Shown here: one piece after another, positions 1-64,000 of the stretch | Position numbering within the stretch: the first letter of the stretch is position 1 | How the letters are laid out: each line of letters starts with the position of its first letter | Origin: Erysipelothrix piscisicarius | Lineage (GTDB): Bacteria; Bacillota_I; Bacilli_A; Erysipelotrichales; Erysipelotrichaceae | Reading direction: 5' to 3' | NCBI RefSeq assembly: GCF_003931795.1 | Contig: NZ_CP034234.1 | Coordinates: 1,054,001 to 1,118,000, forward strand | Length of the DNA: 64,000 nt | The notes under the pieces: model-generated | The model's database searches: none | Seen by the model: only the letters and a program-made list of their open reading frames with translations | What the model was told of the DNA's origin: nothing | Made by a program: the position numbers and the translations under genes

Positions 1-1470
1 CGCCTTGCTTTTCAAGTGCAAGTTAAAATGGGAAACATTCAAATGGGGCAACCCTCAATTATTCTAGAGGAAGCCACGAATGAACAAATTTCGTATTTAG
101 CGGAACATGCTGCTGAATTTCCCGGCTTCTCACGTACGACATCTTGGAAACGTGAACCCAATAAAGAAGTGGATTTAATGTCACTTATTGGTGATTTAGG
201 GGATGTTCCATATGAAAAACGGGATTATTATGTTGCTGAGGGATATGAACTCAGCGAGCAGGTAGGAGCCTATGGATTAGAATACCAATATGAACAATTC
301 CTTTCGGGTTATAATAGTGAATATGAACGAACCTCGGGAAGTAAGTTTAAACTTCAAAAAGATGGACGCAAAGGTAATGATATACGTTTGACTATCGACA
401 TGGATTTACAAAAAGAAATGGAAAAGATTGTTAAAGAGCGTCTTGATTATCAAAAAAGCATTGGTGAGCGTACAAAGATTAACAATCAAATTCATGTTGT
501 AGCAACCGATCCTCAGACCGGCGACATTTTAGGTATTGTAGCAATGGTCCGTGGTAAAGACGGTAAATACTATAATGATCCTCAGTTAACGATGCTTCAA
601 GGGTATCCTGTTGGGTCAACGATTAAAGGGGCGACAGTATACATGGGGTTGGATCAAGGGGTTATGAAACCCGGTGAGACCGTCAATGATACGCCTATGT
701 ATATTGAAGGGACACCACCAAGACATTCATGGCGTAATCTTGGAATTGTTGATGATCAGACGGCATTACAACATTCTTCAAATATTTACATGTTTAATGT
801 TGCAATACGTCTTGGTGGATCTTCATATGTACCCAATGGACCACTTGTATTTTCGGATGCTGAAAAAACCTTTGCACTTATGCGAAATTACTACAGTCAA
901 TTTGGTTTAGGGGTTCGTACTCAAGTAGATTATCCGCGAGAAGAAATTGGTTATAAAGGCGGCACAAGCAATTCAGGGTCATTACTAGAATTTGCGATCG
1001 GTCAATTTGATAACTACAATGCAATGCAACTCAGTCAATACATCACGACAGTTGCTAATGGCGGATATCGATTACAACCTCATTTTGTAAAAGAAGCGTT
1101 AAATCATGATACGCACCGTCCTGTCTATCAAAACAATGTTAATATTCTTAATTCCATTGAAAATAAAGAAATGTTAGAGCGAGTTCGTTCCGGTATGCGT
1201 TTGTGTGCTTCCTCAAATATGTGTGGGGATCTTATTCCAACCGTACCATATAGTGCTGCAGCAAAAACTGGGACAGCGCAAGCGTATGATCCAGAGATTG
1301 GTTCCTATATCAATAATACATATGTTGCATTTGCTCCATATGAGCAGCCCAAAATAGCTGTAGCATGTATTGCACCGCTTGCTTATACTGAAGATTTATC
1401 GAATCCTGTTACAAATATTTGTACTTCAACAGGAGATCGAATTGTTGATGCTTATATGAATTTAAAATAA
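1..1470 (+). CDS. Class B penicillin-binding protein (PBP2/FtsI type), 5' truncated by window edge
   Basis: The reading frame is open from base 1, so the N-terminus (cytoplasmic tail, membrane anchor and first part of the dimerisation domain) lies outside the window. The transpeptidase domain is complete. It shows the active-site serine motif STIK (near 618-629), the SSN motif (near 778-786) and KTGT (near 1264-1275), all in normal order. By family, it cross-links peptidoglycan peptides on the outer face of the membrane during elongation or septation; the sequence does not settle which. Two cysteines lie close together (RLCASSNMCGD) before the KTGT motif. It ends 60 bases before rpmG, which has its own promoter. 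I am confident of class B PBP but not of the exact gene symbol. Confidence 0.9.
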   Translation, partial: RLAFQVQVKMGNIQMGQPSIILEEATNEQISYLAEHAAEFPGFSRTTSWKREPNKEVDLMSLIGDLGDVPYEKRDYYVAEGYELSEQVGAYGLEYQYEQFLSGYNSEYERTSGSKFKLQKDGRKGNDIRLTIDMDLQKEMEKIVKERLDYQKSIGERTKINNQIHVVATDPQTGDILGIVAMVRGKDGKYYNDPQLTMLQGYPVGSTIKGATVYMGLDQGVMKPGETVNDTPMYIEGTPPRHSWRNLGIVDDQTALQHSSNIYMFNVAIRLGGSSYVPNGPLVFSDAEKTFALMRNYYSQFGLGVRTQVDYPREEIGYKGGTSNSGSLLEFAIGQFDNYNAMQLSQYITTVANGGYRLQPHFVKEALNHDTHRPVYQNNVNILNSIENKEMLERVRSGMRLCASSNMCGDLIPTVPYSAAAKTGTAQAYDPEIGSYINNTYVAFAPYEQPKIAVACIAPLAYTEDLSNPVTNICTSTGDRIVDAYMNLK

Positions 1471-1501
1471 TATATGCAATTAAAATAATATATGATATAA
1501 T
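1462..1501 (+). promoter_or_regulatory. Extended -10 promoter for rpmG inside a short tandem repeat
   Basis: TGATATAAT (1493-1501) matches an extended -10 element and lies 29 bases before the rpmG start. It is embedded in two copies of TTAAAATAATATATG (1462-1476 and 1480-1494). The first copy contains the stop codon of the PBP gene. No good -35 is visible, which is usual for extended -10 promoters. Confidence 0.6.
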
Positions 1502-1530
1502 GAGTTGGCTAATAAATATTGGAGGTAACT

Positions 1531-1680
1531 ATGAGAACTCAAGCGATTTTAGTTTGCACAGAATGTGGCGATGAAAACTATCACACAAGTAGAAACAAAA
1601 AAGTTCAATTAGAACGTATGGAAGTTACAAAATACTGCCCACGTGAGCGCAAACATACATTACATAAGGAAAAAAAATAA
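1531..1680 (+). CDS. rpmG: 50S ribosomal protein L33
   Basis: This 49-residue protein begins MRTQAILVCTECGDENY and ends in a lysine-rich tail, as bacterial L33 does. It has the N-terminal CxxC pair (CTEC), but the second pair is reduced to one Cys (KYCPRERKH), so it looks like a zinc-independent or partly degenerate form. GGAGG is placed 5 bases before the ATG. It sits alone between its own promoter and a terminator that starts at the stop codon. L33 is a structural protein of the large subunit near the E site. Confidence 0.93.
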   Translation: MRTQAILVCTECGDENYHTSRNKKVQLERMEVTKYCPRERKHTLHKEKK

Positions 1681-1700
1681 GCCTCTTTTGGCTTTTTTTT
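1679..1700 (+). terminator. Intrinsic terminator of rpmG
   Basis: Stem AAGCC / GGCTT with a six-base loop is followed by a run of T. The stem starts within the rpmG stop codon. Confidence 0.75.
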
Positions 1701-1713
1701 CTAGGTGAAAACG

Positions 1714-2328
1714 ATGAAAGTAACATACAAGACATTAGGCTATGCAGCCACAAATACATATTACTTAAGTGATGGGAACCAAATGCTTATCATTGATCCA
1801 TGTTTAGATCCACATCAAAATACTACCAATCTTTTAAAACCAACAGAGGGTTTTGAGGTTCTTGGCGTGCTCTTGACACACGGCCATTTTGATCATATTT
1901 CGGGTGTTGACGTTATCGTGGATACATTTAAGTGTCCGGTATACATGTATCATGAAGAAATTCACTATCTAAAAGATATGTCGTATAATTTATCAAATCA
2001 AACACCGGAGCCTTTTACGATCAATGCGAATCCGATTGCAATTGATTTGGAACCGTTAACAATCGGTCCTTTTGAATGTGATGTTGTTAAGACAGCAGGT
2101 CATACCAGTGGCTCTATTTCTTTTGTTTTTGATGATTTTATATTCGATGGTGATTTTATATTTGAACAAAGTATTGGAAGAACAGATTTACCTACCGGCA
2201 ATATGAACGTCATGAATGCATCACTAAGGAGTTTTATAGCGGATTTTGGTGATATTGATTATATACTTTATCCTGGGCATGGGTCACCAACATCACTTTA
2301 TAAAGAAATTGAAACCAATCATATTTAA
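1714..2328 (+). CDS. Metallo-beta-lactamase-fold hydrolase (glyoxalase II-like)
   Basis: The protein is about 204 residues and carries the metal-binding signature THGHFDH (about residue 55), then H (TAGHTSGS), D (FDGDFIF) and a final YPGHG. This is the layout of the small YcbL/glyoxalase-II-like hydrolases that act on thioesters; the physiological substrate is unknown. I place the start at ATG 1714 because AGGTG sits 6 bases upstream; a GTG at 1705 in frame is the alternative. The gene is immediately followed by a strong terminator that separates it from the comG operon. Confidence 0.88.
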   Translation: MKVTYKTLGYAATNTYYLSDGNQMLIIDPCLDPHQNTTNLLKPTEGFEVLGVLLTHGHFDHISGVDVIVDTFKCPVYMYHEEIHYLKDMSYNLSNQTPEPFTINANPIAIDLEPLTIGPFECDVVKTAGHTSGSISFVFDDFIFDGDFIFEQSIGRTDLPTGNMNVMNASLRSFIADFGDIDYILYPGHGSPTSLYKEIETNHI

Positions 2329-2356
2329 AACCTAATCTATAGATTAGGTTTTTTTT
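2327..2356 (+). terminator. Intrinsic terminator after the hydrolase gene
   Basis: Near-perfect palindrome AAAACCTAATC / GATTAGGTTTT with a four-base loop and a T run. The A run on the left could let it work weakly on the other strand. Confidence 0.85.
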
Positions 2357-2378
2357 ATCTATTCTCGTAATTTAAGGT

Positions 2379-3277
2379 ATGGAATATATTGATAAGAAAT
2401 TACATGATTTATTAAAGATGGCACTTTCACAATCAATTACAGATATCCATTTCGACATTACGGAAATCTTTCAAGTGATTCGCATGAGACGCCATAAAAA
2501 AACGATTAGAGTAATCCATGATCGAGCAAACTCTATGAACACTTAAAATATATATCGCGTTTTGATTTAAGTTTAACAGACATTCCACAAACGGGGACGT
2601 TTAGTATGATTTTTGATCGAAAGTATTATTTTAGATTTGCTGCAATTGAAACGTTTGAAAGAAAAAATGGTGTTGTTCGGATTTTGAATATTGTATTGAT
2701 TCATTCTGCCTACGAATGTATATCGAATAAGCGAATTGTAAAATCACTTTTAAAATCTTTTGAAGTAAACTCCGGTTTAATTCTATTTTCGGGTGTAACC
2801 GGGTCAGGTAAGTCTACAACCATGTTCAATGTTCTTAAGGAAATTACGACAGCATCCATTTACAGTGTTGAGAGTCCAATTGAGCATTTCTATAGCCATA
2901 TTATCCAACTCGAGCCCATTAAATCACGACTTACTCAAGAAGATATTTTGAACCAACTTTTAAGGATGGATGCTGACATCATTGTGTTTGGTGAAATACG
3001 TACACGACAGGATTTAAGTCTATGTATTCGAGCTGTGAATATGGGGCATCGTGTATGTGCTACGATTCATGCGAGAAGTTCTTTTCATACAATCGATCGT
3101 CTCTTTGATCTTGGCGCAACGCGCTATGAAATTGAAACAGGATTAAACGGTATTTTATACCATTATCTGAAAAATACAAAAGGAGGGGCTATTTTTAAAC
3201 ATGAATTTTCAGATAAACTTCAAATTTATGACTACCTTAATCAAACATGTAAAAACGAACCTGTTGTCGATCTCTGA
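2379..3277 (+). CDS. comGA: ComGA, competence pseudopilus assembly ATPase (frameshifted in this sequence)
   Basis: The first 49 codons (2379 on, start MEYIDKKLHDLL) run into a stop at 2544-2546. The rest continues from about 2528 in another frame as KLYEHLKYISRFDLSL and onward to 3277. Adding one A to the AAA run at 2528-2530 joins them into one ORF of about 300 residues. The core has the P-loop GVTGSGKST (near 2794-2820), the Walker B segment IIVFGEIR and a conserved ATIHARS motif, all typical of PilB/GspE secretion ATPases. By family it powers the ComG pseudopilus that draws DNA through the cell wall. It is the first gene of comGA-GG. No clear promoter is visible in the 22 bases between the upstream terminator and the start. 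The break looks like a homopolymer error rather than decay. Confidence 0.85.
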
Positions 3278-4181
3278 AACGGATAAATCAGTTTTAAGGC
3301 TTCTTGTCGTTGGTCTTTCTTTTCAAGAAATTAAATTTTACCTAAACATAAAAGATCAATCTTTCGATGCATACCTTCATCGAATCCTTCCAATCAATCT
3401 CTATGCACTTTATCCTCAAGTATCTGGAATTACACTTCTAAAGTTATACGATGAACTTAAAACACGAAAAGCTTATCGTTTCAAATTATTATGTCAATCG
3501 CTCGGATATTGGATTTTTCTTCACGCAGTCGTTTTATTTATGTTTGTATTTTACCGGAATCTATTGTATCCCGCTGTCGCCAAAGAACTTGAAGTATTTT
3601 CAAATAATCAGATTTATTCAAATGTTTCTCAAATATTGAGTCGAATTCTTTTGTATTTACAAATGTTGTTTCTAATACTCTTTATTTTAGCACTAAGTGT
3701 TTGTAGTCATAAAAAAATACGAATGATGATTGGTGCGGTGATCAATGGAATTTGGAAAGATAATTTGCTTGTTTTGTATCTATCGGAACAATTTTGTTTA
3801 TTCTTCTCGATGATTTATCCTGAAACTAAAACAACACGTTTAACGCTTAAGTGTCTTCGAACTTCACTTTCTAAAACACTATCTGGTTCAATTGCATTTG
3901 AAATTGAACGTCTTTTGGAACAGGGTCAAGACATTTCAGATGCGTTATCACACGCTTCGCTCCATAGTTTAATTAAAAGCAATATGCGTGAGGGATTTCT
4001 ATTTAATAATTTAGAATCGGTTTTCGTCACATGTTTAAATCTTACAGATATTCTTATATTGCACAATCTTACAAAAGTCATTCGAACATATAGGATGTTC
4101 GTCTCGATAAACATAATTATGATTGTGGTTATCTACTATGAACTAGTTATGATTCCACTTAAACTTATGGAGGGATTATGA
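3228..4181 (+). CDS. comGB: ComGB, competence pseudopilus membrane protein
   Basis: Polytopic type II secretion F-domain protein that overlaps the end of comGA by about 50 bases. ATG 3201 is an alternative start and would give a longer overlap. Hydrophobic segments lie near residues 85-105, 145-165 and at the C-terminus (SINIIMIVVIYYELVMI), the usual three-helix pattern. In the family it is the inner-membrane platform on which ComGA assembles ComGC fibres. The assignment rests on topology and position between comGA and comGC, because the primary sequence is weakly conserved. Confidence 0.82.
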   Translation: MTTLIKHVKTNLLSISETDKSVLRLLVVGLSFQEIKFYLNIKDQSFDAYLHRILPINLYALYPQVSGITLLKLYDELKTRKAYRFKLLCQSLGYWIFLHAVVLFMFVFYRNLLYPAVAKELEVFSNNQIYSNVSQILSRILLYLQMLFLILFILALSVCSHKKIRMMIGAVINGIWKDNLLVLYLSEQFCLFFSMIYPETKTTRLTLKCLRTSLSKTLSGSIAFEIERLLEQGQDISDALSHASLHSLIKSNMREGFLFNNLESVFVTCLNLTDILILHNLTKVIRTYRMFVSINIIMIVVIYYELVMIPLKLMEGL

Positions 4182-4465
4182 AGCAAGGATTTACGCTAAT
4201 TGAAATGGTACTTGTGATGACGATTGTCGCAATTATCTTTATGTTGACACTACCAAACATTCAAAAGACGATCACGATGGTAAATCGGAAAGGGTGTGAT
4301 GCTCAGAAGAAAATCGTAGATGCAGCAATTATGCAATATAAAATAAATTATGATGAATTACCAACAACAATAGATCAACTGATTAATGCAGGTTATTTAA
4401 GAGCAAATCAATCTAAATGTTTCAACGGTGAGGGCATCCACATTGAAAATGGTCAAGCTGTATAA
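4178..4465 (+). CDS. comGC: ComGC, major competence pseudopilin
   Basis: This 95-residue protein has a textbook prepilin signal: short leader MKQG, then FTLIEMVLVMTIVAIIF, with cleavage expected between G4 and F5 and methylation of F5. A conserved globular part follows with two cysteines (KGCDAQK and SKCFNG), matching the disulfide seen in Gram-positive ComGC. It starts four bases inside the end of comGB. It would form the main fibre of the transformation pilus after processing by a ComC peptidase, which is not in this window. Confidence 0.95.
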   Translation: MKQGFTLIEMVLVMTIVAIIFMLTLPNIQKTITMVNRKGCDAQKKIVDAAIMQYKINYDELPTTIDQLINAGYLRANQSKCFNGEGIHIENGQAV

Positions 4466-4733
4466 TATACGTTTTAGCCTGTGTGAATTTCTTCTTATGG
4501 TATTTGTTGTGAGTGCATCGATTCCAGTATTTCTTTCGTTTCAAATTGAGATGAAGCACGAACCCAATTTGCTTGAGTATCAATTAAGTGCAATGGAAGA
4601 TCTCGAAGTGGTTCCAATTCATGATAATCATTGGTTTAATGCGAATGGAAACATCAATAAAGGAGGGACAATTCAAATTGACGAGTACCGTTGTGTCATT
4701 CAACTTGGTTTTGGACGGTATCGCTGTGATTAA
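4449..4733 (+). CDS. comGD: ComGD-like minor pseudopilin
   Basis: It overlaps the end of comGC by 17 bases and encodes about 94 residues. The N-terminus carries a degenerate prepilin motif (FSLCEFLLMVFVVSASIPVF) with the conserved Glu at +5, but there is no Gly or Ala just before the cleavage site, so processing is uncertain. The remainder is a small soluble domain with Cys in EYRCVIQ and at the very C-terminus (RYRCD). ComGD is assigned from gene order and the helix. An in-frame ATG at 4428 would add seven residues. Confidence 0.72.
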   Translation: MVKLYNIRFSLCEFLLMVFVVSASIPVFLSFQIEMKHEPNLLEYQLSAMEDLEVVPIHDNHWFNANGNINKGGTIQIDEYRCVIQLGFGRYRCD

Positions 4734-4815
4734 CTGCTTTACTTATATAGAGGTGATGTATTGTTTATTTATTTTAAGTTTGATGACTTATTTATTGTGT
4801 CTGTTTTATGCATAG
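4726..4815 (+). CDS. comGE: ComGE-position mini-pseudopilin, 29 residues
   Basis: Starting at GTG 4726, eight bases inside the comGD stop, and ending eight bases inside comGF, this tiny frame encodes a peptide whose core is CFTYIEVMYCLFILSL. That is a near-perfect type IV pilin signal and helix, with Glu at +5, but no globular domain follows. GAGGTG around 4750 could also drive an internal ATG at 4756. Gene order (GD-?-GF) and the motif argue that this is what remains of, or serves as, ComGE. Nothing downstream in any frame restores a globular domain because comGF coding begins at once. Its expression is not proven. Confidence 0.5.
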   Translation: MINCFTYIEVMYCLFILSLMTYLLCLFYA

Positions 4816-5179
4816 AGCTTATTCGTTAATTGAGTATCTCTTGTGTTTAGCAATTACACCTTTGTTAATGCTTGTTTTAAATCAGACTCTTGAACGGAGT
4901 TACATGCTTTTGGTTGAGGCACCGAGAATTAAACAGAATACTGTTTTTGAACTTCAGCTGCAACAGCTTTTAATTCGGAGTCGACGCGTAAAATGTGAAG
5001 CCAATCGGATATACTTTGAAAGAAACAATTTAGTTAATGAAATCAGTTTTAATGGGAAATATATTATTAAAAAACCAGGTTATGAGATTCTCTTGCATAA
5101 TGTTACAGACTTTTCATGTGGAGGAAGTAGGGTGACTTATACGTTTGAAGCGAAAGAATACGAGTTTTATGGATGGTAA
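4808..5179 (+). CDS. comGF: ComGF-like minor pseudopilin
   Basis: The protein is 123 residues with an N-terminal pilin-like helix (YSLIEYLLCLAITPLLMLVL). A ComGF-family soluble domain follows, with a conserved pattern around NRIYFERNN and a C-terminal beta-rich part. It overlaps the mini comGE by eight bases and comGG by about 11. Minor pseudopilins of this set are needed for transformation in Bacillus and Streptococcus. Confidence 0.82.
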   Translation: MHRAYSLIEYLLCLAITPLLMLVLNQTLERSYMLLVEAPRIKQNTVFELQLQQLLIRSRRVKCEANRIYFERNNLVNEISFNGKYIIKKPGYEILLHNVTDFSCGGSRVTYTFEAKEYEFYGW

Positions 5180-5495
5180 TTTTGTCGGTTGCGCCAATGT
5201 CGTTTTTGTTATTTTATGTTTTTCAATTATTAAAGCATCAACACTCTATGTAAAGCATTATCGAATGAAGCAGACCATTAATAATATACAACAAAGGATC
5301 GAATTGGAACGACTGGTGATTGACCATTTTTGTTTTGAGGATGAGGATTTCATGTACGAAGATGTTAACTTTGAAGTTTTTGCACAAAAAAAAGATCAAA
5401 AAGTTTATGTTTCTATAAATGGTATTAGGTCATATCGGTTTTCTTATGATATAATTGATGATGGAAGTTTTAACTTAACTAAAATGGAGGATTAA
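5169..5495 (+). CDS. comGG: ComGG-like minor pseudopilin
   Basis: About 108 residues, with one hydrophobic N-terminal segment (GCANVVFVILCFSIIKAS) and a short acidic soluble domain. It lies last in the comG series, two bases before efp, which appears to be co-transcribed. The start at 5169 overlaps the comGF stop; ATG 5145 is possible. It lacks the usual F1/E5 pilin motif, as ComGG often does. The call is by position and shape. Confidence 0.65.
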   Translation: MDGNFVGCANVVFVILCFSIIKASTLYVKHYRMKQTINNIQQRIELERLVIDHFCFEDEDFMYEDVNFEVFAQKKDQKVYVSINGIRSYRFSYDIIDDGSFNLTKMED

Positions 5496-5497
5496 TT

Positions 5498-6055
5498 ATG
5501 ATTCAATCAAATGATTTAAGAGCTGGGATGTCAATTATCTATGAAGACAACTTACACCAAGTGTTGGATACATCGCATAATAAAACAGCGCAACGACAAA
5601 TGATTATCAAAGCTAAAGTTCGTAACATGCGTTCAGGTTCTGTTACGGAACTAACAATGATCGGTGGCGATAAAGTTGAGCAAGCACATATTGATAAACG
5701 TGTAATGCAATATCTATATGATGCTGGCGAAGAACTTGTTTTCATGGATGGTGAAACATACGAGCAACTCGAAATTTCAAAATCCCGTCTTGAATGGGAA
5801 ATGAACTTTATGAAAGAAAATCAAGATATTACTGTTGTTTTCTATGAGTCTGAAGTACTTGGTGTTAATTTACCAGAAAAAATTGCTTTAAAAGTTACTC
5901 AAGCTGAGCCAGCTGTTAAAGGTGATACAGCAACGAATGCTCAAAAAAACGCTGTTGTTGAAACAGGTTTAGAAATCCGCGTTCCGTTATTTATCAGCGA
6001 AGGTGAGATTGTACTTGTAAATACTACAGATGGTAAATATTCAGGTCGTGCGTAA
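5498..6055 (+). CDS. efp: Translation elongation factor P
   Basis: A full-length 185-residue EF-P with KOW-like N-terminal, OB and C-terminal domains. It opens MIQSNDLRAGMSIIYEDNLHQV and ends with the conserved VNTTDGKYSGRA. EF-P enters the ribosomal E site and relieves stalling at proline stretches. The tip of domain I, normally KPGKG around the post-translationally modified lysine, reads DTSHNKTAQRQ: a lysine is kept at the equivalent place but the Pro-Gly and following Gly are gone. The ATG follows GGAGG by 7 bases. It is transcriptionally joined to comGG and ends with its own terminator. Confidence 0.95.
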   Translation: MIQSNDLRAGMSIIYEDNLHQVLDTSHNKTAQRQMIIKAKVRNMRSGSVTELTMIGGDKVEQAHIDKRVMQYLYDAGEELVFMDGETYEQLEISKSRLEWEMNFMKENQDITVVFYESEVLGVNLPEKIALKVTQAEPAVKGDTATNAQKNAVVETGLEIRVPLFISEGEIVLVNTTDGKYSGRA

Positions 6056-6075
6056 ATCTATTATCAAATAACCAC

Positions 6076-6113
6076 AAGCAAATTCATTGTTAAATCGTGA
6101 ATTTGCTTTTTAT
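6076..6113 (+). terminator. Intrinsic terminator after efp
   Basis: Stem AAGCAAATTCA / TGAATTTGCTT with an 11-base loop, then a T-rich tail. Confidence 0.85.
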
Positions 6114-6128
6114 TTATCAGTACAATTA

Positions 6129-6158
6129 TTGGACATTAGGTACAACTTTACTTATAAT
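6129..6158 (+). promoter_or_regulatory. Promoter for the FMN-riboswitch/ribU transcript
   Basis: TTGGAC (6129-6134) and TATAAT (6153-6158) are separated by 18 bases and lie just ahead of the riboswitch. Confidence 0.75.
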
Positions 6159-6164
6159 AAACGT

Positions 6165-6285
6165 GTATACTTCAGGGCAGGGTGAAATTCCCGATCGGCG
6201 GTAAACCCCGCGAACCAATTGGTTGAACTTGTGAAATTCAAGTGGCGACAGTTAAAGTCTGGATGGAAGAAGTTTTTTTCATGTT
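6165..6285 (+). promoter_or_regulatory. FMN riboswitch (RFN element)
   Basis: It contains the hallmark blocks of the RFN aptamer in order: CTTCAGGGCAGGGTGAAATT, then CCCGATCGGCGGTAAACCCC, a variable arm, GTGGCGACAGTTAAAGTC, and closing GGATGGAAGAAG. It directly precedes ribU. FMN binding should reduce expression of the transporter. The aptamer ends only 39 bases before the ribU ATG and I see no strong separate terminator, so control may be at ribosome access. Confidence 0.95.
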
Positions 6286-6323
6286 CGCCTTGAGTATTAA
6301 TATTTTTTTACAAGGAGGCTAAT

Positions 6324-6851
6324 ATGAAAAAATATAATACTCGCACAATGGTTAGTATAGCAATGCTGACAACAGTATCCGTGATTCTCTACATGTTTGA
6401 ATTTTATGTACTTCCGGGATCACCGTTACAAGCAGATTTAAGTGATTTACCGGTTATTATCGGTGGTTACCTTCTCGGCACAGGTCCAGGACTTATGATT
6501 GCTTTTTTAAAGAATATATTGCATATGTTCTTTTTATCAAAAAATGCAGGACCGGTTGGAGAGATTGCGAATTTTAGTTATGCAGTCTTAATCATGTTAC
6601 CCATTGCATGCTATAAACCTACTACAAAAACCAAACGTAGTGGATTATATGTTTTTACAGTATGTGCGAGTGCACTTTTAATGAATCTTATTAATTATTT
6701 TATAACATTCCCATTATATGGAATGAGCCAAGAAGGCGCGTGGAACTTGCTCTTTGCGGTGTTTTTACCATTTAATTTAGCAAAAGGGACGCTCTTAATC
6801 GTTTTCTTTAGCGTTTTACGTCCCCATTTACATAGAATCACAGGACATTAA
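6324..6851 (+). CDS. ribU: Riboflavin transporter, ECF S-component RibU
   Basis: A 175-residue membrane protein with about six helices. It carries the RibU signature region LQADLSDLPVIIGGYLLG and the GPGLMIAFLKN segment that lines the substrate pocket. It works with the shared ECF energy module (EcfA1, EcfA2, EcfT), encoded elsewhere, to import riboflavin. Placement under an FMN riboswitch supports the substrate. AAGGAGG lies 6 bases before the ATG. Confidence 0.95.
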   Translation: MKKYNTRTMVSIAMLTTVSVILYMFEFYVLPGSPLQADLSDLPVIIGGYLLGTGPGLMIAFLKNILHMFFLSKNAGPVGEIANFSYAVLIMLPIACYKPTTKTKRSGLYVFTVCASALLMNLINYFITFPLYGMSQEGAWNLLFAVFLPFNLAKGTLLIVFFSVLRPHLHRITGH

Positions 6852-6853
6852 TG

Positions 6854-6862
6854 TGATATAAT
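6854..6862 (+). promoter_or_regulatory. Extended -10 promoter before the tail-anchored protein/cmk/der/gpsA group
   Basis: TGATATAAT begins just after the ribU stop codon and lies about 25 bases before the next start. No clear -35 is seen. Confidence 0.5.
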
Positions 6863-6886
6863 TACCTCAAGGAGTGATTGGATATT

Positions 6887-7864
6887 ATGAAATCTCGAGT
6901 GAATAAATATCAAGACTTACATGAGCAAATTGCATTGGACTCTGAAAGTAATATTGAAAATTCAGATCTCTCACATTTTGCGAATCGATTGAATCAAATT
7001 GATAATCAATTTGATAAAATGGATGTCGTTGCAAGGGAAGATCGTGAGCCAACACATGCACGCCAAATTGAAGAGGTTCAAGAAGAACATTCGATTGATG
7101 AAGAACCGAAAGTAGAACCTCAATTTGATACGTTTGAGAGTGCATATCTCAAAGATTTTTTGGATGAAGTAAAAGAGTATAATGTTCGCAAAGGTTATCG
7201 TGATCTTGAGAATACCGATGCAAATATTTTAAGCGAGTTAAATAAATCGTCAGAAATTGCGAAGCCATTTAATGACGATGAAATGACAACGGTCTTACAT
7301 GCGATTGATCCTGAACTGTCAACGATGGATGCAGATGATTTTATTGAGGATGAAACGGAAGAAGATGTGAATCTTGATGAATTACCCAATCTTGATGAGA
7401 CAATAGTATTCAAATCTGTAGAACATAATTCAGTTGATGCGTATGAAGCAGAGGATGAGCTTGAAAAGACAATTGCGATGGCAGTTCAAGAAATGGTTGA
7501 TGATGAAGAAACTGTAGTAGATATTAACAACCAAGAAGCATTATCTGATGTCGAGTTTGAATTAGATTCTGATGAATTTGACAATATTTTGTCTGAGGAA
7601 GACGATTCAATATTTGAAATGCAAGCGCAATTAGAGGCGATGGAAGATTATTCAGACAGTGATTTTGACTCGGATAAATTCCGCAGTGAATTACTCGCTC
7701 AAACACAAACATTACAACATAAGATTATTGATCAAGAACAAAATATTGATCAAATGAATGAAACGATGGTACGAACGAATAGAATGTTAAACGTTGTTTT
7801 ATCATTACTCATTCTTGCGATTATTGTTGTATTGTTATTGATTGTAGCGCAATTTAGGAAGTAG
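6887..7864 (+). CDS. Acidic tail-anchored membrane protein of unknown function
   Basis: I do not recognise this family. The product is about 325 residues. Residues 1 to about 270 are hydrophilic, very acidic (many DE runs such as DDFIEDETEEDVNLDE) and probably largely disordered. They are followed by a predicted coiled coil (about 270-300, QTQTLQHKIIDQEQNIDQMN) and one C-terminal helix (VVLSLLILAIIVVLLLIVAQ) ending in FRK. Such a tail anchor would leave the acidic body in the cytoplasm. I chose ATG 6887; TTG 6878 is closer to the AAGGAG at 6869 and is a real alternative. It lies 10 bases before cmk and probably shares its transcript. The position next to cmk and der is suggestive only. Confidence 0.8.
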   Translation: MKSRVNKYQDLHEQIALDSESNIENSDLSHFANRLNQIDNQFDKMDVVAREDREPTHARQIEEVQEEHSIDEEPKVEPQFDTFESAYLKDFLDEVKEYNVRKGYRDLENTDANILSELNKSSEIAKPFNDDEMTTVLHAIDPELSTMDADDFIEDETEEDVNLDELPNLDETIVFKSVEHNSVDAYEAEDELEKTIAMAVQEMVDDEETVVDINNQEALSDVEFELDSDEFDNILSEEDDSIFEMQAQLEAMEDYSDSDFDSDKFRSELLAQTQTLQHKIIDQEQNIDQMNETMVRTNRMLNVVLSLLILAIIVVLLLIVAQFRK

Positions 7865-7874
7865 GAATGTTTTT

Positions 7875-8537
7875 GTGTTTAATATAGCAATTGATGGACC
7901 GAGTGCATCGGGTAAAAGTACCATCGCTGAGCAATTAGCAAAAAAATTAGGATTTGTCCATATTGATACGGGAGCAATGTATCGTGCAGTAGCACTAATT
8001 TGTTTAAATCAAGATATTGATTTGAATGATGAAAAAGCTTGCTTTAATATCGTTAAAGATTTAGTTATTGAATTACCAGAAGAAAATATGATTTTGGTTA
8101 ATGGAGAAGATGTGTCACTTCTTATTCGAAATGACCGTGTATCCAAAGCAGCTTCACAGGTTTCTAAGCATAAATCGGTTCGAGATGTATTGGTATCCAT
8201 TCAACGCGACATAGCTTCGAAAAAAGGATTTGTATTGGATGGACGTGATATTACATCGGTTGTTCTTCCAGATGCAGAAGTGAAGATTTTTCAAACAGCG
8301 GATGCAGGGGTTCGTGCGCGTAGACGTTTTAATGAGTTGGTTAAAAATGGAATTGAAACGACCTATGAAGCAGTTCATGCAGATTTGCTTGAACGTGATG
8401 CGCGCGATATGAATCGTCAAGAATCACCACTCATTAAGGTTGAAGATGCCATTGAAATAAATACAACATCAATGTCAATTGAAGATGTTGTATCACAAAT
8501 AATAAATATTATAGAGAGTAGGAATTTGAATGATTGA
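7875..8537 (+). CDS. cmk: Cytidylate kinase
   Basis: It converts CMP and dCMP to the diphosphates using ATP. The N-terminus IAIDGPSASGKST is the P-loop, followed by the IDTGAMYRA segment and VLDGRDITSVVLPDA, both diagnostic for bacterial Cmk. At 220 residues it is full length. The start is GTG 7875 with AGGA about 8 bases upstream. It overlaps der by eight bases, a common cmk-der linkage in Firmicutes. Confidence 0.96.
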   Translation: MFNIAIDGPSASGKSTIAEQLAKKLGFVHIDTGAMYRAVALICLNQDIDLNDEKACFNIVKDLVIELPEENMILVNGEDVSLLIRNDRVSKAASQVSKHKSVRDVLVSIQRDIASKKGFVLDGRDITSVVLPDAEVKIFQTADAGVRARRRFNELVKNGIETTYEAVHADLLERDARDMNRQESPLIKVEDAIEINTTSMSIEDVVSQIINIIESRNLND

Positions 8538-9840
8538 TGGAGTAGTAGCAATCGTTGGCCGTCCTAATGTAGGGAAATCATCTCTGTTTAATCGAATTAT
8601 GGGCGAGAGAATTTCTATTGTTCATGATGAAGCAGGGGTTACGCGTGATCGTCTTTATGGAAAGACCACATGGTTAACAAAAGATTTAAGATTTATTGAT
8701 ACGGGTGGAATTCAGATGGAAGGTCAACCGTTTCAAGAAGAAATAAAGATGCAAGTTGATATTGTAATTGATGAAGCAGATATGATTATTTTTGTAGTGA
8801 GTGCCAAAGATGGTTTGACTACGGATGATGAGTTTATTGCACGTCTTTTAAGACAAACCAATAAACCAGTTATTATTGCTGCAAATAAGGTTGATGATGT
8901 TCAATTTGTTTCAGATATATATGAATTTTATGCACTTGGTTATGATGAACCGTTTGCGGTTTCTTGTGAACATGGTATTGGTTTAGGGGATCTCCTTGAT
9001 GAAGTCATCAAAAAATTACCACAAGATGGTATCACAATGTATGAAGATGAACTTAGTTTCTGTGCAATTGGTCGTCCTAATGTAGGGAAAAGTTCATTGG
9101 TCAATGCAATATTAAACCAAGATCGTGTTATTGTTTCCAATATTGAAGGTACCACACGTGATGCAATCGATACGCCTTTTAGAATGAATGACCGTGATTA
9201 CGTAATCATTGATACTGCTGGGATTCGAAAGCGTGGAAAAATATATGAAGACGTTGAAAAATATTCCGTTCTTCGTGCAATGAGCGCGATTGATCGAAGC
9301 GACGTTGTTCTATTTTTAATTGACGGTGAAGTCGGTATTCGTGCTCAAGATAAACACGTAGTTGGTTTTGCGCATGAAGCAGGAAAACCAATTATTATCG
9401 TTTACAATAAATGGGATGTCGTAGATAAAGAAGAAACGGCAATGGAAGATGTTAAAAAAATCATTTGTAGTGAGTTTATGTACTTATCCTATGCTCCAAT
9501 TGTATTTGTATCCGCATTAACACGTAAACGTGTTCATACATTGATTCCCTTAATCGAAGATGTTCACGCAAATAGCATCAAACGTATTAGCACCAGTGTT
9601 ATTAATGAAGTTATTCATGATGCTGTAATGCTTACGCCACCGCCATCACACAATGGAAAGCGTTTAAAAGTATTTTATGCATCACAAGTAAGTACGGTGC
9701 CACCAACTTTTGTAATTTTTGTGAATGATCCTGAGTTGTGTCACTTCTCTTATAAGCGATACTTGGAAAATGCTCTAAGAAATGCTTTTGATTTCACAGG
9801 GACACCGATTCGAATACTTATTAGAAAGAGGGGAGCTTAA
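8530..9840 (+). CDS. der: Ribosome assembly GTPase Der (EngA)
   Basis: A 436-residue protein with two tandem GTPase domains. The first has GRPNVGKSSLFN, DTGG and NKVD; the second has GRPNVGKSSLVN, DTAG and NKWD. A C-terminal KH-like domain ends KRGA. Der acts in late 50S subunit maturation. The gene overlaps cmk at its start and gpsA by one base at its stop (TAATG), so the three are probably translated as one coupled unit. Confidence 0.97.
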   Translation: MIDGVVAIVGRPNVGKSSLFNRIMGERISIVHDEAGVTRDRLYGKTTWLTKDLRFIDTGGIQMEGQPFQEEIKMQVDIVIDEADMIIFVVSAKDGLTTDDEFIARLLRQTNKPVIIAANKVDDVQFVSDIYEFYALGYDEPFAVSCEHGIGLGDLLDEVIKKLPQDGITMYEDELSFCAIGRPNVGKSSLVNAILNQDRVIVSNIEGTTRDAIDTPFRMNDRDYVIIDTAGIRKRGKIYEDVEKYSVLRAMSAIDRSDVVLFLIDGEVGIRAQDKHVVGFAHEAGKPIIIVYNKWDVVDKEETAMEDVKKIICSEFMYLSYAPIVFVSALTRKRVHTLIPLIEDVHANSIKRISTSVINEVIHDAVMLTPPPSHNGKRLKVFYASQVSTVPPTFVIFVNDPELCHFSYKRYLENALRNAFDFTGTPIRILIRKRGA

Positions 9841-10838
9841 TGAAAATCGGAATTGTAGGTTCTGGTAGTTGGGGAACTGCTTTGGGGCAAGTCTTAGCGG
9901 ATAATGGCCATGAAGTTATGATGTGGGGACGTAAGTTGGACCAGGTTGTTGATGTTCATTTATATCATTTAAATGAGGAATTCTTCCCAGGGATAAAGCT
10001 TAACGAACGATTAGATGCTACACAACATTTCGAGGATATTTTAGACTCTCAAATCATACTGCTTGCGGTGCCAACTGGAGCCGTCGAAGAGGTATGCATC
10101 GAGCTTAATGCTCATTTAGATCATCCTGTCATCATTATTAATGTCGCGAAAGGACTCCATCCTACAACGCATGAGTTGCTTGATCACGTTATTAAGCGTG
10201 TTATCGATTCCGATAAACTCACAGGTGTTGTTAGTCTCATTGGTCCTTCTCATGCGGAAGAAGTTGTATTACGTAAAATTACAACAATTAATGCCGTGTC
10301 GGATGATATGGAACTTGCGGAACAAATTCAATTACTTTTCTCTAATGAATATTTTAGAGTTTACACCAATGATGATGTGATTGGATCTCAATATGGAGTT
10401 GCTATCAAAAATGTAATTGCACTTGCAAGTGGAATGGCTGCGGGGTTAGACGCAGGTGATAATGCACGTGCAGCATTAATTACACGTGGTTTGACAGAAA
10501 TGCAACGATTTGGTGTTCACATGGGTGGACAGCCGGAAACCTATCTTGGACTTTGTGGTGTCGGTGATCTCGTCGTAACTGCGACATCGGTACATTCGCG
10601 CAATTACCAAGCGGGTATGGAAATTGGTCAAAAGAATTCAGCTGATGGATTTTTAGATCATAACACAAAAACTGTTGAAGGCGTTTTTGCTGCAAAGGTA
10701 GTTTATGAAATTGCAGTGGAAGAAGGCATTGAGATGCCAATAACTGAACAAATTTATAAAATTATTTACGAAGAAAAACGCCCTTCTGAAGCCATAAGTG
10801 AATTAATGGTGAGAGATTTGAAACCTGAGCGTATTTAA
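9840..10838 (+). CDS. gpsA: Glycerol-3-phosphate dehydrogenase [NAD(P)+]
   Basis: It reduces dihydroxyacetone phosphate to sn-glycerol 3-phosphate for phospholipid synthesis, which plsY (about 15 kb away) also uses downstream. The N-terminal Rossmann motif is GSGSWGTALG. The catalytic lysine region GVAIKNVIALASGMAAG and the substrate-binding NARAALITRG are present. Full length at 332 residues. The ATG overlaps the der stop. Confidence 0.96.
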   Translation: MKIGIVGSGSWGTALGQVLADNGHEVMMWGRKLDQVVDVHLYHLNEEFFPGIKLNERLDATQHFEDILDSQIILLAVPTGAVEEVCIELNAHLDHPVIIINVAKGLHPTTHELLDHVIKRVIDSDKLTGVVSLIGPSHAEEVVLRKITTINAVSDDMELAEQIQLLFSNEYFRVYTNDDVIGSQYGVAIKNVIALASGMAAGLDAGDNARAALITRGLTEMQRFGVHMGGQPETYLGLCGVGDLVVTATSVHSRNYQAGMEIGQKNSADGFLDHNTKTVEGVFAAKVVYEIAVEEGIEMPITEQIYKIIYEEKRPSEAISELMVRDLKPERI

Positions 10839-10840
10839 CT

Positions 10841-10869
10841 TGTCAGACAGCAGTTATAATGCTATTATT
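10841..10869 (+). promoter_or_regulatory. Promoter for hup
   Basis: TTGTCA (10841-10846) and TATTAT (10864-10869) are separated by 17 bases, 25 bases upstream of the hup start. Confidence 0.6.
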
Positions 10870-10893
10870 TGATTATGAAATGGAGGTTTCAAT

Positions 10894-11178
10894 ATGAGTG
10901 AAACATACAACAAGAAATTATTAAGCGAGTCAATCGCTGGCAAATTAGACATTAGTAAAAAACAAGCAAATGAATTAATCGAAACATTCCTAGACGAGGT
11001 AAAAGAAATTCTCGAAAACAAGGGAACAGTCGATTTAGCTGGTTTTGGAAAATTTGAGGTTCGTCATCGTGCAGAGCGTGATGGTTTTAATCCTCAAACA
11101 AAAGAAAAAATCCGCATTGCCGCATCACACAGTGTTGGATTCAAACCTGCGAAAGCTCTTAAAGACGCAGTTAAATAA
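10894..11178 (+). CDS. hup: DNA-binding protein HU
   Basis: A 94-residue nucleoid protein with the HU/IHF core: two N-terminal helices, the GFGKFEVRHRAERDGFNP segment, and the beta arm containing the conserved proline (FNPQTKEKI). It bends and compacts DNA as a dimer. The sequence is plain HU rather than IHF. Its own promoter and terminator make it a single-gene unit. Confidence 0.95.
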   Translation: MSETYNKKLLSESIAGKLDISKKQANELIETFLDEVKEILENKGTVDLAGFGKFEVRHRAERDGFNPQTKEKIRIAASHSVGFKPAKALKDAVK

Positions 11179-11189
11179 TTAATGATTTT

Positions 11190-11215
11190 AAAAAAGGAGC
11201 TCGTCTCCTTTTTCT
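11190..11215 (+). terminator. Intrinsic terminator after hup
   Basis: AAAAAGGAG / CTCCTTTTT with a five-base loop. It ends just before the ribosome site of the next gene. Confidence 0.85.
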
Positions 11216-11230
11216 ATAGTGGAGGTTAGT

Positions 11231-11914
11231 ATGGGTTTAATGGGTGTCGGCTATGGATTTGTAATCCTTGCCGCTATAATATCTTTTGCTGCACAGATTT
11301 ATGTCCAGTCTGCCTACAGCAAATACAGCCAAGTTGATACATTTGAGCATCTGACGGGTGCACAAGTTGCACGTCGTATTTTGGAGTTAAAAAATATTGA
11401 TGATGTTCAAGTAGTTGAATCAAATGGTGGTGAATTGAGTGATCATTACGATCCAACCAACAAACTTGTTGCACTTTCACCTAAAGTTTATCACGAGACA
11501 AGCATTGCTTCGGTTTCAGTTGCTGCTCATGAATGTGGTCATGCAATTCAACACGCTGAAAATTATGGTTTTATTGCTTTACGTAATAAAGTTTTACCGT
11601 TTGCAATCGTCGCAAGTAAATTTAGTATGATTCCAATTATGATTGGTTTATTTGGAAGTCCACAATTTTTAAAAATTGGAATTATCTTATTATGTGTTAT
11701 TGCAGTTTTCCAACTCGTAACACTTCCTGTTGAGTTTGATGCGTCCTTACGAGCCGTCAAAATATTAGAACAAGAGTCTGTACTTGACTCAGGGGAACTT
11801 CAAGGTTCTAAGAAGATGTTAACGGCTGCAGCGTTGACCTATGTTGCAGCATTGGTTGGAACACTATTGAGTATTCTACGTTATATTGCGATTTATAATC
11901 GAAGAAACGATTAA
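11231..11914 (+). CDS. Membrane zinc metallopeptidase (YugP family)
   Basis: A polytopic protein of about 227 residues with the zinc motif HECGH (AAHECGHAIQ) flanked by an N-terminal helix (VGYGFVILAAIISFAAQIYV) and three further helices. This matches the Zn_peptidase_2/YugP family of Firmicutes, whose substrates are unknown. I place the start at ATG 11231 because GGAGG lies five bases upstream; a GTG at 11219 is in frame. It sits between two terminators, so it depends on promoter activity close to or through the hup terminator. Confidence 0.88.
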   Translation: MGLMGVGYGFVILAAIISFAAQIYVQSAYSKYSQVDTFEHLTGAQVARRILELKNIDDVQVVESNGGELSDHYDPTNKLVALSPKVYHETSIASVSVAAHECGHAIQHAENYGFIALRNKVLPFAIVASKFSMIPIMIGLFGSPQFLKIGIILLCVIAVFQLVTLPVEFDASLRAVKILEQESVLDSGELQGSKKMLTAAALTYVAALVGTLLSILRYIAIYNRRND

Positions 11915-11938
11915 GACACCAAGTGTGTCTTTTTTTTA
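11912..11938 (+). terminator. Intrinsic terminator after the YugP-family gene
   Basis: AAGACAC / GTGTGTCTT hairpin with a long T run, overlapping the stop codon. Confidence 0.85.
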
Positions 11939-11981
11939 TGCACCTAATTCCCTATAGCTTATTTAAAGAGGGGGGATTTAG

Positions 11982-13199
11982 ATGCATATCAATTTTATAT
12001 TTTTTTGCTTATTCATGATGTTCTTTACGACAGCGGTATCATGTGAATACATCGATGATCGCCAACGGGTTCCAAGTGAACTTCTCGAAGTTAGCTTTGA
12101 TAAAGGCGAACTCTCTTTAAGTGGATGGGCTTTTATGAGAAGCTACATTAATTATTACGGTTCTACGACCCATTCGTTCAGTTTAAATATAAAAGGTCCT
12201 ACCCATAAGGTTTTACCTCTTGAGTTGGATTCAGTGGATTTAACGAGTATCATGTCTTATCGAGGCAATAAGCAATGTCGTGATAATCAAAAGCGAACCC
12301 AATCGTGTAATCATATTTATCAAAATGTTGGATTTAAGGGGTCGATACCGCTTCAAGAGCTCCAGGAAGGCGATTACGATCTAACACTTGTAATTCATCA
12401 TAAAGATACGGAACATCGAGTGGAAGTGCCTTCATATTTGACGAGTATGCGTTCATTGTCGCATTACCATGAAGGACTGGAATATGTCGTGGATTCTGTT
12501 TTCAAGCAAGGCGGCCTTACGGTGTATTATCACACACTTATAGCAACCGCAACACCATCTCCATCTTATGAGGGAAGGGTTGTGGAGTATGGTCAAACGT
12601 GTTCCAGTGCAGATGGAAATACTGCATTTTACCGGAAAGGGGCAACATTTCATAACATAATGGACGTGTCTCGATACAAAGATCTCGTTTCGTATTTCAA
12701 GGTTCGTGCGAAACAATCTGGGTGTTTTGACGGACGCCAACGATTGGTAGAGGGCAATGAAGTCACAGTGCATATTCCAAGTACGTATGTAAATTATACT
12801 GGAGGGAGGATGAAGCTGAAAATTCGTCAAAAACTGCCTAAACTTGATGCACAACCTTTAAAAATCAAACAGTATCAAACTTATGATGCATTTGAAAAGG
12901 TAACTGCATTTGATCATAGACAATTGAATACTTCCAATCGTATTAACATTTCATCTAATAATGTTAATGAGAGGATTCCTGGAGTTTATCAAACATGTTA
13001 TGTAATTACAGACTCGTGGAAACGGAGTGCGCGTTCATGCCGTAAAGTTATCTTGGAGAAGATTCCGACTTATTCTAGGTATATGAGTGAAAATAGTTTT
13101 TCTAGAGCTCGATTAAAACTTTGGAATCAAATTGAACTGAAACGTGTGATTCAAGATGCATTTTTGCGTAGAAAGCGGTACATAAAAAAATCGTATTGA
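11982..13199 (+). CDS. Secreted Cys-containing protein of unknown function
   Basis: I do not recognise the family. The 405-residue product begins with a Sec-type signal peptide (INFIFFCLFMMFFTTAVS), with likely cleavage near residue 20. The next residue is Cys, but the preceding AVS does not form a good lipobox. The mature part looks beta-rich: an LSGWAF motif near residue 50, then scattered Cys residues that could pair (KQCRDNQKRTQSC, GQTCSS, SGCFDG, YQTCYVITDS, RSCRKV). Near residues 345-375, IPGVYQTCYVITDSW resembles the strand pattern of bacterial Ig-like or PKD-type domains. The C-terminus is strongly basic with no anchor. A strong ribosome site (GAGGGGGG) precedes the ATG. Confidence 0.75.
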   Translation: MHINFIFFCLFMMFFTTAVSCEYIDDRQRVPSELLEVSFDKGELSLSGWAFMRSYINYYGSTTHSFSLNIKGPTHKVLPLELDSVDLTSIMSYRGNKQCRDNQKRTQSCNHIYQNVGFKGSIPLQELQEGDYDLTLVIHHKDTEHRVEVPSYLTSMRSLSHYHEGLEYVVDSVFKQGGLTVYYHTLIATATPSPSYEGRVVEYGQTCSSADGNTAFYRKGATFHNIMDVSRYKDLVSYFKVRAKQSGCFDGRQRLVEGNEVTVHIPSTYVNYTGGRMKLKIRQKLPKLDAQPLKIKQYQTYDAFEKVTAFDHRQLNTSNRINISSNNVNERIPGVYQTCYVITDSWKRSARSCRKVILEKIPTYSRYMSENSFSRARLKLWNQIELKRVIQDAFLRRKRYIKKSY

Positions 13200-13227
13200 T
13201 GAAATATATGGAGTTCATCAATACGAT
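13183..13227 (-). terminator. Terminator between the secreted protein gene and nox
   Basis: A perfect 14-bp inverted repeat, ATCGTATTGATGAA (13190-13203) and TTCATCAATACGAT (13214-13227), has a ten-base loop. The A run at 13183-13189 becomes a T tract on the minus strand, so it should end nox transcription; the T-rich right side suggests activity on the plus strand too. It overlaps the stop codon of the secreted-protein gene. Confidence 0.85.
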
Positions 13228-13235
13228 ATATTTAA

Positions 13236-14585
13236 TTATTTTTTTGCTTCTTTTTCTACAGCAGCTTGTGCAAGGATATTTAAGTAATTCCAAGGACGGT
13301 CAAAATGAGGTTGGAAGAAGAAATCAACATATGCTAAATCTTCAATCGTCATTTTATTTTGAACTGCAAGTGAAAGTGTGTTTGCGGATTGAGTAATATC
13401 ATATTTTGATATGACTTGACCACCAACAATGCGATGTGTGTCTTTTTCATAGACAAGTTTCATCATTACTTCTTCTGTTGTTGGCATAAACTCAGGGCGG
13501 TAGTTATCTTTAACAAGTACAGAGTCTACATCTAACCCAAAGAATGGCGCTGAATTCACCGTAACACCGGTGGATCCAATATTATAGCCAAAGAGATAAA
13601 GACCTGATGTACCTTGTGTTCCACGATACTTAACTTTGTTTTCAACAATATTTTTTCCTACAAGAGTTCCCATTCTTACAGCGTTGGTTGCAAGTGGAAT
13701 ATAAGCGTGATCGCCCGTTGGATTGTAGTGAACTGCGACATTATCACCCGCAGCATAAATTTCTGGACGGCTTGTTTGCATATACTCGTTAACTTTGATC
13801 GCGCCATTTGGTAGTGTTTCAACCTTATCTTTAATTAATTCTGTACTTGGTCTAAATCCAACACACATAATTACAAGGTCTGCATCGAAACTACCTGCGG
13901 ATGTGACAACTTGACTTACATTTCCATTATCATCGGCTTTAAATTCTTGAACAGTTTGGTCCAATGCAAGCTTGATGCCACGGTTTGTTAAGTCAGCTTC
14001 GAGAACATCCGTAAACTCAGGATCTAAATACTTATTAAGGATTCGATCGAGGCCATCAACTAATGTTACATCCTTTCCTGATTCACCAAATGCTTCAACG
14101 AGCTCGATTCCAATATAACCACCACCAACAATAACAACTTTTTCAGCTTTATCTTTACGTGCGATGATTTCTTGAGCTTGATTATAGTTTTTACACAACA
14201 TAATATTTTCAGATTCAATACCTGGAATTGGCGGAACAATTGGCCAAGAACCTGTTGTTAAGACTAATTTATCATAGGTTTCTTCAAAAGTTTCATTTGT
14301 AAGTAAATTTGTAACAGAAACGCGTTTTGCATCAACATCGATATCTGTAACATTATGTTCCATATGAACTTCTGCACCTAATGATGCGAGTTCCTTAGGA
14401 CTTGAATAAAATAGGCTTTGTGCGTCTTTCACAACACCACCGATATATAAAGCAATACCGCATGATAAAAATGAAACATTATCATTACGTTCGAAAACCT
14501 TAACCTCAGCAGTTGGGTCTTCATTAATTATTGCTTTAACTGCGGATGTACCTGCATGTGTACAACCAATAACTACAACTTTCAT
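13236..14585 (-). CDS. nox: Water-forming NADH oxidase (CoA-disulfide-reductase family)
   Basis: A 449-residue FAD protein. It has an N-terminal Rossmann site (VVVIGCTHAGTSA), the single redox-active Cys in SFLSCGIALYIGG (about residue 42, where the cysteine-sulfenic acid forms), an NADH-binding VIVGGGYIGIEL and a C-terminal dimerisation domain. Members with this layout reduce O2 to water with NADH and help fermentative Firmicutes recycle NAD+ and cope with oxygen. The close homologue CoA-disulfide reductase cannot be fully excluded. AAGGAGG precedes the ATG. Confidence 0.9.
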   Translation of the reverse strand: MKVVVIGCTHAGTSAVKAIINEDPTAEVKVFERNDNVSFLSCGIALYIGGVVKDAQSLFYSSPKELASLGAEVHMEHNVTDIDVDAKRVSVTNLLTNETFEETYDKLVLTTGSWPIVPPIPGIESENIMLCKNYNQAQEIIARKDKAEKVVIVGGGYIGIELVEAFGESGKDVTLVDGLDRILNKYLDPEFTDVLEADLTNRGIKLALDQTVQEFKADDNGNVSQVVTSAGSFDADLVIMCVGFRPSTELIKDKVETLPNGAIKVNEYMQTSRPEIYAAGDNVAVHYNPTGDHAYIPLATNAVRMGTLVGKNIVENKVKYRGTQGTSGLYLFGYNIGSTGVTVNSAPFFGLDVDSVLVKDNYRPEFMPTTEEVMMKLVYEKDTHRIVGGQVISKYDITQSANTLSLAVQNKMTIEDLAYVDFFFQPHFDRPWNYLNILAQAAVEKEAKK

Positions 14586-14609
14586 ACATAATCCTCCTTA
14601 ATGTATACG

Positions 14610-14621
14610 CTTATTATACCA
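14610..14621 (-). promoter_or_regulatory. Extended -10 promoter for nox
   Basis: On the minus strand TGGTATAAT lies about 28 bases before the nox start. No clear -35. Confidence 0.6.
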
Positions 14622-14670
14622 ATGTTTAAAATGAAATTTGAGTGATATGACCGTAAACGAATAACTGTTG

Positions 14671-14699
14671 TTGACACAGAATCGAATCAAATATATAAT
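14671..14699 (+). promoter_or_regulatory. Consensus promoter for the metal ABC transporter
   Basis: TTGACA (14671-14676) and TATAAT (14694-14699) separated by 17 bases; it matches the vegetative sigma factor consensus exactly. Confidence 0.88.
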
Positions 14700-14709
14700 A
14701 ATTGTTGCG

Positions 14710-14727
14710 AACCATTTGCAAATGGTT
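14710..14727 (+). promoter_or_regulatory. Perfect 18-bp palindrome, probable operator of the metal transporter
   Basis: AACCATTTGCAAATGGTT is a perfect inverted repeat. It begins about four bases after the expected transcription start of the strong promoter, a position where a bound repressor would block transcription. Placement before a zinc/manganese-type ABC transporter suggests a metal-responsive regulator. It does not match the Bacillus Zur or streptococcal AdcR sites as I know them. Confidence 0.6.
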
Positions 14728-14783
14728 TAAACGTACACATTAACATTAAATAATTATAAAAATATAAAATAAAAGGAGAGGAC

Positions 14784-15461
14784 ATGCAAGCTATACTTAC
14801 GGTAGAGAATATGAGTTTTTCTTATTCCAAAAATAATATTTTAGAGTCTGTGTCCTTTGCGATTCATGAAGGAGATTTCGTAGCGCTCATTGGCGCTAAT
14901 GGTTCTGGAAAATCGACACTTCTAAAGGTTGTATTGGGATTTGAGCGGGCAAAAGAAGGTTCGGTAACACTTCTTGGAGAGCCAATTGATCGATTTAGTC
15001 AATTTGATTCCATTGGATATGTCCCACAAGGTGGGTTATTGGGAGTTGCGGATTTTCCGGCAACTGCGTTGGAAATTGTAATGCTTAGAATTTCCAAGGG
15101 TAGTTTTTTTAATTTTTATTCCAAATCCCGTAAAAAACGTGCACTTGAAGCTTTAAAACGTGTGGGTATGGAAGCATATGCTGATGAAATGATAAATAAT
15201 CTTTCGGGTGGGCAATTGCAACGCGTTTTAATCGCACGTGAATTAATTGTAGAACCGAAAGTACTGTTTTTAGATGAACCGACCAATGGTTTAGACCAAG
15301 ATGCGATACAAAATCTTTATCAGTTACCTGAAATTCTTAACCAAGAACATAAAATGACAGTAATTATGGTAACACATAAGCTCGATCATGATGTTCAGAA
15401 GATTAATCGTATTTTTGAAGTGAAAGATCGTACAGTTCAAAAGGTGACTGCACATGTTTAA
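14784..15461 (+). CDS. Metal ABC transporter ATP-binding protein (ZnuC/AdcC type)
   Basis: A 225-residue ABC ATPase with Walker A (GANGSGKSTLL), Q-loop (YVPQGG), signature LSGGQLQR, Walker B (VLFLDEPTNGLD) and the H-loop (VTHKLDHD). Family and the neighbouring permease place it among importers of Zn2+ or Mn2+. It overlaps the permease gene by eight bases. No substrate-binding lipoprotein gene lies in this operon, so that partner must be encoded elsewhere. Confidence 0.92.
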   Translation: MQAILTVENMSFSYSKNNILESVSFAIHEGDFVALIGANGSGKSTLLKVVLGFERAKEGSVTLLGEPIDRFSQFDSIGYVPQGGLLGVADFPATALEIVMLRISKGSFFNFYSKSRKKRALEALKRVGMEAYADEMINNLSGGQLQRVLIARELIVEPKVLFLDEPTNGLDQDAIQNLYQLPEILNQEHKMTVIMVTHKLDHDVQKINRIFEVKDRTVQKVTAHV

Positions 15462-16251
15462 ATATGAATTTATGCGAACCGCTTTTCTTGTCGGTGGTTT
15501 ATTAGCCATTATTATTCCTTTGATTGGCGTCGTTGTTGTTTTTAAACGCATGTCAATGATTGGAGACGCACTTTCGCATGCTTCTTTAAGTGGCATTACA
15601 ATTGGTCTGATTTTAGGATTTAATCCAATTGTTGGTGCGATTGCTCTAAGTTTGGTGGCTGCATTAAGCATTGAATTTATACAAAAACGATTTGGAAAAT
15701 ATCAAGAATTAGCCATCGCAATTATTATGTCGTTTGGAATCGGTTTATCGGGCGTTTTATTGGGGTTTGTTAAAAACCCAGCGAATTTTAACAGTTTTCT
15801 ATTTGGCAGTATCGTAGCGATTGGTGGGAGCGACAATTGGTTGGCAATTTTATTGAGTCTTATCGTTATTATTGTATCGATTCGATATTATCGAGAGTTT
15901 TTCTACCTTGCATTCGATGAGAAATCAGCGATGTTATCGGGTATTGATACAAATCGCATCTCGTTAATCTTTACCATCTTGACTGCAATCACCGTATCGG
16001 TTGCATCACGCATTGTCGGTGCGCTCATTGTTTCATCGCTCATGGTAATTCCCACAGCATGTGCAATGCAAGTATCAAAAAGTTATCGATCAACAATGCT
16101 TTATGCAATTGGATTTTCATTATCATTCGTTTGGGCAGGATTAGCACTCTCGTACAGTCTTAATCTTGCACCCGGTGGCACCATTGTGCTTTTGGGTGTC
16201 GCAATATTAGTTTTACTCATTCTAATAAAAACTGTATTAAAGCGAGGGTAA
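15454..16251 (+). CDS. Metal ABC transporter permease (ZnuB/AdcB type)
   Basis: A 265-residue polytopic membrane protein with about eight helices. It carries the family-typical MIGDALSHASLSGITIG near residue 35 and the region GALIVSSLMVIPTACAMQ. It forms the channel for the preceding ATPase. The resemblance is closest to zinc permeases, but manganese or mixed specificity cannot be separated by eye. Ends before the pheS leader. Confidence 0.9.
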   Translation: MFKYEFMRTAFLVGGLLAIIIPLIGVVVVFKRMSMIGDALSHASLSGITIGLILGFNPIVGAIALSLVAALSIEFIQKRFGKYQELAIAIIMSFGIGLSGVLLGFVKNPANFNSFLFGSIVAIGGSDNWLAILLSLIVIIVSIRYYREFFYLAFDEKSAMLSGIDTNRISLIFTILTAITVSVASRIVGALIVSSLMVIPTACAMQVSKSYRSTMLYAIGFSLSFVWAGLALSYSLNLAPGGTIVLLGVAILVLLILIKTVLKRG

Positions 16252-16253
16252 TC

Positions 16254-16282
16254 TTGAATTTACCTTCGCTTTTAGTTATAAT
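16254..16282 (+). promoter_or_regulatory. Promoter for the pheST T-box transcript
   Basis: TTGAAT (16254-16259) and TATAAT (16277-16282), 17-base spacer, directly upstream of the T-box leader. Confidence 0.7.
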
Positions 16283-16295
16283 ATAGAAAATAAAA

Positions 16296-16503
16296 ATCAT
16301 TGAAGAGAATAAGTAACAGGACATATCTTTTATAGAAACAATAGGGTTGATGGAACTATTGATTGATATCCTGCGAATTCATCTTGGAGAGAAGCTAATC
16401 ACTTACGTGTCGTTTGCGTTAAAAACGAAGAGATGTATACATTATTTTGTATAAATCAGGATGGTACCGCGCTTGACGTTCCTGGACGTGCGGTTTTTTT
16501 TTA
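16296..16503 (+). promoter_or_regulatory. T-box riboswitch of pheST (phenylalanine tRNA-sensing leader)
   Basis: The leader contains the conserved T-box block AGGATGGTACCGCG (16459-16472), whose TGGT would pair with the NCCA end of uncharged tRNA. An intrinsic terminator follows (ACCGCGC...GTGCGGT plus a T run to about 16502). A candidate specifier codon TTC (Phe) lies at 16378-16380 in the Stem I region. Uncharged tRNA-Phe should favour the antiterminator and raise pheS and pheT expression. Confidence 0.93.
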
Positions 16504-16521
16504 TGTTTAAGGAGGATTTAG

Positions 16522-17553
16522 ATGGACTTAAAAGAAATTATGAATCAAGGGCTTGAAGCAATCAAATCTGCTCAATCACTTGAGCATTTAAATGATGTTC
16601 GTATTGAATATCTAAGTAAGAAAGGTCTTCTAACAAAAGTTATGGGCCAAATGAAAGATTTATCCAATGAAGAGAAACCTTTATTTGGTAAACGTGTTAA
16701 TGAAGCGAAACAGAGCATTGAGTCAGCACTTAAAGAAAAACAAGCAGACTTAGAAGCAATAAAATTAGAGCAAGATATGGCTCGTGATGCGATTGATGTG
16801 ACGCTACCTGGAACGCAGTTTAAACAAGGAAGTCAAAATCCATTAATTCTAATGCGTCGCGAAATGGAAGATTTCTTTAGAGAAATGGGATATAAAGTCG
16901 TGGAAGGGGATGAAGTTGAACTTGATTTATACAACTTTGAACGTGCCAATATTCCGCAAGATCATCCTGCTCGTGAGATGCAAGATACATTTTTTATTGA
17001 TGAACATACTTTACTTAGAACCCATACAACGGCAATCCAAATGCGTGCATTAGAAGAATATGCGCCTTCGGTTCCAGTTAAAGTTATTTGTCCTGGAAAA
17101 GTTTACCGTCGTGATGATGATGATGCGACACACTCGCATCAATTTGTACAGATGGAAGGTTTAGTACTGGGTCATGGCATTACGTTATCGGATTTAAAAG
17201 GGACTTTAAACCTTTTTGCGAAGAGGATGTTTGGAGAGAGTCGAGAAATTCGCTTTAGACCAAGCTATTTCCAATTTACCGAGCCTAGTGTTGAGATTGA
17301 TGTAACATGTCATCTTTGTGGTGGCAAGGGCTGCAACATTTGTAAGGATACTGGCTGGATTGAAATTCTGGGTGGTGGTATGGTTCACCCAAACGTCTTG
17401 CGTGCAGCGGGTTATGATGACCCAACGCTTTCAGGATTTGCCTTTGGAATTGGTGTCGAACGCATTGCAATGCTTAAATACGGAATTGATGATATTCGAT
17501 CATTTTATACAAATGATAAACGATTCATTGATCAATTTAAGCGGTTTGAGTAG
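16522..17553 (+). CDS. pheS: Phenylalanyl-tRNA synthetase alpha subunit
   Basis: A full-length 343-residue class II synthetase subunit. It has an N-terminal coiled coil for tRNA binding (residues 1-90), motif 2 (YRRDDDDATHSHQF) and motif 3 (SGFAFGIGVERIAML). A Cys pair module (CHLCGGKGCNICKDTGW) is a normal insertion in many bacterial PheS. It charges tRNA-Phe as an alpha2-beta2 enzyme with PheT, encoded nine bases downstream. Expression is set by the T-box leader. Confidence 0.97.
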   Translation: MDLKEIMNQGLEAIKSAQSLEHLNDVRIEYLSKKGLLTKVMGQMKDLSNEEKPLFGKRVNEAKQSIESALKEKQADLEAIKLEQDMARDAIDVTLPGTQFKQGSQNPLILMRREMEDFFREMGYKVVEGDEVELDLYNFERANIPQDHPAREMQDTFFIDEHTLLRTHTTAIQMRALEEYAPSVPVKVICPGKVYRRDDDDATHSHQFVQMEGLVLGHGITLSDLKGTLNLFAKRMFGESREIRFRPSYFQFTEPSVEIDVTCHLCGGKGCNICKDTGWIEILGGGMVHPNVLRAAGYDDPTLSGFAFGIGVERIAMLKYGIDDIRSFYTNDKRFIDQFKRFE

Positions 17554-17562
17554 GAGGTTAGA

Positions 17563-19938
17563 ATGTTAGTTAGTAGAAAATTATTAAATAGATATGTGGA
17601 TATTGCTGATATCGACACATTAACACTTGCGGATACCCTCACAAACGCAGGTTTAGAAGTAGAAGGTATTGAACCGCTCATTCATGGTACCAATTTAACC
17701 GTTGGTCATGTATTAGAATGTGTTCCACATGAAGACAGTGACCACTTAAATGTATGTCAGGTAGACTTAGGTGATCGCGTAGAACAAATTGTTTGTGGCG
17801 CATCAAATATTAAAACCGGCTTAAATGTCTGTGTTGCTCAAGTCGGTGCAGTGTTACCGGGAGATTTTAATATTAAAGCATCAAAAGTACGTGGTGTAGA
17901 ATCAAATGGAATGATTTGCTCTCTCAATGAACTTGGTGTAGCTGAAAAATTCCAAACTGAAGAACAAAAAACGGGGATTGTCGTTTTACCAAAAGCAGAG
18001 CCGGGAAGTAATCCTGCCGTTGCATTAGGATTAGATGATGAAATTCTTGATATTTCTCAAACGCCGAATCGTTCTGATTTTATGTCAATAATCTCAATTG
18101 CGCATGAAGTGAGTGCGCTGTTTGGTCGTAAACTGACATTACCGCAATTTGAAGGTGTAGCGAACATCGGTAGTGAGACCAAGCTTCAAATTCAATCATA
18201 TACTGAAAAGTCACCACTTTTTTTAGGTAAAGTAATTGGTAATGTGACAATTGGGACATCACCAAGTTGGATTCGTGAAGCCTTGATTGGTTCTGGAATT
18301 AAACCAATTAATAATGTTGTCGATATATCAAATCTTGTCATGCTTGAAACCGGTCATCCAATGCATTTTTACGATATTGACTTCCTAAGTCATCAAAACT
18401 TGTCAGTTCATGATGATTTTGAAGGTACAGTAGAAGCGCTTGATGGTCAAATGTATAAACTCGAAAAAAATGATCTTGTTATTATGAATGGTGAGGTTCC
18501 AGTGGGGATTGCAGGGATTATGGGTCTTGGTAATTCGATGATTCAACCGAATTCTAAGGGACTCGTAATTGAGGTCGCACGTTTTAATCATGTGTCTGTT
18601 CGTAAAACAGCAACACGTTTAGGGTTAAGCAGCGAGTCATCTACACGTTACACAAAGCCAATGGATAATAATGCATCCAAACAGGCGATGGATCGTGCAG
18701 TTCAACTTTTAATCGAGTATGCAGATGCAACAAATATTGAAGAAACTGTTCAGTGGGGCGCGCTTGATAGCACTCCTGTCGAGGTTTCAATCACGGTTGA
18801 TCGTATCAATCAATATCTTGGAACTTCTTTAGAAGAAGCTGTCATTATGGATGTATTTGAACGTCTCAATTTTAAACCGCGTCACGTTGAGGGAATGATT
18901 ACATGTACAATTCCTTCATATCGTAAAGATATTTCGATTGAAGAGGATCTCATTGAAGAAGTCATCCGAATCGTTGGTTATGATGTCATGGATGAGACAT
19001 TACCGCTTATGGATTTAACACTGGGTAATTTAAATAATCAACAACTTAAGACACGCATGATTGAAGATGTATTATTAGGCTTTGGTGCAGACCAAATTCT
19101 ATCCTATACACTTGTAGATGAAGCGAAAACAGTTGGCTCTGAGTCATTGGGTACTCCAATTCGTCTAGCCAATCCTATCAGCGATAAACGAGCTTTCTTA
19201 AGAACGCATTTATTACCATCGATGGTGGAAGTCTTGGCGTATAATAATGCTCACAAAATTTCCGATGTTCTCTTTTTTGAACAGTCTTCAGTTTATGCCG
19301 AAGGTGTTAAATCAAATCGTTTAGGAATTATTGGTCAAGGTTCGCTCTTTAATAAGAATTGGACTAAAACAGAAATTCCTTTAGACTTCTTCACACTTAA
19401 GGGAATGGCGATGGAATTATTTGATAAATTAGGATTTAGTGAAAAACGCTTCCAATTCAAACAAAGCGGTTTTGATGATACAAAATTCCATCCATTCAAG
19501 AGTGCAGAAATTCTATTTGACCGTAAGCACCTGGGGGTCATTGGACAGCTTCATCCGACCTATGCGAAAGAACATGATTTGAAAGATCCTATTTATTTAG
19601 AAATTGATTTGGATTCTCTTTTAGGTCAAAAAGCAGGGGCCATCAAAGCAACTTCGGTCGCAAAATATCCAATCATGACTCGAGATCTCGCAATTCTTTG
19701 CGATAACAATCTATCGGTAAGTGATTTAATCCAATCGATTGAAAAAGTATCACGAAAATATTTGGTAGACTTAAACGTCTTTGATGTGTTTACATCTGAA
19801 AAACTAGGGGATAAAAAATCTATTGCATTCCAGTTGTCTTTTGGGCAAGACCGTACCTTAGAGGTCGAGGAAATTAATGATATAATGGAAGCAGTAGTTG
19901 AAGAATTGAAAAAACGTTTCAACGTTGAAGTGCGATAA
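17563..19938 (+). CDS. pheT: Phenylalanyl-tRNA synthetase beta subunit
   Basis: A 791-residue subunit with the expected domain order: tRNA-binding OB domain near residues 40-150, B3/B4 editing domain around 210-400, B5 domain, the catalytic-like core, and the C-terminal ferredoxin-fold anticodon-binding domain (from KYPIMTRDLAI to the end). It provides editing and tRNA recognition for PheS. GGAGG precedes the ATG and the gene is intact. Confidence 0.97.
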   Translation: MLVSRKLLNRYVDIADIDTLTLADTLTNAGLEVEGIEPLIHGTNLTVGHVLECVPHEDSDHLNVCQVDLGDRVEQIVCGASNIKTGLNVCVAQVGAVLPGDFNIKASKVRGVESNGMICSLNELGVAEKFQTEEQKTGIVVLPKAEPGSNPAVALGLDDEILDISQTPNRSDFMSIISIAHEVSALFGRKLTLPQFEGVANIGSETKLQIQSYTEKSPLFLGKVIGNVTIGTSPSWIREALIGSGIKPINNVVDISNLVMLETGHPMHFYDIDFLSHQNLSVHDDFEGTVEALDGQMYKLEKNDLVIMNGEVPVGIAGIMGLGNSMIQPNSKGLVIEVARFNHVSVRKTATRLGLSSESSTRYTKPMDNNASKQAMDRAVQLLIEYADATNIEETVQWGALDSTPVEVSITVDRINQYLGTSLEEAVIMDVFERLNFKPRHVEGMITCTIPSYRKDISIEEDLIEEVIRIVGYDVMDETLPLMDLTLGNLNNQQLKTRMIEDVLLGFGADQILSYTLVDEAKTVGSESLGTPIRLANPISDKRAFLRTHLLPSMVEVLAYNNAHKISDVLFFEQSSVYAEGVKSNRLGIIGQGSLFNKNWTKTEIPLDFFTLKGMAMELFDKLGFSEKRFQFKQSGFDDTKFHPFKSAEILFDRKHLGVIGQLHPTYAKEHDLKDPIYLEIDLDSLLGQKAGAIKATSVAKYPIMTRDLAILCDNNLSVSDLIQSIEKVSRKYLVDLNVFDVFTSEKLGDKKSIAFQLSFGQDRTLEVEEINDIMEAVVEELKKRFNVEVR

Positions 19939-19956
19939 CATTAGGAGGTAAAAAAT

Positions 19957-20679
19957 ATGGGTAGAGCATTTGAAGTTCGTAAGGCGTCGATGCAAAAGAC
20001 AGCGGCAGCTAAAACGAAGGTATATTCACGATATGGAAAAGAGATTTATATGGCGGCTAAGGCTGGTATTCCTGATCCTGAGATGAATGTGGGTTTAAAG
20101 CGTATTATCGATGAAGCAAGAACAAAACAAGTTCCTGCGGATGTCATTAAACGTGCGGTTGAAAAAGCTAAAGGGGGTTCTGAAGAGAACTACCATGCGG
20201 TACGTTATGAAGGATTTGGACCCGGTGCATCGTCATTTATTGTTGAATGTTTGACAGACAACGATAACCGAACATACAGTGAAGTTCGAAATTGCTTTAC
20301 AAAATCTAAAGGGAAAATTGGTGTGAATGGTTCGGTTGTTCATGGTTATGAACACGTTGGTTTATTATCATTTGAATCCAATGATGAAGAAGCAATCATG
20401 GAAATTCTTCTTGAAAACGATGTTGAATTGATCGATATTGAACAAGAAGAGGGTCATATGACAGTTACTGTTGATACGACAAGCTTACATAAAGCGAAAG
20501 AAGCACTTGAAAGCAAATTGGGCGAAATTCAATTTGATGTCCTTGAGATTACTTATTTACCGAATGAATATGTAACCGTCGAAGGTGAAGATGCCGATAA
20601 CTTTAAAAAAATTCAAGCGATGTTTGATGAAGTTGAAGATATTCAAGAAGTCTATCACAACGTTAAGTTTGAAGATTAA
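19957..20679 (+). CDS. YebC/PmpR (TACO1)-family protein
   Basis: A full-length 240-residue protein with the family N-terminus MGRAFEVRKASMQKTAAAK, the ARTKQVPADVIKRAVEKAKG motif and the RYEGFGPG segment. Family members have been described as DNA-binding regulators and, more recently, as translation factors that help with proline-rich stretches. It follows pheT by 18 bases and is probably co-transcribed, which fits a translation-linked role but does not prove it. Confidence 0.93.
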   Translation: MGRAFEVRKASMQKTAAAKTKVYSRYGKEIYMAAKAGIPDPEMNVGLKRIIDEARTKQVPADVIKRAVEKAKGGSEENYHAVRYEGFGPGASSFIVECLTDNDNRTYSEVRNCFTKSKGKIGVNGSVVHGYEHVGLLSFESNDEEAIMEILLENDVELIDIEQEEGHMTVTVDTTSLHKAKEALESKLGEIQFDVLEITYLPNEYVTVEGEDADNFKKIQAMFDEVEDIQEVYHNVKFED

Positions 20680-20685
20680 GATTGT

Positions 20686-20717
20686 AAACCTCTAGAATTA
20701 TTACTAGAGGTTTTTTT
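20686..20717 (+). terminator. Terminator of the pheST-yebC operon
   Basis: AAACCTCTAG / CTAGAGGTTT with an eight-base loop and seven T. Confidence 0.88.
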
Positions 20718-20758
20718 GTGAACCTTTGATGAAGAATGTATGGATTAAGTCAAAAGCT

Positions 20759-20788
20759 TTGATTGGTCTGTACTATGTACGATATAAT
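20759..20788 (+). promoter_or_regulatory. Promoter for the LEA-like gene
   Basis: TTGATT (20759-20764) and TATAAT (20783-20788) with an 18-base spacer. The spacer contains the small inverted repeat GTACTATGTAC, a possible operator half-site pair. Confidence 0.6.
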
Positions 20789-20817
20789 CAACATATACAA
20801 AAGGGAGGCTTTAAAAT

Positions 20818-21134
20818 ATGGGAAATTTATTAGACAAAGCAAAAGAACTTGCAGCAAAAGCAAAGAGCTCTGCTGATGATTTGGGTGTCAAAGCCAAAGA
20901 AACCGCCGAAGATCTTGGTGAAAAAACTGAGTCGGTCACAAAAGAAGCATCTGAAAAGATGAATGAATTTGGAGAAAAAGCGAAAGAAACTGCCGAAGAT
21001 GTATTGGAAAGGGTCGTGATATGACCGCCGATGCTGTAACAAAAGGTAAGCAAGTCGCTGAAGATTTATCGGAAAAGGCTAAAGAAACCGCTGAAGACTT
21101 AACCGATAAAGCGAAAGACATTTTTAATAAATAA
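20818..21134 (+). CDS. LEA-like repetitive amphipathic helical protein (frameshifted in this sequence)
   Basis: The reading frame beginning at 20818 stops at 21024. The protein plainly continues in another frame (RDMTADAVTKGKQVAEDL) to 21134. One extra A in the run at 21008-21010 restores a single product of about 105 residues. It is built from 11-residue units such as AKETAEDLGEK, AKETAEDVLEK and AKETAEDLTDK, giving a charged amphipathic helix with almost no hydrophobic core. This resembles LEA group 3 and apolipoprotein-like or YtxH-type stress proteins. A role in envelope or desiccation stress is inference only. It has its own promoter. Confidence 0.75.
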
Positions 21135-21152
21135 TTTAACGTGTTAAATGGA

Positions 21153-21170
21153 TAAAAAAAACCTTAAGAT
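21153..21170 (+). terminator. Left arm of a terminator hairpin split by IS insertion
   Basis: AAAAAAACCTTAAGAT here is the exact reverse complement of ATCTTAAGGTTTTTTT at 22467-22482. Before the IS entered, the two arms would have formed a bidirectional terminator between the LEA-like gene and the convergent ABC transporter genes. Confidence 0.75.
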
Positions 21171-21270
21171 ATCAAATGAAGATTGGAACTGACCTAGTTC
21201 CGTGGGACTAAAGAAAAAAACCTCTTGTATGAGAATTATTGTAAAATAGTTCAATATAGGAGGTTTTTAT

Positions 21271-21588
21271 ATGGGAACACGAACTATACATAGCTATGAG
21301 ACAAAGATGAAAGTTATAGAAATGAAATTGGCAGGCTACTCAAGCAGGTTTATTCAGACTGAACTTGGAATAAAAAATGTAACACAAGTCAAAACATGGT
21401 GGAGATGGTATCGAAATGGTGAACACTATCGATTTTCTCAACCTGTAGGCAAGCAATATACTTTTGGAAAAGGGCCTGAAGGAGACACGGTCGAAGAAAC
21501 ACAAAGACTTAGAATTAAATCTTTGGAGCAACAAATTGAACTATTAAAAAAGTATTTGGAAAGAGAAAGGATGTGGTTCCTGAAATAA
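21271..21588 (+). CDS. IS3-family OrfA (helix-turn-helix protein)
   Basis: A 105-residue protein with an N-terminal helix-turn-helix (about residues 8-50, ETKMKVIEMKLAGYSSRFIQ) and a C-terminal coiled coil (LRIKSLEQQIELLKKYLERE). In IS3 elements OrfA binds the inverted repeats and modulates transposition. The A_AAA_AAG heptamer at 21546-21552 lies inside its 3' end. There the ribosome can slip back one base to make the OrfAB fusion transposase. Confidence 0.88.
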   Translation: MGTRTIHSYETKMKVIEMKLAGYSSRFIQTELGIKNVTQVKTWWRWYRNGEHYRFSQPVGKQYTFGKGPEGDTVEETQRLRIKSLEQQIELLKKYLERERMWFLK

Positions 21589-22418
21589 TCATCAAGCTCG
21601 TTGAAGAGTATCGCAACACTGTATCTCTTAAAGATATCTTGAATCTTTTTGGGGTACCTAAGTCAACGTATTACCGTTGGACTAAAAAAGAGCAACTAGA
21701 GTCTAATAATTATTCTGTCAATGAAGCATTAGTAATTGAACTTTGTAAAGAAAATAAATTTCGTTATGGATATCGAAAATAACTGCATTAATTCGAAAGA
21801 AAGAATTATCAATAAGAACACTGTTCAAAGATAATGCAGAAACACCAATGTCAATGCCGTGTTAAGGTCAAACGGTATCGAAAACAAAATCCGAAGATCA
21901 TTATGCCCAATATCATTAATCGCGACTTTAAATCACTACGTCCTCTAGAGAAATTGGTGACAGATATCACTTACATCCCTTATGGCCATAAGATGCTCTA
22001 TTTATCTACGATCATGGATTTATATAATGGTGAGATTATTGCGTCTACATTGTGTGACAGACAAAACCTAGAATGTGTGGTTGATACATTAAATCAACTT
22101 CCGGATATCGTTCAGCCATGTATTCTTCATTCTGATCAAGGGAGTGTCTATACATCAAAAGAGTATCAACTCAAAGTAAAAAATAAAAGCATTACCATGA
22201 GTATGTCCCGTAAGGGTACACCCGCTGATAATGCTCCTATCGAATCGTTTCATGCCTCGCTAAAGTGTGAAACATTCGAATTAAACCCAGAACTAAAGGG
22301 TTCTACTGAAATTGTATCACAAACTGTGATAAACTATTTAAAATATTACAATGAAAATCGAATACAAGAAAAGCTAGGATATCAATCTCCCGTAAATTAT
22401 CGGTTAACTTCATCCTAA
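21546..22418 (+). pseudogene. IS3-family OrfB, DDE transposase, interrupted in this sequence
   Basis: Read in the -1 frame relative to OrfA. The N-terminal part (IIIKLVEEYRNTVSLKDIL) reaches FRYGYRK and then stops at 21780-21782. The catalytic part resumes at 21834 (CQCRVKVKRYRKQ) and contains the DDE triad in VTDITYIP, HSDQGSVYTS and PIESFHASLK. Adding one A at each of 21776-21779, 21804-21805 and 21827-21829 rebuilds a continuous, family-typical sequence (GYRKITALIRKKEIINKN and QKIMQKHQCQ). Either the copy is decayed or these are homopolymer reading errors. Confidence 0.8.
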
Positions 22419-22466
22419 CTTGGTTTTTTCTTTAGTCCCAAGGAACTAGGTCAGTTCCATTTCAAT

Positions 22467-22482
22467 CTTAAGGTTTTTTTGT
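22467..22482 (-). terminator. Right arm of the IS-split terminator
   Basis: ATCTTAAGGTTTTTTT, exact complement of 21155-21170; see the left arm. Confidence 0.7.
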
Positions 22483-22484
22483 GT

Positions 22485-24132
22485 TAAAGTGTTTCAATAA
22501 TTTGTGGAAGTCTCGTTTTAAAGAGTTTTTTAATGACCTGATACAGGATAAAACTGAGTAAAATGAGTAGAATTCCAAATGTATAAATAACATGAATCGG
22601 GTTAAAATTCATCGCTGCGTAAACAAATCCTCCAATAATCAAAAACGAAGAGAAAAGTGGGATTAAAGCGAGAAAGTTTTGTTTAATGGCTTGGGTTTCA
22701 TTGTCCCATACTAATTTTGGTGAGAAAACGTCTAAGACGATTGCACTCGTGTTTGAAAGGATTGACCCTAAAAATGCACTAAGGACAAAAGAATGATATA
22801 CCCAAAATTAAGATTCAAGAAAATCGCGAGCAGGATTCCAATAATCCATGTTGGAATAACCGTTATCAGAGATCCGATCAGAATCTTTGCATGGACCAAG
22901 GTCATAAAATCGAGAGGCATTGCTTGAAACTGTTGTAGGGTACGCCCTTCACGCGATATTGAAGTCGCGGTAATCATTCCAACATTCGCCATGAAATAAG
23001 ATATTACAAGACCAATAATAAAAACGAGCGCAAATTTAACCGACAAGGGTTGAGTGTAAAATTGTAATGTCATGATTTCTTGAACGGTCTGATTTATTTC
23101 CGACAAGGATACTGGGGACTTGGAGACCCCAATTACAAATGGAATCACAAATGATACCGGTATAATAATCAAACCTGCGAAATAGTTTGTTGTGAATGTT
23201 GGGGTTCGAAGAATATTTCGAATGTCGTATCTCATGATGGCACTGAGTGCAGAACGTTTCTTTGTTGATTTATTAAACGCTTTAGTTGTGAGTGCTGTCT
23301 TTTTCGAACTTGCTTCATCAATTCCAATAACGCCTTTAAAATATAGTTTTTGCACAAGCGTAACACAGAGGAAAGGACTGAGTATTGAAATTAAGATTCC
23401 AAGAAACAACTTTTCATAATCTGCATAAACAACACCTTGTGAGAGCAGTGGTATTGTAGGGAAAATGCCATTCATGACTTTAAGTAAGGCGTTATCACCC
23501 GATGCAATACTGGTCATGATTTTTGATAAGAAGTCGGCACCGCCGGTTCCGGATGTTTGACCAAGAAAGGCCATACCAAGCCCCAATACAATACCGAGCA
23601 ACGTTGAGACATAGGTATAAACGTCTTTATTTTTGAAAAATGGAATAAAGGTCAAGACGAGAATCATAAAGATCAACGATAGTGTAAATGGAATTATCGG
23701 AATCATCAGTGAACTCACGATAAATCGGATTATAAATAAGAAATCTGGTTTAACATTTACCATATACGCAATTGCGAAAGGAATAAAAATAACTGCAGCG
23801 CTGAGATACGTCGTGATCAAACTCGCAATAAATTTTGAAAAAAGAATATCGGCAGCACGAACGGGTAGCACTAAATAGCGCTCAATATCTTTTGAAAAAT
23901 AAAATATCCCTGGAACGATGAGAATGCCCATAATTAAGATATAAATACTAGCACTCGCAAATAATGTATGGATTGCTATTCCAGGCTGTCCTAACGAAAC
24001 TGCAGATTTAATAAGTGCATTCCAAAGAAAGAATACAATTCCACCGAGATAAATGAAAAGAAAGCCAAATAAGAGAAACATATATTTTGAATTTTTTTTT
24101 CTTTTTGGTTGAGAGTTGCTGCGTAAAATCAT
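22485..24132 (-). CDS. ABC-2 type exporter permease (frameshifted in this sequence)
   Basis: A large polytopic protein, about 550 residues when rejoined. The first 454 codons (24132 down to 22768) end in a short wrong-frame tail. Adding one T on the minus strand to the four-base run at 22787-22790 continues the frame through FVLSAFLGSILSNTSAIVLD to a stop at 22485-22487, with two more helices. About twelve hydrophobic segments are visible, along with a cytoplasmic loop rich in lysine. It would work with the ATPase encoded just upstream on the same strand. The substrate is unknown; no peptide or immunity gene is nearby. Confidence 0.82.
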
Positions 24133-24177
24133 AAGTCGTTGTCTTCAACATTATTTTTGTTAGTGTGAGAATTAGAC

Positions 24178-24894
24178 TCATTTTGTAAGCTCCAAGAAGA
24201 TTTCTTCAAGTGAAAGTTGATTGTAGTTAGATTTCAGTGACTCAAGGGTACCTGTATAGACAATCTTACCGTGATTGATGATAACGACTTTATCGCATAA
24301 TTTTTCCGCAACTTCAAGAACATGGGTTGAAAAAAATACCGCGCCACCGTGTTGAGCATGTTCACGCATGGCTTCTTTTAAAATATAAGAAGATTGTGGA
24401 TCAAGTCCGGTTAGGGGTTCATCCAGGATGAGTAAGTAAGGATTGTGTAGAAGAACGCCAATCACCATAATTTTTTTTCGCATTCCATGTGAGTAGGATA
24501 GAAGTTTATCATTCAACGCCTGTTCCATCCCCAATAGGTGAGTATAGTTTTGGATTCGTTGTTGGCGATCTGTTTCATTGATGTTGTAAATGTCGGCAAT
24601 AAAATTGAGATATTCAATCCCTTTCAGTTTTAAAAAAGCATTGGGATCATCAGAAACATATCCAAACTGTTGTTTTGCTTCAATCGGTTGTTCGCGGATG
24701 TTTAAATCGTTGAGTGTAATCGAACCCGAGTCCGGTGCCAAAATGCCTGTAAGCATTTTAATTGTCGTTGTTTTGCCGGCGCCGTTTGGTCCAATAAATC
24801 CAACAATTTCTCCAGAATTAATCTGAATAGATACATCATCAACAGCTTTATGGGACCCATTATAGGTCTTTGTGACGTTCTTTATATTTATCAT
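24178..24894 (-). CDS. ABC exporter ATP-binding protein
   Basis: About 238 residues with Walker A (GPNGAGKTTTIKML), Q-loop region (FGYVSDDPN), a variant signature LLSYSHGMRKK in place of LSGGQ, Walker B (LLILDEPLTGLD) and H-loop (STHVLEVAEKL). The SYSHGMRKK signature is common in ABC-2 drug, lipid or peptide exporters such as the EcsA and YxlF types. The start at ATG 24894 is favoured by AAGGAG upstream; 24912 is the alternative. It lies 45 bases before its permease partner. Confidence 0.9.
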   Translation of the reverse strand: MINIKNVTKTYNGSHKAVDDVSIQINSGEIVGFIGPNGAGKTTTIKMLTGILAPDSGSITLNDLNIREQPIEAKQQFGYVSDDPNAFLKLKGIEYLNFIADIYNINETDRQQRIQNYTHLLGMEQALNDKLLSYSHGMRKKIMVIGVLLHNPYLLILDEPLTGLDPQSSYILKEAMREHAQHGGAVFFSTHVLEVAEKLCDKVVIINHGKIVYTGTLESLKSNYNQLSLEEIFLELTK

Positions 24895-24970
24895 AATCTT
24901 CTCCTTGATCATAAGATGTATTAATTATATCACTATTTTCACTATTTTCAATATCTTCACCAAAGTGGAT

Positions 24971-24996
24971 AAAAATAGAGGGAATCATCCCTCTAC
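24971..24996 (-). terminator. Terminator of plsY
   Basis: TAGAGGGA / TCCCTCTA hairpin overlapping the plsY stop codon, with an A run on the plus strand that forms the T tract for minus-strand transcription. Confidence 0.8.
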
Positions 24997-25595
24997 ATCC
25001 ATGTAATTTTTCGTTCGGTTCCGTCTTTAATTCTTTGAATATTCGAACGATGACGGTAAATAACAATTATTGCGATAATTGCGAACGCAAAGGTTACTTG
25101 AATGTTATCTTGTGAAATACCAAGAATAACAACTGCAGTAATAATTGAAATCATAGCGGATAGTGAAACCATTTTAGATAAGTACAGTACTGCAAAGAAG
25201 ATGAGTACAGGTACGATAAAATGCAGTACAGGTCTTTTTGTCACAAGAATTGAAATCCCCAATAAAAATCCCATAGCGGTTGAAACGGCTTTTCCACCTT
25301 TAAACTTAGCGAATATTGGAAAACAATGACCCAATGTTGCGAAAAATCCAGCGTAAATCGTTGCATCTGGGAATAAGAAATTGGTGATAACCATTGCGAT
25401 GGTTGCTTTTAAAACATCTAAGACCGCAACGGCAACGCCAGCTTTCGCGCCCAAAGTTCGCCCAGCATTTGTTCCCCCAAGATTTCCAGAACCGTGTTCA
25501 CGGATATCGGTATTAAAAAAAAGTTTTCCAATAACTAATGCATTTGGAATGGATCCTAAAAGATATCCAAGCACACTTGCTAATAATATTTCCAT
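24993..25595 (-). CDS. plsY: Acyl-phosphate glycerol-3-phosphate acyltransferase
   Basis: A 200-residue membrane protein with the PlsY signatures EHGSGNLGGTNAGRTLG (motif 1), FKGGKAVSTAMG (motif 2) and a C-terminal HRSNIQRIKDGTE (motif 3). It moves the acyl group from acyl phosphate onto glycerol 3-phosphate, the first step of phospholipid synthesis in Firmicutes, using the product of GpsA. Divergent from parE, a common pairing. Confidence 0.95.
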   Translation of the reverse strand: MEILLASVLGYLLGSIPNALVIGKLFFNTDIREHGSGNLGGTNAGRTLGAKAGVAVAVLDVLKATIAMVITNFLFPDATIYAGFFATLGHCFPIFAKFKGGKAVSTAMGFLLGISILVTKRPVLHFIVPVLIFFAVLYLSKMVSLSAMISIITAVVILGISQDNIQVTFAFAIIAIIVIYRHRSNIQRIKDGTERKITWM

Positions 25596-25692
25596 AAATT
25601 CACCTCAAAATCATTTTACCATGTTCAATGGCAAAGTTAAAAGAACTTTTCATGCTGGTTGAACTTTTAATACTCAAATAATTATTATGTCA

Positions 25693-25701
25693 TGATATAA
25701 T
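25693..25701 (+). promoter_or_regulatory. Extended -10 promoter for parE-parC
   Basis: TGATATAAT at 25693-25701, about 24 bases ahead of the parE start region. Confidence 0.6.
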
Positions 25702-25725
25702 ACACGTTGAGAGGAGTTGGAGAGC

Positions 25726-27636
25726 TTGAGTACACAAAATTATTCAGCTTCAAGTATTGAAATTTTAGAAGGTCTTGAAGCTGTAAGAAAACGCCCTGGG
25801 ATGTACATTGGATCTACCGATTCACGTGGTTTGCATCATTTAGTATGGGAAATTATGGATAATGCGATTGACGAAGCGCTTAATGGTTTCGGAACGACAA
25901 TCCGTTTAAATATAGAAGATGATATGACTGTTTCGATCCGAGATGAGGGTCGAGGAATGCCGATTGAAACTCACACAAGTGGTGTTAGTGCATTGCAGGT
26001 CATTTTTACTGTGCTTCATGCCGGCGGAAAATTTTCAGAGGCAGGTGGATACAAAACAAGTGGAGGTCTTCACGGAGTTGGTGCATCTGTTGTAAATGCG
26101 TTGAGTGAAGAAGTTAATGTAAGTGTATTCCGTAAAGACGGAACTTATAATATGACGTTTAGAAATGGTGGTAAAGAAATCGAACCCCTTAAAAAAACAA
26201 GTGATCGGGGTCCGATTGGAAGTCGCGTTCGTTTTAAAGCTGATCCAACTATTTTTAAAAATTCAAAATTTAGTTTTGATACCATTTGTGAACGTGTTCA
26301 AGAGAGCGCATTTTTACTACAAGGGATTCAGTTTATTGTTACGGACGAGCGTGTCAATATCACACGAGAATATCGTTATGAAAAAGGACTTGAGGCCTTT
26401 ATGGAGTATATTCATGAAGATCAAGAAGTATTAAATGATGTTATTTTACTAAATGGTTCTGATCAAGGAATTTCAGTTCAAATTGCATTGCAATATAATG
26501 AAGGCTATAACGAAGACACCTATTCATACGTTAACTTGGTTCGAACCCATGATGGAGGGACTCATGTTGCAGGTTTTCGTTCTGGATTTACGAAAGTCAT
26601 CAATGAATGGGCTCGTAAACATAACCTTTTAAAGGAAAAAGAAAAGAATTTTGAAGGAAATGATGTTCGTGAAGGGCTTTCTGTCATTCTATCAGTAAGT
26701 ATTCCTGAGAATCTTCTTCAATTTGAAGGACAAACAAAAGGGAAATTAGGAACGCCTGCCGCAAAAGGTGTTGTTGATGCGGTAATCTCAGAGCAGTTAC
26801 CTTACTACTTGGATGTTCATCATGAAGAAGCTACAAAGATCATCACTAAAATTCAAAAAGCTTCGCATGCCCGTTTAGCGGCTCGTAAAGCACGTGAACA
26901 GGCACGAAATGGAAAACGAAATAAGATTGAACGTATTTTGTCAGGAAAGCTTGCGAATGCTCAAACGCGAAATAAAAACAAGAATGAATTGTATTTAGTC
27001 GAAGGGGATTCAGCGGGTGGTAGTGCTAAGCAAGGACGTGATAGTAAATTCCAAGCGATTCTACCGTTGCGTGGTAAGGTTTTAAATACGCAAAAGGCAA
27101 AATTTGAAGATATTCTCAAAAATGAAGAATTAAATACAATTATTCATTGTGTGGGTGCTGGTGTTGGGAAAGATTTTGAGTTAAAAGATTGTAACTATAA
27201 TAAAATCATTATTATGACCGATGCGGATACAGATGGTGCTCATATTCAAGTGCTGCTTTTAACCTTTTTCTTTAGACACATGCGTCCGCTTGTTGAGGCA
27301 GGGTATGTTTATATTGCGCAACCGCCGCTTTACCGTGTTAAATCCGGTAAAAATGTCCATTACGCTTATACTGAAGAGGAATTGGATGCATACCGTAAAC
27401 AGTATGGTAAGGTTGAACTTCAACGCTATAAAGGGCTCGGGGAAATGAATGCGGATCAACTTTGGGAAACCACGATGGATCCAGCGAGCCGTTCGTTAAT
27501 TCAAGTTCAAATCGATGACTTTTTAGTCGCTGATAAACGTGTCTCCGTACTTATGGGTGACAAGGTTGATGTTCGTCGCGATTGGATAGAACAAAATGTC
27601 GCATTTACGTTAGAGGAGGATCCACATGTCGCATGA
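25726..27636 (+). CDS. parE: DNA topoisomerase IV subunit B
   Basis: About 636 residues. It has the GHKL ATPase domain (IMDNAIDEALNG, RDEGRGMP, GLHGVGASVVNALS) and TOPRIM motifs (VEGDSAGGSAKQGRD and MTDADTDGAHIQ). Pairing with parC immediately downstream and the overall length mark it as ParE rather than GyrB. I prefer the TTG start at 25726, with GAGGAG 9 bases upstream; TTG 25717 would leave no spacing. It overlaps parC by 11 bases. The holoenzyme decatenates daughter chromosomes. Confidence 0.95.
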   Translation: MSTQNYSASSIEILEGLEAVRKRPGMYIGSTDSRGLHHLVWEIMDNAIDEALNGFGTTIRLNIEDDMTVSIRDEGRGMPIETHTSGVSALQVIFTVLHAGGKFSEAGGYKTSGGLHGVGASVVNALSEEVNVSVFRKDGTYNMTFRNGGKEIEPLKKTSDRGPIGSRVRFKADPTIFKNSKFSFDTICERVQESAFLLQGIQFIVTDERVNITREYRYEKGLEAFMEYIHEDQEVLNDVILLNGSDQGISVQIALQYNEGYNEDTYSYVNLVRTHDGGTHVAGFRSGFTKVINEWARKHNLLKEKEKNFEGNDVREGLSVILSVSIPENLLQFEGQTKGKLGTPAAKGVVDAVISEQLPYYLDVHHEEATKIITKIQKASHARLAARKAREQARNGKRNKIERILSGKLANAQTRNKNKNELYLVEGDSAGGSAKQGRDSKFQAILPLRGKVLNTQKAKFEDILKNEELNTIIHCVGAGVGKDFELKDCNYNKIIIMTDADTDGAHIQVLLLTFFFRHMRPLVEAGYVYIAQPPLYRVKSGKNVHYAYTEEELDAYRKQYGKVELQRYKGLGEMNADQLWETTMDPASRSLIQVQIDDFLVADKRVSVLMGDKVDVRRDWIEQNVAFTLEEDPHVA

Positions 27637-30094
27637 TTCATTAATTAAATTACCGATCGAAGACATCGTTGGTGAACGCTTTGGCCGGTATTCTAAATAC
27701 ATTATTCAAGAACGTGCGCTCCCAGATGTGCGTGATGGATTAAAACCTGTACAACGTCGTATTTTATATGCGATGTATCATGATAAAAACTTCTATGATA
27801 AACCATATCGAAAATCCGCAAAAACAGTGGGTCTTGTTATTGGTAATTATCATCCTCATGGAGATAGTTCAGTTTATGAAGCAATGGTTCGAATGTCTCA
27901 ATCATGGAAGATGAATATGCCCTTGATTGATATGCAAGGAAATAATGGTAGTATTGATGATGATCCCGCAGCGGCGATGCGATATACAGAAGCTCGTATT
28001 TCAAAATTGTCTCAAAAACTTCTTGAAAACATTGATGAAGACGTCGTCCCTTTTGTACTAAACTTTGATGATATGACGACTGAGCCTTCCGTTTTACCAG
28101 CACGATATCCAAACCTTCTTGTGAATGGTTCGACAGGGATTGCGGCTGGATATGCAACCAATATACCGCCATTCAACCTTAATGAAATTATGGATGCTTC
28201 AATTTATCGCTTACATAATCCAGAGTGCGGTGTAGATGAAATCATGACTATGGTTCAAGGTCCTGATTTTCCAACAGGTGCCATTATTCAGGGTAGAGAT
28301 GGAATTGAAGATATTATTCGTAAAGGAAAAGGACGCATTGTAGTTCGCGCTAAGGCAGATATCGTAGAAAATAAAAGCATGAAGCAAATTGTTATTACCG
28401 CATTACCTTATGAAGTGATTAAGTCTAATGTTGTTCGTAAAATTGACGAATTGCGTTTTACTAAAGCCAGTGAGGGATTTGGTGATGTGATGGATGTCCG
28501 TGATGAATCCGATCGTACAGGGTTACGGATCGTCATTGACTGTAAACGTGATGCTAATGTAGAAAGCATTCTCAATCTTTTCTATAAATACACGGAATTA
28601 CAAGTTTATTACAATGCGAATATGGTTGCGATTGTTGATCAACGTCCACAGGTTTGTGGTCTTTTAGAAATTCTTGATGCCTACTTAAAATTTAGACAAG
28701 AAGTTGTGCTTAACCGTAGTAAATATCGTTATGAACAAAAAGAAAAACGATTACATATTCTTGAAGGGTTAATGAAAGCAACATCAATACTTGATGAGAT
28801 TATTGCAGTCATTCGTCGTTCAAATAACCGCTCTGAATCACGCAATAATATCATGGCCGAGTTTGGATTTACCGAAGCGCAAGCAACCGCAATCGTTGAT
28901 TTACAACTGTATCGTTTATCTTCAACGGACATTAATGCCCTTCGCGATGAATTCGCAAAACTGGCAAATGAATTAGAATATCTCGATTTAGTCATTAACA
29001 ATATCGATATGTTAAACAATCTTATTGTTAAAGAATTCATGGAAATCAAAGAAACTTTTGATACGCCACGCAAATCATCAATAGAAGCGGAGATTTCAGA
29101 ACTTGAGGTCGATCACCTCAGTCTTATTACAAATGAAGCGGTTATGGTTACCGTCTCGCGTGATGGATATCTCAAGAAAGTATCATTACGTTCATACGGT
29201 TCAAGTCAAAAAGATGTGATAGCACTTATGGATGAAGACATGCCAGTATTTAGTTCAGAAGTAGAAACAACCGATTATCTCGTCTTTGTAACGTCTAAAG
29301 GTCGTTATGGCATGATTCTTGTGCACGAAATTGATGAGGCTCGTTGGCGTGATACCGGTTCACACATTAACCAATACATGAAATGTGATCCAAATGAAAA
29401 AATCATCAGTGTCTTTACATTAAAATCGTTTGATACCTATCAATTTATCGTGACATCAACAGCATCGGGTATGGTGAAGAAAACAGCCATTTCAGAACTT
29501 GAAGTTAAGCGTACAAATCGACTTTACGATGTCATGAAGTTAGGGAAACATGATGAGTTGGTGGGTGCTGTCATTACTTCGAATGAAGATCATTTACTAC
29601 TTGTAAGTAAAGAAGGACAATGCATGCGCCTTGATCTCTCAGAAATTAATCCAATTGGTTTGCGTGCTAAAGGTGTTATTGGAATGAAACTCAAATTAAA
29701 TGATCGCATTGTCTCGACAATAGGATTATCGGATGAAAGTGACGTTGTTTTCGTATCAGACCGATTCCAAATGAAACGTATTAAGGCGCAAGATATTGCA
29801 ATCAATAACCGTGCAACTCAAGGGACTTCAATTGTGAAAACGGTTAAGAGCAATCCGCACTATTTAGGTGAAGTTTTTGTGGGTAATATACAAGATCATA
29901 TCTTAATATATAATGACCATACATCAATTATTTCAATTAAAGATGTGCCTATTATGTCATCAGATGCAACATTCTCAACGGTTACGGATGAAAAAGATTT
30001 CTCAATACTGAGACCGCTTGTTCATGTTGTAAAGGTTGCGTTTCCTAAATCAGAGGCGAAAAGCATTGATGAACCTTTGAAACTTGATTTATAA
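27626..30094 (+). CDS. parC: DNA topoisomerase IV subunit A
   Basis: An 822-residue subunit with the breakage-reunion domain and the catalytic tyrosine in AAMRYTEARIS (about residue 117). Its C-terminal beta-pinwheel lacks a GyrA box, which supports ParC. The quinolone region HPHGDSSVYEAM keeps the Ser and Glu found in susceptible strains of other Firmicutes. The distal end carries a promoter for purB. Confidence 0.95.
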   Translation: MSHDSLIKLPIEDIVGERFGRYSKYIIQERALPDVRDGLKPVQRRILYAMYHDKNFYDKPYRKSAKTVGLVIGNYHPHGDSSVYEAMVRMSQSWKMNMPLIDMQGNNGSIDDDPAAAMRYTEARISKLSQKLLENIDEDVVPFVLNFDDMTTEPSVLPARYPNLLVNGSTGIAAGYATNIPPFNLNEIMDASIYRLHNPECGVDEIMTMVQGPDFPTGAIIQGRDGIEDIIRKGKGRIVVRAKADIVENKSMKQIVITALPYEVIKSNVVRKIDELRFTKASEGFGDVMDVRDESDRTGLRIVIDCKRDANVESILNLFYKYTELQVYYNANMVAIVDQRPQVCGLLEILDAYLKFRQEVVLNRSKYRYEQKEKRLHILEGLMKATSILDEIIAVIRRSNNRSESRNNIMAEFGFTEAQATAIVDLQLYRLSSTDINALRDEFAKLANELEYLDLVINNIDMLNNLIVKEFMEIKETFDTPRKSSIEAEISELEVDHLSLITNEAVMVTVSRDGYLKKVSLRSYGSSQKDVIALMDEDMPVFSSEVETTDYLVFVTSKGRYGMILVHEIDEARWRDTGSHINQYMKCDPNEKIISVFTLKSFDTYQFIVTSTASGMVKKTAISELEVKRTNRLYDVMKLGKHDELVGAVITSNEDHLLLVSKEGQCMRLDLSEINPIGLRAKGVIGMKLKLNDRIVSTIGLSDESDVVFVSDRFQMKRIKAQDIAINNRATQGTSIVKTVKSNPHYLGEVFVGNIQDHILIYNDHTSIISIKDVPIMSSDATFSTVTDEKDFSILRPLVHVVKVAFPKSEAKSIDEPLKLDL

Positions 30095-30105
30095 TTATGT
30101 ATAAT
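30077..30105 (+). promoter_or_regulatory. Promoter for purB within the end of parC
   Basis: TTGAAA (30077-30082) and TATAAT (30100-30105), 17-base spacer. Confidence 0.75.
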
Positions 30106-30141
30106 TGTAGGGTAGAGTTATTACGTTCGACCTTACAAAAC

Positions 30142-30172
30142 CAAGTCTGGCGGTTGTATACTTCCAGACTTT
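30142..30172 (+). terminator. Hairpin in the purB leader
   Basis: AAGTCTGG / CCAGACTT with a 13-base loop, followed by a T-rich but interrupted tail (TATTATTTC). It could be a weak parC terminator or an attenuator for purB. No purine riboswitch consensus is seen around it. Confidence 0.55.
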
Positions 30173-30194
30173 ATTATTTCAATTAGGAGGTTTT

Positions 30195-31499
30195 ATGATT
30201 AATCGGTATTCAAGAGATGTAATGAAAACAATATTTAATGATCAATTTCGTTTTGAAGCGTGGCTAAAAGTTGAGATCCATGCTGCAGAGGCATTCAATC
30301 AATTGGGCGTTGTTCCTGATAATGATTTAAAAGCATTACAAGAAAATGCTTCCTTTGATATCAATCGAATTTATGAAATTGAAGCGGAAACACGTCATGA
30401 TGTTGTCGCATTTACCAGAGCCGTAAGTGAGACACTGGGTGATGAAAAACGATGGGTTCATTACGGCTTAACGAGTACTGATGTTGTTGATACGGCATAT
30501 GGATATATTTATAAGCAAGCAAATGATATCCTGGAACACGGTCTTATTGATTTTATTGAGGTTTTAAGACAACAAGCCATTCGCTATAAAGATACTCCAT
30601 GCATAGGACGTACGCATGGAATTCATGCTGATATTACAAGTTTTGGCTTAAAGTTTGCGCTTTGGTATGATGAGATGAATCGAAATTTAACGCGCTTTCA
30701 AAGTGCACGTAAAGATTTAGAAGCAGGTAAAATTAGTGGTGCTGTTGGAAATTTTGCGAATACAGATCCTTATGTACAAGATTATGTATGTGCGCAATTA
30801 GGCATTACGTCCACAAATATATCAACCCAGGTACTTCAGCGAGATCGCCATGCATTCTATATGTCGACACTGGCATTAATTGCGACAAGCATTGAAAAAA
30901 TTGCAACAGAAATCCGACACCTTCAACGAACAGAAGTTGGTGAATTGGAAGAATTCTTTAATAAAGGTCAAAAAGGATCTTCTGCGATGCCTCATAAACG
31001 AAATCCAATCAGCAGTGAAAACATGGCGGGTTGTGCACGTGTGATACGTGGCTATATGATGACATCCTTCGAAAACGTCGCATTATGGCATGAGCGTGAT
31101 ATTTCACATTCCAGTGCGGAACGTATCATTTTCCCGGATGCAATCACCTTATTGGATTATATGTTGCATCGATTTACACGAATTGTTGCGAATTTAGTTG
31201 TTTATGAAGACAAAATGATGGATAATATCAACTTGACACACGGTGTTATTTTTGCACAACGTGTAATGACAACATTGATTGATAGCGAGGGATTAAGTCG
31301 AGAAGCGGCGTATGATTTAATACAGCCACTTGCAATGGAAGCATACAATACGCATACATCGTTTTTGGATGTGCTTCTTAAAAATGAGAATGTTTTAACA
31401 TTGATGACTGAAGATCAATTAAAAGAGTGTTTTGATTTAAACTACTTCTTAAGAAGAGTTGATACCATTTTTGAAAGGGTAAATATATATGGAAAATAA
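30195..31499 (+). CDS. purB: Adenylosuccinate lyase
   Basis: A 434-residue member of the fumarase/aspartase superfamily with the signature SSAMPHKRNPISSEN (catalytic Ser in the flexible loop), RTHGIHAD and TSTDVVDTAYG. It cleaves adenylosuccinate to AMP and also acts earlier in purine synthesis on SAICAR. It stands apart from other pur genes here. AGGAGG precedes the ATG, and its 3' end overlaps yqeH by 11 bases. Confidence 0.96.
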   Translation: MINRYSRDVMKTIFNDQFRFEAWLKVEIHAAEAFNQLGVVPDNDLKALQENASFDINRIYEIEAETRHDVVAFTRAVSETLGDEKRWVHYGLTSTDVVDTAYGYIYKQANDILEHGLIDFIEVLRQQAIRYKDTPCIGRTHGIHADITSFGLKFALWYDEMNRNLTRFQSARKDLEAGKISGAVGNFANTDPYVQDYVCAQLGITSTNISTQVLQRDRHAFYMSTLALIATSIEKIATEIRHLQRTEVGELEEFFNKGQKGSSAMPHKRNPISSENMAGCARVIRGYMMTSFENVALWHERDISHSSAERIIFPDAITLLDYMLHRFTRIVANLVVYEDKMMDNINLTHGVIFAQRVMTTLIDSEGLSREAAYDLIQPLAMEAYNTHTSFLDVLLKNENVLTLMTEDQLKECFDLNYFLRRVDTIFERVNIYGK

Positions 31500-32511
31500 A
31501 AAATGCGTTGGTTGTGGTTCAGTCTTACAAACTGAAGATGCAATGGGACGTGGTTACGCGAAATCAATTGAGAATGATTATTGTCAATCATGTTTTCGTT
31601 TAAAGCATTATCGCGATTTTAAACGTGTTAAAGCTGATGTTAATGATGGAACGACGCTTGAGTTTATTGAGCGTTTTGATGGCCATATTCTATGGGTTTT
31701 AGATATTATGCATTTAAATCAAAGTATGCACACAGGGTTGCTTCGTGCATTAAGAAATAAAAGTGTTGTGCTTGTCGTGAATAAGCGTGATCTTTTACCG
31801 AAGTCTGTTTCAAACAACAAACTTACAAATGCAATTATGCGTGCACTGAAAAATGAAGATGTATCGTTGATGGATGTTGTTTATGTTTCAGCCTTGAAAA
31901 AGAATACACTTGAAGCGTTGACACCATACTTGGAGGATGCTCCGTGTGCGTTTGTAGGATGTGTCAATGCAGGGAAGTCTTCTTTACTCAATGCATTAAT
32001 GGGAAAAAACGATTTATCGGTATCGCCGGTTGCATCCACAACTGCGGATGTGTTACATATTGAAACGGAACATTACGATGTTTACGATACACCGGGATTA
32101 AGCAATGAAACTGAATTGCTCTCTAAGTTTACAGATGAGAACTTGGTGATGTTAGCGCCACAAAAAACACTGAAACCTGCTGTATATCAATTATATGAAA
32201 AACAAACGATTTTACTGGGGAATCTTGGGGCAATCACGGTTACTCCTAAGTCACACGTTCACGTTGTTTCATATCTTCCATTCGAGCTGAAACGGATAAA
32301 ACCGGAACGGTTGGAAGCAAATTTTGAATTGGACCATGATTTTATGATTCAAAATCCTTCATACCGTAAGAAAAAATGGCCGGTAACGGATAAGCACATT
32401 GATATTGAAATTTTCGATGTTGGATTTATCAGTATTCAAGGTGAGTTAAAAGAATTAGAGACTCGTTTCGATAAAGAAGCGGAAGTCGTAATCAGAAAGG
32501 CGATCATTTAA
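31489..32511 (+). CDS. yqeH: Ribosome biogenesis GTPase YqeH
   Basis: A 340-residue circularly permuted GTPase. An N-terminal zinc ribbon (CVGCGS ... YCQSCF) is followed by the G4 motif NKRDLLPKS, which comes before the P-loop GCVNAGKSSLLN and the DTPG motif. YqeH is needed for 30S assembly in Bacillus. It starts the cluster yqeH-yhbY-nadD/yqeK-rsfS-yqeM. In Bacillus aroE lies between yqeH and yhbY; here it is absent. Confidence 0.95.
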   Translation: MENKKCVGCGSVLQTEDAMGRGYAKSIENDYCQSCFRLKHYRDFKRVKADVNDGTTLEFIERFDGHILWVLDIMHLNQSMHTGLLRALRNKSVVLVVNKRDLLPKSVSNNKLTNAIMRALKNEDVSLMDVVYVSALKKNTLEALTPYLEDAPCAFVGCVNAGKSSLLNALMGKNDLSVSPVASTTADVLHIETEHYDVYDTPGLSNETELLSKFTDENLVMLAPQKTLKPAVYQLYEKQTILLGNLGAITVTPKSHVHVVSYLPFELKRIKPERLEANFELDHDFMIQNPSYRKKKWPVTDKHIDIEIFDVGFISIQGELKELETRFDKEAEVVIRKAII

Positions 32512-32795
32512 TGTTAAGTAAAGATCAAAAAAAAGAATTAAAACGTATTTCTCATGAAGAAAAAACAACTGTATTTATTGGAAAAAATGGATTAACTGAA
32601 ACTGTTTATGAAACGTTTGAGACATCCATGTTAGCTCACAATCTTGTGAAGGTAAGTATTCAAAAAAATTCAGATGTTACAATTTTAGAAGCAATTGAAG
32701 CATTTGAAGATCGATTTAGTTGTGATTTAGTAAGTAAAATAGGGCGCGTTGCAGTTTTCTATCGTTACAGTAAAAACGGACGAATTAAAGTTTGA
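32511..32795 (+). CDS. yhbY: CRM-domain RNA-binding protein YhbY (YqeI)
   Basis: A 94-residue protein made of one CRM domain, with the GxxG-type loop IGKNGLTETV and the C-terminal GRVAVFYRYS. It binds the pre-50S ribosome in other bacteria. It shares one base with the yqeH stop and four with the next gene. Confidence 0.93.
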   Translation: MLSKDQKKELKRISHEEKTTVFIGKNGLTETVYETFETSMLAHNLVKVSIQKNSDVTILEAIEAFEDRFSCDLVSKIGRVAVFYRYSKNGRIKV

Positions 32796-33802
32796 GAAAA
32801 ATAATCTTGTTTGGCGGGAGTTTTGACCCCATTCATGATGGCCATTTAACGATGGCGAAGCACGCCCTAAAACAACGTAATGCGGATGAGCTTTGGTTTA
32901 TTGTCAGTGCACAAAATCCGTTTAAAGAAGGAAGTTCCGCATTCCATCATCGATTTGAGATGGTGAAGTTGATGACTCGACCTTTTAAAAAAATGAAGGT
33001 TCTTGATCTAGAATCGAGAATGCCTTTACCCTCGTACTCAATCGATACCGTAAGGGTATTAAAAGCCCAGTATAATGATTGTGAATTTGAGTGGTTAATT
33101 GGTTCAGATCAACTGCCGACTTTAAATCAATGGAAGGCATTTGACGAACTACGTCAACAGGTACAATTCGTCATTTATTCACGCGATTCAAATGTTGATA
33201 CGCAATTTCCACGTGTCATCGGTCCAGTTCTACCGATAAGTTCGACTGAAATTCGAAAAGGTTTCATTACCAAGACGGCACCATGCGTCCTTCAATACAT
33301 GACGGAACGTGGTTTATATCTCGACGAAATTTTACGGAATCGTGTGTCAATGCGACGATATGAACATGTATTAAGAGTAAAAGATCTCGCATTAGAAATT
33401 GCAGCTGTACATCATGTTGATGCGCATCGCGTTGCGCTCGCATGTATGATTCATGATTTGTGTAAAGAAGATTCTGATGAAATCTTACTTAACATCATGA
33501 AGGCAACGTTTCCCCATCATATCGATTTGCATTCTGCATTTTATCATGGTTTTGCGGCAGCGTCAGAATTATCAAAAAAATACTATGTGCGAGATAAACA
33601 AGTATTAAATGCTGTTAGAGGACATGTTAATGGTGCTTCGACTCATAAAATTGGAATTATTTTATATATTGCTGATAAATGTGAACGAGGCAGAGGCTAT
33701 GACAGTGAACCTTTAATATCTTTATCAAAACGTAATTTAGTTGAAGGATTTCAAGAAGTGAAAAGGGCACAAGGTGCCTATCTAAGGAGAAATAATGAAT
33801 AA
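32792..33802 (+). CDS. nadD: Fused nicotinate-nucleotide adenylyltransferase / YqeK-type HD hydrolase
   Basis: One 336-residue ORF holds two enzymes that are separate neighbouring genes in Bacillus. Residues 1-185 are NadD, with the nucleotidyltransferase motif GGSFDPIHDGHL and the ISSTEIRKG motif; it makes deamido-NAD from nicotinate mononucleotide and ATP. Residues 195-336 are a YqeK-like HD domain: MRRYEHVLRV, IHDLCKED with the HD pair, HGFAAA and a distal VRGHVNG. In YqeK that domain splits diadenosine tetraphosphate. The start is TTG overlapping the yhbY stop by four bases. No frameshift is needed to join the two parts, so the fusion looks real. Confidence 0.93.
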   Translation: MRKIILFGGSFDPIHDGHLTMAKHALKQRNADELWFIVSAQNPFKEGSSAFHHRFEMVKLMTRPFKKMKVLDLESRMPLPSYSIDTVRVLKAQYNDCEFEWLIGSDQLPTLNQWKAFDELRQQVQFVIYSRDSNVDTQFPRVIGPVLPISSTEIRKGFITKTAPCVLQYMTERGLYLDEILRNRVSMRRYEHVLRVKDLALEIAAVHHVDAHRVALACMIHDLCKEDSDEILLNIMKATFPHHIDLHSAFYHGFAAASELSKKYYVRDKQVLNAVRGHVNGASTHKIGIILYIADKCERGRGYDSEPLISLSKRNLVEGFQEVKRAQGAYLRRNNE

Positions 33803-34133
33803 TTTATTAGATGTAATTGTGAAAACAATTGACGAAAAAAAAGCAAATGACATTGTTACAGTTGATTTTAAACGAGAAAATCCATTATGTGACTATTTTG
33901 TAATTGCGGATGCACCAAGCGTTCGCCAACTTAATGCTATTGCTGAGTTTGTTGAAGAAGCGATTGAAAAAGAAGGATATAAAATTCGCAGTATTGAACG
34001 TCAACATGGTTCAACCTGGATTCTTATTGATGCATACGATGTAGTAGTTCACCTGTTTTTAACTGTGGAACGTGGCCACTACAACTTAGAAAAACTCTAT
34101 CAGGACTATATTGATGAAAACGTATTACGATAG
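33795..34133 (+). CDS. rsfS: Ribosomal silencing factor RsfS
   Basis: A 112-residue RsfS/YbeB/Iojap protein with DYFVIADAPSVRQLNAIAE and the late RQHGSTWILIDAYDVVVHLF motif. It binds L14 and keeps 50S subunits from joining 30S in poor conditions. Overlaps both neighbours. Confidence 0.95.
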   Translation: MNNLLDVIVKTIDEKKANDIVTVDFKRENPLCDYFVIADAPSVRQLNAIAEFVEEAIEKEGYKIRSIERQHGSTWILIDAYDVVVHLFLTVERGHYNLEKLYQDYIDENVLR

Positions 34134-34785
34134 TCTTTTTTCCTCAAAAGAAGGTACTCAGTTATACAAAGCGTTTGTTCAAAAACATGCTGTTGGTAAT
34201 ACCCTTTTAGAAATGGCATGTGGAACGGGTGATTTGCTTCATGAACTTGATGATTATTTTGATGTTAAGGGTGTTGACCTCGATGATTCCATGCTCGCGT
34301 TAGGGTATGAAAAGTATCCTGAATTAGCCAATAAAATGGTTCAAGGTGATTTTCTTACGTATGAAGATCAAAAAACGTATGACACACTTATTTGTGTTGG
34401 AGACAGTCTTAATTACATATTAACTGAAGAAGATTTATTAAACTTTGTTGAGCGAAGCGTTGCTTTATCATCCAATATTATTTTGGATTGTCACCATCCC
34501 TATCGCTTAAATGAATTTGCCGATGATTACTATGAAGAAGGGTCAACCGATACCTTTGATTATGCATACCAAATTGAAGTGGATGGATCTCATTTAGTTC
34601 ATGTCATTAATTTTTTAGATGGAACCTTTGACAGTGTTTATCAATGGGTATTTGATCCACAAATTTTAATTGATGCGTATGAAAAACATGGTTATTCTGT
34701 AAAAATATATACGGACTTTAATCACAAGGGGATTTGTGATGAGGGTGAGAAAGTAATGCTTGTCATTACAAAGGAGCGCTTATGA
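34114..34785 (+). CDS. yqeM: SAM-dependent methyltransferase YqeM
   Basis: A class I methyltransferase of about 223 residues with the SAM motif LLEMACGTGDLLHEL and the later DTLICVGDSLNYI. Its position after rsfS matches yqeM of Bacillus; the methylated target is not known. The ATG at 34114 overlaps rsfS by 20 bases. Confidence 0.9.
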   Translation: MKTYYDSLFSSKEGTQLYKAFVQKHAVGNTLLEMACGTGDLLHELDDYFDVKGVDLDDSMLALGYEKYPELANKMVQGDFLTYEDQKTYDTLICVGDSLNYILTEEDLLNFVERSVALSSNIILDCHHPYRLNEFADDYYEEGSTDTFDYAYQIEVDGSHLVHVINFLDGTFDSVYQWVFDPQILIDAYEKHGYSVKIYTDFNHKGICDEGEKVMLVITKERL

Positions 34786-35459
34786 TTCTCATTATTGGTG
34801 CGATGCAAGAAGAAGTTCAAGCATTGACGTCACTTATGTCGGGGGTAACATCGAGCAATGTTGCCGGTATTGATGTTTATATGGGTGTCTTGTCTCGTCA
34901 AGAAGTGGTTGTTGCACAAAGTGGTGTTGGTAAGGTTAATGCTGCTTACACTGCTTCTTGTTTGATAGGCATATACAATCCGCATCTTGTCTTGAATATT
35001 GGAAGTGCCGGTGGATTAAAAGCTGATCAAAAGCATGGTGATATGGTTGTGGCAACACATCTTCAATATCACGATTTGGATATTGGACCGGGAACCGACA
35101 CGGACCCACGCTTTATTTTTAAAACAGATTCAAATCTTTTCCAAATTGCAAAAGAAACTCTTGAAAGCATGGGAAAACGTTTCCATGTTGGATTAATCGT
35201 TTCGGGAGATCAATTTGTGACAAAATCATCACAAGCTTTCCTTAACATCCAAAAACATTTCTCAGATGCAATTTGTGTCGAAATGGAAGCGACTGCGATT
35301 GCTCATGTGTGTTATCGAAGTCAAACACCATTTATCGTTTTAAGAGGGCTCTCTGATGTTACACATGATCCTGAAAATGATCTCGATTTTGAACAGCACT
35401 TACCTCTTGCAAGTAAAGTGAGTGCGATGTTGTGCCAACAATTTATTCTGAATTTGTAA
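34782..35459 (+). CDS. mtnN: 5'-methylthioadenosine/S-adenosylhomocysteine nucleosidase
   Basis: A 225-residue nucleoside-phosphorylase-fold enzyme with IIGAMQEEVQAL, VSGDQFV, the VEMEATAIAHV substrate loop and RGLSDV with the catalytic Asp. It removes adenine from SAH and methylthioadenosine. Following a methyltransferase by four overlapping bases fits recycling of the SAH that enzyme makes. Confidence 0.95.
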   Translation: MILIIGAMQEEVQALTSLMSGVTSSNVAGIDVYMGVLSRQEVVVAQSGVGKVNAAYTASCLIGIYNPHLVLNIGSAGGLKADQKHGDMVVATHLQYHDLDIGPGTDTDPRFIFKTDSNLFQIAKETLESMGKRFHVGLIVSGDQFVTKSSQAFLNIQKHFSDAICVEMEATAIAHVCYRSQTPFIVLRGLSDVTHDPENDLDFEQHLPLASKVSAMLCQQFILNL

Positions 35460-35462
35460 AAG

Positions 35463-35491
35463 AAAAAGTACGAGATCATCTCGTACTTTTT
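35463..35491 (+). terminator. Bidirectional terminator between mtnN and the thioredoxin-like gene
   Basis: AAAAAGTACGAG / CTCGTACTTTTT with a five-base loop; it has A and T tracts on both sides and lies between convergent genes. Confidence 0.9.
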
Positions 35492-35511
35492 GATTGCTAT
35501 CGTAAGATAGT

Positions 35512-36032
35512 TTATGATTTTTTGCTTTCGATTCCATAAGGACCAGTCCAAAGACCGTTATCGAAGAACCATGTTTTAAATCATCGCTTGTAAAGGATTA
35601 TCTTGTTTAAATACAAGTGTTGACTTAACATCAACTTTATCCTTTTTAGCTTCAATTACGACAAATGCAGGATATTTCTCAACACCCAATAATTGTTTTA
35701 AGCGTGTTACTGAGATGTTTTGAGCATCAGACATATCAATCGTTGTAATTTCAGGTGTGGGACGTACTTCTTGTTCTGTTGTTAAAGGCAAGTAATGCAT
35801 CTTCAACATAATCAGAGTCGGAATTACCATCTTTTAGTAAGAATACGTGTTGTCCTGGATTATCATTTAAAAATGACTGAATTTCATTAAGTTTAATAAC
35901 CGTTTCGCTTTTAGGCATACCGGTACTCAGCGTTAGAGCACTTGTTTTTGGTTTGAATTGATCGTATAAAACGACAAATAATGAAACGAGTGCAACTGCA
36001 GTAAACGCAATTAGAATAATTCGTTTTCGCAT
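35512..36032 (-). pseudogene. Membrane-anchored thioredoxin-like protein, broken in two places
   Basis: From ATG 36032 (minus) the frame gives a signal anchor (KRIILIAFTAVALVSLFVVL) and the start of a thioredoxin-like domain, QHVFLLKDGNSDSDYVEDAL. The frame then shifts near 35784-35791 into TTEQEVRPTPEITTIDM, continuing through KQLLGVEKYPAFVVIEA. A second shift near 35578-35580 gives a plausible C-terminus (KTWFFDNGLWTGPYGIE) ending at 35512. The CxxC expected of a redox-active thioredoxin is replaced by SDSDYV. Both shifts need one base removed or two added, unlike the other breaks here. It may be a real pseudogene or a run of reading errors. Confidence 0.6.
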
Positions 36033-36156
36033 ATTTCCTCCTAACGTAGCCAATAAAAGAATAGCACTTTGTTCAGAGAAAATCAAATTGTAGGATACAT
36101 CTTTCATGTTTCATCATATTACGGTATAATAAGTTCATATGAGAATGGGGGTTTCT

Positions 36157-39079
36157 ATGTTCCTCAAAAAGATAGAAATGCAGGGTTTTAAATCCTTTGC
36201 GGATAAAGTAGTTATAAATTTTGATGATGCCGTTACGGGTATTGTAGGTCCAAATGGATGTGGTAAAAGTAACATTAGTGATGCGATACGTTGGGTTTTA
36301 GGCGAACAGTCCGTAAAATCAATGCGTGGCTCGAGTATGACTGATGTTATTTTTAATGGGTCTGAAACGCGCCGGAAGGTCAATCTTGCGGAAGTTACTT
36401 TAGTCTTCGATAATGAAGCACGGCCTTTAAACAGTGATTATGAAGAATTAGAAGTAACACGAAGACTCTATCGGGATACTCGTGAGTCTGAATATTTAAT
36501 CAATAAAGTTCCATGTCGATTACGCGATGTTCATGATTTAGTAATGGATACGGGTTTGGGTAGAGATTCATTATCCATCATCTCGCAAGGGACAATTAGT
36601 TATTTTGCCGAAGCAAAACCTATTGAACGTCGTGTGATTTTTGAAGAGGCAGCTGGTGTCTCCAAATATAAAAAACGTAAAATTGAATCCATCAATAAAC
36701 TTGAACGCACAAAGGAAAATGTTGATCGTATGCAAGATATTGTGGATGAGATAACACGTCAGGTTAGTTCATTGAAACGTGCTGCTAAAAAGGCAGAACA
36801 ATATAAAGAAAAAAAAGCGTTGCTTGAATCGATTGAAGTTTCAGTTATCTGTCGAGAGATCAAAGAACTGGAAGAACTTATTAATTCAAATAAAAACGAT
36901 ACCTATCGTTTAGAATCGGAGATTGCAACCTTAGAAACAAATATTGGCGTCTATGGTCATGAACTCCAAGAGAAACGTCAAGAAATTTTTAAGATGGATC
37001 AAGATATCGTTAAAGGGCAAGAAAAGGTTATGCAATTTGTCCGTGAGATTGGTATCTTAGAAACGCGAAAAGTTGAAATTGATGAACGCCGTAAGTACAC
37101 ATTGGAAGTCGGCGATAAACAAGCAAAGGCACAAGAACTCTTTGCTGCTATGAATGATGCGAAGTTGGAATATGATGAACGTAAAGAACGTCATCAGAAA
37201 CTAAATGCTGAAGTGGAATTGTTAACTGAAACAACGTATGAAAAAAATCGAGAACTTGCAGATAAACAACAATCCCTGAATACGTTGTTGTCATCTCTAA
37301 ACCAATTAAAAAACAGATTGGAACTTGTGGTGCATCGATTGGAACGCCCTTTTGAATCTCAAGCAGGTGTTCAAGCTGTTATGAATAACAAAGCATCGCT
37401 TTTTGGGGTTCTTGATGCTGTGGGGAATGTTTTTACCCCTAAAGACGGTTTGGAAGTCGCCATCACAACGGCTTTGGCTGGTTCGATGGTTCATATTGTT
37501 ACTGAGAATGATAAAGCGGCAGTGAATGCGATTAACTTTTTAAAGAAAAATATGTCAGGGAGAGCAACTTTTATTCCTCTTACATCATGTAAATCACGTT
37601 CTGTTGCGGATGATGCCTTAACGGTTTGTGAACATGCTCCAGGATTTATGGGTGTTGCTTCAGATTTTGTATCCAATGATCCGGTATTTGAAATCTTAAA
37701 GAGAGTTTGCTGGGCAATGTTCTTGTCGTATCCACAATTGAAGATGCTAACCGTCTTGCGAAACAATTACACCATTCCTATAAAATTGTCACGCTTGATG
37801 GGGATGTTATGCATCGTGGTGGAACAATGTCGGGTGGTAAGACTAGAAATAACCAACAGTCCATGTTGACGCTTAAACGTGACAAGGAATCTTTAGAAGA
37901 AGAAATCACAAAGCTTAAAGATCGAATTGTATTCTCGGAAAACGAAGTGCGAATGTTGCAAACAACGATCAAAGAAACGAACGACATCTTAATGCAACGC
38001 CGAATTGCTTTAGCGCAATTGGAACCATTGCTTGATGTCAAACGATCGAAGTATGAGCGTTTACAACAAGAGTATGAAGAAATAAATCCAAATGATGAGT
38101 TTATGACCGAGGATGTTGTTGACGAAGTTGTAGGAAAGCTTAATCGTGCTTATATGGAGCGTGATGAGTTAAGTTCTAATCTTGCCTTGATTCGCGAACG
38201 TCGTTTGGCACTTGGGAATGATGTTCAACGTAAAGAAGTCTTGATGCGTCAATATCGAAGTGAGTTAAATAAATTGACGCAAGAAAAACATGAAGTGAAT
38301 TTGAGTGATACCAAGAATGCAACACGACTTGAATCAAATCTTGAACGTTTATCAAGTGAGTATCAAATGACCTTTGAATATGCGCTTGAAAATATTTATG
38401 ATGAATCGGCTGCAAACGGTCGTGATGAAGTTCTTAAGCTGCGCGGCGAAATTGCTGCATTGGGAAATGTTAACCTTGAAGCCCCAGAAGAATATCAAGA
38501 AGCGTTTGAACGTCATGAATTTCTAACGAAACAGCTCGATGATCTTATTTCTTCTCGTGATAAACTTCTTAGTGTCATCGAAGAGATGGATCAAATCATG
38601 GTTAAACAATTTAAAGAAATGTTTGATAAGATTAACGGGGAGTTGGGTTCAGTATTTGGTGCTTTGTTTGGTGGAGGGAAGGCGAAACTTGTGTTGGAAG
38701 ATGAAGATGATCTTCTAAATACCGGAATCGATATTGATGTACAGCCACCAGGGAAATCGGTTCAAAATATTCGTCTGTTTTCAGGAGGCGAAAAGAGTTT
38801 AATCGCAATTTCAGTTTTGTTTGCGATATTAAAAGCACGACATGTCCCATTATGTATTTTGATGAGGTTGAAGCTGCGCTGGACCAAGCAAATGTTGAGC
38901 GTCTTGCAAACTATATCAAAGATTTCAGTGATGACACCCAATTCTTAGTAATTACGCATAGATCGGGAACGATGGCACAATGTGATGTCTTGTATGGTGT
39001 AACCATGCCGACACGTGGTGTTTCATCCATGTTGCGTGTACGTTTGGATGAGGCAATTGAATTAAAGGAGGAAGTATAA
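36157..39079 (+). CDS. smc: Chromosome segregation ATPase SMC (two frameshifts in this sequence)
   Basis: Three frames together encode one SMC. Frame 1 runs from ATG 36157 (MFLKKIEMQGFKSFADK) with the Walker A PNGCGKSN. It breaks at the TTT run 37706-37708, where one extra T gives KRVLLGNVLVVSTIEDAN. A second break at the TTTT run 38857-38860 is restored by one T to give CIFDEVEAALDQAN, which is the Walker B. The signature SGGEKSL lies near 38785. Rejoined, it is about 974 residues against roughly 1,190 in Bacillus: the heads (residues 1-165 and 770-974) and hinge (about 397-555) are normal in size, so both coiled-coil arms are shorter. SMC with ScpAB forms bacterial condensin. It overlaps ftsY by one base; rnc, its usual upstream neighbour, is 21 kb away. 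Confidence 0.93.
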
Positions 39080-40041
39080 TGGGATTTTTTGATATGTTTA
39101 AAAAATCAAATAAAAAAGATCAAAAAGAACAAGCACTTTATTCCACCGGGTTGGATTCAACCAAAGCATCTTTTGGTAATAAGCTTAAACAAATGTTTAC
39201 AGGTAAACCTAAGTTTGATGATGCTTGGTATGATCATCTTTTAGCGGTTTTGATTCAAAGTGATGTATCTTTAAAAAGCGCTCAAAAAATTATTAAAACA
39301 TTTCGAAAAAATGTGAAAACTTCGATGAGTGAAGAAGAAGAAGCTTTGGAAACGCTTGTGGAAGTGATTTTAAGACAGTATGGGGATAATTTGGAACCAT
39401 ATGCCATTGAACCAGGACGCCTCAATGCAATTCTTGTTGTGGGTGTGAATGGTTCGGGAAAAACGACGACTTGCGCAAAATTGGCGTATAACTATCAACA
39501 AGAAGGTCATAAAGTATTGTTGGTAGGTGGAGATAGTTTTAGAGCAGCTGGAAGTAACCAACTAAAAGTATGGGCTGATGAGCTTGGTGTTGATTTTATT
39601 GGCGGTAAGGATAATCAAGATCCGGCATCGGTCTATGTTGATGCAGCGCGGTATGCCAAGGAACATGATTTTGATGTCATGATTTGTGATAGTGCAGGTC
39701 GCTTACAAAATAAAGTAAACCTTATGAAAGAACTCGAAAAAATGAAGCGTGTTTTAGAGCGTGAAGTGGGAAGTATTGATCATACCTACCTAGTGATTGA
39801 TGGTAATACCGGACAAAATGGATTATCTCAAGCGAAAATGTTTACTGAGGTCACGCCCGTTGATTCCTTAATCGTTACGAAACTGGATGGTTCACCTAAA
39901 GGTGGGGTTCTGATAAGTATCAAAGATGAATTGGATTTAAAGGTAAGTCATATTGGTTTGGGTGAATCGGTCAGCGATTTAAGAGCGTTCGATATCGAGA
40001 GTTATCTCTATCATCTTGTGAATGATAACCATGAGCATTGA
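39079..40041 (+). CDS. ftsY: Signal recognition particle receptor FtsY
   Basis: A 320-residue SRP GTPase with a short charged N-terminus, the N domain and the G domain. G1 is GVNGSGKTTTCAKL, followed by CDSAGRLQNK and TKLDGSPKGG. The canonical DTFRAAA is DSFRAAG here, a mild variant. It receives SRP-ribosome complexes at the membrane. The smc-ftsY-ylxM order matches Firmicutes, but ffh does not follow. Confidence 0.95.
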   Translation: MGFFDMFKKSNKKDQKEQALYSTGLDSTKASFGNKLKQMFTGKPKFDDAWYDHLLAVLIQSDVSLKSAQKIIKTFRKNVKTSMSEEEEALETLVEVILRQYGDNLEPYAIEPGRLNAILVVGVNGSGKTTTCAKLAYNYQQEGHKVLLVGGDSFRAAGSNQLKVWADELGVDFIGGKDNQDPASVYVDAARYAKEHDFDVMICDSAGRLQNKVNLMKELEKMKRVLEREVGSIDHTYLVIDGNTGQNGLSQAKMFTEVTPVDSLIVTKLDGSPKGGVLISIKDELDLKVSHIGLGESVSDLRAFDIESYLYHLVNDNHEH

Positions 40042-40348
40042 GAAAGCAATCGAATTAAATCGGCTTTTTGATTACTACGAAAGTTTGTTAACAGAAAAAC
40101 AAATACAAGTTTTTCAATATTATTACCAAGATGACTTGTCATATCAAGAAATTGCGGATATCCTTAATATTAGTCGTTCGGCTGTTTATGATAACTTAAA
40201 TCGAACAACCAAATTACTCGAAGAGTATGAGCAGAAGTTGGGAGTTGCGACATCCTATCAAAAATTATTTGATAAACTTTATGCCCTAGGGGATGGGGAA
40301 GTCAATAGAATCTTAGATGATTTCAATAGAGGAGGAAATTATGAGTAA
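40031..40348 (+). CDS. ylxM: YlxM/p13-family SRP-associated helix-turn-helix protein
   Basis: About 105 residues with the sigma-70 region 4-like helix-turn-helix LSYQEIADILNISRSAVYDN. In streptococci and Bacillus YlxM binds and stimulates SRP. Normally ffh comes next; here ackA follows instead, with an eight-base overlap. It overlaps the ftsY stop by 11 bases; ATG 40022 is an alternative start. Confidence 0.9.
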   Translation: MSIEKAIELNRLFDYYESLLTEKQIQVFQYYYQDDLSYQEIADILNISRSAVYDNLNRTTKLLEEYEQKLGVATSYQKLFDKLYALGDGEVNRILDDFNRGGNYE

Positions 40349-41543
40349 AGTTTTAGCGGTAAATGCCGGAAGTAGTTCATTGAAATTTCAATTATTAGAA
40401 ATGCCAGAAGCAGAAGTGCTTACAAGTGGTATTGTTGAGCGTATTGGTTTAAATGATGGAATTATCACATTTAAATATAACGATCAAAAAGATACAGATA
40501 CTTTAAATATTCCAGATCACCATGTAGCGGTAGATCTTGTATTAAAAGGTCTTGTCGAAAAAAATATTGTTTCTGATTTATCAGAAATCGTTGCAGCGGG
40601 TCACCGTGTTGTTCATGGTGGTGAGTATTTCCAAGGGAGTGCATTATGTGATGAAGTGTCTGTAGCGCAAGTTGAAGAACTTGCTGATTTAGCTCCTTTA
40701 CATAATCCAGCAAACCTTATTGGTTATCGCGCATTTAAAGAAGCGTTACCAAATGCTACACATATTTTCGCATTTGATACAGCATTCCACCAAACAATGC
40801 CTGAAGAAGTGTTTATGTATGCATTACCATACGAATACTACAGCGATTTAGCGGTTCGTCGTTATGGTGCACATGGTATTTCTCATGAATATGTTGCACA
40901 ACGCACAGCAGAATTAATGGGTAAAAACGTTGAAGATGTTAACTTAATTGCACTTCACTTAGGTAATGGTGCTTCGATTTCTGCAGTTGAAGGCGGAAAA
41001 TGTGTTAATACATCAATGGGTTTCACACCATTAGCAGGACTCATGATGGGTACACGTACAGGTGATTTAGATCCTGCAATCGTGACTTATTTAATGCGTA
41101 AGCTTGATATTACAGCCGAAGAAGTTTTAGATATTTTCAACAAAAAATCTGGAATGGCTGGAATTAGTGGGATTTCAAGTGATGCTCGTGATATCGAAAA
41201 CGGTATTGATGACGGCAATGAACGTGCAATTTTAACACGTAAGATGTATGCACAACGTGTATTACAATATGTGGGTGCTTATGCACTTCAATTAGGTCAT
41301 GTTGATGGTCTTGTCTTTACAGCGGGTCTTGGAGAAAACGATACAGGAACACGTGAAGCAATTTTAGATGTGTTACAACCAGGATTAAAACTTGATTATG
41401 ACCGTGAATTAAATAGTAAAACACGTGGTAAGGAAGTTAAATTGAGTACCGATGCTTCTTCAATGGATATTTGGGTTTGTCCAACAAATGAAGAACTCGT
41501 AATCGCAACAGACGCTTACAGAATTCATAATGAACAAAACTAA
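40341..41543 (+). CDS. ackA: Acetate kinase
   Basis: A 400-residue ASKHA-fold kinase with VLAVNAGSSSLKFQ at the N-terminus, AHGISHEYV, GNGASISAVEGG and FTAGLGENDTGTRE. It makes ATP and acetate from acetyl phosphate, the energy-yielding end of mixed fermentation. I chose ATG 40341 over 40317 because GAGGAGG lies just upstream. Confidence 0.97.
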   Translation: MSKVLAVNAGSSSLKFQLLEMPEAEVLTSGIVERIGLNDGIITFKYNDQKDTDTLNIPDHHVAVDLVLKGLVEKNIVSDLSEIVAAGHRVVHGGEYFQGSALCDEVSVAQVEELADLAPLHNPANLIGYRAFKEALPNATHIFAFDTAFHQTMPEEVFMYALPYEYYSDLAVRRYGAHGISHEYVAQRTAELMGKNVEDVNLIALHLGNGASISAVEGGKCVNTSMGFTPLAGLMMGTRTGDLDPAIVTYLMRKLDITAEEVLDIFNKKSGMAGISGISSDARDIENGIDDGNERAILTRKMYAQRVLQYVGAYALQLGHVDGLVFTAGLGENDTGTREAILDVLQPGLKLDYDRELNSKTRGKEVKLSTDASSMDIWVCPTNEELVIATDAYRIHNEQN

Positions 41544-42453
41544 ATTTCAAGAATATGTCGAATCTTATGATAAGATTTGCTTATTTCGCCATGTCCAACC
41601 AGATGGGGATGCTTTAGGTTCCCAGGTTGGTCTGGCAAAATGGTTGAAGTTAAACTATCCTGATAAGGAAATCTTAATGTTAGGAAGCGATCTCCATAAT
41701 TTTACGATTTATGAAGCCATGGATCAGGTAGAAAATCTTGGCTCGTTTTTAGCGATTGTTTTAGATAGCGCAAATCAAGAACGTATCGATGATCAACGTT
41801 TTCAAGAGGCAAAAGCGATTATTAAGATTGATCACCATCCAGAAGTAGATATTTATGGTGATTTACAAATCGTGGATTCGAGTCGAGGCAGCGTTTGTGA
41901 AATTGTCGCGGATTTATTGCGAGAACTTCAGATGAACATGGATGAAACGATTGCTAATACGCTTCTTTCGGGTATTTTGACCGACACACAAAAGTTCTCA
42001 ATTGAAACAACTTCTTCTAAAACACTCCGTGCAGCAGCTTGGCTTATGGATGAAGGGGCGAACATTACAAAACTTAATCATGCGCTTTTCCTGCGTACGC
42101 GCAGAAATTTTGAAATCAATCGCGAGATTCAAAATCATATCCAAGTAAAAGATGCTTTTGCATATGTTATCATTGACCAAGCATTGCGTGATCAAATGGG
42201 AATTACTGAGTCTGATGCGAAAATGTTTACAGGTTCAATGGCAGGTGTGCGTGAGTTTAAAATTTGGGGATTGTTTATCCAAACTGAAGATGGAACGTTT
42301 AAAGCATCGTTAAGATCTCAAAATAATACAATTAATACCATTGCACAACGCTATAACGGTGGTGGACATCGTCTTGCTTGTGGTATTAAAGGTTTGACCT
42401 ATCAAACGATGGAATCACTTATTCAAGAATTGGCAGAAACATCGCTATTATAG
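41530..42453 (+). CDS. nrnA: Bifunctional oligoribonuclease / pAp phosphatase NrnA
   Basis: A 307-residue DHH-DHHA1 protein. It has HVQPDGDALGSQVG, the DHH motif (IKIDHHPEVD) and the C-terminal GGGHRLACG. It degrades short RNA fragments and 3'-phosphoadenosine 5'-phosphate. It overlaps ackA by 14 bases. Its stop codon lies in the terminator hairpin. Confidence 0.93.
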   Translation: MNKTKFQEYVESYDKICLFRHVQPDGDALGSQVGLAKWLKLNYPDKEILMLGSDLHNFTIYEAMDQVENLGSFLAIVLDSANQERIDDQRFQEAKAIIKIDHHPEVDIYGDLQIVDSSRGSVCEIVADLLRELQMNMDETIANTLLSGILTDTQKFSIETTSSKTLRAAAWLMDEGANITKLNHALFLRTRRNFEINREIQNHIQVKDAFAYVIIDQALRDQMGITESDAKMFTGSMAGVREFKIWGLFIQTEDGTFKASLRSQNNTINTIAQRYNGGGHRLACGIKGLTYQTMESLIQELAETSLL

Positions 42454-42463
42454 CGATGTTTTT
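42438..42463 (+). terminator. Terminator after nrnA
   Basis: ACATCGCTA / TAGCGATGT stem followed by six T, overlapping the stop codon. Confidence 0.85.
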
Positions 42464-42492
42464 TCATGTATAATAATGATAGAGGTGGCAAA

Positions 42493-45400
42493 ATGGCGAC
42501 ACATTTAATGGTTCGCAGTCATTATTCGCTCTTAAAAGGAATGATGTCTGTAGACTTAATCTGCGAAAAAACAAAAGAATTTGGTATGAAGAGCATCGCC
42601 CTGACTGATCGGCATGTTCTTTTTGGTGCACTTGATTTTTATGTAGAAGCACAAAAACGTAATCTTAAACCGATTTTCGGTATGGAAATTACGATTGATG
42701 CTGATGATTTTCAATATGATTCACTCGTTCTCGCACGTACGAATGAGGGGTATCAAGGGCTTATTCACTTATCCTATCTTCTTTCACAACAAGAATGTGT
42801 ATCGGAGGCGGATGTGATTCCTTTTCAATCCGATTTAGTGTTCATTGCATACTCCGAACAAGGGCCCTTTGAAAAAGGGATGCTCGGTAAAGATTTGGAT
42901 GATGTTGCAATCGTAATGGAACGACTCAACGCTTCGTTTTCGCATTTCTATATTGGATTATCACATCAAGAGTCCGGTTTTTTTGCAACTGTTAACGATC
43001 AACTTCGTCAAATGGCGGCTTTAAGAGGGATTGACTGTGTTGCGCTTCCAAAAGTATATTACGAAAATAAAGATGATGAGGAAGCCTTTCGAGCTTTGCA
43101 AGCAATCGATAAAGGAACTTATTTAGAAGATAAAACGCTTGTTTCTTCCCCGAATCGGCATTTTACGACGTGTGATGATTTTACGGTGCTTTATCAGGAA
43201 TCTGAAATTGAACTTACTAATGCCATCGCGGAAATGTGTCATGTATCGATCCTTGATTTGACAACAGAATTACCGGAGTTTGAAACGCATCAAGATGTAA
43301 GTAATAAGATTTATTTAGAACAGTTGAGTCATTTTGGCTTGAAGCGCAGATTAAATCAATCTGTACCTGTGAAATACCAGGAACGTTTGGACTATGAGTT
43401 GAAAATTATCAATGACATGAATTTTACAGATTACTTCTTAATCGTCTATGACGTGATTCGCTATGCGAAAAAAGAGGGGATTTATGTAGGACCAGGTCGT
43501 GGGAGTTCTGCGGGTTCCCTTGTTGCCTATTGTTTAGGTATCGTTGAAATTGATCCGATTGAGTATGATTTGTTATTTGAACGATTTTTAAACCCTGAAC
43601 GTGTATCAATGCCCGACATTGATATAGATTTTCCAGATGATAAGCGGCAATTTGTAATTGATTACGTAAGGGAAAAATATGGTGATAATTATGTTGCTCA
43701 TATTGTGACATTTGGGACACTCAAGGCGCGGCAAGCGTTTCGGGATACAGCTCGAGTATTGCAAGTTCCAATTCGTAAGGTTGATCAAGTTTCAAAACTT
43801 ATTGATCCACTTTTAGATTTGCGTCAAAATTACAATCAGAACAGTCGATTTAGATCGCTTCTACAATCTGAGAATATCTTAACCAAAACGTTTGAGCTTG
43901 CGTGTAGTCTTGAAGGTATGCCACGACATACGTCGACCCATGCTGCTGGAATTGTGTTGAGTAAAAAACCACTTGAAAATGTGGTCCCTATTATTCAATT
44001 AGACTCAGAGACCAAAGCGGTCCAATATGATATGAGTCGTCTTGAGTCAATTGGTCTTGTGAAGATAGATTTTCTGGGACTCAGAAATTTGACGATTATT
44101 GACAATATCAGTCGTCAAATTAATGAACAGGAGCGATTTGACATTATGGCAATTCCTCTTGACGATAAAAAAACTTACGATTTAATTTCACGGGCAGAAA
44201 CGGTTGGGGTGTTTCAACTTGAATCCGATGGGATGAAAGCATTGTTAAAAAAAGTGAAACCGTATAAGTTTAGTGATATTGTAGATACCATTGCACTGTT
44301 TAGACCGGGACCTATGGAAAATATTCCATTGTACCTCGAAAATCGTGCGCATCCCCAAAACGTCAAGTATATTCATGAGGACTTAAAAAAAATTACGGAA
44401 AGTACCAATGGGATTCTGATTTATCAAGAGCAGATTATGCAAGTTGCTCAAATTATGGCGGGATTCAGTTTAGCTCGAGCGGATATTTTACGTAAAGCAA
44501 TGAGTAAGAAAGATGCTAAAGAACTTGATGGTTTAAAAGCGGAGTTTGTTCAAGGATGTATCGATAAAGGTCATAGTAATGTTTTGCGCAAGAGCTTTTT
44601 GCGCTTATCTATAAATTTGCGAATTATGGATTTAATAAATCTCATTCGGTTGCATATGGTTTAATCGCCTATCAATTGTCTTATTTAAAAGCAAATTATC
44701 CGCATTTATTCTATACTTATTTACTCACCAGTGTGATTGGAAGTGAGGTTAAAACACGACAATATATTGATGAATGTCGTCGTAGGAAGGTTGAGTTACG
44801 ACCGGTTAACTTGGAACAAAGCACTAATCATTATACACTTGAGGGATTTGCGATTCGCTTGCCATTTACCGTTATTAAAGGTATTAGTAAAAGTATCGGG
44901 GCTAGAATAAGCACTGAAGTAAATAAAAATGGGCCATATTTGAGTTACTACAACGCAATTAGCAGACTCAATTTAGTGGGCATCAAGAAAAATCAGTTTG
45001 AGTTATTGATTCAAGCAGGTGCGTTTGACTATTTAAATCCTGATCGTTTGAGTATGATTGCATCTCTTGAAGAAGCGTTACGCTATGCGAACATCATTCG
45101 AGTTGAGAAAGATGGTCAATCATCCTTGAATATGGATTTAATCAGTGAACCAATCTTTACAATGGTAACTGAAAATCGGCGACAGGTTCTCAATGATGAA
45201 CTGCTTGTTTTGGGCTTTTACTTTAGTGAGCATCCAACATTACGCTTAAAACAGAAACATGAAGCGGACTCAGTCATTGATGTTAAAGTTCGTGATAAAT
45301 ATTTCAGAATCATCGCAATGGTTGATCGGATAAAGCTCCATCGAACCAAAAAAGGGGACCAAATGGCCTTTATTCAATTAAGTGATGATACAGGTTTGAT

Positions 45401-45557
45401 TGATGGAGTGGTATTTCCGTCAGTATATGATAAAATAAAAGTGAACCTAGAAATAGGAGCACTTGTCTTAGTGAAGGGGCAGATGCGTGAACCGGGCTCT
45501 TTGATCATAATGGATATGTACCGATTTGATTCAAATCCGGAATTTCACGAATCATAA
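42493..45557 (+). CDS. dnaE: DNA polymerase III subunit alpha DnaE (frameshifted in this sequence)
   Basis: The PHP domain (HYSLLKGMMSVDLICEK) and polymerase core (GPGRGSSAGSLVAY, PDIDIDFPDDKR) run in one frame to about 44600. The frame then goes wrong and stops at 44664. Adding one T to the TTTTT run at 44596-44600 gives KSFFALIYKFADYGFNKSHS, the conserved finger segment, continuing to 45557. The C-terminus includes the tandem HhH and OB domain (RIIAMVDRIKLHR). Rejoined length is about 1,021 residues. In low-GC Gram-positives DnaE extends primers beside PolC and is essential, so the break is very likely not real. The start at 42493 follows AGAGGTGG. Confidence 0.94.
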
Positions 45558-45577
45558 AATGAAAGAGGTGAATTCAC

Positions 45578-46246
45578 ATGGTTAGATTTTTGATTGTAGA
45601 TGATGAAGAGAAAATTAGAGAAGTTGCCAAGGAATATGCAAAGGCGACGGGTTTATTATGTGATGAGGCGTCCGATGGAGCTGAAGCAATAGAAATGGTC
45701 AAAAGCAATGACTATGATGTTGTTGTATTGGACATCATGATGCCAAATCTTGATGGTTTTACTGCATGTCGTGAAATAAAGAAAATCAAAGATGTTCCGA
45801 TAATTATGTTATCTGCACGTCAAGAGGAGTTCGATAAGCTTCTTGGTTTTGAATTGGGAATTGATGACTATGTCACCAAACCGTTTTCGCCAAAGGAATT
45901 AATGGCTCGAATCAAAGCGGTAAGTGAACGCGCTAAAGGAATGAAACACAGTGTTTATTCATTTGGTGGTCTTGAAGTGGATATTACAGGCCGTAACTTA
46001 ATTATCGATGGTGAAAGAATTAATGTCACCCCTAAAGAGTTTGACCTATTGGTCTTTCTCATTCAGCACAAAGATCAAGCGCTTTCGCGTGATGTATTGT
46101 TAGACAAAGTATGGAATTATAATTATTATGGTGACTATCGTACCGTCGATACTCATATTAAAATGTTAAGACAAAACTTAGGTCCGTATCGTGACTATAT
46201 CGTAACGGTACGTGGAACAGGCTACAAGTTTGAAATCAACAACTAA
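45578..46246 (+). CDS. OmpR/PhoB-type response regulator
   Basis: A 222-residue regulator. The receiver domain has the acidic pocket (VDDEEK), phospho-acceptor Asp in VVLDIMMPNLDG (about residue 52) and the Lys in DYVTKPF. A winged-helix DNA-binding domain ends VRGTGYKFEINN. It is paired with the histidine kinase downstream. The signal and regulon are not visible from sequence. Confidence 0.95.
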   Translation: MVRFLIVDDEEKIREVAKEYAKATGLLCDEASDGAEAIEMVKSNDYDVVVLDIMMPNLDGFTACREIKKIKDVPIIMLSARQEEFDKLLGFELGIDDYVTKPFSPKELMARIKAVSERAKGMKHSVYSFGGLEVDITGRNLIIDGERINVTPKEFDLLVFLIQHKDQALSRDVLLDKVWNYNYYGDYRTVDTHIKMLRQNLGPYRDYIVTVRGTGYKFEINN

Positions 46247-46250
46247 AAAT

Positions 46251-47636
46251 ATGGCCTTTCGTATTTGGTTCTACTTCCTATTATTAACAGGAATTATGCT
46301 GTTATTTTTATGGATGTTACAGATTTCATTTATAGGACCATATTACGAGCGTAATCGATCTCAGACGATCCAAATGAAGGTCACAGAGATTGAACGGTTG
46401 TTAGAACGATCGGATATTTCGATAGTCGAAGAAGCAACAGGAAAAATTCTTGCAACTGAAAACATGTGTATTAGTATTTATAACGATATTGGGGTTCGTA
46501 CTTATATTGGTGAGAACCCCAATATTCCTTGTCAGTTAAACAATCTAAAAAATTCTACGATGAAAGAGTATATGATTATGGCTGATAATGCTTCTACACA
46601 TGATTTTTCGATTAATTTTAATAATGGAATCCATGAGCAAGGAATGTATTTTTATGGGAGAAGTACACTCATAAATGGGAAACCGAATTACATTTTTGTT
46701 ATTTCTCCGATAAAACTTTTAGATTCAACGGTATTTGTTTTAAAAAGACAATTTGGATTGCTAGCACTTGTAGTATTTAGCGTTGCGACAATTGTTGCTT
46801 TTATCTTATCGAAGCGACTATCAAGTCCAATTACAAAAATTACCAACAGTGCTAAAAAGTTGGCGGATGGCGATTTATCAGTAGATTTTGAAGGGGATGA
46901 TTATTCTGAAGTTGAAACTTTGGCAAGCACATTGAATTATGCAACCCAAGAGTTTCGTAAAACCGATGAATTACGAAGAGACCTAGTCGCCAATGTCTCT
47001 CATGATATCAAAACACCTTTAACCATGATAAAAGCATATGCAGAGATGATTCAAGATATCTCCGGCGATAATCCAGAGATGCGTGAACAGCATCTTCATG
47101 TTATTGTGGATGAGGTTAATCATTTGGAACGTCTTGTAAATGATATGTTAACCTTGTCAAAATATGAAGCCAATGTATTCGATATTAAAGAAACTGAGTA
47201 TTTTATGTTACAACAAATTCGCAGCACCACCCATTTGTTTTTAGCAATGGATTTACAATTTGAAGTTCATTGTGATCCTAACTTAATGGTGATAGCGGAT
47301 GAAATTAAAATGGGTCAGGTTCTCTATAATTATATTAATAACGCTACCAAATATGTTGGTGAAGATAATTTAATCATCATTAAAGCAGAAGTTGAAGGGG
47401 ATTTTGTTGTCGTTTCCGTTACAGACCACGGAATTGGAATTAGCCCTGATATTATTGATCATATTTGGGATCGGTACTATAAGATTGATAAAAACTACCA
47501 ACGTAGTGGATCAAGCAGTGGGCTGGGGTTATCCATCGTTAAAGCGATTTGTGATGCCAGTGGATCAAAATATTGGGTTGAATCGGAATTAGGTTCGGGA
47601 ACTTCGTTCTATTATTCTGTAAAAAAAGCAAATTAA
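46251..47636 (+). CDS. Sensor histidine kinase
   Basis: About 461 residues: a transmembrane helix (FRIWFYFLLLTGIMLLF), an extracellular sensor of about 140 residues, a second helix (GLLALVVFSVATIVAFIL), HAMP (LSSPITKITNSAKKLADGDL), HisKA with the phospho-His in NVSHDIKTPL, and HATPase_c with N, G1 and G2 boxes (NYINNATKYV, DHGIGIS, GSSSGLGLSI). No clear ribosome site precedes ATG 46251; GTG 46212 or TTG 46230 in frame are possible and would overlap the regulator gene. The architecture resembles VanS-type envelope sensors. The gene ends in a terminator now split by an IS. Confidence 0.92.
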   Translation: MAFRIWFYFLLLTGIMLLFLWMLQISFIGPYYERNRSQTIQMKVTEIERLLERSDISIVEEATGKILATENMCISIYNDIGVRTYIGENPNIPCQLNNLKNSTMKEYMIMADNASTHDFSINFNNGIHEQGMYFYGRSTLINGKPNYIFVISPIKLLDSTVFVLKRQFGLLALVVFSVATIVAFILSKRLSSPITKITNSAKKLADGDLSVDFEGDDYSEVETLASTLNYATQEFRKTDELRRDLVANVSHDIKTPLTMIKAYAEMIQDISGDNPEMREQHLHVIVDEVNHLERLVNDMLTLSKYEANVFDIKETEYFMLQQIRSTTHLFLAMDLQFEVHCDPNLMVIADEIKMGQVLYNYINNATKYVGEDNLIIIKAEVEGDFVVVSVTDHGIGISPDIIDHIWDRYYKIDKNYQRSGSSSGLGLSIVKAICDASGSKYWVESELGSGTSFYYSVKKAN

Positions 47637-47645
47637 AAAGTTAGG
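47635..47645 (+). terminator. Left arm of a terminator split by the second IS
   Basis: AAAAAGTTAGG here pairs with CCTAACTTTTT at 49007-49017. Deleting the IS and one copy of its target repeat restores an 11-bp stem with loop TTTAAC. Confidence 0.8.
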
Positions 47646-47666
47646 TTTAACCTGGAGTAGTAAACT

Positions 47667-47707
47667 AAAAGTAGACAAGTAAAAAAGACTTGTCTACTTT
47701 TTTGTGT
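47667..47707 (+). terminator. Terminator-like hairpin inside the left end of the second IS
   Basis: AAAAGTAGACAAGT (47667-47680) and ACTTGTCTACTTTT (47688-47701) form a perfect 14-bp stem with a seven-base loop and a T tail. It would stop transcription entering from the histidine kinase gene before it reaches the transposase. Confidence 0.8.
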
Positions 47708-47740
47708 AATAATAAAATCAAAGATAAAACGGAGGTATTA

Positions 47741-48105
47741 ATGATGGGAAGACCCAAAGGTGGATTAAATAATAAATGGACTTATGAGGATCGTATTAAA
47801 GTCGTTACACGTCATATTGATGAACATATAAGTGCTGCGAAACTATCACAAGTCCTAAAGGAACGATTAATGGTTGGATTGATCGACTCATGCGTGATGG
47901 TAAAGAGGGTTTAAAAAACAAGAAAAAGACAGGAAATCATTTTTCTGCGCTTCATACGAGTAAATCATTAACTGAGATCGAACGACTTCAACTCGAAATT
48001 CTAAAACGAGATATTGAGATTGCACGATTAAAAAAATGGTACCAGGTGAAAGGAGTTGGTGTAAACAAGGAGTTCGTTACTTTAAAAGACAAGAATTCCA
48101 AATAG
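47741..48105 (+). CDS. IS OrfA, helix-turn-helix protein (frameshifted in this sequence)
   Basis: It begins MMGRPKGGLNNKWTYEDRI after GGAGG. It breaks at the AAA run 47857-47859; one more A yields KLSQVLKGTINGWIDRLMR and continues to 48105. The product binds the ends of the element. The seven-A run at 48028-48034 in its 3' part is a -1 slippage site. Confidence 0.8.
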
Positions 48106-48964
48106 CACATGATTTATCTTTTAAACATCCGATTACGTTCATTCTTAGATTTATGAATTTGAACCGATCTGGTTATTACAAGTGGTTAAAGCATAAGAAT
48201 GATCTCAATATTTATGAACAAAAAAGAGCGATTCTTAGCTTTGTGATTAAAGACTGGCATCGCCGTTTTCCAAGTTATGGTTATCATGATATCGCTGCAG
48301 TCATGAGAAAGCAAAGTGATTTAGGATTGAATTTTCCGATAATTTAATCCACAAGTGTTGCAAGTTTTTAAATATTAAATCAAAAGTGAAACACTATTCC
48401 TATAAAAAACCTGGAACACAAAGTCGAATTTATCCTAATATTATAAAGAATCAATGGAGGGCAACCAAACCTTTAGAAATTATTGTTTCAGATATGACAC
48501 ATATTCGAAACAAAGGGATTAATTATGAATGGACTTTAATGGTTGATACCTTTAACAATGAAATTATCAGTTCTGCATTATCGCGTACAACTGGTGATCC
48601 TAAGCCTTACTACAAGTGTCTCGAGGATCTCCTTGCGCTACTTAAGGATAATAAAAAAACAGCTCCCACGATTCTTCACACAGATCAAGGAGCTGTCTAC
48701 CACTCTAAAGCTTTCGCTAAAGCGCATGAAAATTATAACATAATTAGATCTATGTCGCGAGCTGGAACACCTACAGATAATCCAATTATCGAATCATTAA
48801 ATGGATGGATTAAAGCAGAAATGGCGTGTGATTATCAATACTGGTCCGTAGATAACTTTGAAAATTTTATCGAAGAATATGTACATTATTTCAATTTTGA
48901 AAGACCTGCTTACTGTTTAAATTACAAAACCCCTATCCAATATAAAATGGATAAGGGTTTCTAG
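48029..48964 (+). pseudogene. IS OrfB, DDE transposase, interrupted in this sequence
   Basis: Read in the -1 frame after the A7 run. The first part (MNLNRSGYYKWLKHK, SYGYHDIAAVMRK) meets a stop near 48347. One more T at 48332-48335 gives GLNFSDNLIHKCCKFLNIKS and joins the catalytic part. DDE residues lie in IIVSDMTHIR, LHTDQGAVYHS and PIIESLNGWIK. The C-terminus has the usual HYFNFERPAYCLNY. Apart from this break the transposase looks complete. Confidence 0.82.
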
Positions 48965-49006
48965 TCTTTTATTAATGTCTACTTTTGTTTGACAACTCCA
49001 GTTTAA

Positions 49007-49020
49007 CCCTAACTTTTTTT
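49007..49020 (-). terminator. Right arm of the terminator split by the second IS
   Basis: CCTAACTTTTTTT; pairs with 47635-47645. In its original form it served both the histidine kinase gene and the convergent deacetylase gene. Confidence 0.75.
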
Positions 49021-49029
49021 GACTTCAAT

Positions 49030-50400
49030 TTATTGAATTGGATCAGCGTTAAAATAAATAGCATTTGTTTTAACGCTGTCATTGCGAGATTCAAGTAATT
49101 CTTTGACCGTTACAAATTTATAGCCTTGATCATGCAGTTTTTTTGCTGCACATTTAAAGCCTTCGTAACTGGATTCATAAATATCATGGAGTAAAATAAT
49201 TGCACCATCATGTTTATATTTATCGATGGTATTACAAATCTGTTGAGAATCTCGAGATACCCAATCTTCACTGTCTACAGACCAGTTTACAAATGTTACG
49301 GGTGCTCCCTCGCGAACCGCTGCATTTGCACTTCCATAGGGTGGACGTACCATAAATGGACCTTTTAATCCTGAAGCTTTATACAGTGCATCGTCGGTAT
49401 CTTTGATCTCCTTATTTACATCCTTAATATCCATTGAATTAAAATCCGGGTGTGTATAAGAGTGATTTGCAATTTGATGTCCTCGACGAACAATCTCTTT
49501 TACAACTGACGGATTTTGGTTAACCCGCTCGCCAAGCATAAAGAATGTTGCTTGACCTTCATATTTATCCATTTCATCCATAATTAACTTCGAATTACGA
49601 TGATGTGGACCATCATCAAAAGTAAATGCAACCAATTTATCTTTTGGATTAATACCACGATCGAGGTAGACAGGTGGAATTTCGCCATCTGTTTTTTCAT
49701 ACGAACCGATCGAATGGGAGAAGTAATCTGTAATTTTAGATAGATCAAATGAAACGGGATCTTTAAATCCGTCGATTGTAAAGACTACACCTGAATCCGA
49801 TAATGAAATCGACGCATTTTCGTCAAGTGATGTTGCCTTGAGATAGCTAAGTCGATTCATTTCTTTGGGTTTGGTAAGTGTTGCTCTTACATCGCTGATG
49901 AGTTTCTTTCGACCAAGATCATTAAATAAGTCAGTTGCTTTGACAAATTCTCCAGTTTCAATATCGTAGGTTCTAGAGATTTGATCTGTAATTTCGTTAT
50001 TTAATAATGTTTTAATATCTACAGTTACATATTTATCATGGACTTGATAAATTGAGTAATCTTGGAATATTTCAGATTTCTTTCCATCTTTATTTGATAA
50101 TCCTTTCGAACGCTCTTTGCTTTGAGCGGTAATCGCTTCAATCCAAGTGTTTACTTTTTCATTATCGAGTGTTGGATAATGTAAAACCATGACGTTATCA
50201 TCGGTTGCTTCTTTGATGACTTCATGATGACCAATTTTTTTATACTCGTTTGAAACACGGGTCATGTATCTCGGATACTTTGAGAAAGGATTAAATATCA
50301 AAGTCACGATGATTGTTACAACAACGAGTAGGGCGGCGATAATTGACGCCACTGCCTTCATATTGAGTTTGCGTACCTTGATGCTTCGTTTAGCTTTCAT
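49030..50400 (-). CDS. Membrane-anchored polysaccharide deacetylase (PgdA-like)
   Basis: About 456 residues: a basic N-terminus, a signal anchor (MKAVASIIAALLVVVTIIVTL), a PgdA-type extracellular domain (about 50-250) and a C-terminal NodB domain. NodB motifs are in order: TFDDGPH (catalytic base and metal Asp), NHSYTHPDF (metal His pair), RPPYG, a W/D motif in NWSVDSEDW, and LLHDI with the catalytic His. By family it removes acetyl groups from GlcNAc in peptidoglycan and so gives lysozyme resistance; another glycan is possible. A short ORF with a better ribosome site overlaps its start. Confidence 0.9.
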   Translation of the reverse strand: MKAKRSIKVRKLNMKAVASIIAALLVVVTIIVTLIFNPFSKYPRYMTRVSNEYKKIGHHEVIKEATDDNVMVLHYPTLDNEKVNTWIEAITAQSKERSKGLSNKDGKKSEIFQDYSIYQVHDKYVTVDIKTLLNNEITDQISRTYDIETGEFVKATDLFNDLGRKKLISDVRATLTKPKEMNRLSYLKATSLDENASISLSDSGVVFTIDGFKDPVSFDLSKITDYFSHSIGSYEKTDGEIPPVYLDRGINPKDKLVAFTFDDGPHHRNSKLIMDEMDKYEGQATFFMLGERVNQNPSVVKEIVRRGHQIANHSYTHPDFNSMDIKDVNKEIKDTDDALYKASGLKGPFMVRPPYGSANAAVREGAPVTFVNWSVDSEDWVSRDSQQICNTIDKYKHDGAIILLHDIYESSYEGFKCAAKKLHDQGYKFVTVKELLESRNDSVKTNAIYFNADPIQ

Positions 50401-50431
50401 AGACGCACCCACAAAATAAAAATGCTTTCAT
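50390..50431 (-). CDS. Leader ORF of 13 residues overlapping the deacetylase start
   Basis: On the minus strand, AAAGGTGG is followed 7 bases later by ATG and a 13-codon frame (MKAFLFCGCVYES) that stops 8 bases after the A of the deacetylase ATG. The deacetylase ATG itself has only GGTG about 5 bases upstream. The arrangement suggests translational coupling or a regulatory leader peptide. Expression is not shown. Confidence 0.45.
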   Translation of the reverse strand: MKAFLFCGCVYES

Positions 50432-50700
50432 CCCAAATCCACCTTTCGTTAAGATTTTAACATATAAACAGTGGAAATTAATGATATTATCGGAAACTTA
50501 AGAAGAATTTAAGGAATAAAAATCGAAAATGATTTGTAATTCAAAAAAAGAGCTTCTTAACTAGATTTTAAACGCAAAAAATCGCTTAATGATTGTATAA
50601 ATAGCCTTTTGATTTTATTGGGCTTATGTTAAAATTTTTCTTTAAACAAAGCGGTGTTTGAGCTGAAAATAGAGAATAGTCAATATATTAAATAATTTCG
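50432..50700. other. Intergenic region without recognisable gene
   Basis: A very A+T-rich spacer of about 270 bases between divergent units. On the plus strand TTGATT and TGTTAAAAT near 50611-50636 could be a further rplU promoter. On the minus strand TATGTTAAAAT near 50456-50466 may be the -10 of the deacetylase unit. I see no ORF, tRNA or strong repeat. Confidence 0.5.
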
Positions 50701-50708
50701 ATATAGAC

Positions 50709-50737
50709 TAGACATTATATTGGGACTGTTATATAAT
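50709..50737 (+). promoter_or_regulatory. Promoter for the rplU operon
   Basis: TAGACA (50709-50714) and TATAAT (50732-50737), 17-base spacer, just upstream of the L21 leader. Confidence 0.7.
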
Positions 50738-50749
50738 GTTAAGGCATTT

Positions 50750-50845
50750 AAAGGCGTAGTTGCATGTCTCTGGACGTACAACCGCACACTGTAAGGTTTA
50801 AGTGATTCGTCCACCTTACTTGGCGAGTCTTATGGCAAAAAATTG
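50750..50845 (+). ncRNA. Ribosomal protein L21 leader
   Basis: The structured 5' region runs from about AAAGGCGTAGTTGCATG through CTGGACGTACAACCGC to a second hairpin with arms GTAAGGT and ACCTTAC, and ends near GGCGAGTCTTATGGC. It has the look and position of the Firmicutes L21 leader that precedes rplU-prp-rpmA. It is thought to give feedback control by a ribosomal protein. Confidence 0.72.
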
Positions 50846-50858
50846 AAGGAGGTGTACT

Positions 50859-51173
50859 ATGTACGCAATTATTGAAACAGGGGGAAAACAAGTTTTAGTT
50901 GAGAAGGATCAAACAATTTTTGTAGAAAAATTGGATGTTCAAGAAGGTGAAGAAGTTGTTTTTGAAACAGTTGTTGCTGTTAAAAACCGCACACTTAAAG
51001 TTGGTACTCCATACGTTAAAGGTGCGACTGTAACTGCTAAAGTTGAAAAACATGGAAAAGGTAAGAAAATTACTATCTTCAAGTATAAAGCTAAAAAAGG
51101 TTCAACACGTAAAAAACAAGGTCATCGTCAACCGTATACTAAGTTAGTTGTAACTGACATTAACGCAGGATAG
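50859..51173 (+). CDS. rplU: 50S ribosomal protein L21
   Basis: A 104-residue L21 beginning [18 protein letters not shown] and ending with the conserved [18 protein letters not shown]. It binds 23S rRNA near L20. It is first in the operon rplU-prp-rpmA and is preceded by AAGGAGGTG and the structured leader. Confidence 0.97.
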
Positions 51174-51177
51174 TTCG

Positions 51178-51498
51178 ATGATACATGTATCTGTTTTAAT
51201 TAGTGAAGGCATCTATAAAAAAATGACCGTAACAGGTCATGCTGGTTCAGGTGAACACGGATTTGATCTTGTGTGTGCGGGAGTTAGTTCCATAATGGTT
51301 GGTGCTCTCAATGGTTTTGATTCATTAGATGATTCAGTAGAATTGGTCATGACTCAAGAACCACTAATTGAAATCGAAATTAAACATAGTAATGAACTAA
51401 ATCAAAAACTATTTGAGTTTGTCTTGTTGCAACTTAAAACAATGGAACAAACTCAATCTAAATATATCGAAATAAATGAAAAGGAGGTTACTTCATGA
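51178..51498 (+). CDS. prp: Ribosomal-processing cysteine protease Prp
   Basis: A 106-residue Prp (YsxB family) with the catalytic pair: His in [10 protein letters not shown] and Cys in DLVCAGVSS. It removes the N-terminal extension of L27, which is present in the next gene. Four-base overlap with rpmA couples their translation. Confidence 0.94.
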
Positions 51499-51779
51499 AA
51501 TTCGTATTAGATATCCAATTATTTGCTTCTAAAAAAGGTGTTGGTTCGACAAAAAACGGTCGTGACTCACATTCAAAACGTTTAGGCTCAAAGCGCGCAG
51601 ATGGTGAATTCTGTACAGCAGGTTCAATCTTGTACCGCCAACGTGGTACAAAGATTCATCCAGGTGTTAACGTAGGCCGTGGTGGCGACGACACTTTATT
51701 CGCTAAAGTGGATGGTGTTGTTAAATTCGAACGCATTAGCAAAACTCGCAAATGTGTTTCAGTTTATCCAGTAGCTTAA
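51495..51779 (+). CDS. rpmA: 50S ribosomal protein L27 with Prp-cleaved N-terminal extension
   Basis: A 94-residue L27. It begins [20 protein letters not shown], where the extension ends at the FA/SKKG junction that Prp cleaves in Firmicutes. The mature body has the usual [17 protein letters not shown]. The mature N-terminus reaches the peptidyl-transferase centre, which is why removal matters. Confidence 0.96.
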
Positions 51780-51783
51780 TCTG

Positions 51784-51808
51784 AAGCCCCCTTAAATAGG
51801 GGGTTTTT
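51784..51808 (+). terminator. Terminator after rpmA
   Basis: CCCCCT / AGGGGG stem with a five-base loop and T5. Among the most G+C-rich hairpins in the window. Confidence 0.85.
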
Positions 51809-51832
51809 AATTGAAATGGAAAGGGTGATTTA

Positions 51833-53116
51833 ATGTTTGTAGATCGCGTTAATATAAAAGTAGTAGCCGGAAACGGTGGCGATGGAATGACATCATTCCG
51901 TCGCGAAGCATTTGTTCCACTTGGTGGACCTTATGGCGGTGATGGTGGAAAAGGCGGCGATATTGTTTTTGTTGCCGATTCGAATAAATCAACATTGCTT
52001 GATTTAAGATATAATAGTGTTATCAAGGCTTCACATGGTACACCGGGTAAGAATAAAAAAATGCACGGAGCAGGCGCAGAAGATGTAGTTTTAAGAGTTC
52101 CTGTAGGCACTATGGTTATTGATAACGAAAAAGGTATTGTTATTGCTGACTTGACAGAAGTAGGCCAACGTGAGGTTGTAGCGCATGGCGGACGCGGTGG
52201 TAGAGGTAATGCTCGATTTGCAACAGCAAATAACCCTGCACCGACTTTTTCAGAAAAAGGTGAATTAGGTCAAGAACTTGATATCACAATTGAGTTGAAA
52301 CTGCTGGCTGATGTAGGAATAATTGGTTATCCTTCAGTTGGGAAATCAACATTACTTTCTGTGATTTCAAGAGCCAAACCAGAAGTTGCTGATTATCATT
52401 TCACAACAATTGCGCCAAATCTTGGGATTTCAAGCAGTCCAGATGGACGTTCATTTGCGGTAGCCGATTTACCAGGTCTTATCGAAGATGCCCATCTTGG
52501 AAAAGGTCTTGGTCATGTATTCTTGAAGCACATTGAACGATGCCGTGTTTTAGTCCATGTTGTCGATATGGGTGCAGAAGATGGACGTGATCCGATTGAA
52601 GACTATAAAGTTATTAATAATGAATTGGAAAAATACAATGAATCGTTATTGAAAAAACCGATGGTTGTGGTCGCCAATAAGATGGATTTAGATGTTGCGC
52701 CTTCAAATTTAGAGAAGTTTAAAGTAGCATATCCCGATTTAGAAATTTTTGAACTTGTAACGATGGTTGGGGAAGGGATTGATTCGCTTCTTTACCGCCT
52801 TGCAGATATTCTTGACGAACATGTTGAAGAGCGCATTGAAGAACAAAGTGAATCCGTTGTCTATAAATATGAAGCTCCAAAACGTAATTTTGATATTGAA
52901 CAAATCAATCAAACAAAATGGCGTGTTACGGGTGATATTATTGATCGTCAGCTCCGTCAATATGAATTTGATACAGAAGAATCTGCCATCCAATTTGGCC
53001 TTGCTATGAAGCGTTTAGGTGTTGATCAAGCACTTCGTGATGCTGGCGTAAAAGATGGAGATATTGTAATTGTTGCAGATATTCAATTTGTTTTTGAAGA
53101 AGGTATGGTAGAATAA
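51833..53116 (+). CDS. obgE: Ribosome assembly/stress GTPase Obg
   Basis: A 427-residue protein with the glycine-rich Obg fold (NGGDGMTSFRREAFVPLGGP), the G domain (GYPSVGKSTLLS, DLPGLIEDA, NKMD) and a C-terminal OCT domain (FDIEQINQTKWRVTGD onward). It binds 50S precursors and responds to ppGpp. Located after rpmA as in most bacteria. Confidence 0.97.
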   Translation: MFVDRVNIKVVAGNGGDGMTSFRREAFVPLGGPYGGDGGKGGDIVFVADSNKSTLLDLRYNSVIKASHGTPGKNKKMHGAGAEDVVLRVPVGTMVIDNEKGIVIADLTEVGQREVVAHGGRGGRGNARFATANNPAPTFSEKGELGQELDITIELKLLADVGIIGYPSVGKSTLLSVISRAKPEVADYHFTTIAPNLGISSSPDGRSFAVADLPGLIEDAHLGKGLGHVFLKHIERCRVLVHVVDMGAEDGRDPIEDYKVINNELEKYNESLLKKPMVVVANKMDLDVAPSNLEKFKVAYPDLEIFELVTMVGEGIDSLLYRLADILDEHVEERIEEQSESVVYKYEAPKRNFDIEQINQTKWRVTGDIIDRQLRQYEFDTEESAIQFGLAMKRLGVDQALRDAGVKDGDIVIVADIQFVFEEGMVE

Positions 53117-53130
53117 TAATAGGTGATAAT

Positions 53131-53718
53131 ATGATTGCATTTATTTCAGGTGTTGCAGTGGATCGAGGAATCGATTATGTTGTGGTCGATAACCATGGTA
53201 TTGGTTATCAAGTTTTTTGTGGGAATCCAGAAATGGTTACATTAAATGAGAGCATAATATTTCACACTTACCAGCATGTGAGAGAAGATGCAATCATTTT
53301 ATATGGATTTGTCGATAAACGTGAGTTGGATATTTTTCGCCAATTAATTACAATTAAAGGCGTCGGACCTAAAACGGGGATTACAATTTTAAGCCGTTTT
53401 AGTGGTGAGGATATCATTCGCGCGATTGACCAAGAAGATATGGCTTTCCTTAAGAAACTGCCAGGTGTGGGTCCTAAGATGGCTTCTCAAATGATGTTAG
53501 ATCTTAAGGGAAAATTTGTCGCATCCGATACACCGTCAACAAAACATGTGGCAATGCCACTTGTTGATGAAGCGTTGGATGCACTGGCTGATCTTGGATT
53601 TAAAAAAGCAGAGTTAAACAATATAAAGCAGGAGTTGTCGCTTCTAAATCTTGATTCCGTTGACGAGATGATTAAAGAAGGCTTAAAACTCTTACATTCA
53701 AGAAAGAGGGGATTGTAG
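53131..53718 (+). CDS. ruvA: Holliday junction DNA helicase RuvA
   Basis: A 195-residue RuvA with the OB fold, tandem helix-hairpin-helix motifs (IKGVGPKTGITILS and LPGVGPKMASQMML) and the mobile C-terminal domain that contacts RuvB. It forms the tetramer that holds the four-way junction. Confidence 0.96.
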   Translation: MIAFISGVAVDRGIDYVVVDNHGIGYQVFCGNPEMVTLNESIIFHTYQHVREDAIILYGFVDKRELDIFRQLITIKGVGPKTGITILSRFSGEDIIRAIDQEDMAFLKKLPGVGPKMASQMMLDLKGKFVASDTPSTKHVAMPLVDEALDALADLGFKKAELNNIKQELSLLNLDSVDEMIKEGLKLLHSRKRGL

Positions 53719-54726
53719 ATGGAAGAACGTCTTATGTCGGGTGAAGCAGTTTTATCCGGTCAAGATTACGAAGAAAGTTTACGTCCCCAAACACTTTCTG
53801 CTTATGTTGGTCAAGAGGGATTGAAAGAAAACTTAAAGATTTTTATCGAGGCTGCGAAGTCACGGAATGAAGCACTTGATCATCTCTTGTTTTACGGTCC
53901 TCCGGGATTGGGTAAGACTACCATAGCGCATGTTATTGCAAATGAGATGCAGACCGGCATCAAGGTTACAAGTGGACCAAGTATTGAACGAAGTGGTGAC
54001 CTTGCTGCTATTTTATCAAGTTTAGAACCAGGAGATGTGCTATTTATCGATGAGATTCATCGAATGCCAAAAGCTGTCGAGGAGGGTTTATATCCAGCGA
54101 TGGAAGATTTTACTTTGGATCTTGTTGTTGGTAAGGATTCATCAACAAGAAGCATTCAAATTGATTTACCACCCTTTACACTTATTGGAGCGACGACGCG
54201 AGCGGGGATCTGTCCTCCATTACGTGATCGTTTCGGCATTATTTCTAAGCTCGAATATTACAGTCAAGAAGAACTTGAAACCATTGTTGCCCGAACCAGT
54301 CGAGTTTTAAATACGGTTATTGACCGTGAAGGTGTCAGTGAAATTGCAAAACGTTCTCGTGGAACACCTCGAATTGCCAATCGTTTATTTCGTCGTGTTC
54401 GTGATTTTGCTCAAGTCTTAAACGATAATGTTGTTGATATTTCAATCACAAAACTTGCGCTCGATAAGTTGAAAGTTGATAATTTAGGGCTTGATGATGT
54501 CGATTTACGGTATCTGCGTGGGATTATTGAACGATTTGATGGTGGACCGGTTGGAATTGAGGCTATAGCCGCTTCAATATCCGAAGAAACAATGACGCTT
54601 GAAGATGTATATGAACCCTACTTATTACAACTGGGTTTTATAAATCGCACTCCCCGAGGTCGTGTTGTTACGACAAAAGCATATGAACATCTTAAAATTG
54701 ATGTTAATCAAAGGCTATTTGAATAG
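53719..54726 (+). CDS. ruvB: Holliday junction DNA helicase motor RuvB
   Basis: A 335-residue AAA+ ATPase with [19 protein letters not shown] (Walker A), FIDEIHRMP (Walker B), GATTRAG (sensor 1) and a C-terminal winged helix. It drives branch migration with RuvA, whose gene it abuts directly. Confidence 0.97.
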
Positions 54727-54735
54727 AGGTAAAGT

Positions 54736-55827
54736 ATGAAAGTTTGTATAGTTACAGGTGGTAGTGGCGGTCATATTTACCCCGCAATTACTTATGCTGA
54801 TTTCATTAAGAAAAATCGAAATAGTGAAGTTGTTTTCATTGGAAATGACCATAAAATGGAATCATGGATTGTTCCAGAAGCGGGATATCCGTTTTTTGCG
54901 ATTCATAACCAAGGACTACAAGGCTCTGTTTTGGATAAAATTAAAGCTGTATTTTCTCAGTTTGGTGCATATCGTTCAGCAAAAAAACATCTTAAAACAA
55001 TTCAACCAGATGTTGTATTTGCTTTTGGAGGTTATGTATGTGGACCGGTTACTTTTGCGGCAAAATTCCTTAACATTCCCATTGTTTTACATGAGCAAAA
55101 TGCTTATCCTGGAAAAGCAAATAAGATGATTGCGGATTCTGCGAAAGCGATTGTTACATGTTATGAGGAAGCATTTTCGGGTAGAGATCATGTATATTAT
55201 CTTGGCAATCCGCGTGCTTCGCTTATTCATGAAGATATCGATAGCTCTGATGAGGTCAAACGGCTTAATTTAGATTTAAATTTAAATACAGTTCTCATGG
55301 TTATGGGGTCTCAAGGTTCGACTGCTATGAACAAGAAATTCGTGGATTTTGTAAAACAATACGATGACGCATCGGCACAAGTCATCATCGTGACGGGACC
55401 ACTCCATATTGAGGAATTCAAGAAAACAGTTGGTGAGGTTCATCAAAATATCCGACTGGAAGGGTTTGTTGATCAAAAAGCATTGCTACCAGTCATAGAT
55501 TTAATTGTATGCAGATCTGGTGCATCAACGGTCGCTGAAATTGAATCATTTGGGCTTCCTTCACTACTTATTCCCAGCCCTTATGTGGCTAATAATCATC
55601 AATTCTACAATGCTAAATCGTTATTTGATAAAGGTGCATGTGATATGCTATTAGAGGAAGATATCCATGATAATATCTTAAATAAGCATGTTTTTGAACT
55701 GATTCGTAATAAACAACGATTGATTGATTTAGGAAGCAATGCGCATAAACGTGCAACGCCTGATGCGGTTTCAAATATTGCTGATTTAGTTGAAAAGGTG
55801 GTGGGGGAAAATGACACGTCGCAATAA
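54736..55827 (+). CDS. murG: UDP-GlcNAc transferase MurG (lipid II synthesis)
   Basis: A 363-residue GT28 enzyme with the N-terminal GGSGGHIYPA loop, HEQNAYPGKAN and the donor-site ICRSGA equivalent (VCRSGASTVAEIESF). It adds GlcNAc to lipid I on the inner membrane face. It sits with divIB in a remnant of the division/cell wall cluster; ftsW, ftsA and ftsZ are not in this window. Confidence 0.96.
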   Translation: MKVCIVTGGSGGHIYPAITYADFIKKNRNSEVVFIGNDHKMESWIVPEAGYPFFAIHNQGLQGSVLDKIKAVFSQFGAYRSAKKHLKTIQPDVVFAFGGYVCGPVTFAAKFLNIPIVLHEQNAYPGKANKMIADSAKAIVTCYEEAFSGRDHVYYLGNPRASLIHEDIDSSDEVKRLNLDLNLNTVLMVMGSQGSTAMNKKFVDFVKQYDDASAQVIIVTGPLHIEEFKKTVGEVHQNIRLEGFVDQKALLPVIDLIVCRSGASTVAEIESFGLPSLLIPSPYVANNHQFYNAKSLFDKGACDMLLEEDIHDNILNKHVFELIRNKQRLIDLGSNAHKRATPDAVSNIADLVEKVVGENDTSQ

Positions 55828-56623
55828 TCCTGAATTAAACGATGAACGGGAACCAATTGATAAAATTAAGGCCTCGATAGACCTTAAAAAGAAGACAATT
55901 CGCCGTAATAAACGCAAACGAAGACTTATCAAATCGATCCAAATTTTAGTTGTAATTGGAGCTCTTTTAGGGATTTACTATTTTGATAAAAGTGATGCTT
56001 CACGAATTCACAACGTAAGAGTAAATGGGAATGTGATTCTCAGTGATGACGAAATCAAAGATGCGCTTAACATTCATGAAAATCAACGGATATATTTAAC
56101 GTTTAGACTTTTTATAAATCAAAAAGGAAAAAAAGTTAAGGGGATTGACAATGTTGATGCTAATGTATATTATCGTCAAGGTATCGTGAATTTAAACGTA
56201 ACTGAAAAAAAAGCTGTAGGATACACATTAGAACCAACGATACGTATTTATTTTGAAGATGGATATTATAAAGAATTCGAATCGATAGATCCTGCGACAG
56301 TTGAACGCTTGCCGTTACTTGTTGGTTTTACGGAAGAATCGATGACTGAATCTTTATTAGCAGCTTTAGCCACCATTGATGATGGCTCGATGGCTTCAGT
56401 TTCCGAAATTCATTTTGAACCAACTAAAGTTGAACCAGACTATATGAGGATTGTAATGAATAATGACTATTTTGTTTTTACAAATGTAGAAACTTTACCA
56501 CAACTGAATAAATATGCTACTATTATAAGTGGGGCTGATCCGAATGCTCGTTGTATCGAGTTTATCGAGTACGGTCCAACTGAAGAAACACAGTCTGCTG
56601 TTGTAAAGGCATGTGGATCATAA
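55811..56623 (+). CDS. divIB: Cell division protein DivIB/FtsQ
   Basis: About 270 residues: a basic cytoplasmic N-terminus, one transmembrane helix (SIQILVVIGALLGIYYF), a POTRA domain (IHNVRVNGNVILSDDEIKD) and the FtsQ-type beta domain. It helps divisome assembly with DivIC and FtsL. Start ATG 55811 follows AAAGGTGGTGGGGG; it overlaps murG by 17 bases. Confidence 0.92.
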   Translation: MTRRNNPELNDEREPIDKIKASIDLKKKTIRRNKRKRRLIKSIQILVVIGALLGIYYFDKSDASRIHNVRVNGNVILSDDEIKDALNIHENQRIYLTFRLFINQKGKKVKGIDNVDANVYYRQGIVNLNVTEKKAVGYTLEPTIRIYFEDGYYKEFESIDPATVERLPLLVGFTEESMTESLLAALATIDDGSMASVSEIHFEPTKVEPDYMRIVMNNDYFVFTNVETLPQLNKYATIISGADPNARCIEFIEYGPTEETQSAVVKACGS

Positions 56624-56652
56624 AAATATAAAAATATGAAAGAGGAGGAGAA

Positions 56653-57015
56653 ATGATGGCGATTGAAAAAACCAATGAATTTGGAAAAATCAATGTTTCA
56701 AACGAAGCAATCGCAATGCTAGCTGGCGGTGTCGTGACAGAATGTTATGGTGTTGTTGGTATGGCCTCTCAGCAAGTCTTTAAAGATGGCCTTGCAGAAT
56801 TGTTAAAAGGTGAAAATTATTCCAAAGGTGTTATTGTGCGTAAAGGGGATAATGGATTTGATTTAGATTTATATATTATTGTGAGTTATAACGTTAAGAT
56901 TTCAGAAGTAGTACTCGAAGTTCAAAAGAAAGCGAAATACATGTTAGAAAAAACACTTCAACAAAACTTTAATACGATTAATGTTTATGTTCAAGGTATT
57001 AAGGTTGTTCAATAA
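56653..57015 (+). CDS. Asp23/Gls24-family envelope stress protein (YloU-like)
   Basis: A 120-residue protein with the family core NEAIAMLAGGVVTECYGVVG and an alpha/beta domain. Proteins of this group lie at the membrane and respond to cell wall stress. Its placement just before fakA (one-base overlap) is the conserved yloU-yloV pair. AGAGGAGG lies 5 bases before the ATG pair. Confidence 0.92.
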   Translation: MMAIEKTNEFGKINVSNEAIAMLAGGVVTECYGVVGMASQQVFKDGLAELLKGENYSKGVIVRKGDNGFDLDLYIIVSYNVKISEVVLEVQKKAKYMLEKTLQQNFNTINVYVQGIKVVQ

Positions 57016-58640
57016 TGAATACGATTAATGGCGATATCTTTTTGAAGATGCTTCAAAGTGGTGCCAACAATCTGACAAATAAGCATCATGAAATCAATGC
57101 TCTTAACGTTTTCCCAGTTCCAGATGGCGATACTGGAACTAATATGAATCTTACGTTTACAAGTGGTCTAACAGATTCTAAAAAAGCTGTTACATCTCAT
57201 TTGGGTCAATTATCCAAAACATTATCTCGTGGTTTATTAATGGGCGCACGTGGAAACTCAGGTGTTATCCTTTCTCAAATCTTCCGAGGTTTTGCTCAAT
57301 CCGTAGAACATTTGCAAGAAGCAAGTGTAATGGATCTCGCAGAAGCGTTCCAAAAAGGGAAAGAAGTTGCATATAAAGCAGTTATGCGTCCTGTTGAAGG
57401 AACAATTCTAACTGTTTTACGTGAAAGTTCACAAGCAACATATGAATTCGTTCTTAAAAACCCGGAAATTTCAGTTATTGAATTTTTTGAGCGTTTAGTA
57501 TCCGAAGCCAATATTTCTTTAGATGGAACACCAGAACTTTTACCTGTTTTAAAAGAAGTTGGTGTTGTCGATAGTGGTGGTAAAGGTTATGTTACCGTTC
57601 TTGAAGGGTTCTTAGCTGAATTAAAAGGCAATCCTATTGAACTTGAAGAGGGTGATGAGTCCAATCATGCTGCTGCATCTGATTTCGAGCATGATGAGTT
57701 TGGTTACTGTACTGAATTTATCGTACGTCTCGATGAAGCGTCAATCAACCGTTATAATGAAGATAAATTTAGAGCGCAATTAGAAGCGCTTGGTAATTCT
57801 TTGGTTGTTGTTACAGATGAAGATTTGGTCAAAGTTCATGTTCATACATTGAAGCCAGGTAATGCTTTAAACTTAGCGCAACGTTATGGTGAATTTGTTA
57901 AACTCAAGATTGAAAATATGTCAGAACAACATAATACGATTTTGGATGCAGAATCAAATGCAACTAAAAATCAAAAACAACATAGTAAATATGCGATTGT
58001 CGCGGTTGCTGCAGGATCAGGTGTTGTTGATATGTTTAAAGAACTCCGTGCAGAATATATTATTAGCGGGGGTCAAACGATGAATCCTTCAACTGAAGAC
58101 TTTGTTGCATTAATTAATAACATTGATGCAGATCACATTTTTATTTTACCGAATAACTCAAATATCATTATGGCTGCGAAACAAGCTCAAGATATTTGTG
58201 AAGATAAAGATATTCACGTTATTGAAACCAAGACAATACCTCAAGGTTTATCAGCGTGTGTTATGTTTAATCCAGATGTCGACGTTGAGGATAACTTAAG
58301 TGAAATGCTTGAAGCTGTCGCAAATACAAAGACAGGTCAAGTTACATACGCAATTAAAGATACAATGTTTGAATCCATTGAAATTAAACAAAATGATTTC
58401 ATGGGTATTCTTGAAAAAGACGTTGTTGTAACCAACCCAAATCGTTTAGAAACAACAAAAGCACTTTGTGCGAAGTTAATCGATGATGAGAGTGAACTTG
58501 TTACCTTAATCACGGGTGAAGATGTATCTAATGAAGAAGCGGATATGGTTGTTGATTTTATTGAATCTAACTATGACGTAGAAGTAGAATCACATCGTGG
58601 TGAACAACCTGTTTATTCATACATCATTGGAGTAGAGTAA
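57015..58640 (+). CDS. fakA: Fatty acid kinase subunit FakA (YloV/DAK family)
   Basis: A 541-residue protein. The N-terminal DhaL-type kinase domain shows NVFPVPDGDTGTNMNLT with the metal-binding Asp residues and MGARGNSGVILSQIFRG. A central domain with FVRLDEA-like motifs and a C-terminal EDD-like domain follow. It phosphorylates fatty acids presented by FakB proteins, which are not encoded here, to feed phospholipid synthesis through PlsX and PlsY. Confidence 0.93.
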   Translation: MNTINGDIFLKMLQSGANNLTNKHHEINALNVFPVPDGDTGTNMNLTFTSGLTDSKKAVTSHLGQLSKTLSRGLLMGARGNSGVILSQIFRGFAQSVEHLQEASVMDLAEAFQKGKEVAYKAVMRPVEGTILTVLRESSQATYEFVLKNPEISVIEFFERLVSEANISLDGTPELLPVLKEVGVVDSGGKGYVTVLEGFLAELKGNPIELEEGDESNHAAASDFEHDEFGYCTEFIVRLDEASINRYNEDKFRAQLEALGNSLVVVTDEDLVKVHVHTLKPGNALNLAQRYGEFVKLKIENMSEQHNTILDAESNATKNQKQHSKYAIVAVAAGSGVVDMFKELRAEYIISGGQTMNPSTEDFVALINNIDADHIFILPNNSNIIMAAKQAQDICEDKDIHVIETKTIPQGLSACVMFNPDVDVEDNLSEMLEAVANTKTGQVTYAIKDTMFESIEIKQNDFMGILEKDVVVTNPNRLETTKALCAKLIDDESELVTLITGEDVSNEEADMVVDFIESNYDVEVESHRGEQPVYSYIIGVE

Positions 58641-58663
58641 AAGGGCTTAGCCCTTTTATTTTT
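58639..58663 (+). terminator. Terminator after fakA
   Basis: AAAAGGGC / GCCCTTTT with loop TTA and a T-rich tail running up to the recG start. Confidence 0.85.
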
Positions 58664-58665
58664 AT

Positions 58666-60624
58666 ATGAAAATCACGGACAAGCAGTTAAAAATCATTGA
58701 AACTTACGGTGCGGATTCGCCCGAAAGTTTTTTAATGGTTTTTCCTTATCGATATGAGCGTCTTGAAGCGAAACCATTCGATGCCTGGCGTTCAGGGGAT
58801 ACCGTTGTTTTTTCGGGACGATTATTGGGTGGTTTTAAAAATTTTACATTTCGTAAGAATCAATCTGTAACAAATTTTAAAGTTGTCTATCAGGATGAAA
58901 TTGTACCCGTCGCGATTTTTAATCGACGTTATCTAAACACGCGTCACTATGAACAAGGAATCGTTGTCGTGGGTGTCGTTGGGAATGATGGCAAAATTAC
59001 AGCTAAAACGGTAAGTAATAAAGATATTCGTGATATTATCGGGATTAAGCCAATCTACAGTCAAAAATCTGGAATTAAGCAATATGAGATTGAACGTTTG
59101 ATTGGGAAGATTATTGAAAGCGTATCGTTAGCCAATATCATCCCTTCTGAATTTCAGACGCGTTATAAGTTGATGGACCGTTTTGATGCAGTGAAGGCCA
59201 TTCATATGCCCCAAAGCGAAGTTGAACTTCACCATGGTTTAAGAACTCTTAAATATGAAGAGTTTTTGGCATATCATTTATCCATTAGCTTAAATAACAG
59301 TGATCGCGAATATGGTATTTCAAAGGTATTTGATGAAGATCGAATTGCGGCAATGGTCAACGAGCTTCCTTTTAAGTTAACGGTCGACCAAGTTCAGTCG
59401 TTAAATGATATTCTTGATGATTTAAAAGAGACTAAAAAAATGAATCGTTTGCTTCAAGGTGATGTTGGTAGTGGTAAGACAATTGTTGCATTTCTTTCTG
59501 CATTTGCGTGTTATTTAGCTGGTTATCAAGTAGCAATCATGGTACCGACGGAATTACTCTTAATGCAGCATGTGAGAGCATTTCAAAAACTTTTTCCACA
59601 TGTAGACTGTGTTGTATTGTCGCAAGGGGTTGATCAGCGGGATCAAGTGCTTCAAGCAATTGCTACAGGAAAGGTTCTTGTTGTTTTTGGTACCCATGCT
59701 CTTTTCCAAAAAGATGTTATTTTTGATAATTTGGGATTCGTGATTATTGATGAGCAACACCGATTTGGTGTTGAACAACGGCGCGCACTCATTGCGAAAG
59801 GAAATCACATTGATACCTTAATGCTTTCTGCTACGCCGATTCCACGAACTTTAGCCGCAAGTCTATTTTTTGATTTAGACGTATCAACGATTTCGACTTA
59901 TCCAAGTCATCGAAAGCAAATCGAAACTCATTGGATTCGTGAAAATTCCCTTCGCAGTATCATGGAACCAATTCAAAAACGATTAAACAATCACGAGCAA
60001 ATCTATATCGTTTGTGCTGCGATTGATGAAGGGGAACGAGCGGGTGTTAAAAACGTTCACACATTATTGGGTAATTTAAAACCTGTGTTTACTAATTATA
60101 ACGTTGATATTGTCCATGGAAAAATGCCGAGTGACTTAAAGAATGCGAAAATGCAGGCATTTGTTTCGGGCGAGATTGACATTCTCATTAGTACAAGTGT
60201 TATCGAGGTTGGATTGGATGTTCATAATGCCAATATGATGATTATCTATAATGCTGAGCAATTTGGATTGGCGACCCTCCATCAGCTTCGGGGTCGTGTT
60301 GGCCGTGGAAAAATCCAAGGCGTATGTTATCTACTGAGTTGTAATGAAAGTGATGAAACGGCTCAACGTATGAATGCGTTGGTTTCTTCACATGATGGAT
60401 TTGAACTCTCGGTGATTGATATGAGACTTAGAGGATTTGGTGATGTGCTAGGCCAACGTCAATCTGGGCTTCCAAACTTCATACTGGGTGATATCATTAA
60501 GGATGAAAATATTTTAAAACAAGCTAAGATTGATGCACTTACTATTGCTCACGATTTAAATAATAAGGATTATGCAGAAATAATTGCGGATGTCGACCGC
60601 CGACAGTATTTTAAAACGACATAA
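58666..60624 (+). CDS. recG: ATP-dependent DNA helicase RecG, short N-terminus
   Basis: A 652-residue SF2 helicase with the wedge domain, Walker A (LLQGDVGSGKTIVAF), DEQHRFGV (Walker B), LMLSATPIPRTLA and RVGRGK near the end. Most RecG proteins start about 20-25 residues earlier with a GIGP helix-hairpin-helix. Here that is missing, and an in-frame TAG 15 bases before the ATG rules out extension. The ATG has no Shine-Dalgarno and follows the T tract of the fakA terminator. RecG reverses stalled forks. Confidence 0.94.
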   Translation: MKITDKQLKIIETYGADSPESFLMVFPYRYERLEAKPFDAWRSGDTVVFSGRLLGGFKNFTFRKNQSVTNFKVVYQDEIVPVAIFNRRYLNTRHYEQGIVVVGVVGNDGKITAKTVSNKDIRDIIGIKPIYSQKSGIKQYEIERLIGKIIESVSLANIIPSEFQTRYKLMDRFDAVKAIHMPQSEVELHHGLRTLKYEEFLAYHLSISLNNSDREYGISKVFDEDRIAAMVNELPFKLTVDQVQSLNDILDDLKETKKMNRLLQGDVGSGKTIVAFLSAFACYLAGYQVAIMVPTELLLMQHVRAFQKLFPHVDCVVLSQGVDQRDQVLQAIATGKVLVVFGTHALFQKDVIFDNLGFVIIDEQHRFGVEQRRALIAKGNHIDTLMLSATPIPRTLAASLFFDLDVSTISTYPSHRKQIETHWIRENSLRSIMEPIQKRLNNHEQIYIVCAAIDEGERAGVKNVHTLLGNLKPVFTNYNVDIVHGKMPSDLKNAKMQAFVSGEIDILISTSVIEVGLDVHNANMMIIYNAEQFGLATLHQLRGRVGRGKIQGVCYLLSCNESDETAQRMNALVSSHDGFELSVIDMRLRGFGDVLGQRQSGLPNFILGDIIKDENILKQAKIDALTIAHDLNNKDYAEIIADVDRRQYFKTT

Positions 60625-60651
60625 TGGTGTATAATATTATAAGGTGATAAC

Positions 60652-61332
60652 ATGACAAAATGGGATTTATTGGATTCTATGAAGATTCCATACTTTAATA
60701 AAGATTTAATTAATAATGCGTTTATTCATTCTTCATATGTAAATGAAGCAGAAGAATTATTGGAAGATAATGAGCGTCTTGAGTTTATGGGCGATGCAGT
60801 TTTACAAATTTGTGTATCAGAGCGTCTTTTTAAGCATCAAGATCATTTTAATGAAGGTGATATGACGCTTTATCGCGCAAAATTAGTTTGTGAGGATGCG
60901 CTTGCGCAGTACAGTTTAAAACTTAAACTCAATGACTATTTGATGTTGGGAATGGGTGAGGAGAAAAATGGTGGTAGGGTTCGTGTATCCATTATCGCTG
61001 ACTTGTTTGAAAGTTTTATTGGTGCTCTCTATTTAGACAGTGGTATTGATAGCGTCAATCGAGTGCTTGATTCTGTAATGAATGATGCGTTTAATGAACT
61101 TGAATCGTTGAGCATTACGGATTACAAAACAAAGTTACAGGAATATATCCAATCCGATTCACGTAAGTCGGTGAGTTATGAGGTTATTAATGTTGTGGGT
61201 CCTTCCAATGCCCCTGAATTTGAAGTCGTTGTAAAGTTGGATGAACTTATTTTTGGCCAAGGAAAAGGCTTATCAAAAAAGAAAGCAGAACAGATGGCTG
61301 CAAAGGATGCTTTTGAAAAATTAGTAAAATAA
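60652..61332 (+). CDS. rnc: Ribonuclease III
   Basis: A 226-residue enzyme with the catalytic signature ERLEFMGDAVLQ, the second acidic pair in DLFESFIGALYLDSG and a C-terminal double-stranded RNA-binding domain (GKGLSKKKAEQMAAKDAF). It processes rRNA and other duplexes. AAGGTG precedes the ATG. In Bacillus it leads an rnc-smc-ftsY operon; here it precedes polC. Confidence 0.96.
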   Translation: MTKWDLLDSMKIPYFNKDLINNAFIHSSYVNEAEELLEDNERLEFMGDAVLQICVSERLFKHQDHFNEGDMTLYRAKLVCEDALAQYSLKLKLNDYLMLGMGEEKNGGRVRVSIIADLFESFIGALYLDSGIDSVNRVLDSVMNDAFNELESLSITDYKTKLQEYIQSDSRKSVSYEVINVVGPSNAPEFEVVVKLDELIFGQGKGLSKKKAEQMAAKDAFEKLVK

Positions 61333-61348
61333 TAAAGGAGATGATATC

Positions 61349-64000
61349 GTGACCGAAATTTTTGACAAACTTGGAATTAATAAAAATTATTCGTTTCATT
61401 TGGAGGATGCGGACATTATCTCATGTAAGTATAATCCAGAACAAAAGAAATTGATTCTAAACTTGAAGGTAATGAAAGCATTACCTTTTTCAGTCTATCG
61501 AGAGGTAGAAAAGAAATTAAAATTATATACCAAAACGGATGTTGAAATTAAGGTTGAATCTGAGCAATGTGACTTGGACTTTTTAAACATCAGTCAGTAC
61601 ACTGACATGATTGTTAGGGTAAATAATTTATCGGCAGTCAAAGAAGCGTCATTGCAACTTATAAATCAAGAACTTAAGTTACTCTGTATTGATTCTCGTC
61701 ATCAAGAGGCAACATCGCGTGAATGCGCCATGTTGTGTGATGCTTTGAAATCATTTGGCATCCATCTTGATGTTTGTGCAGAAATCTCAGTTGAAAATCT
61801 TGCAGATGAAATTTCAGAAATGCCTAAGGTTGATAAAGTTGAGGTCATAGACCGTAAAGTGGTATCAAGAGTACCAAAACGACGAAATGGTAAAGGGAAT
61901 TATAATCCAATTAAGATGAGTTTGCTTACGGATGAAGCCCGTGATGTTTCGGTTGCTGGGAAGGTGTTTGATGTTGAGGTTCGCGAAACGCGTACAGGGA
62001 AATTTATCGCGAAGTATTATTTAAGTGATGGGGAGTCAGCAATTTGTGTTGTTGATTTTGCAGATACTGAAGACGAAATCATTTCAAAAGGAATTTGTAT
62101 TCGAGTCTTTGGGACCTACGTGTTCGATGCGAAATATGAACGTGATTACATTTTTAAAATGGATCGCTATGAAGAAATTGACAATATTTTCCGCCGTTTT
62201 GATACTGCTGATGAAAAACGTGTCGAGTTCCATTTACACACGAAATATTCTGAAATGGACGGTATTAACGATGCTTCAGAATATATGGCTCAAGCTTTTG
62301 AATGGGGGCATCCCGGAATGATCATAACGGATCATACGGGTGTTCAATGTTTTCCTAAAGCGTATGGTAATCTCAAGAAATTACGTTCAAAATATCCAGA
62401 TCACGCATTTAAACTGGGTTATGGCGTTGAAATGAATATGGTTGATGGTGAACTTAAAATTGTTTCAAATGCACATGGTGAACCACTCCAAACAGGATCA
62501 TATGTTTCTTTTGACTTGGAAACTACGGGACTTTCAAATTATTATGACCACATTATTGAATTTGGTGGTGTTTTAATTGAGAATGGACGTGTTGTTAAGA
62601 AGATGCAAACGTTTATCAAAGCACCAGTTCTGGTTCGACCATTTATTCAAGAATTAACCAATATTACGGATGCTGACTTAATGAATGCACCTACAATCGA
62701 AGAAGCAATGGATGAAATTTTAGAGTTTTTAGGGGACCATGTTCTGGTTGCTCATAACGCCCAATTTGATATTGATTTTATTCAAGAAACTCTTCGCCGA
62801 ATGGGAAGAGCACCAATTCAAAATGCAGTTATTGATACTCTAGATTTATCGCGTGCTCTTTTTGATAATCGTCGTTCATACCGATTAGGTAGTATTGCGC
62901 GATTTATGCGAATTGGTTATGACGAAGGGGTTGCTCACCGGGCAGATTATGATGCGGAAGTATTGTCTCTTGTATTTTTAGAAATGTTGCGCTTAGAGCA
63001 ATTAAGTTCAATGCAAACGATTGATGAATTACAATCCTTAAATAATGAATCAAGTTTTAAGAAATTACGTAAAAGTCATTGTACAGTAATAGCCAAAACA
63101 CAATCAAGTATTAAGGATTTATATCAATTAATAACGTTATCTCATACCAAATACCTTGCGTTCTTCGGTAAAACATCGAAAGGTGATGCAGTTATGGCAG
63201 AACCGAGAATTCTAAGGAGTGAATTAACGCGTTTTCGCGAGAATTTATTAATTGGGGCAGGATGTACTAATTCAGAACTCTTTGAGATTGCGATGAATAA
63301 AAGTCAAGAAGCGCTGGAGCGTTGTATTTCGTTTTATGATTATGTAGAGATTATGCCTTTAGATTTATATGCGCCTTTGTTGGAGAGTCAAGCCATTGAA
63401 AGTGAGGACCGTTTAGTTGATATTATTAATCGTATTATTACGACAGCGAATAAACTAAATAAACCGATCTTAGCAGTTGGGAATGTTCATTACAATCATC
63501 CAAGTGAAAAAGTCATTCGTGATGTCTATATTCACTCACAAGGTATTGGAGGTTCACGTCATCCGCTCTATATCTTTAATGAGCAACGTCGTATGGCTTT
63601 TGAAGCACCCGATCAACATTTTAGAAGTACAACCGAGATGTTGGATGCTTTCGCCTTTTTAGGTCCAGATAAAGCATATGAGTACGTCGTGAAAAATCCC
63701 GTGAAATTATTGGATCAAATTGAAGATATCGCACCAAAGAAAAAAGAATTGTTTACCCCGCATTTAGAGAACAGTGATGAGCTCCTTAAGGAAATTGTGT
63801 ATCGCAATGCCCATAACCTTTACGGAAATCCGCTTCCTGAAATTGTTGAGGCGCGCATTGATCGTGAGCTAAAATCAATTTTCGGTAATGGATATGGAGT
63901 TATTTACTATATCTCACATCTTCTTGTAAAGAAATCATTGGATGATGGATATCTTGTCGGATCTCGAGGCTCAGTTGGTTCTTCACTTGTTGCGACCATG
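61349..64000 (+). CDS. polC: DNA polymerase III PolC-type, 3' end outside window
   Basis: Starts at GTG 61349 with AAGGAG 8 bases upstream and stays open to the window end (884 codons visible). Domains in order: N-terminal domain, OB domain (about 210-300), PHP (VEFHLHTKYSEMDG), DEDD 3'-5' exonuclease (VSFDLETTGLSNYY, then LVAHNAQFDIDF and HRADYDAEV), the second PHP part (LAVGNVHYNHP) and the start of the polymerase palm (GSRGSVGSSLVATM). PolC is the leading replicative polymerase of low-GC Gram-positives and complements DnaE. No frameshift is seen in the visible part. Confidence 0.96.
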   Translation, partial: MTEIFDKLGINKNYSFHLEDADIISCKYNPEQKKLILNLKVMKALPFSVYREVEKKLKLYTKTDVEIKVESEQCDLDFLNISQYTDMIVRVNNLSAVKEASLQLINQELKLLCIDSRHQEATSRECAMLCDALKSFGIHLDVCAEISVENLADEISEMPKVDKVEVIDRKVVSRVPKRRNGKGNYNPIKMSLLTDEARDVSVAGKVFDVEVRETRTGKFIAKYYLSDGESAICVVDFADTEDEIISKGICIRVFGTYVFDAKYERDYIFKMDRYEEIDNIFRRFDTADEKRVEFHLHTKYSEMDGINDASEYMAQAFEWGHPGMIITDHTGVQCFPKAYGNLKKLRSKYPDHAFKLGYGVEMNMVDGELKIVSNAHGEPLQTGSYVSFDLETTGLSNYYDHIIEFGGVLIENGRVVKKMQTFIKAPVLVRPFIQELTNITDADLMNAPTIEEAMDEILEFLGDHVLVAHNAQFDIDFIQETLRRMGRAPIQNAVIDTLDLSRALFDNRRSYRLGSIARFMRIGYDEGVAHRADYDAEVLSLVFLEMLRLEQLSSMQTIDELQSLNNESSFKKLRKSHCTVIAKTQSSIKDLYQLITLSHTKYLAFFGKTSKGDAVMAEPRILRSELTRFRENLLIGAGCTNSELFEIAMNKSQEALERCISFYDYVEIMPLDLYAPLLESQAIESEDRLVDIINRIITTANKLNKPILAVGNVHYNHPSEKVIRDVYIHSQGIGGSRHPLYIFNEQRRMAFEAPDQHFRSTTEMLDAFAFLGPDKAYEYVVKNPVKLLDQIEDIAPKKKELFTPHLENSDELLKEIVYRNAHNLYGNPLPEIVEARIDRELKSIFGNGYGVIYYISHLLVKKSLDDGYLVGSRGSVGSSLVATM

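Follow-up and report, generated by a model that had tools for sequence, protein, structure and literature searches.

A helix-only frame in the comGE slot of Erysipelothrix competence operons

Does the short reading frame between comGD and comGF in a comG operon of Erysipelothrix piscisicarius encode a minor pilin, or only what is left of one? The window analyzed here, a stretch of 64,000 nucleotides, carries in this place a frame which the original prediction described as a ComGE reduced to its pilin signal helix. Such a protein was expected to be either an unusual minor subunit or a relic. We examined the frame in the genus and in the order, and weighed the reading as a ComGE without a head against its alternatives.

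Results

The comG operon of the window

The genes of the operon occur in the order comGA (broken), comGB, comGC, comGD, short comGE, comGF, comGG and efp (Table 1). The 123-residue product of the gene that follows the short frame is similar to ComGF, and the short frame therefore occupies the comGE slot. This product matches NCBIfam NF041002 with E 1.7e-7 over profile positions 2-114 and Pfam PF15980 with E 0.0024, both under the curated cut-off; a comparison with solved structures gave no sequence match. The coordinates bear out the prediction of a 29-residue frame in the comGE slot with an 8-base overlap with both neighbours. The prediction that no globular domain is encoded downstream also holds; comGF starts inside the frame, so that no space is left for such a domain.

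Table 1. Features of the comG operon in the window. A slash marks the cleavage site in pilin signals.
Feature	Position	Strand	Remarks
comGA	2379..3277	+	frame change near 2520-2530; residues 1-48 in one frame, 51-304 in another
comGB	3201..4181	+	NF041012, E 2.8e-7
comGC, major pilin	4178..4465	+	signal G/FTLIE; NF040999, 77.5 bits (cut-off 75)
comGD, short form	4449..4733	+	~86 mature residues; NF040982, E 4.2e-5, C-terminal half; Arg at -1 of the pilin signal
Shine-Dalgarno-like GGACGG for comGE	4713..4718	+	within comGD; anti-Shine-Dalgarno duplex ends 5 nt upstream of the GTG
comGE, short	4726..4815	+	GTG start, 29 codons, TAG at 4813-4815; product MINCFTYIEVMYCLFILSLMTYLLCLFYA
comGE/comGD overlap, 8 bases	4726..4733	+	comGE start over comGD stop (4733), GTGATTAA
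comGF/comGE overlap, 8 bases	4808..4815	+	comGF ATG (4808) over comGE stop, ATGCATAG
comGF, 123 aa	4808..5179	+	signal A/YSLIE
comGG	5169..5495	+	assigned by position before efp; signal G/CANVV without Glu5; start uncertain (ORF list: TTG at 5145)

The expected cleavage of the short ComGE falls between Cys4 and Phe5 and would leave a mature part of 25 residues, all of it hydrophobic helix, with Glu at +5 (FTYIE). The signal had been predicted to be near-ideal. Glu is indeed found at +5, but the description is overstated, because the residue at -1 is Cys and not Gly, and because the leader of four residues contains neither Lys nor Arg; furthermore, Gly-1 is missing in all four genomes of the window's clade (see below). 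The anti-Shine-Dalgarno duplex of the window comGE amounts to -6.8 kcal/mol, while about 7% of random 18-mers from the loci reach -6.

Outside the operon, the window contains an FMN riboswitch (RF00050, 106.6 bits) at 6164-6278, ahead of a gene at 6324-6851 which we take to be riboflavin-transporter-like.

Conservation in Erysipelothrix

A ComGF search of 60 relatives resulted in matches in 40. Thirteen Erysipelothrix genomes were examined, including those of E. anatis (G004), E. tonsillarum (G005), E. urinaevulpis (G006) and the window's own genome (G000); the comGE slot is visible in 12 of them, and in G001 the contig ends inside comGF. Each of the 12 visible slots contains a pilin-like frame of 29-38 codons between comGD and comGF. 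This frame is open in 12/12 genomes, the two other forward frames in 0/12, and the reverse frames across comGE in 0, 5 and 1. A short ORF with a strict pilin signal (Gly, Ala, Cys or Ser at -1 and Glu at +5) is present in 9 of the 12 real regions; in dinucleotide shuffles (1000 per region) such an ORF occurs with a mean of 0.36%.

Glu5 is conserved in 10/12 genomes, with Thr in its place in E. tonsillarum and Gly in E. urinaevulpis. Gly-1 is conserved in 8/12, that is in all eight genomes outside the window's clade and in none of the four inside; Glu5 is found in seven of the same eight outside species. The original prediction had named conservation in other Erysipelothrix genomes as a check, and loss of the frame or a longer comGE as grounds against it. 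At the species level motif and frame recur, with the short frame in all 12 visible slots; no relative among these 12 has lost the frame, and a longer comGE occurs in none of them. A helix-only pilin in the ComGE slot is hence real and common to the visible members of the genus, but without the near-ideal signal ascribed to it.

Selection on the comGE peptide

Substitutions were analyzed in the 24 comGE codons that do not overlap the neighbours, with an expectation obtained from random placement of the differences. G000 and G002 differ in 16 bases, which change 5 residues versus 10.6 expected (P 0.00025 with kappa 2, 0.0015 with kappa 4). Between G000 and G009 there are 5 residue changes versus 10.0 expected (P 0.00075-0.005), and between G000 and G005 12 versus 16.6 (P 0.006-0.02). 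The two closest pairs show no amino acid constraint, with 4 base differences that change 3 residues in G002-G009 and 9 that change 7 in G004-G007. Pairwise omega, which for comGE rests on just 13-21 synonymous sites, is 0.09 for G000-G002, 0.11 for G000-G009, 0.20 for G000-G005, 1.67 for G002-G009 and 1.19 for G004-G007; the pairs share branches and hence are not independent. Second codon positions received 10 of 50 changes, which is below one third (P 0.03); the enrichment of third positions (21/50) is not significant (P 0.13). Equal rates of synonymous and non-synonymous change had been named as a refutation of the prediction. The comparisons of G000 with G002, G009 and G005 speak for constraint on the peptide, but in the two closest pairs there is none.

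The clade of the window's genome

The window's clade comprises G000, G002, G009 and G005, in which the residue at -1 of comGE is Cys, Phe, Cys and His, respectively. ComGD has lost Gly-1 in the same genomes (Arg, Asn, Asn and Ala in the same order), and ComGF in three of the four; ComGC has kept it. Some competence genes are also broken in this clade. The comGA gene, which is split in the window, is in one frame and of full length in 10 of the 11 other Erysipelothrix genomes, and comEA of the window's genome is split between two frames (L138, G000 1484500-1490000). In G009, comGF lies in two frames and comGA is without its first 12 residues. The homology of this comGA (L113) to that of G002 stops beside a gene for a 672-residue protein, which was named large-serine-recombinase-like by eye; a mobile element seems to have inserted at comGA. 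G002 and G005 have comGA, comGC, comGD, comGF and comEA each in one frame. The omega of ComGC between clade members is 0.015-0.02 where computable, which argues that the pilus has been under strong selection in this clade and was needed until recently. Either competence was lost more than once in the window's clade, or some of the breaks are sequencing errors.

In all four genomes of the clade there is an 8-base overlap between the comGF ATG and the comGE stop. No Shine-Dalgarno sequence precedes comGF there (0.9 kcal/mol), whereas comGE is provided with one (-6.8 to -11.5 kcal/mol). Since comGF is without a Shine-Dalgarno sequence, comGE may persist here partly because its translation drives that of comGF.

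Length of ComGE across the order

The length of ComGE was scored automatically at 147 loci, with some genomes in more than one set, and 127 mature lengths were obtained. The loci missed were 0/12 in the genus, 5/36 in the rest of its family (f1), 3/24 in the named Erysipelotrichales, 0/12 in a second family (f2), 7/10 in other members of the class and 5/53 in Bacillales. The median mature length is 102 residues in Bacillales (range 47-111; 48/53 loci scored), 63.5 in f2 (51-67; 12/12), 53 in the rest of f1 (29-80; 31/36) and 64 in the named Erysipelotrichales (25-80). Within the order but outside Erysipelothrix, the mature protein has mostly about 40-80 residues, while in Erysipelothrix it has 25-34 (12/12 scored); at L001 and L002 the cleavage site was set by eye, giving 25 mature residues where the script gives 31. 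A few loci outside Erysipelothrix are equally short (L013, L015, L040, L046 and L050, 25-30 residues). ComGD shortens too, from a median of 139 in Bacillales to 126 in f2, 102 in f1 and 86-91 in Erysipelothrix.

AlphaFold2 models a ComGE from Bacillales (Mesobacillus, L055) as a helix (6-61) plus four strands (mean pLDDT 82.8), and the 75-residue ComGE of Anaerorhabdus furcosa as one helix (5-67) without any strand (mean pLDDT 81.2). Erysipelothrix ComGE retains only the first half, the membrane half, of the helix seen in these longer relatives. On a ComGC tree, which was built on few columns and has many weak forks, the short ComGE (<=34 residues, 17/73 rows) needs 2 changes versus 15.7 in shuffles.

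Orthology

The window comGE scores 12.5 bits against the ComGE model NF041013, whose cut-off is 49. The model is over cut-off in 0/23 genomes searched; of 14 control genomes, just 2 reach it. We also considered, and rejected, a ComGE head encoded by a gene of its own: in the 23 genomes the better matches to NF041013 are N-terminal stretches that resemble pilin helices, none over the cut-off, and no head-only gene was noticed among the matches, although this is a weak test with a short model and partly inspected matches.

In a profile comparison with Bacillales, the Erysipelothrix ComGE set gave 94% for ComGC, 93% for ComGF, 89% for ComGD and 81% for ComGE. The helix profile does not single out ComGE, and orthology therefore rests on position; by sequence alone the Erysipelothrix ComGE helix cannot be told from other Com pilin helices. 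With the ComGE of Bacillus and Streptococcus (NF041013) the window peptide shares the slot, a pilin-type N-terminal helix, Glu5 and the overlap with comGD. In contrast to them it lacks a globular domain, keeps just one half of the helix, and has 25 mature residues where they have about 100; at -1 it carries Cys and not Gly. If the window peptide works, it works like ComGE; by head, by Gly-1 and by profile membership it does not qualify as one.

Other competence genes and unusual starts

A prepilin peptidase domain and DprA are present in 13/13 Erysipelothrix genomes, and a ComEA-type domain is over the cut-off in 12/13, the exception being G001, in which a long frame gives a weaker match. PF03772 and TIGR00360 were over cut-off in 0/13 genomes, which hinted at a loss of ComEC and a pilus without a DNA channel. 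This idea was rejected. A gene of 575-605 aa lies between comEA and holA in 8/8 Erysipelothrix genomes fetched (L138-L145), at the position of ComEC in the f2 control G037; in the three of these eight that were scanned, a metallo-beta-lactamase domain was the sole domain found. This ComEC-like gene has diverged too far to be recognized by PF03772 and TIGR00360. ComEC has also been reported in the core genome of E. rhusiopathiae (PMC4906694). A weak ComEC match in G000 was discarded as a permease-like protein by its sequence and an ABC-type neighbour.

Some pilin genes start in an unusual manner. In 12 of the 24 loci from the genus and f2, the stretch of comGF from the preceding in-frame stop to the pilin signal contains neither ATG nor GTG nor TTG (L006, L008, L009, L011 and L012 in the genus; L018, L019, L021, L023, L024, L027 and L028 in f2). 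At 11 of these 12 loci AUU, AUA or AUC occurs instead, mostly after a Shine-Dalgarno sequence (-4.4 to -11.0 kcal/mol). In S. aureus, AUU and AUA starts with an extended Shine-Dalgarno sequence give about 10% output, in an account whose available part does not mention comG (PMC13009471); a low dose of ComGF could be an effect of the non-canonical start. Furthermore, comGD of Rossellomorea (L086, L087, L097) has no canonical start, with ATT after a strong Shine-Dalgarno sequence in L087 (-12.5 kcal/mol) and L097 (-12.0 kcal/mol), and comGC of E. urinaevulpis (L007/L032) has none within <=25 codons ahead of the pilin motif A/FTMMEM.

Discussion

We consider it somewhat probable that Erysipelothrix has a lineage-wide headless ComGE, which acts via its helix in the pilus tip and which is probably losing this function in the lineage of the window. 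ComGE would have been cut down in this genus to the first half of its pilin helix, which spans the membrane, and the reduction would have passed through a stick-only form that is still present in the rest of the order. We infer that the short ComGE still enters the membrane, that the prepilin peptidase cleaves it wherever Gly-1 has been kept, and that it sits between ComGF and ComGG in a four-pilin tip. There its helix, together with Glu5, would contribute to the initiation of the filament. DNA would be held by ComGD and ComGF, so that the head of ComGE would not be needed. In the window's clade, which has lost the glycine at the cleavage site and in which two of four genomes carry broken competence genes, the frame is probably losing its role as a pilin; it may be held there partly since its translation would be needed to start comGF.

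A ComGE that consists of nothing but helix would fit the literature on the E5A mutant and on the tip model. In S. pneumoniae the E5A mutation in ComGE nearly abolished pili, and the authors concluded that ComGE depends heavily on its N-terminal helix (PMC8727766). The modelled order of the tip is GD-GF-GE-GG, and every com gene was required for pili (PMC10790768); DNA binding has been located at the ComGD-ComGF interface (PMC12153270). However, the soluble domain of S. pneumoniae ComGE binds partners in pull-downs (PMC8727766). The head is therefore not idle in that species, and this counts against the helix-only reading.

Only tentatively do we propose the stronger claim that a half helix of 25-34 residues functions as a minor pilin, which would make it the smallest known type IV pilin, and that a Com pilus can be started with no more of ComGE than the membrane half with Glu5. 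Minor pilins of the GspI and PilV type have a head, and Geobacter PilA and the Tad pilins are about 50-60 residues long. In the model of the tip complex, ComGE fills the place that corresponds to GspI and PilV (PMC10790768). Major pilins that are very short and have no head are already known (PMC7212644), and those of Geobacter (PilA) and of Tad systems are likewise nearly all helix (PMC7212644; PMC12786226). These are major subunits with a whole helix, whereas the Erysipelothrix ComGE would be a minor subunit with half of one. Com systems have been counted in 6/14 Erysipelotrichia (PMC7212644), and the available part of a paper on Bulleidia deals with the comG locus of a relative and says nothing on the size of comGE (PMC12786226). 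We found no account of a short or headless ComGE in Erysipelotrichales in the open-licence literature searched, a scope outside which most subscription papers lie.

The short frame could also serve as a translational coupler, i.e. its peptide would have no job of its own, and ribosomes that end on comGE would restart at the overlapping comGF ATG. In the window's clade this is a serious rival. There the overlapping comGF is without a Shine-Dalgarno sequence in 4/4 genomes and comGE has one, and the peptide has lost Gly-1 in 4/4 and Glu5 in 1/4. A coupler, however, requires no Gly-1, no Glu5 and no hydrophobic run, and elsewhere in the genus Gly-1 is kept in 8/8 and Glu5 in 7/8 genomes. Amino acid changes below neutral in 3 of 5 pairs tested and a strong Shine-Dalgarno sequence ahead of comGF in several other species also argue against it, and we regard coupling as a fairly unlikely explanation of the frame. 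It is distinctly unlikely that the frame is a comGE remnant which is decaying as its lineage loses competence. The frame-broken comGA and comEA of the window's genome, the frame-broken comGF of G009 with its startless comGA beside the large-serine-recombinase-like gene, the loss of Gly-1 in the clade and the closest pairs without constraint are all consistent with decay. But the same short form occurs in eight Erysipelothrix species outside the clade with comGA in one frame, the frame is open in 12/12, and a ComGC omega of ~0.02 between clade members indicates that the pilus was needed until recently.

It is very improbable that an unrelated small membrane peptide has moved into the slot. Although the profile comparison cannot separate the helix from other pilin helices, intermediate lengths with the same pilin signal occupy the same slot across the order. 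A sequencing error that masks a longer comGE, which the two other frame-broken com genes of the window's genome might have suggested, is refuted by the relatives and retains hardly any probability: the same length class is found in 12/12 genomes, and the frame already contains the start of comGF.

Genes so short and so closely overlapping are easily missed in annotations. What each of the four minor pilins contributes to the start of a type IV filament is hidden, because the deletion of any one of them stops the pilus. The headless ComGE of Erysipelothrix belongs to a natural series, in which the head and then half of the stick were lost with the operon in place, and this series predicts which part of ComGE would have the starting role.
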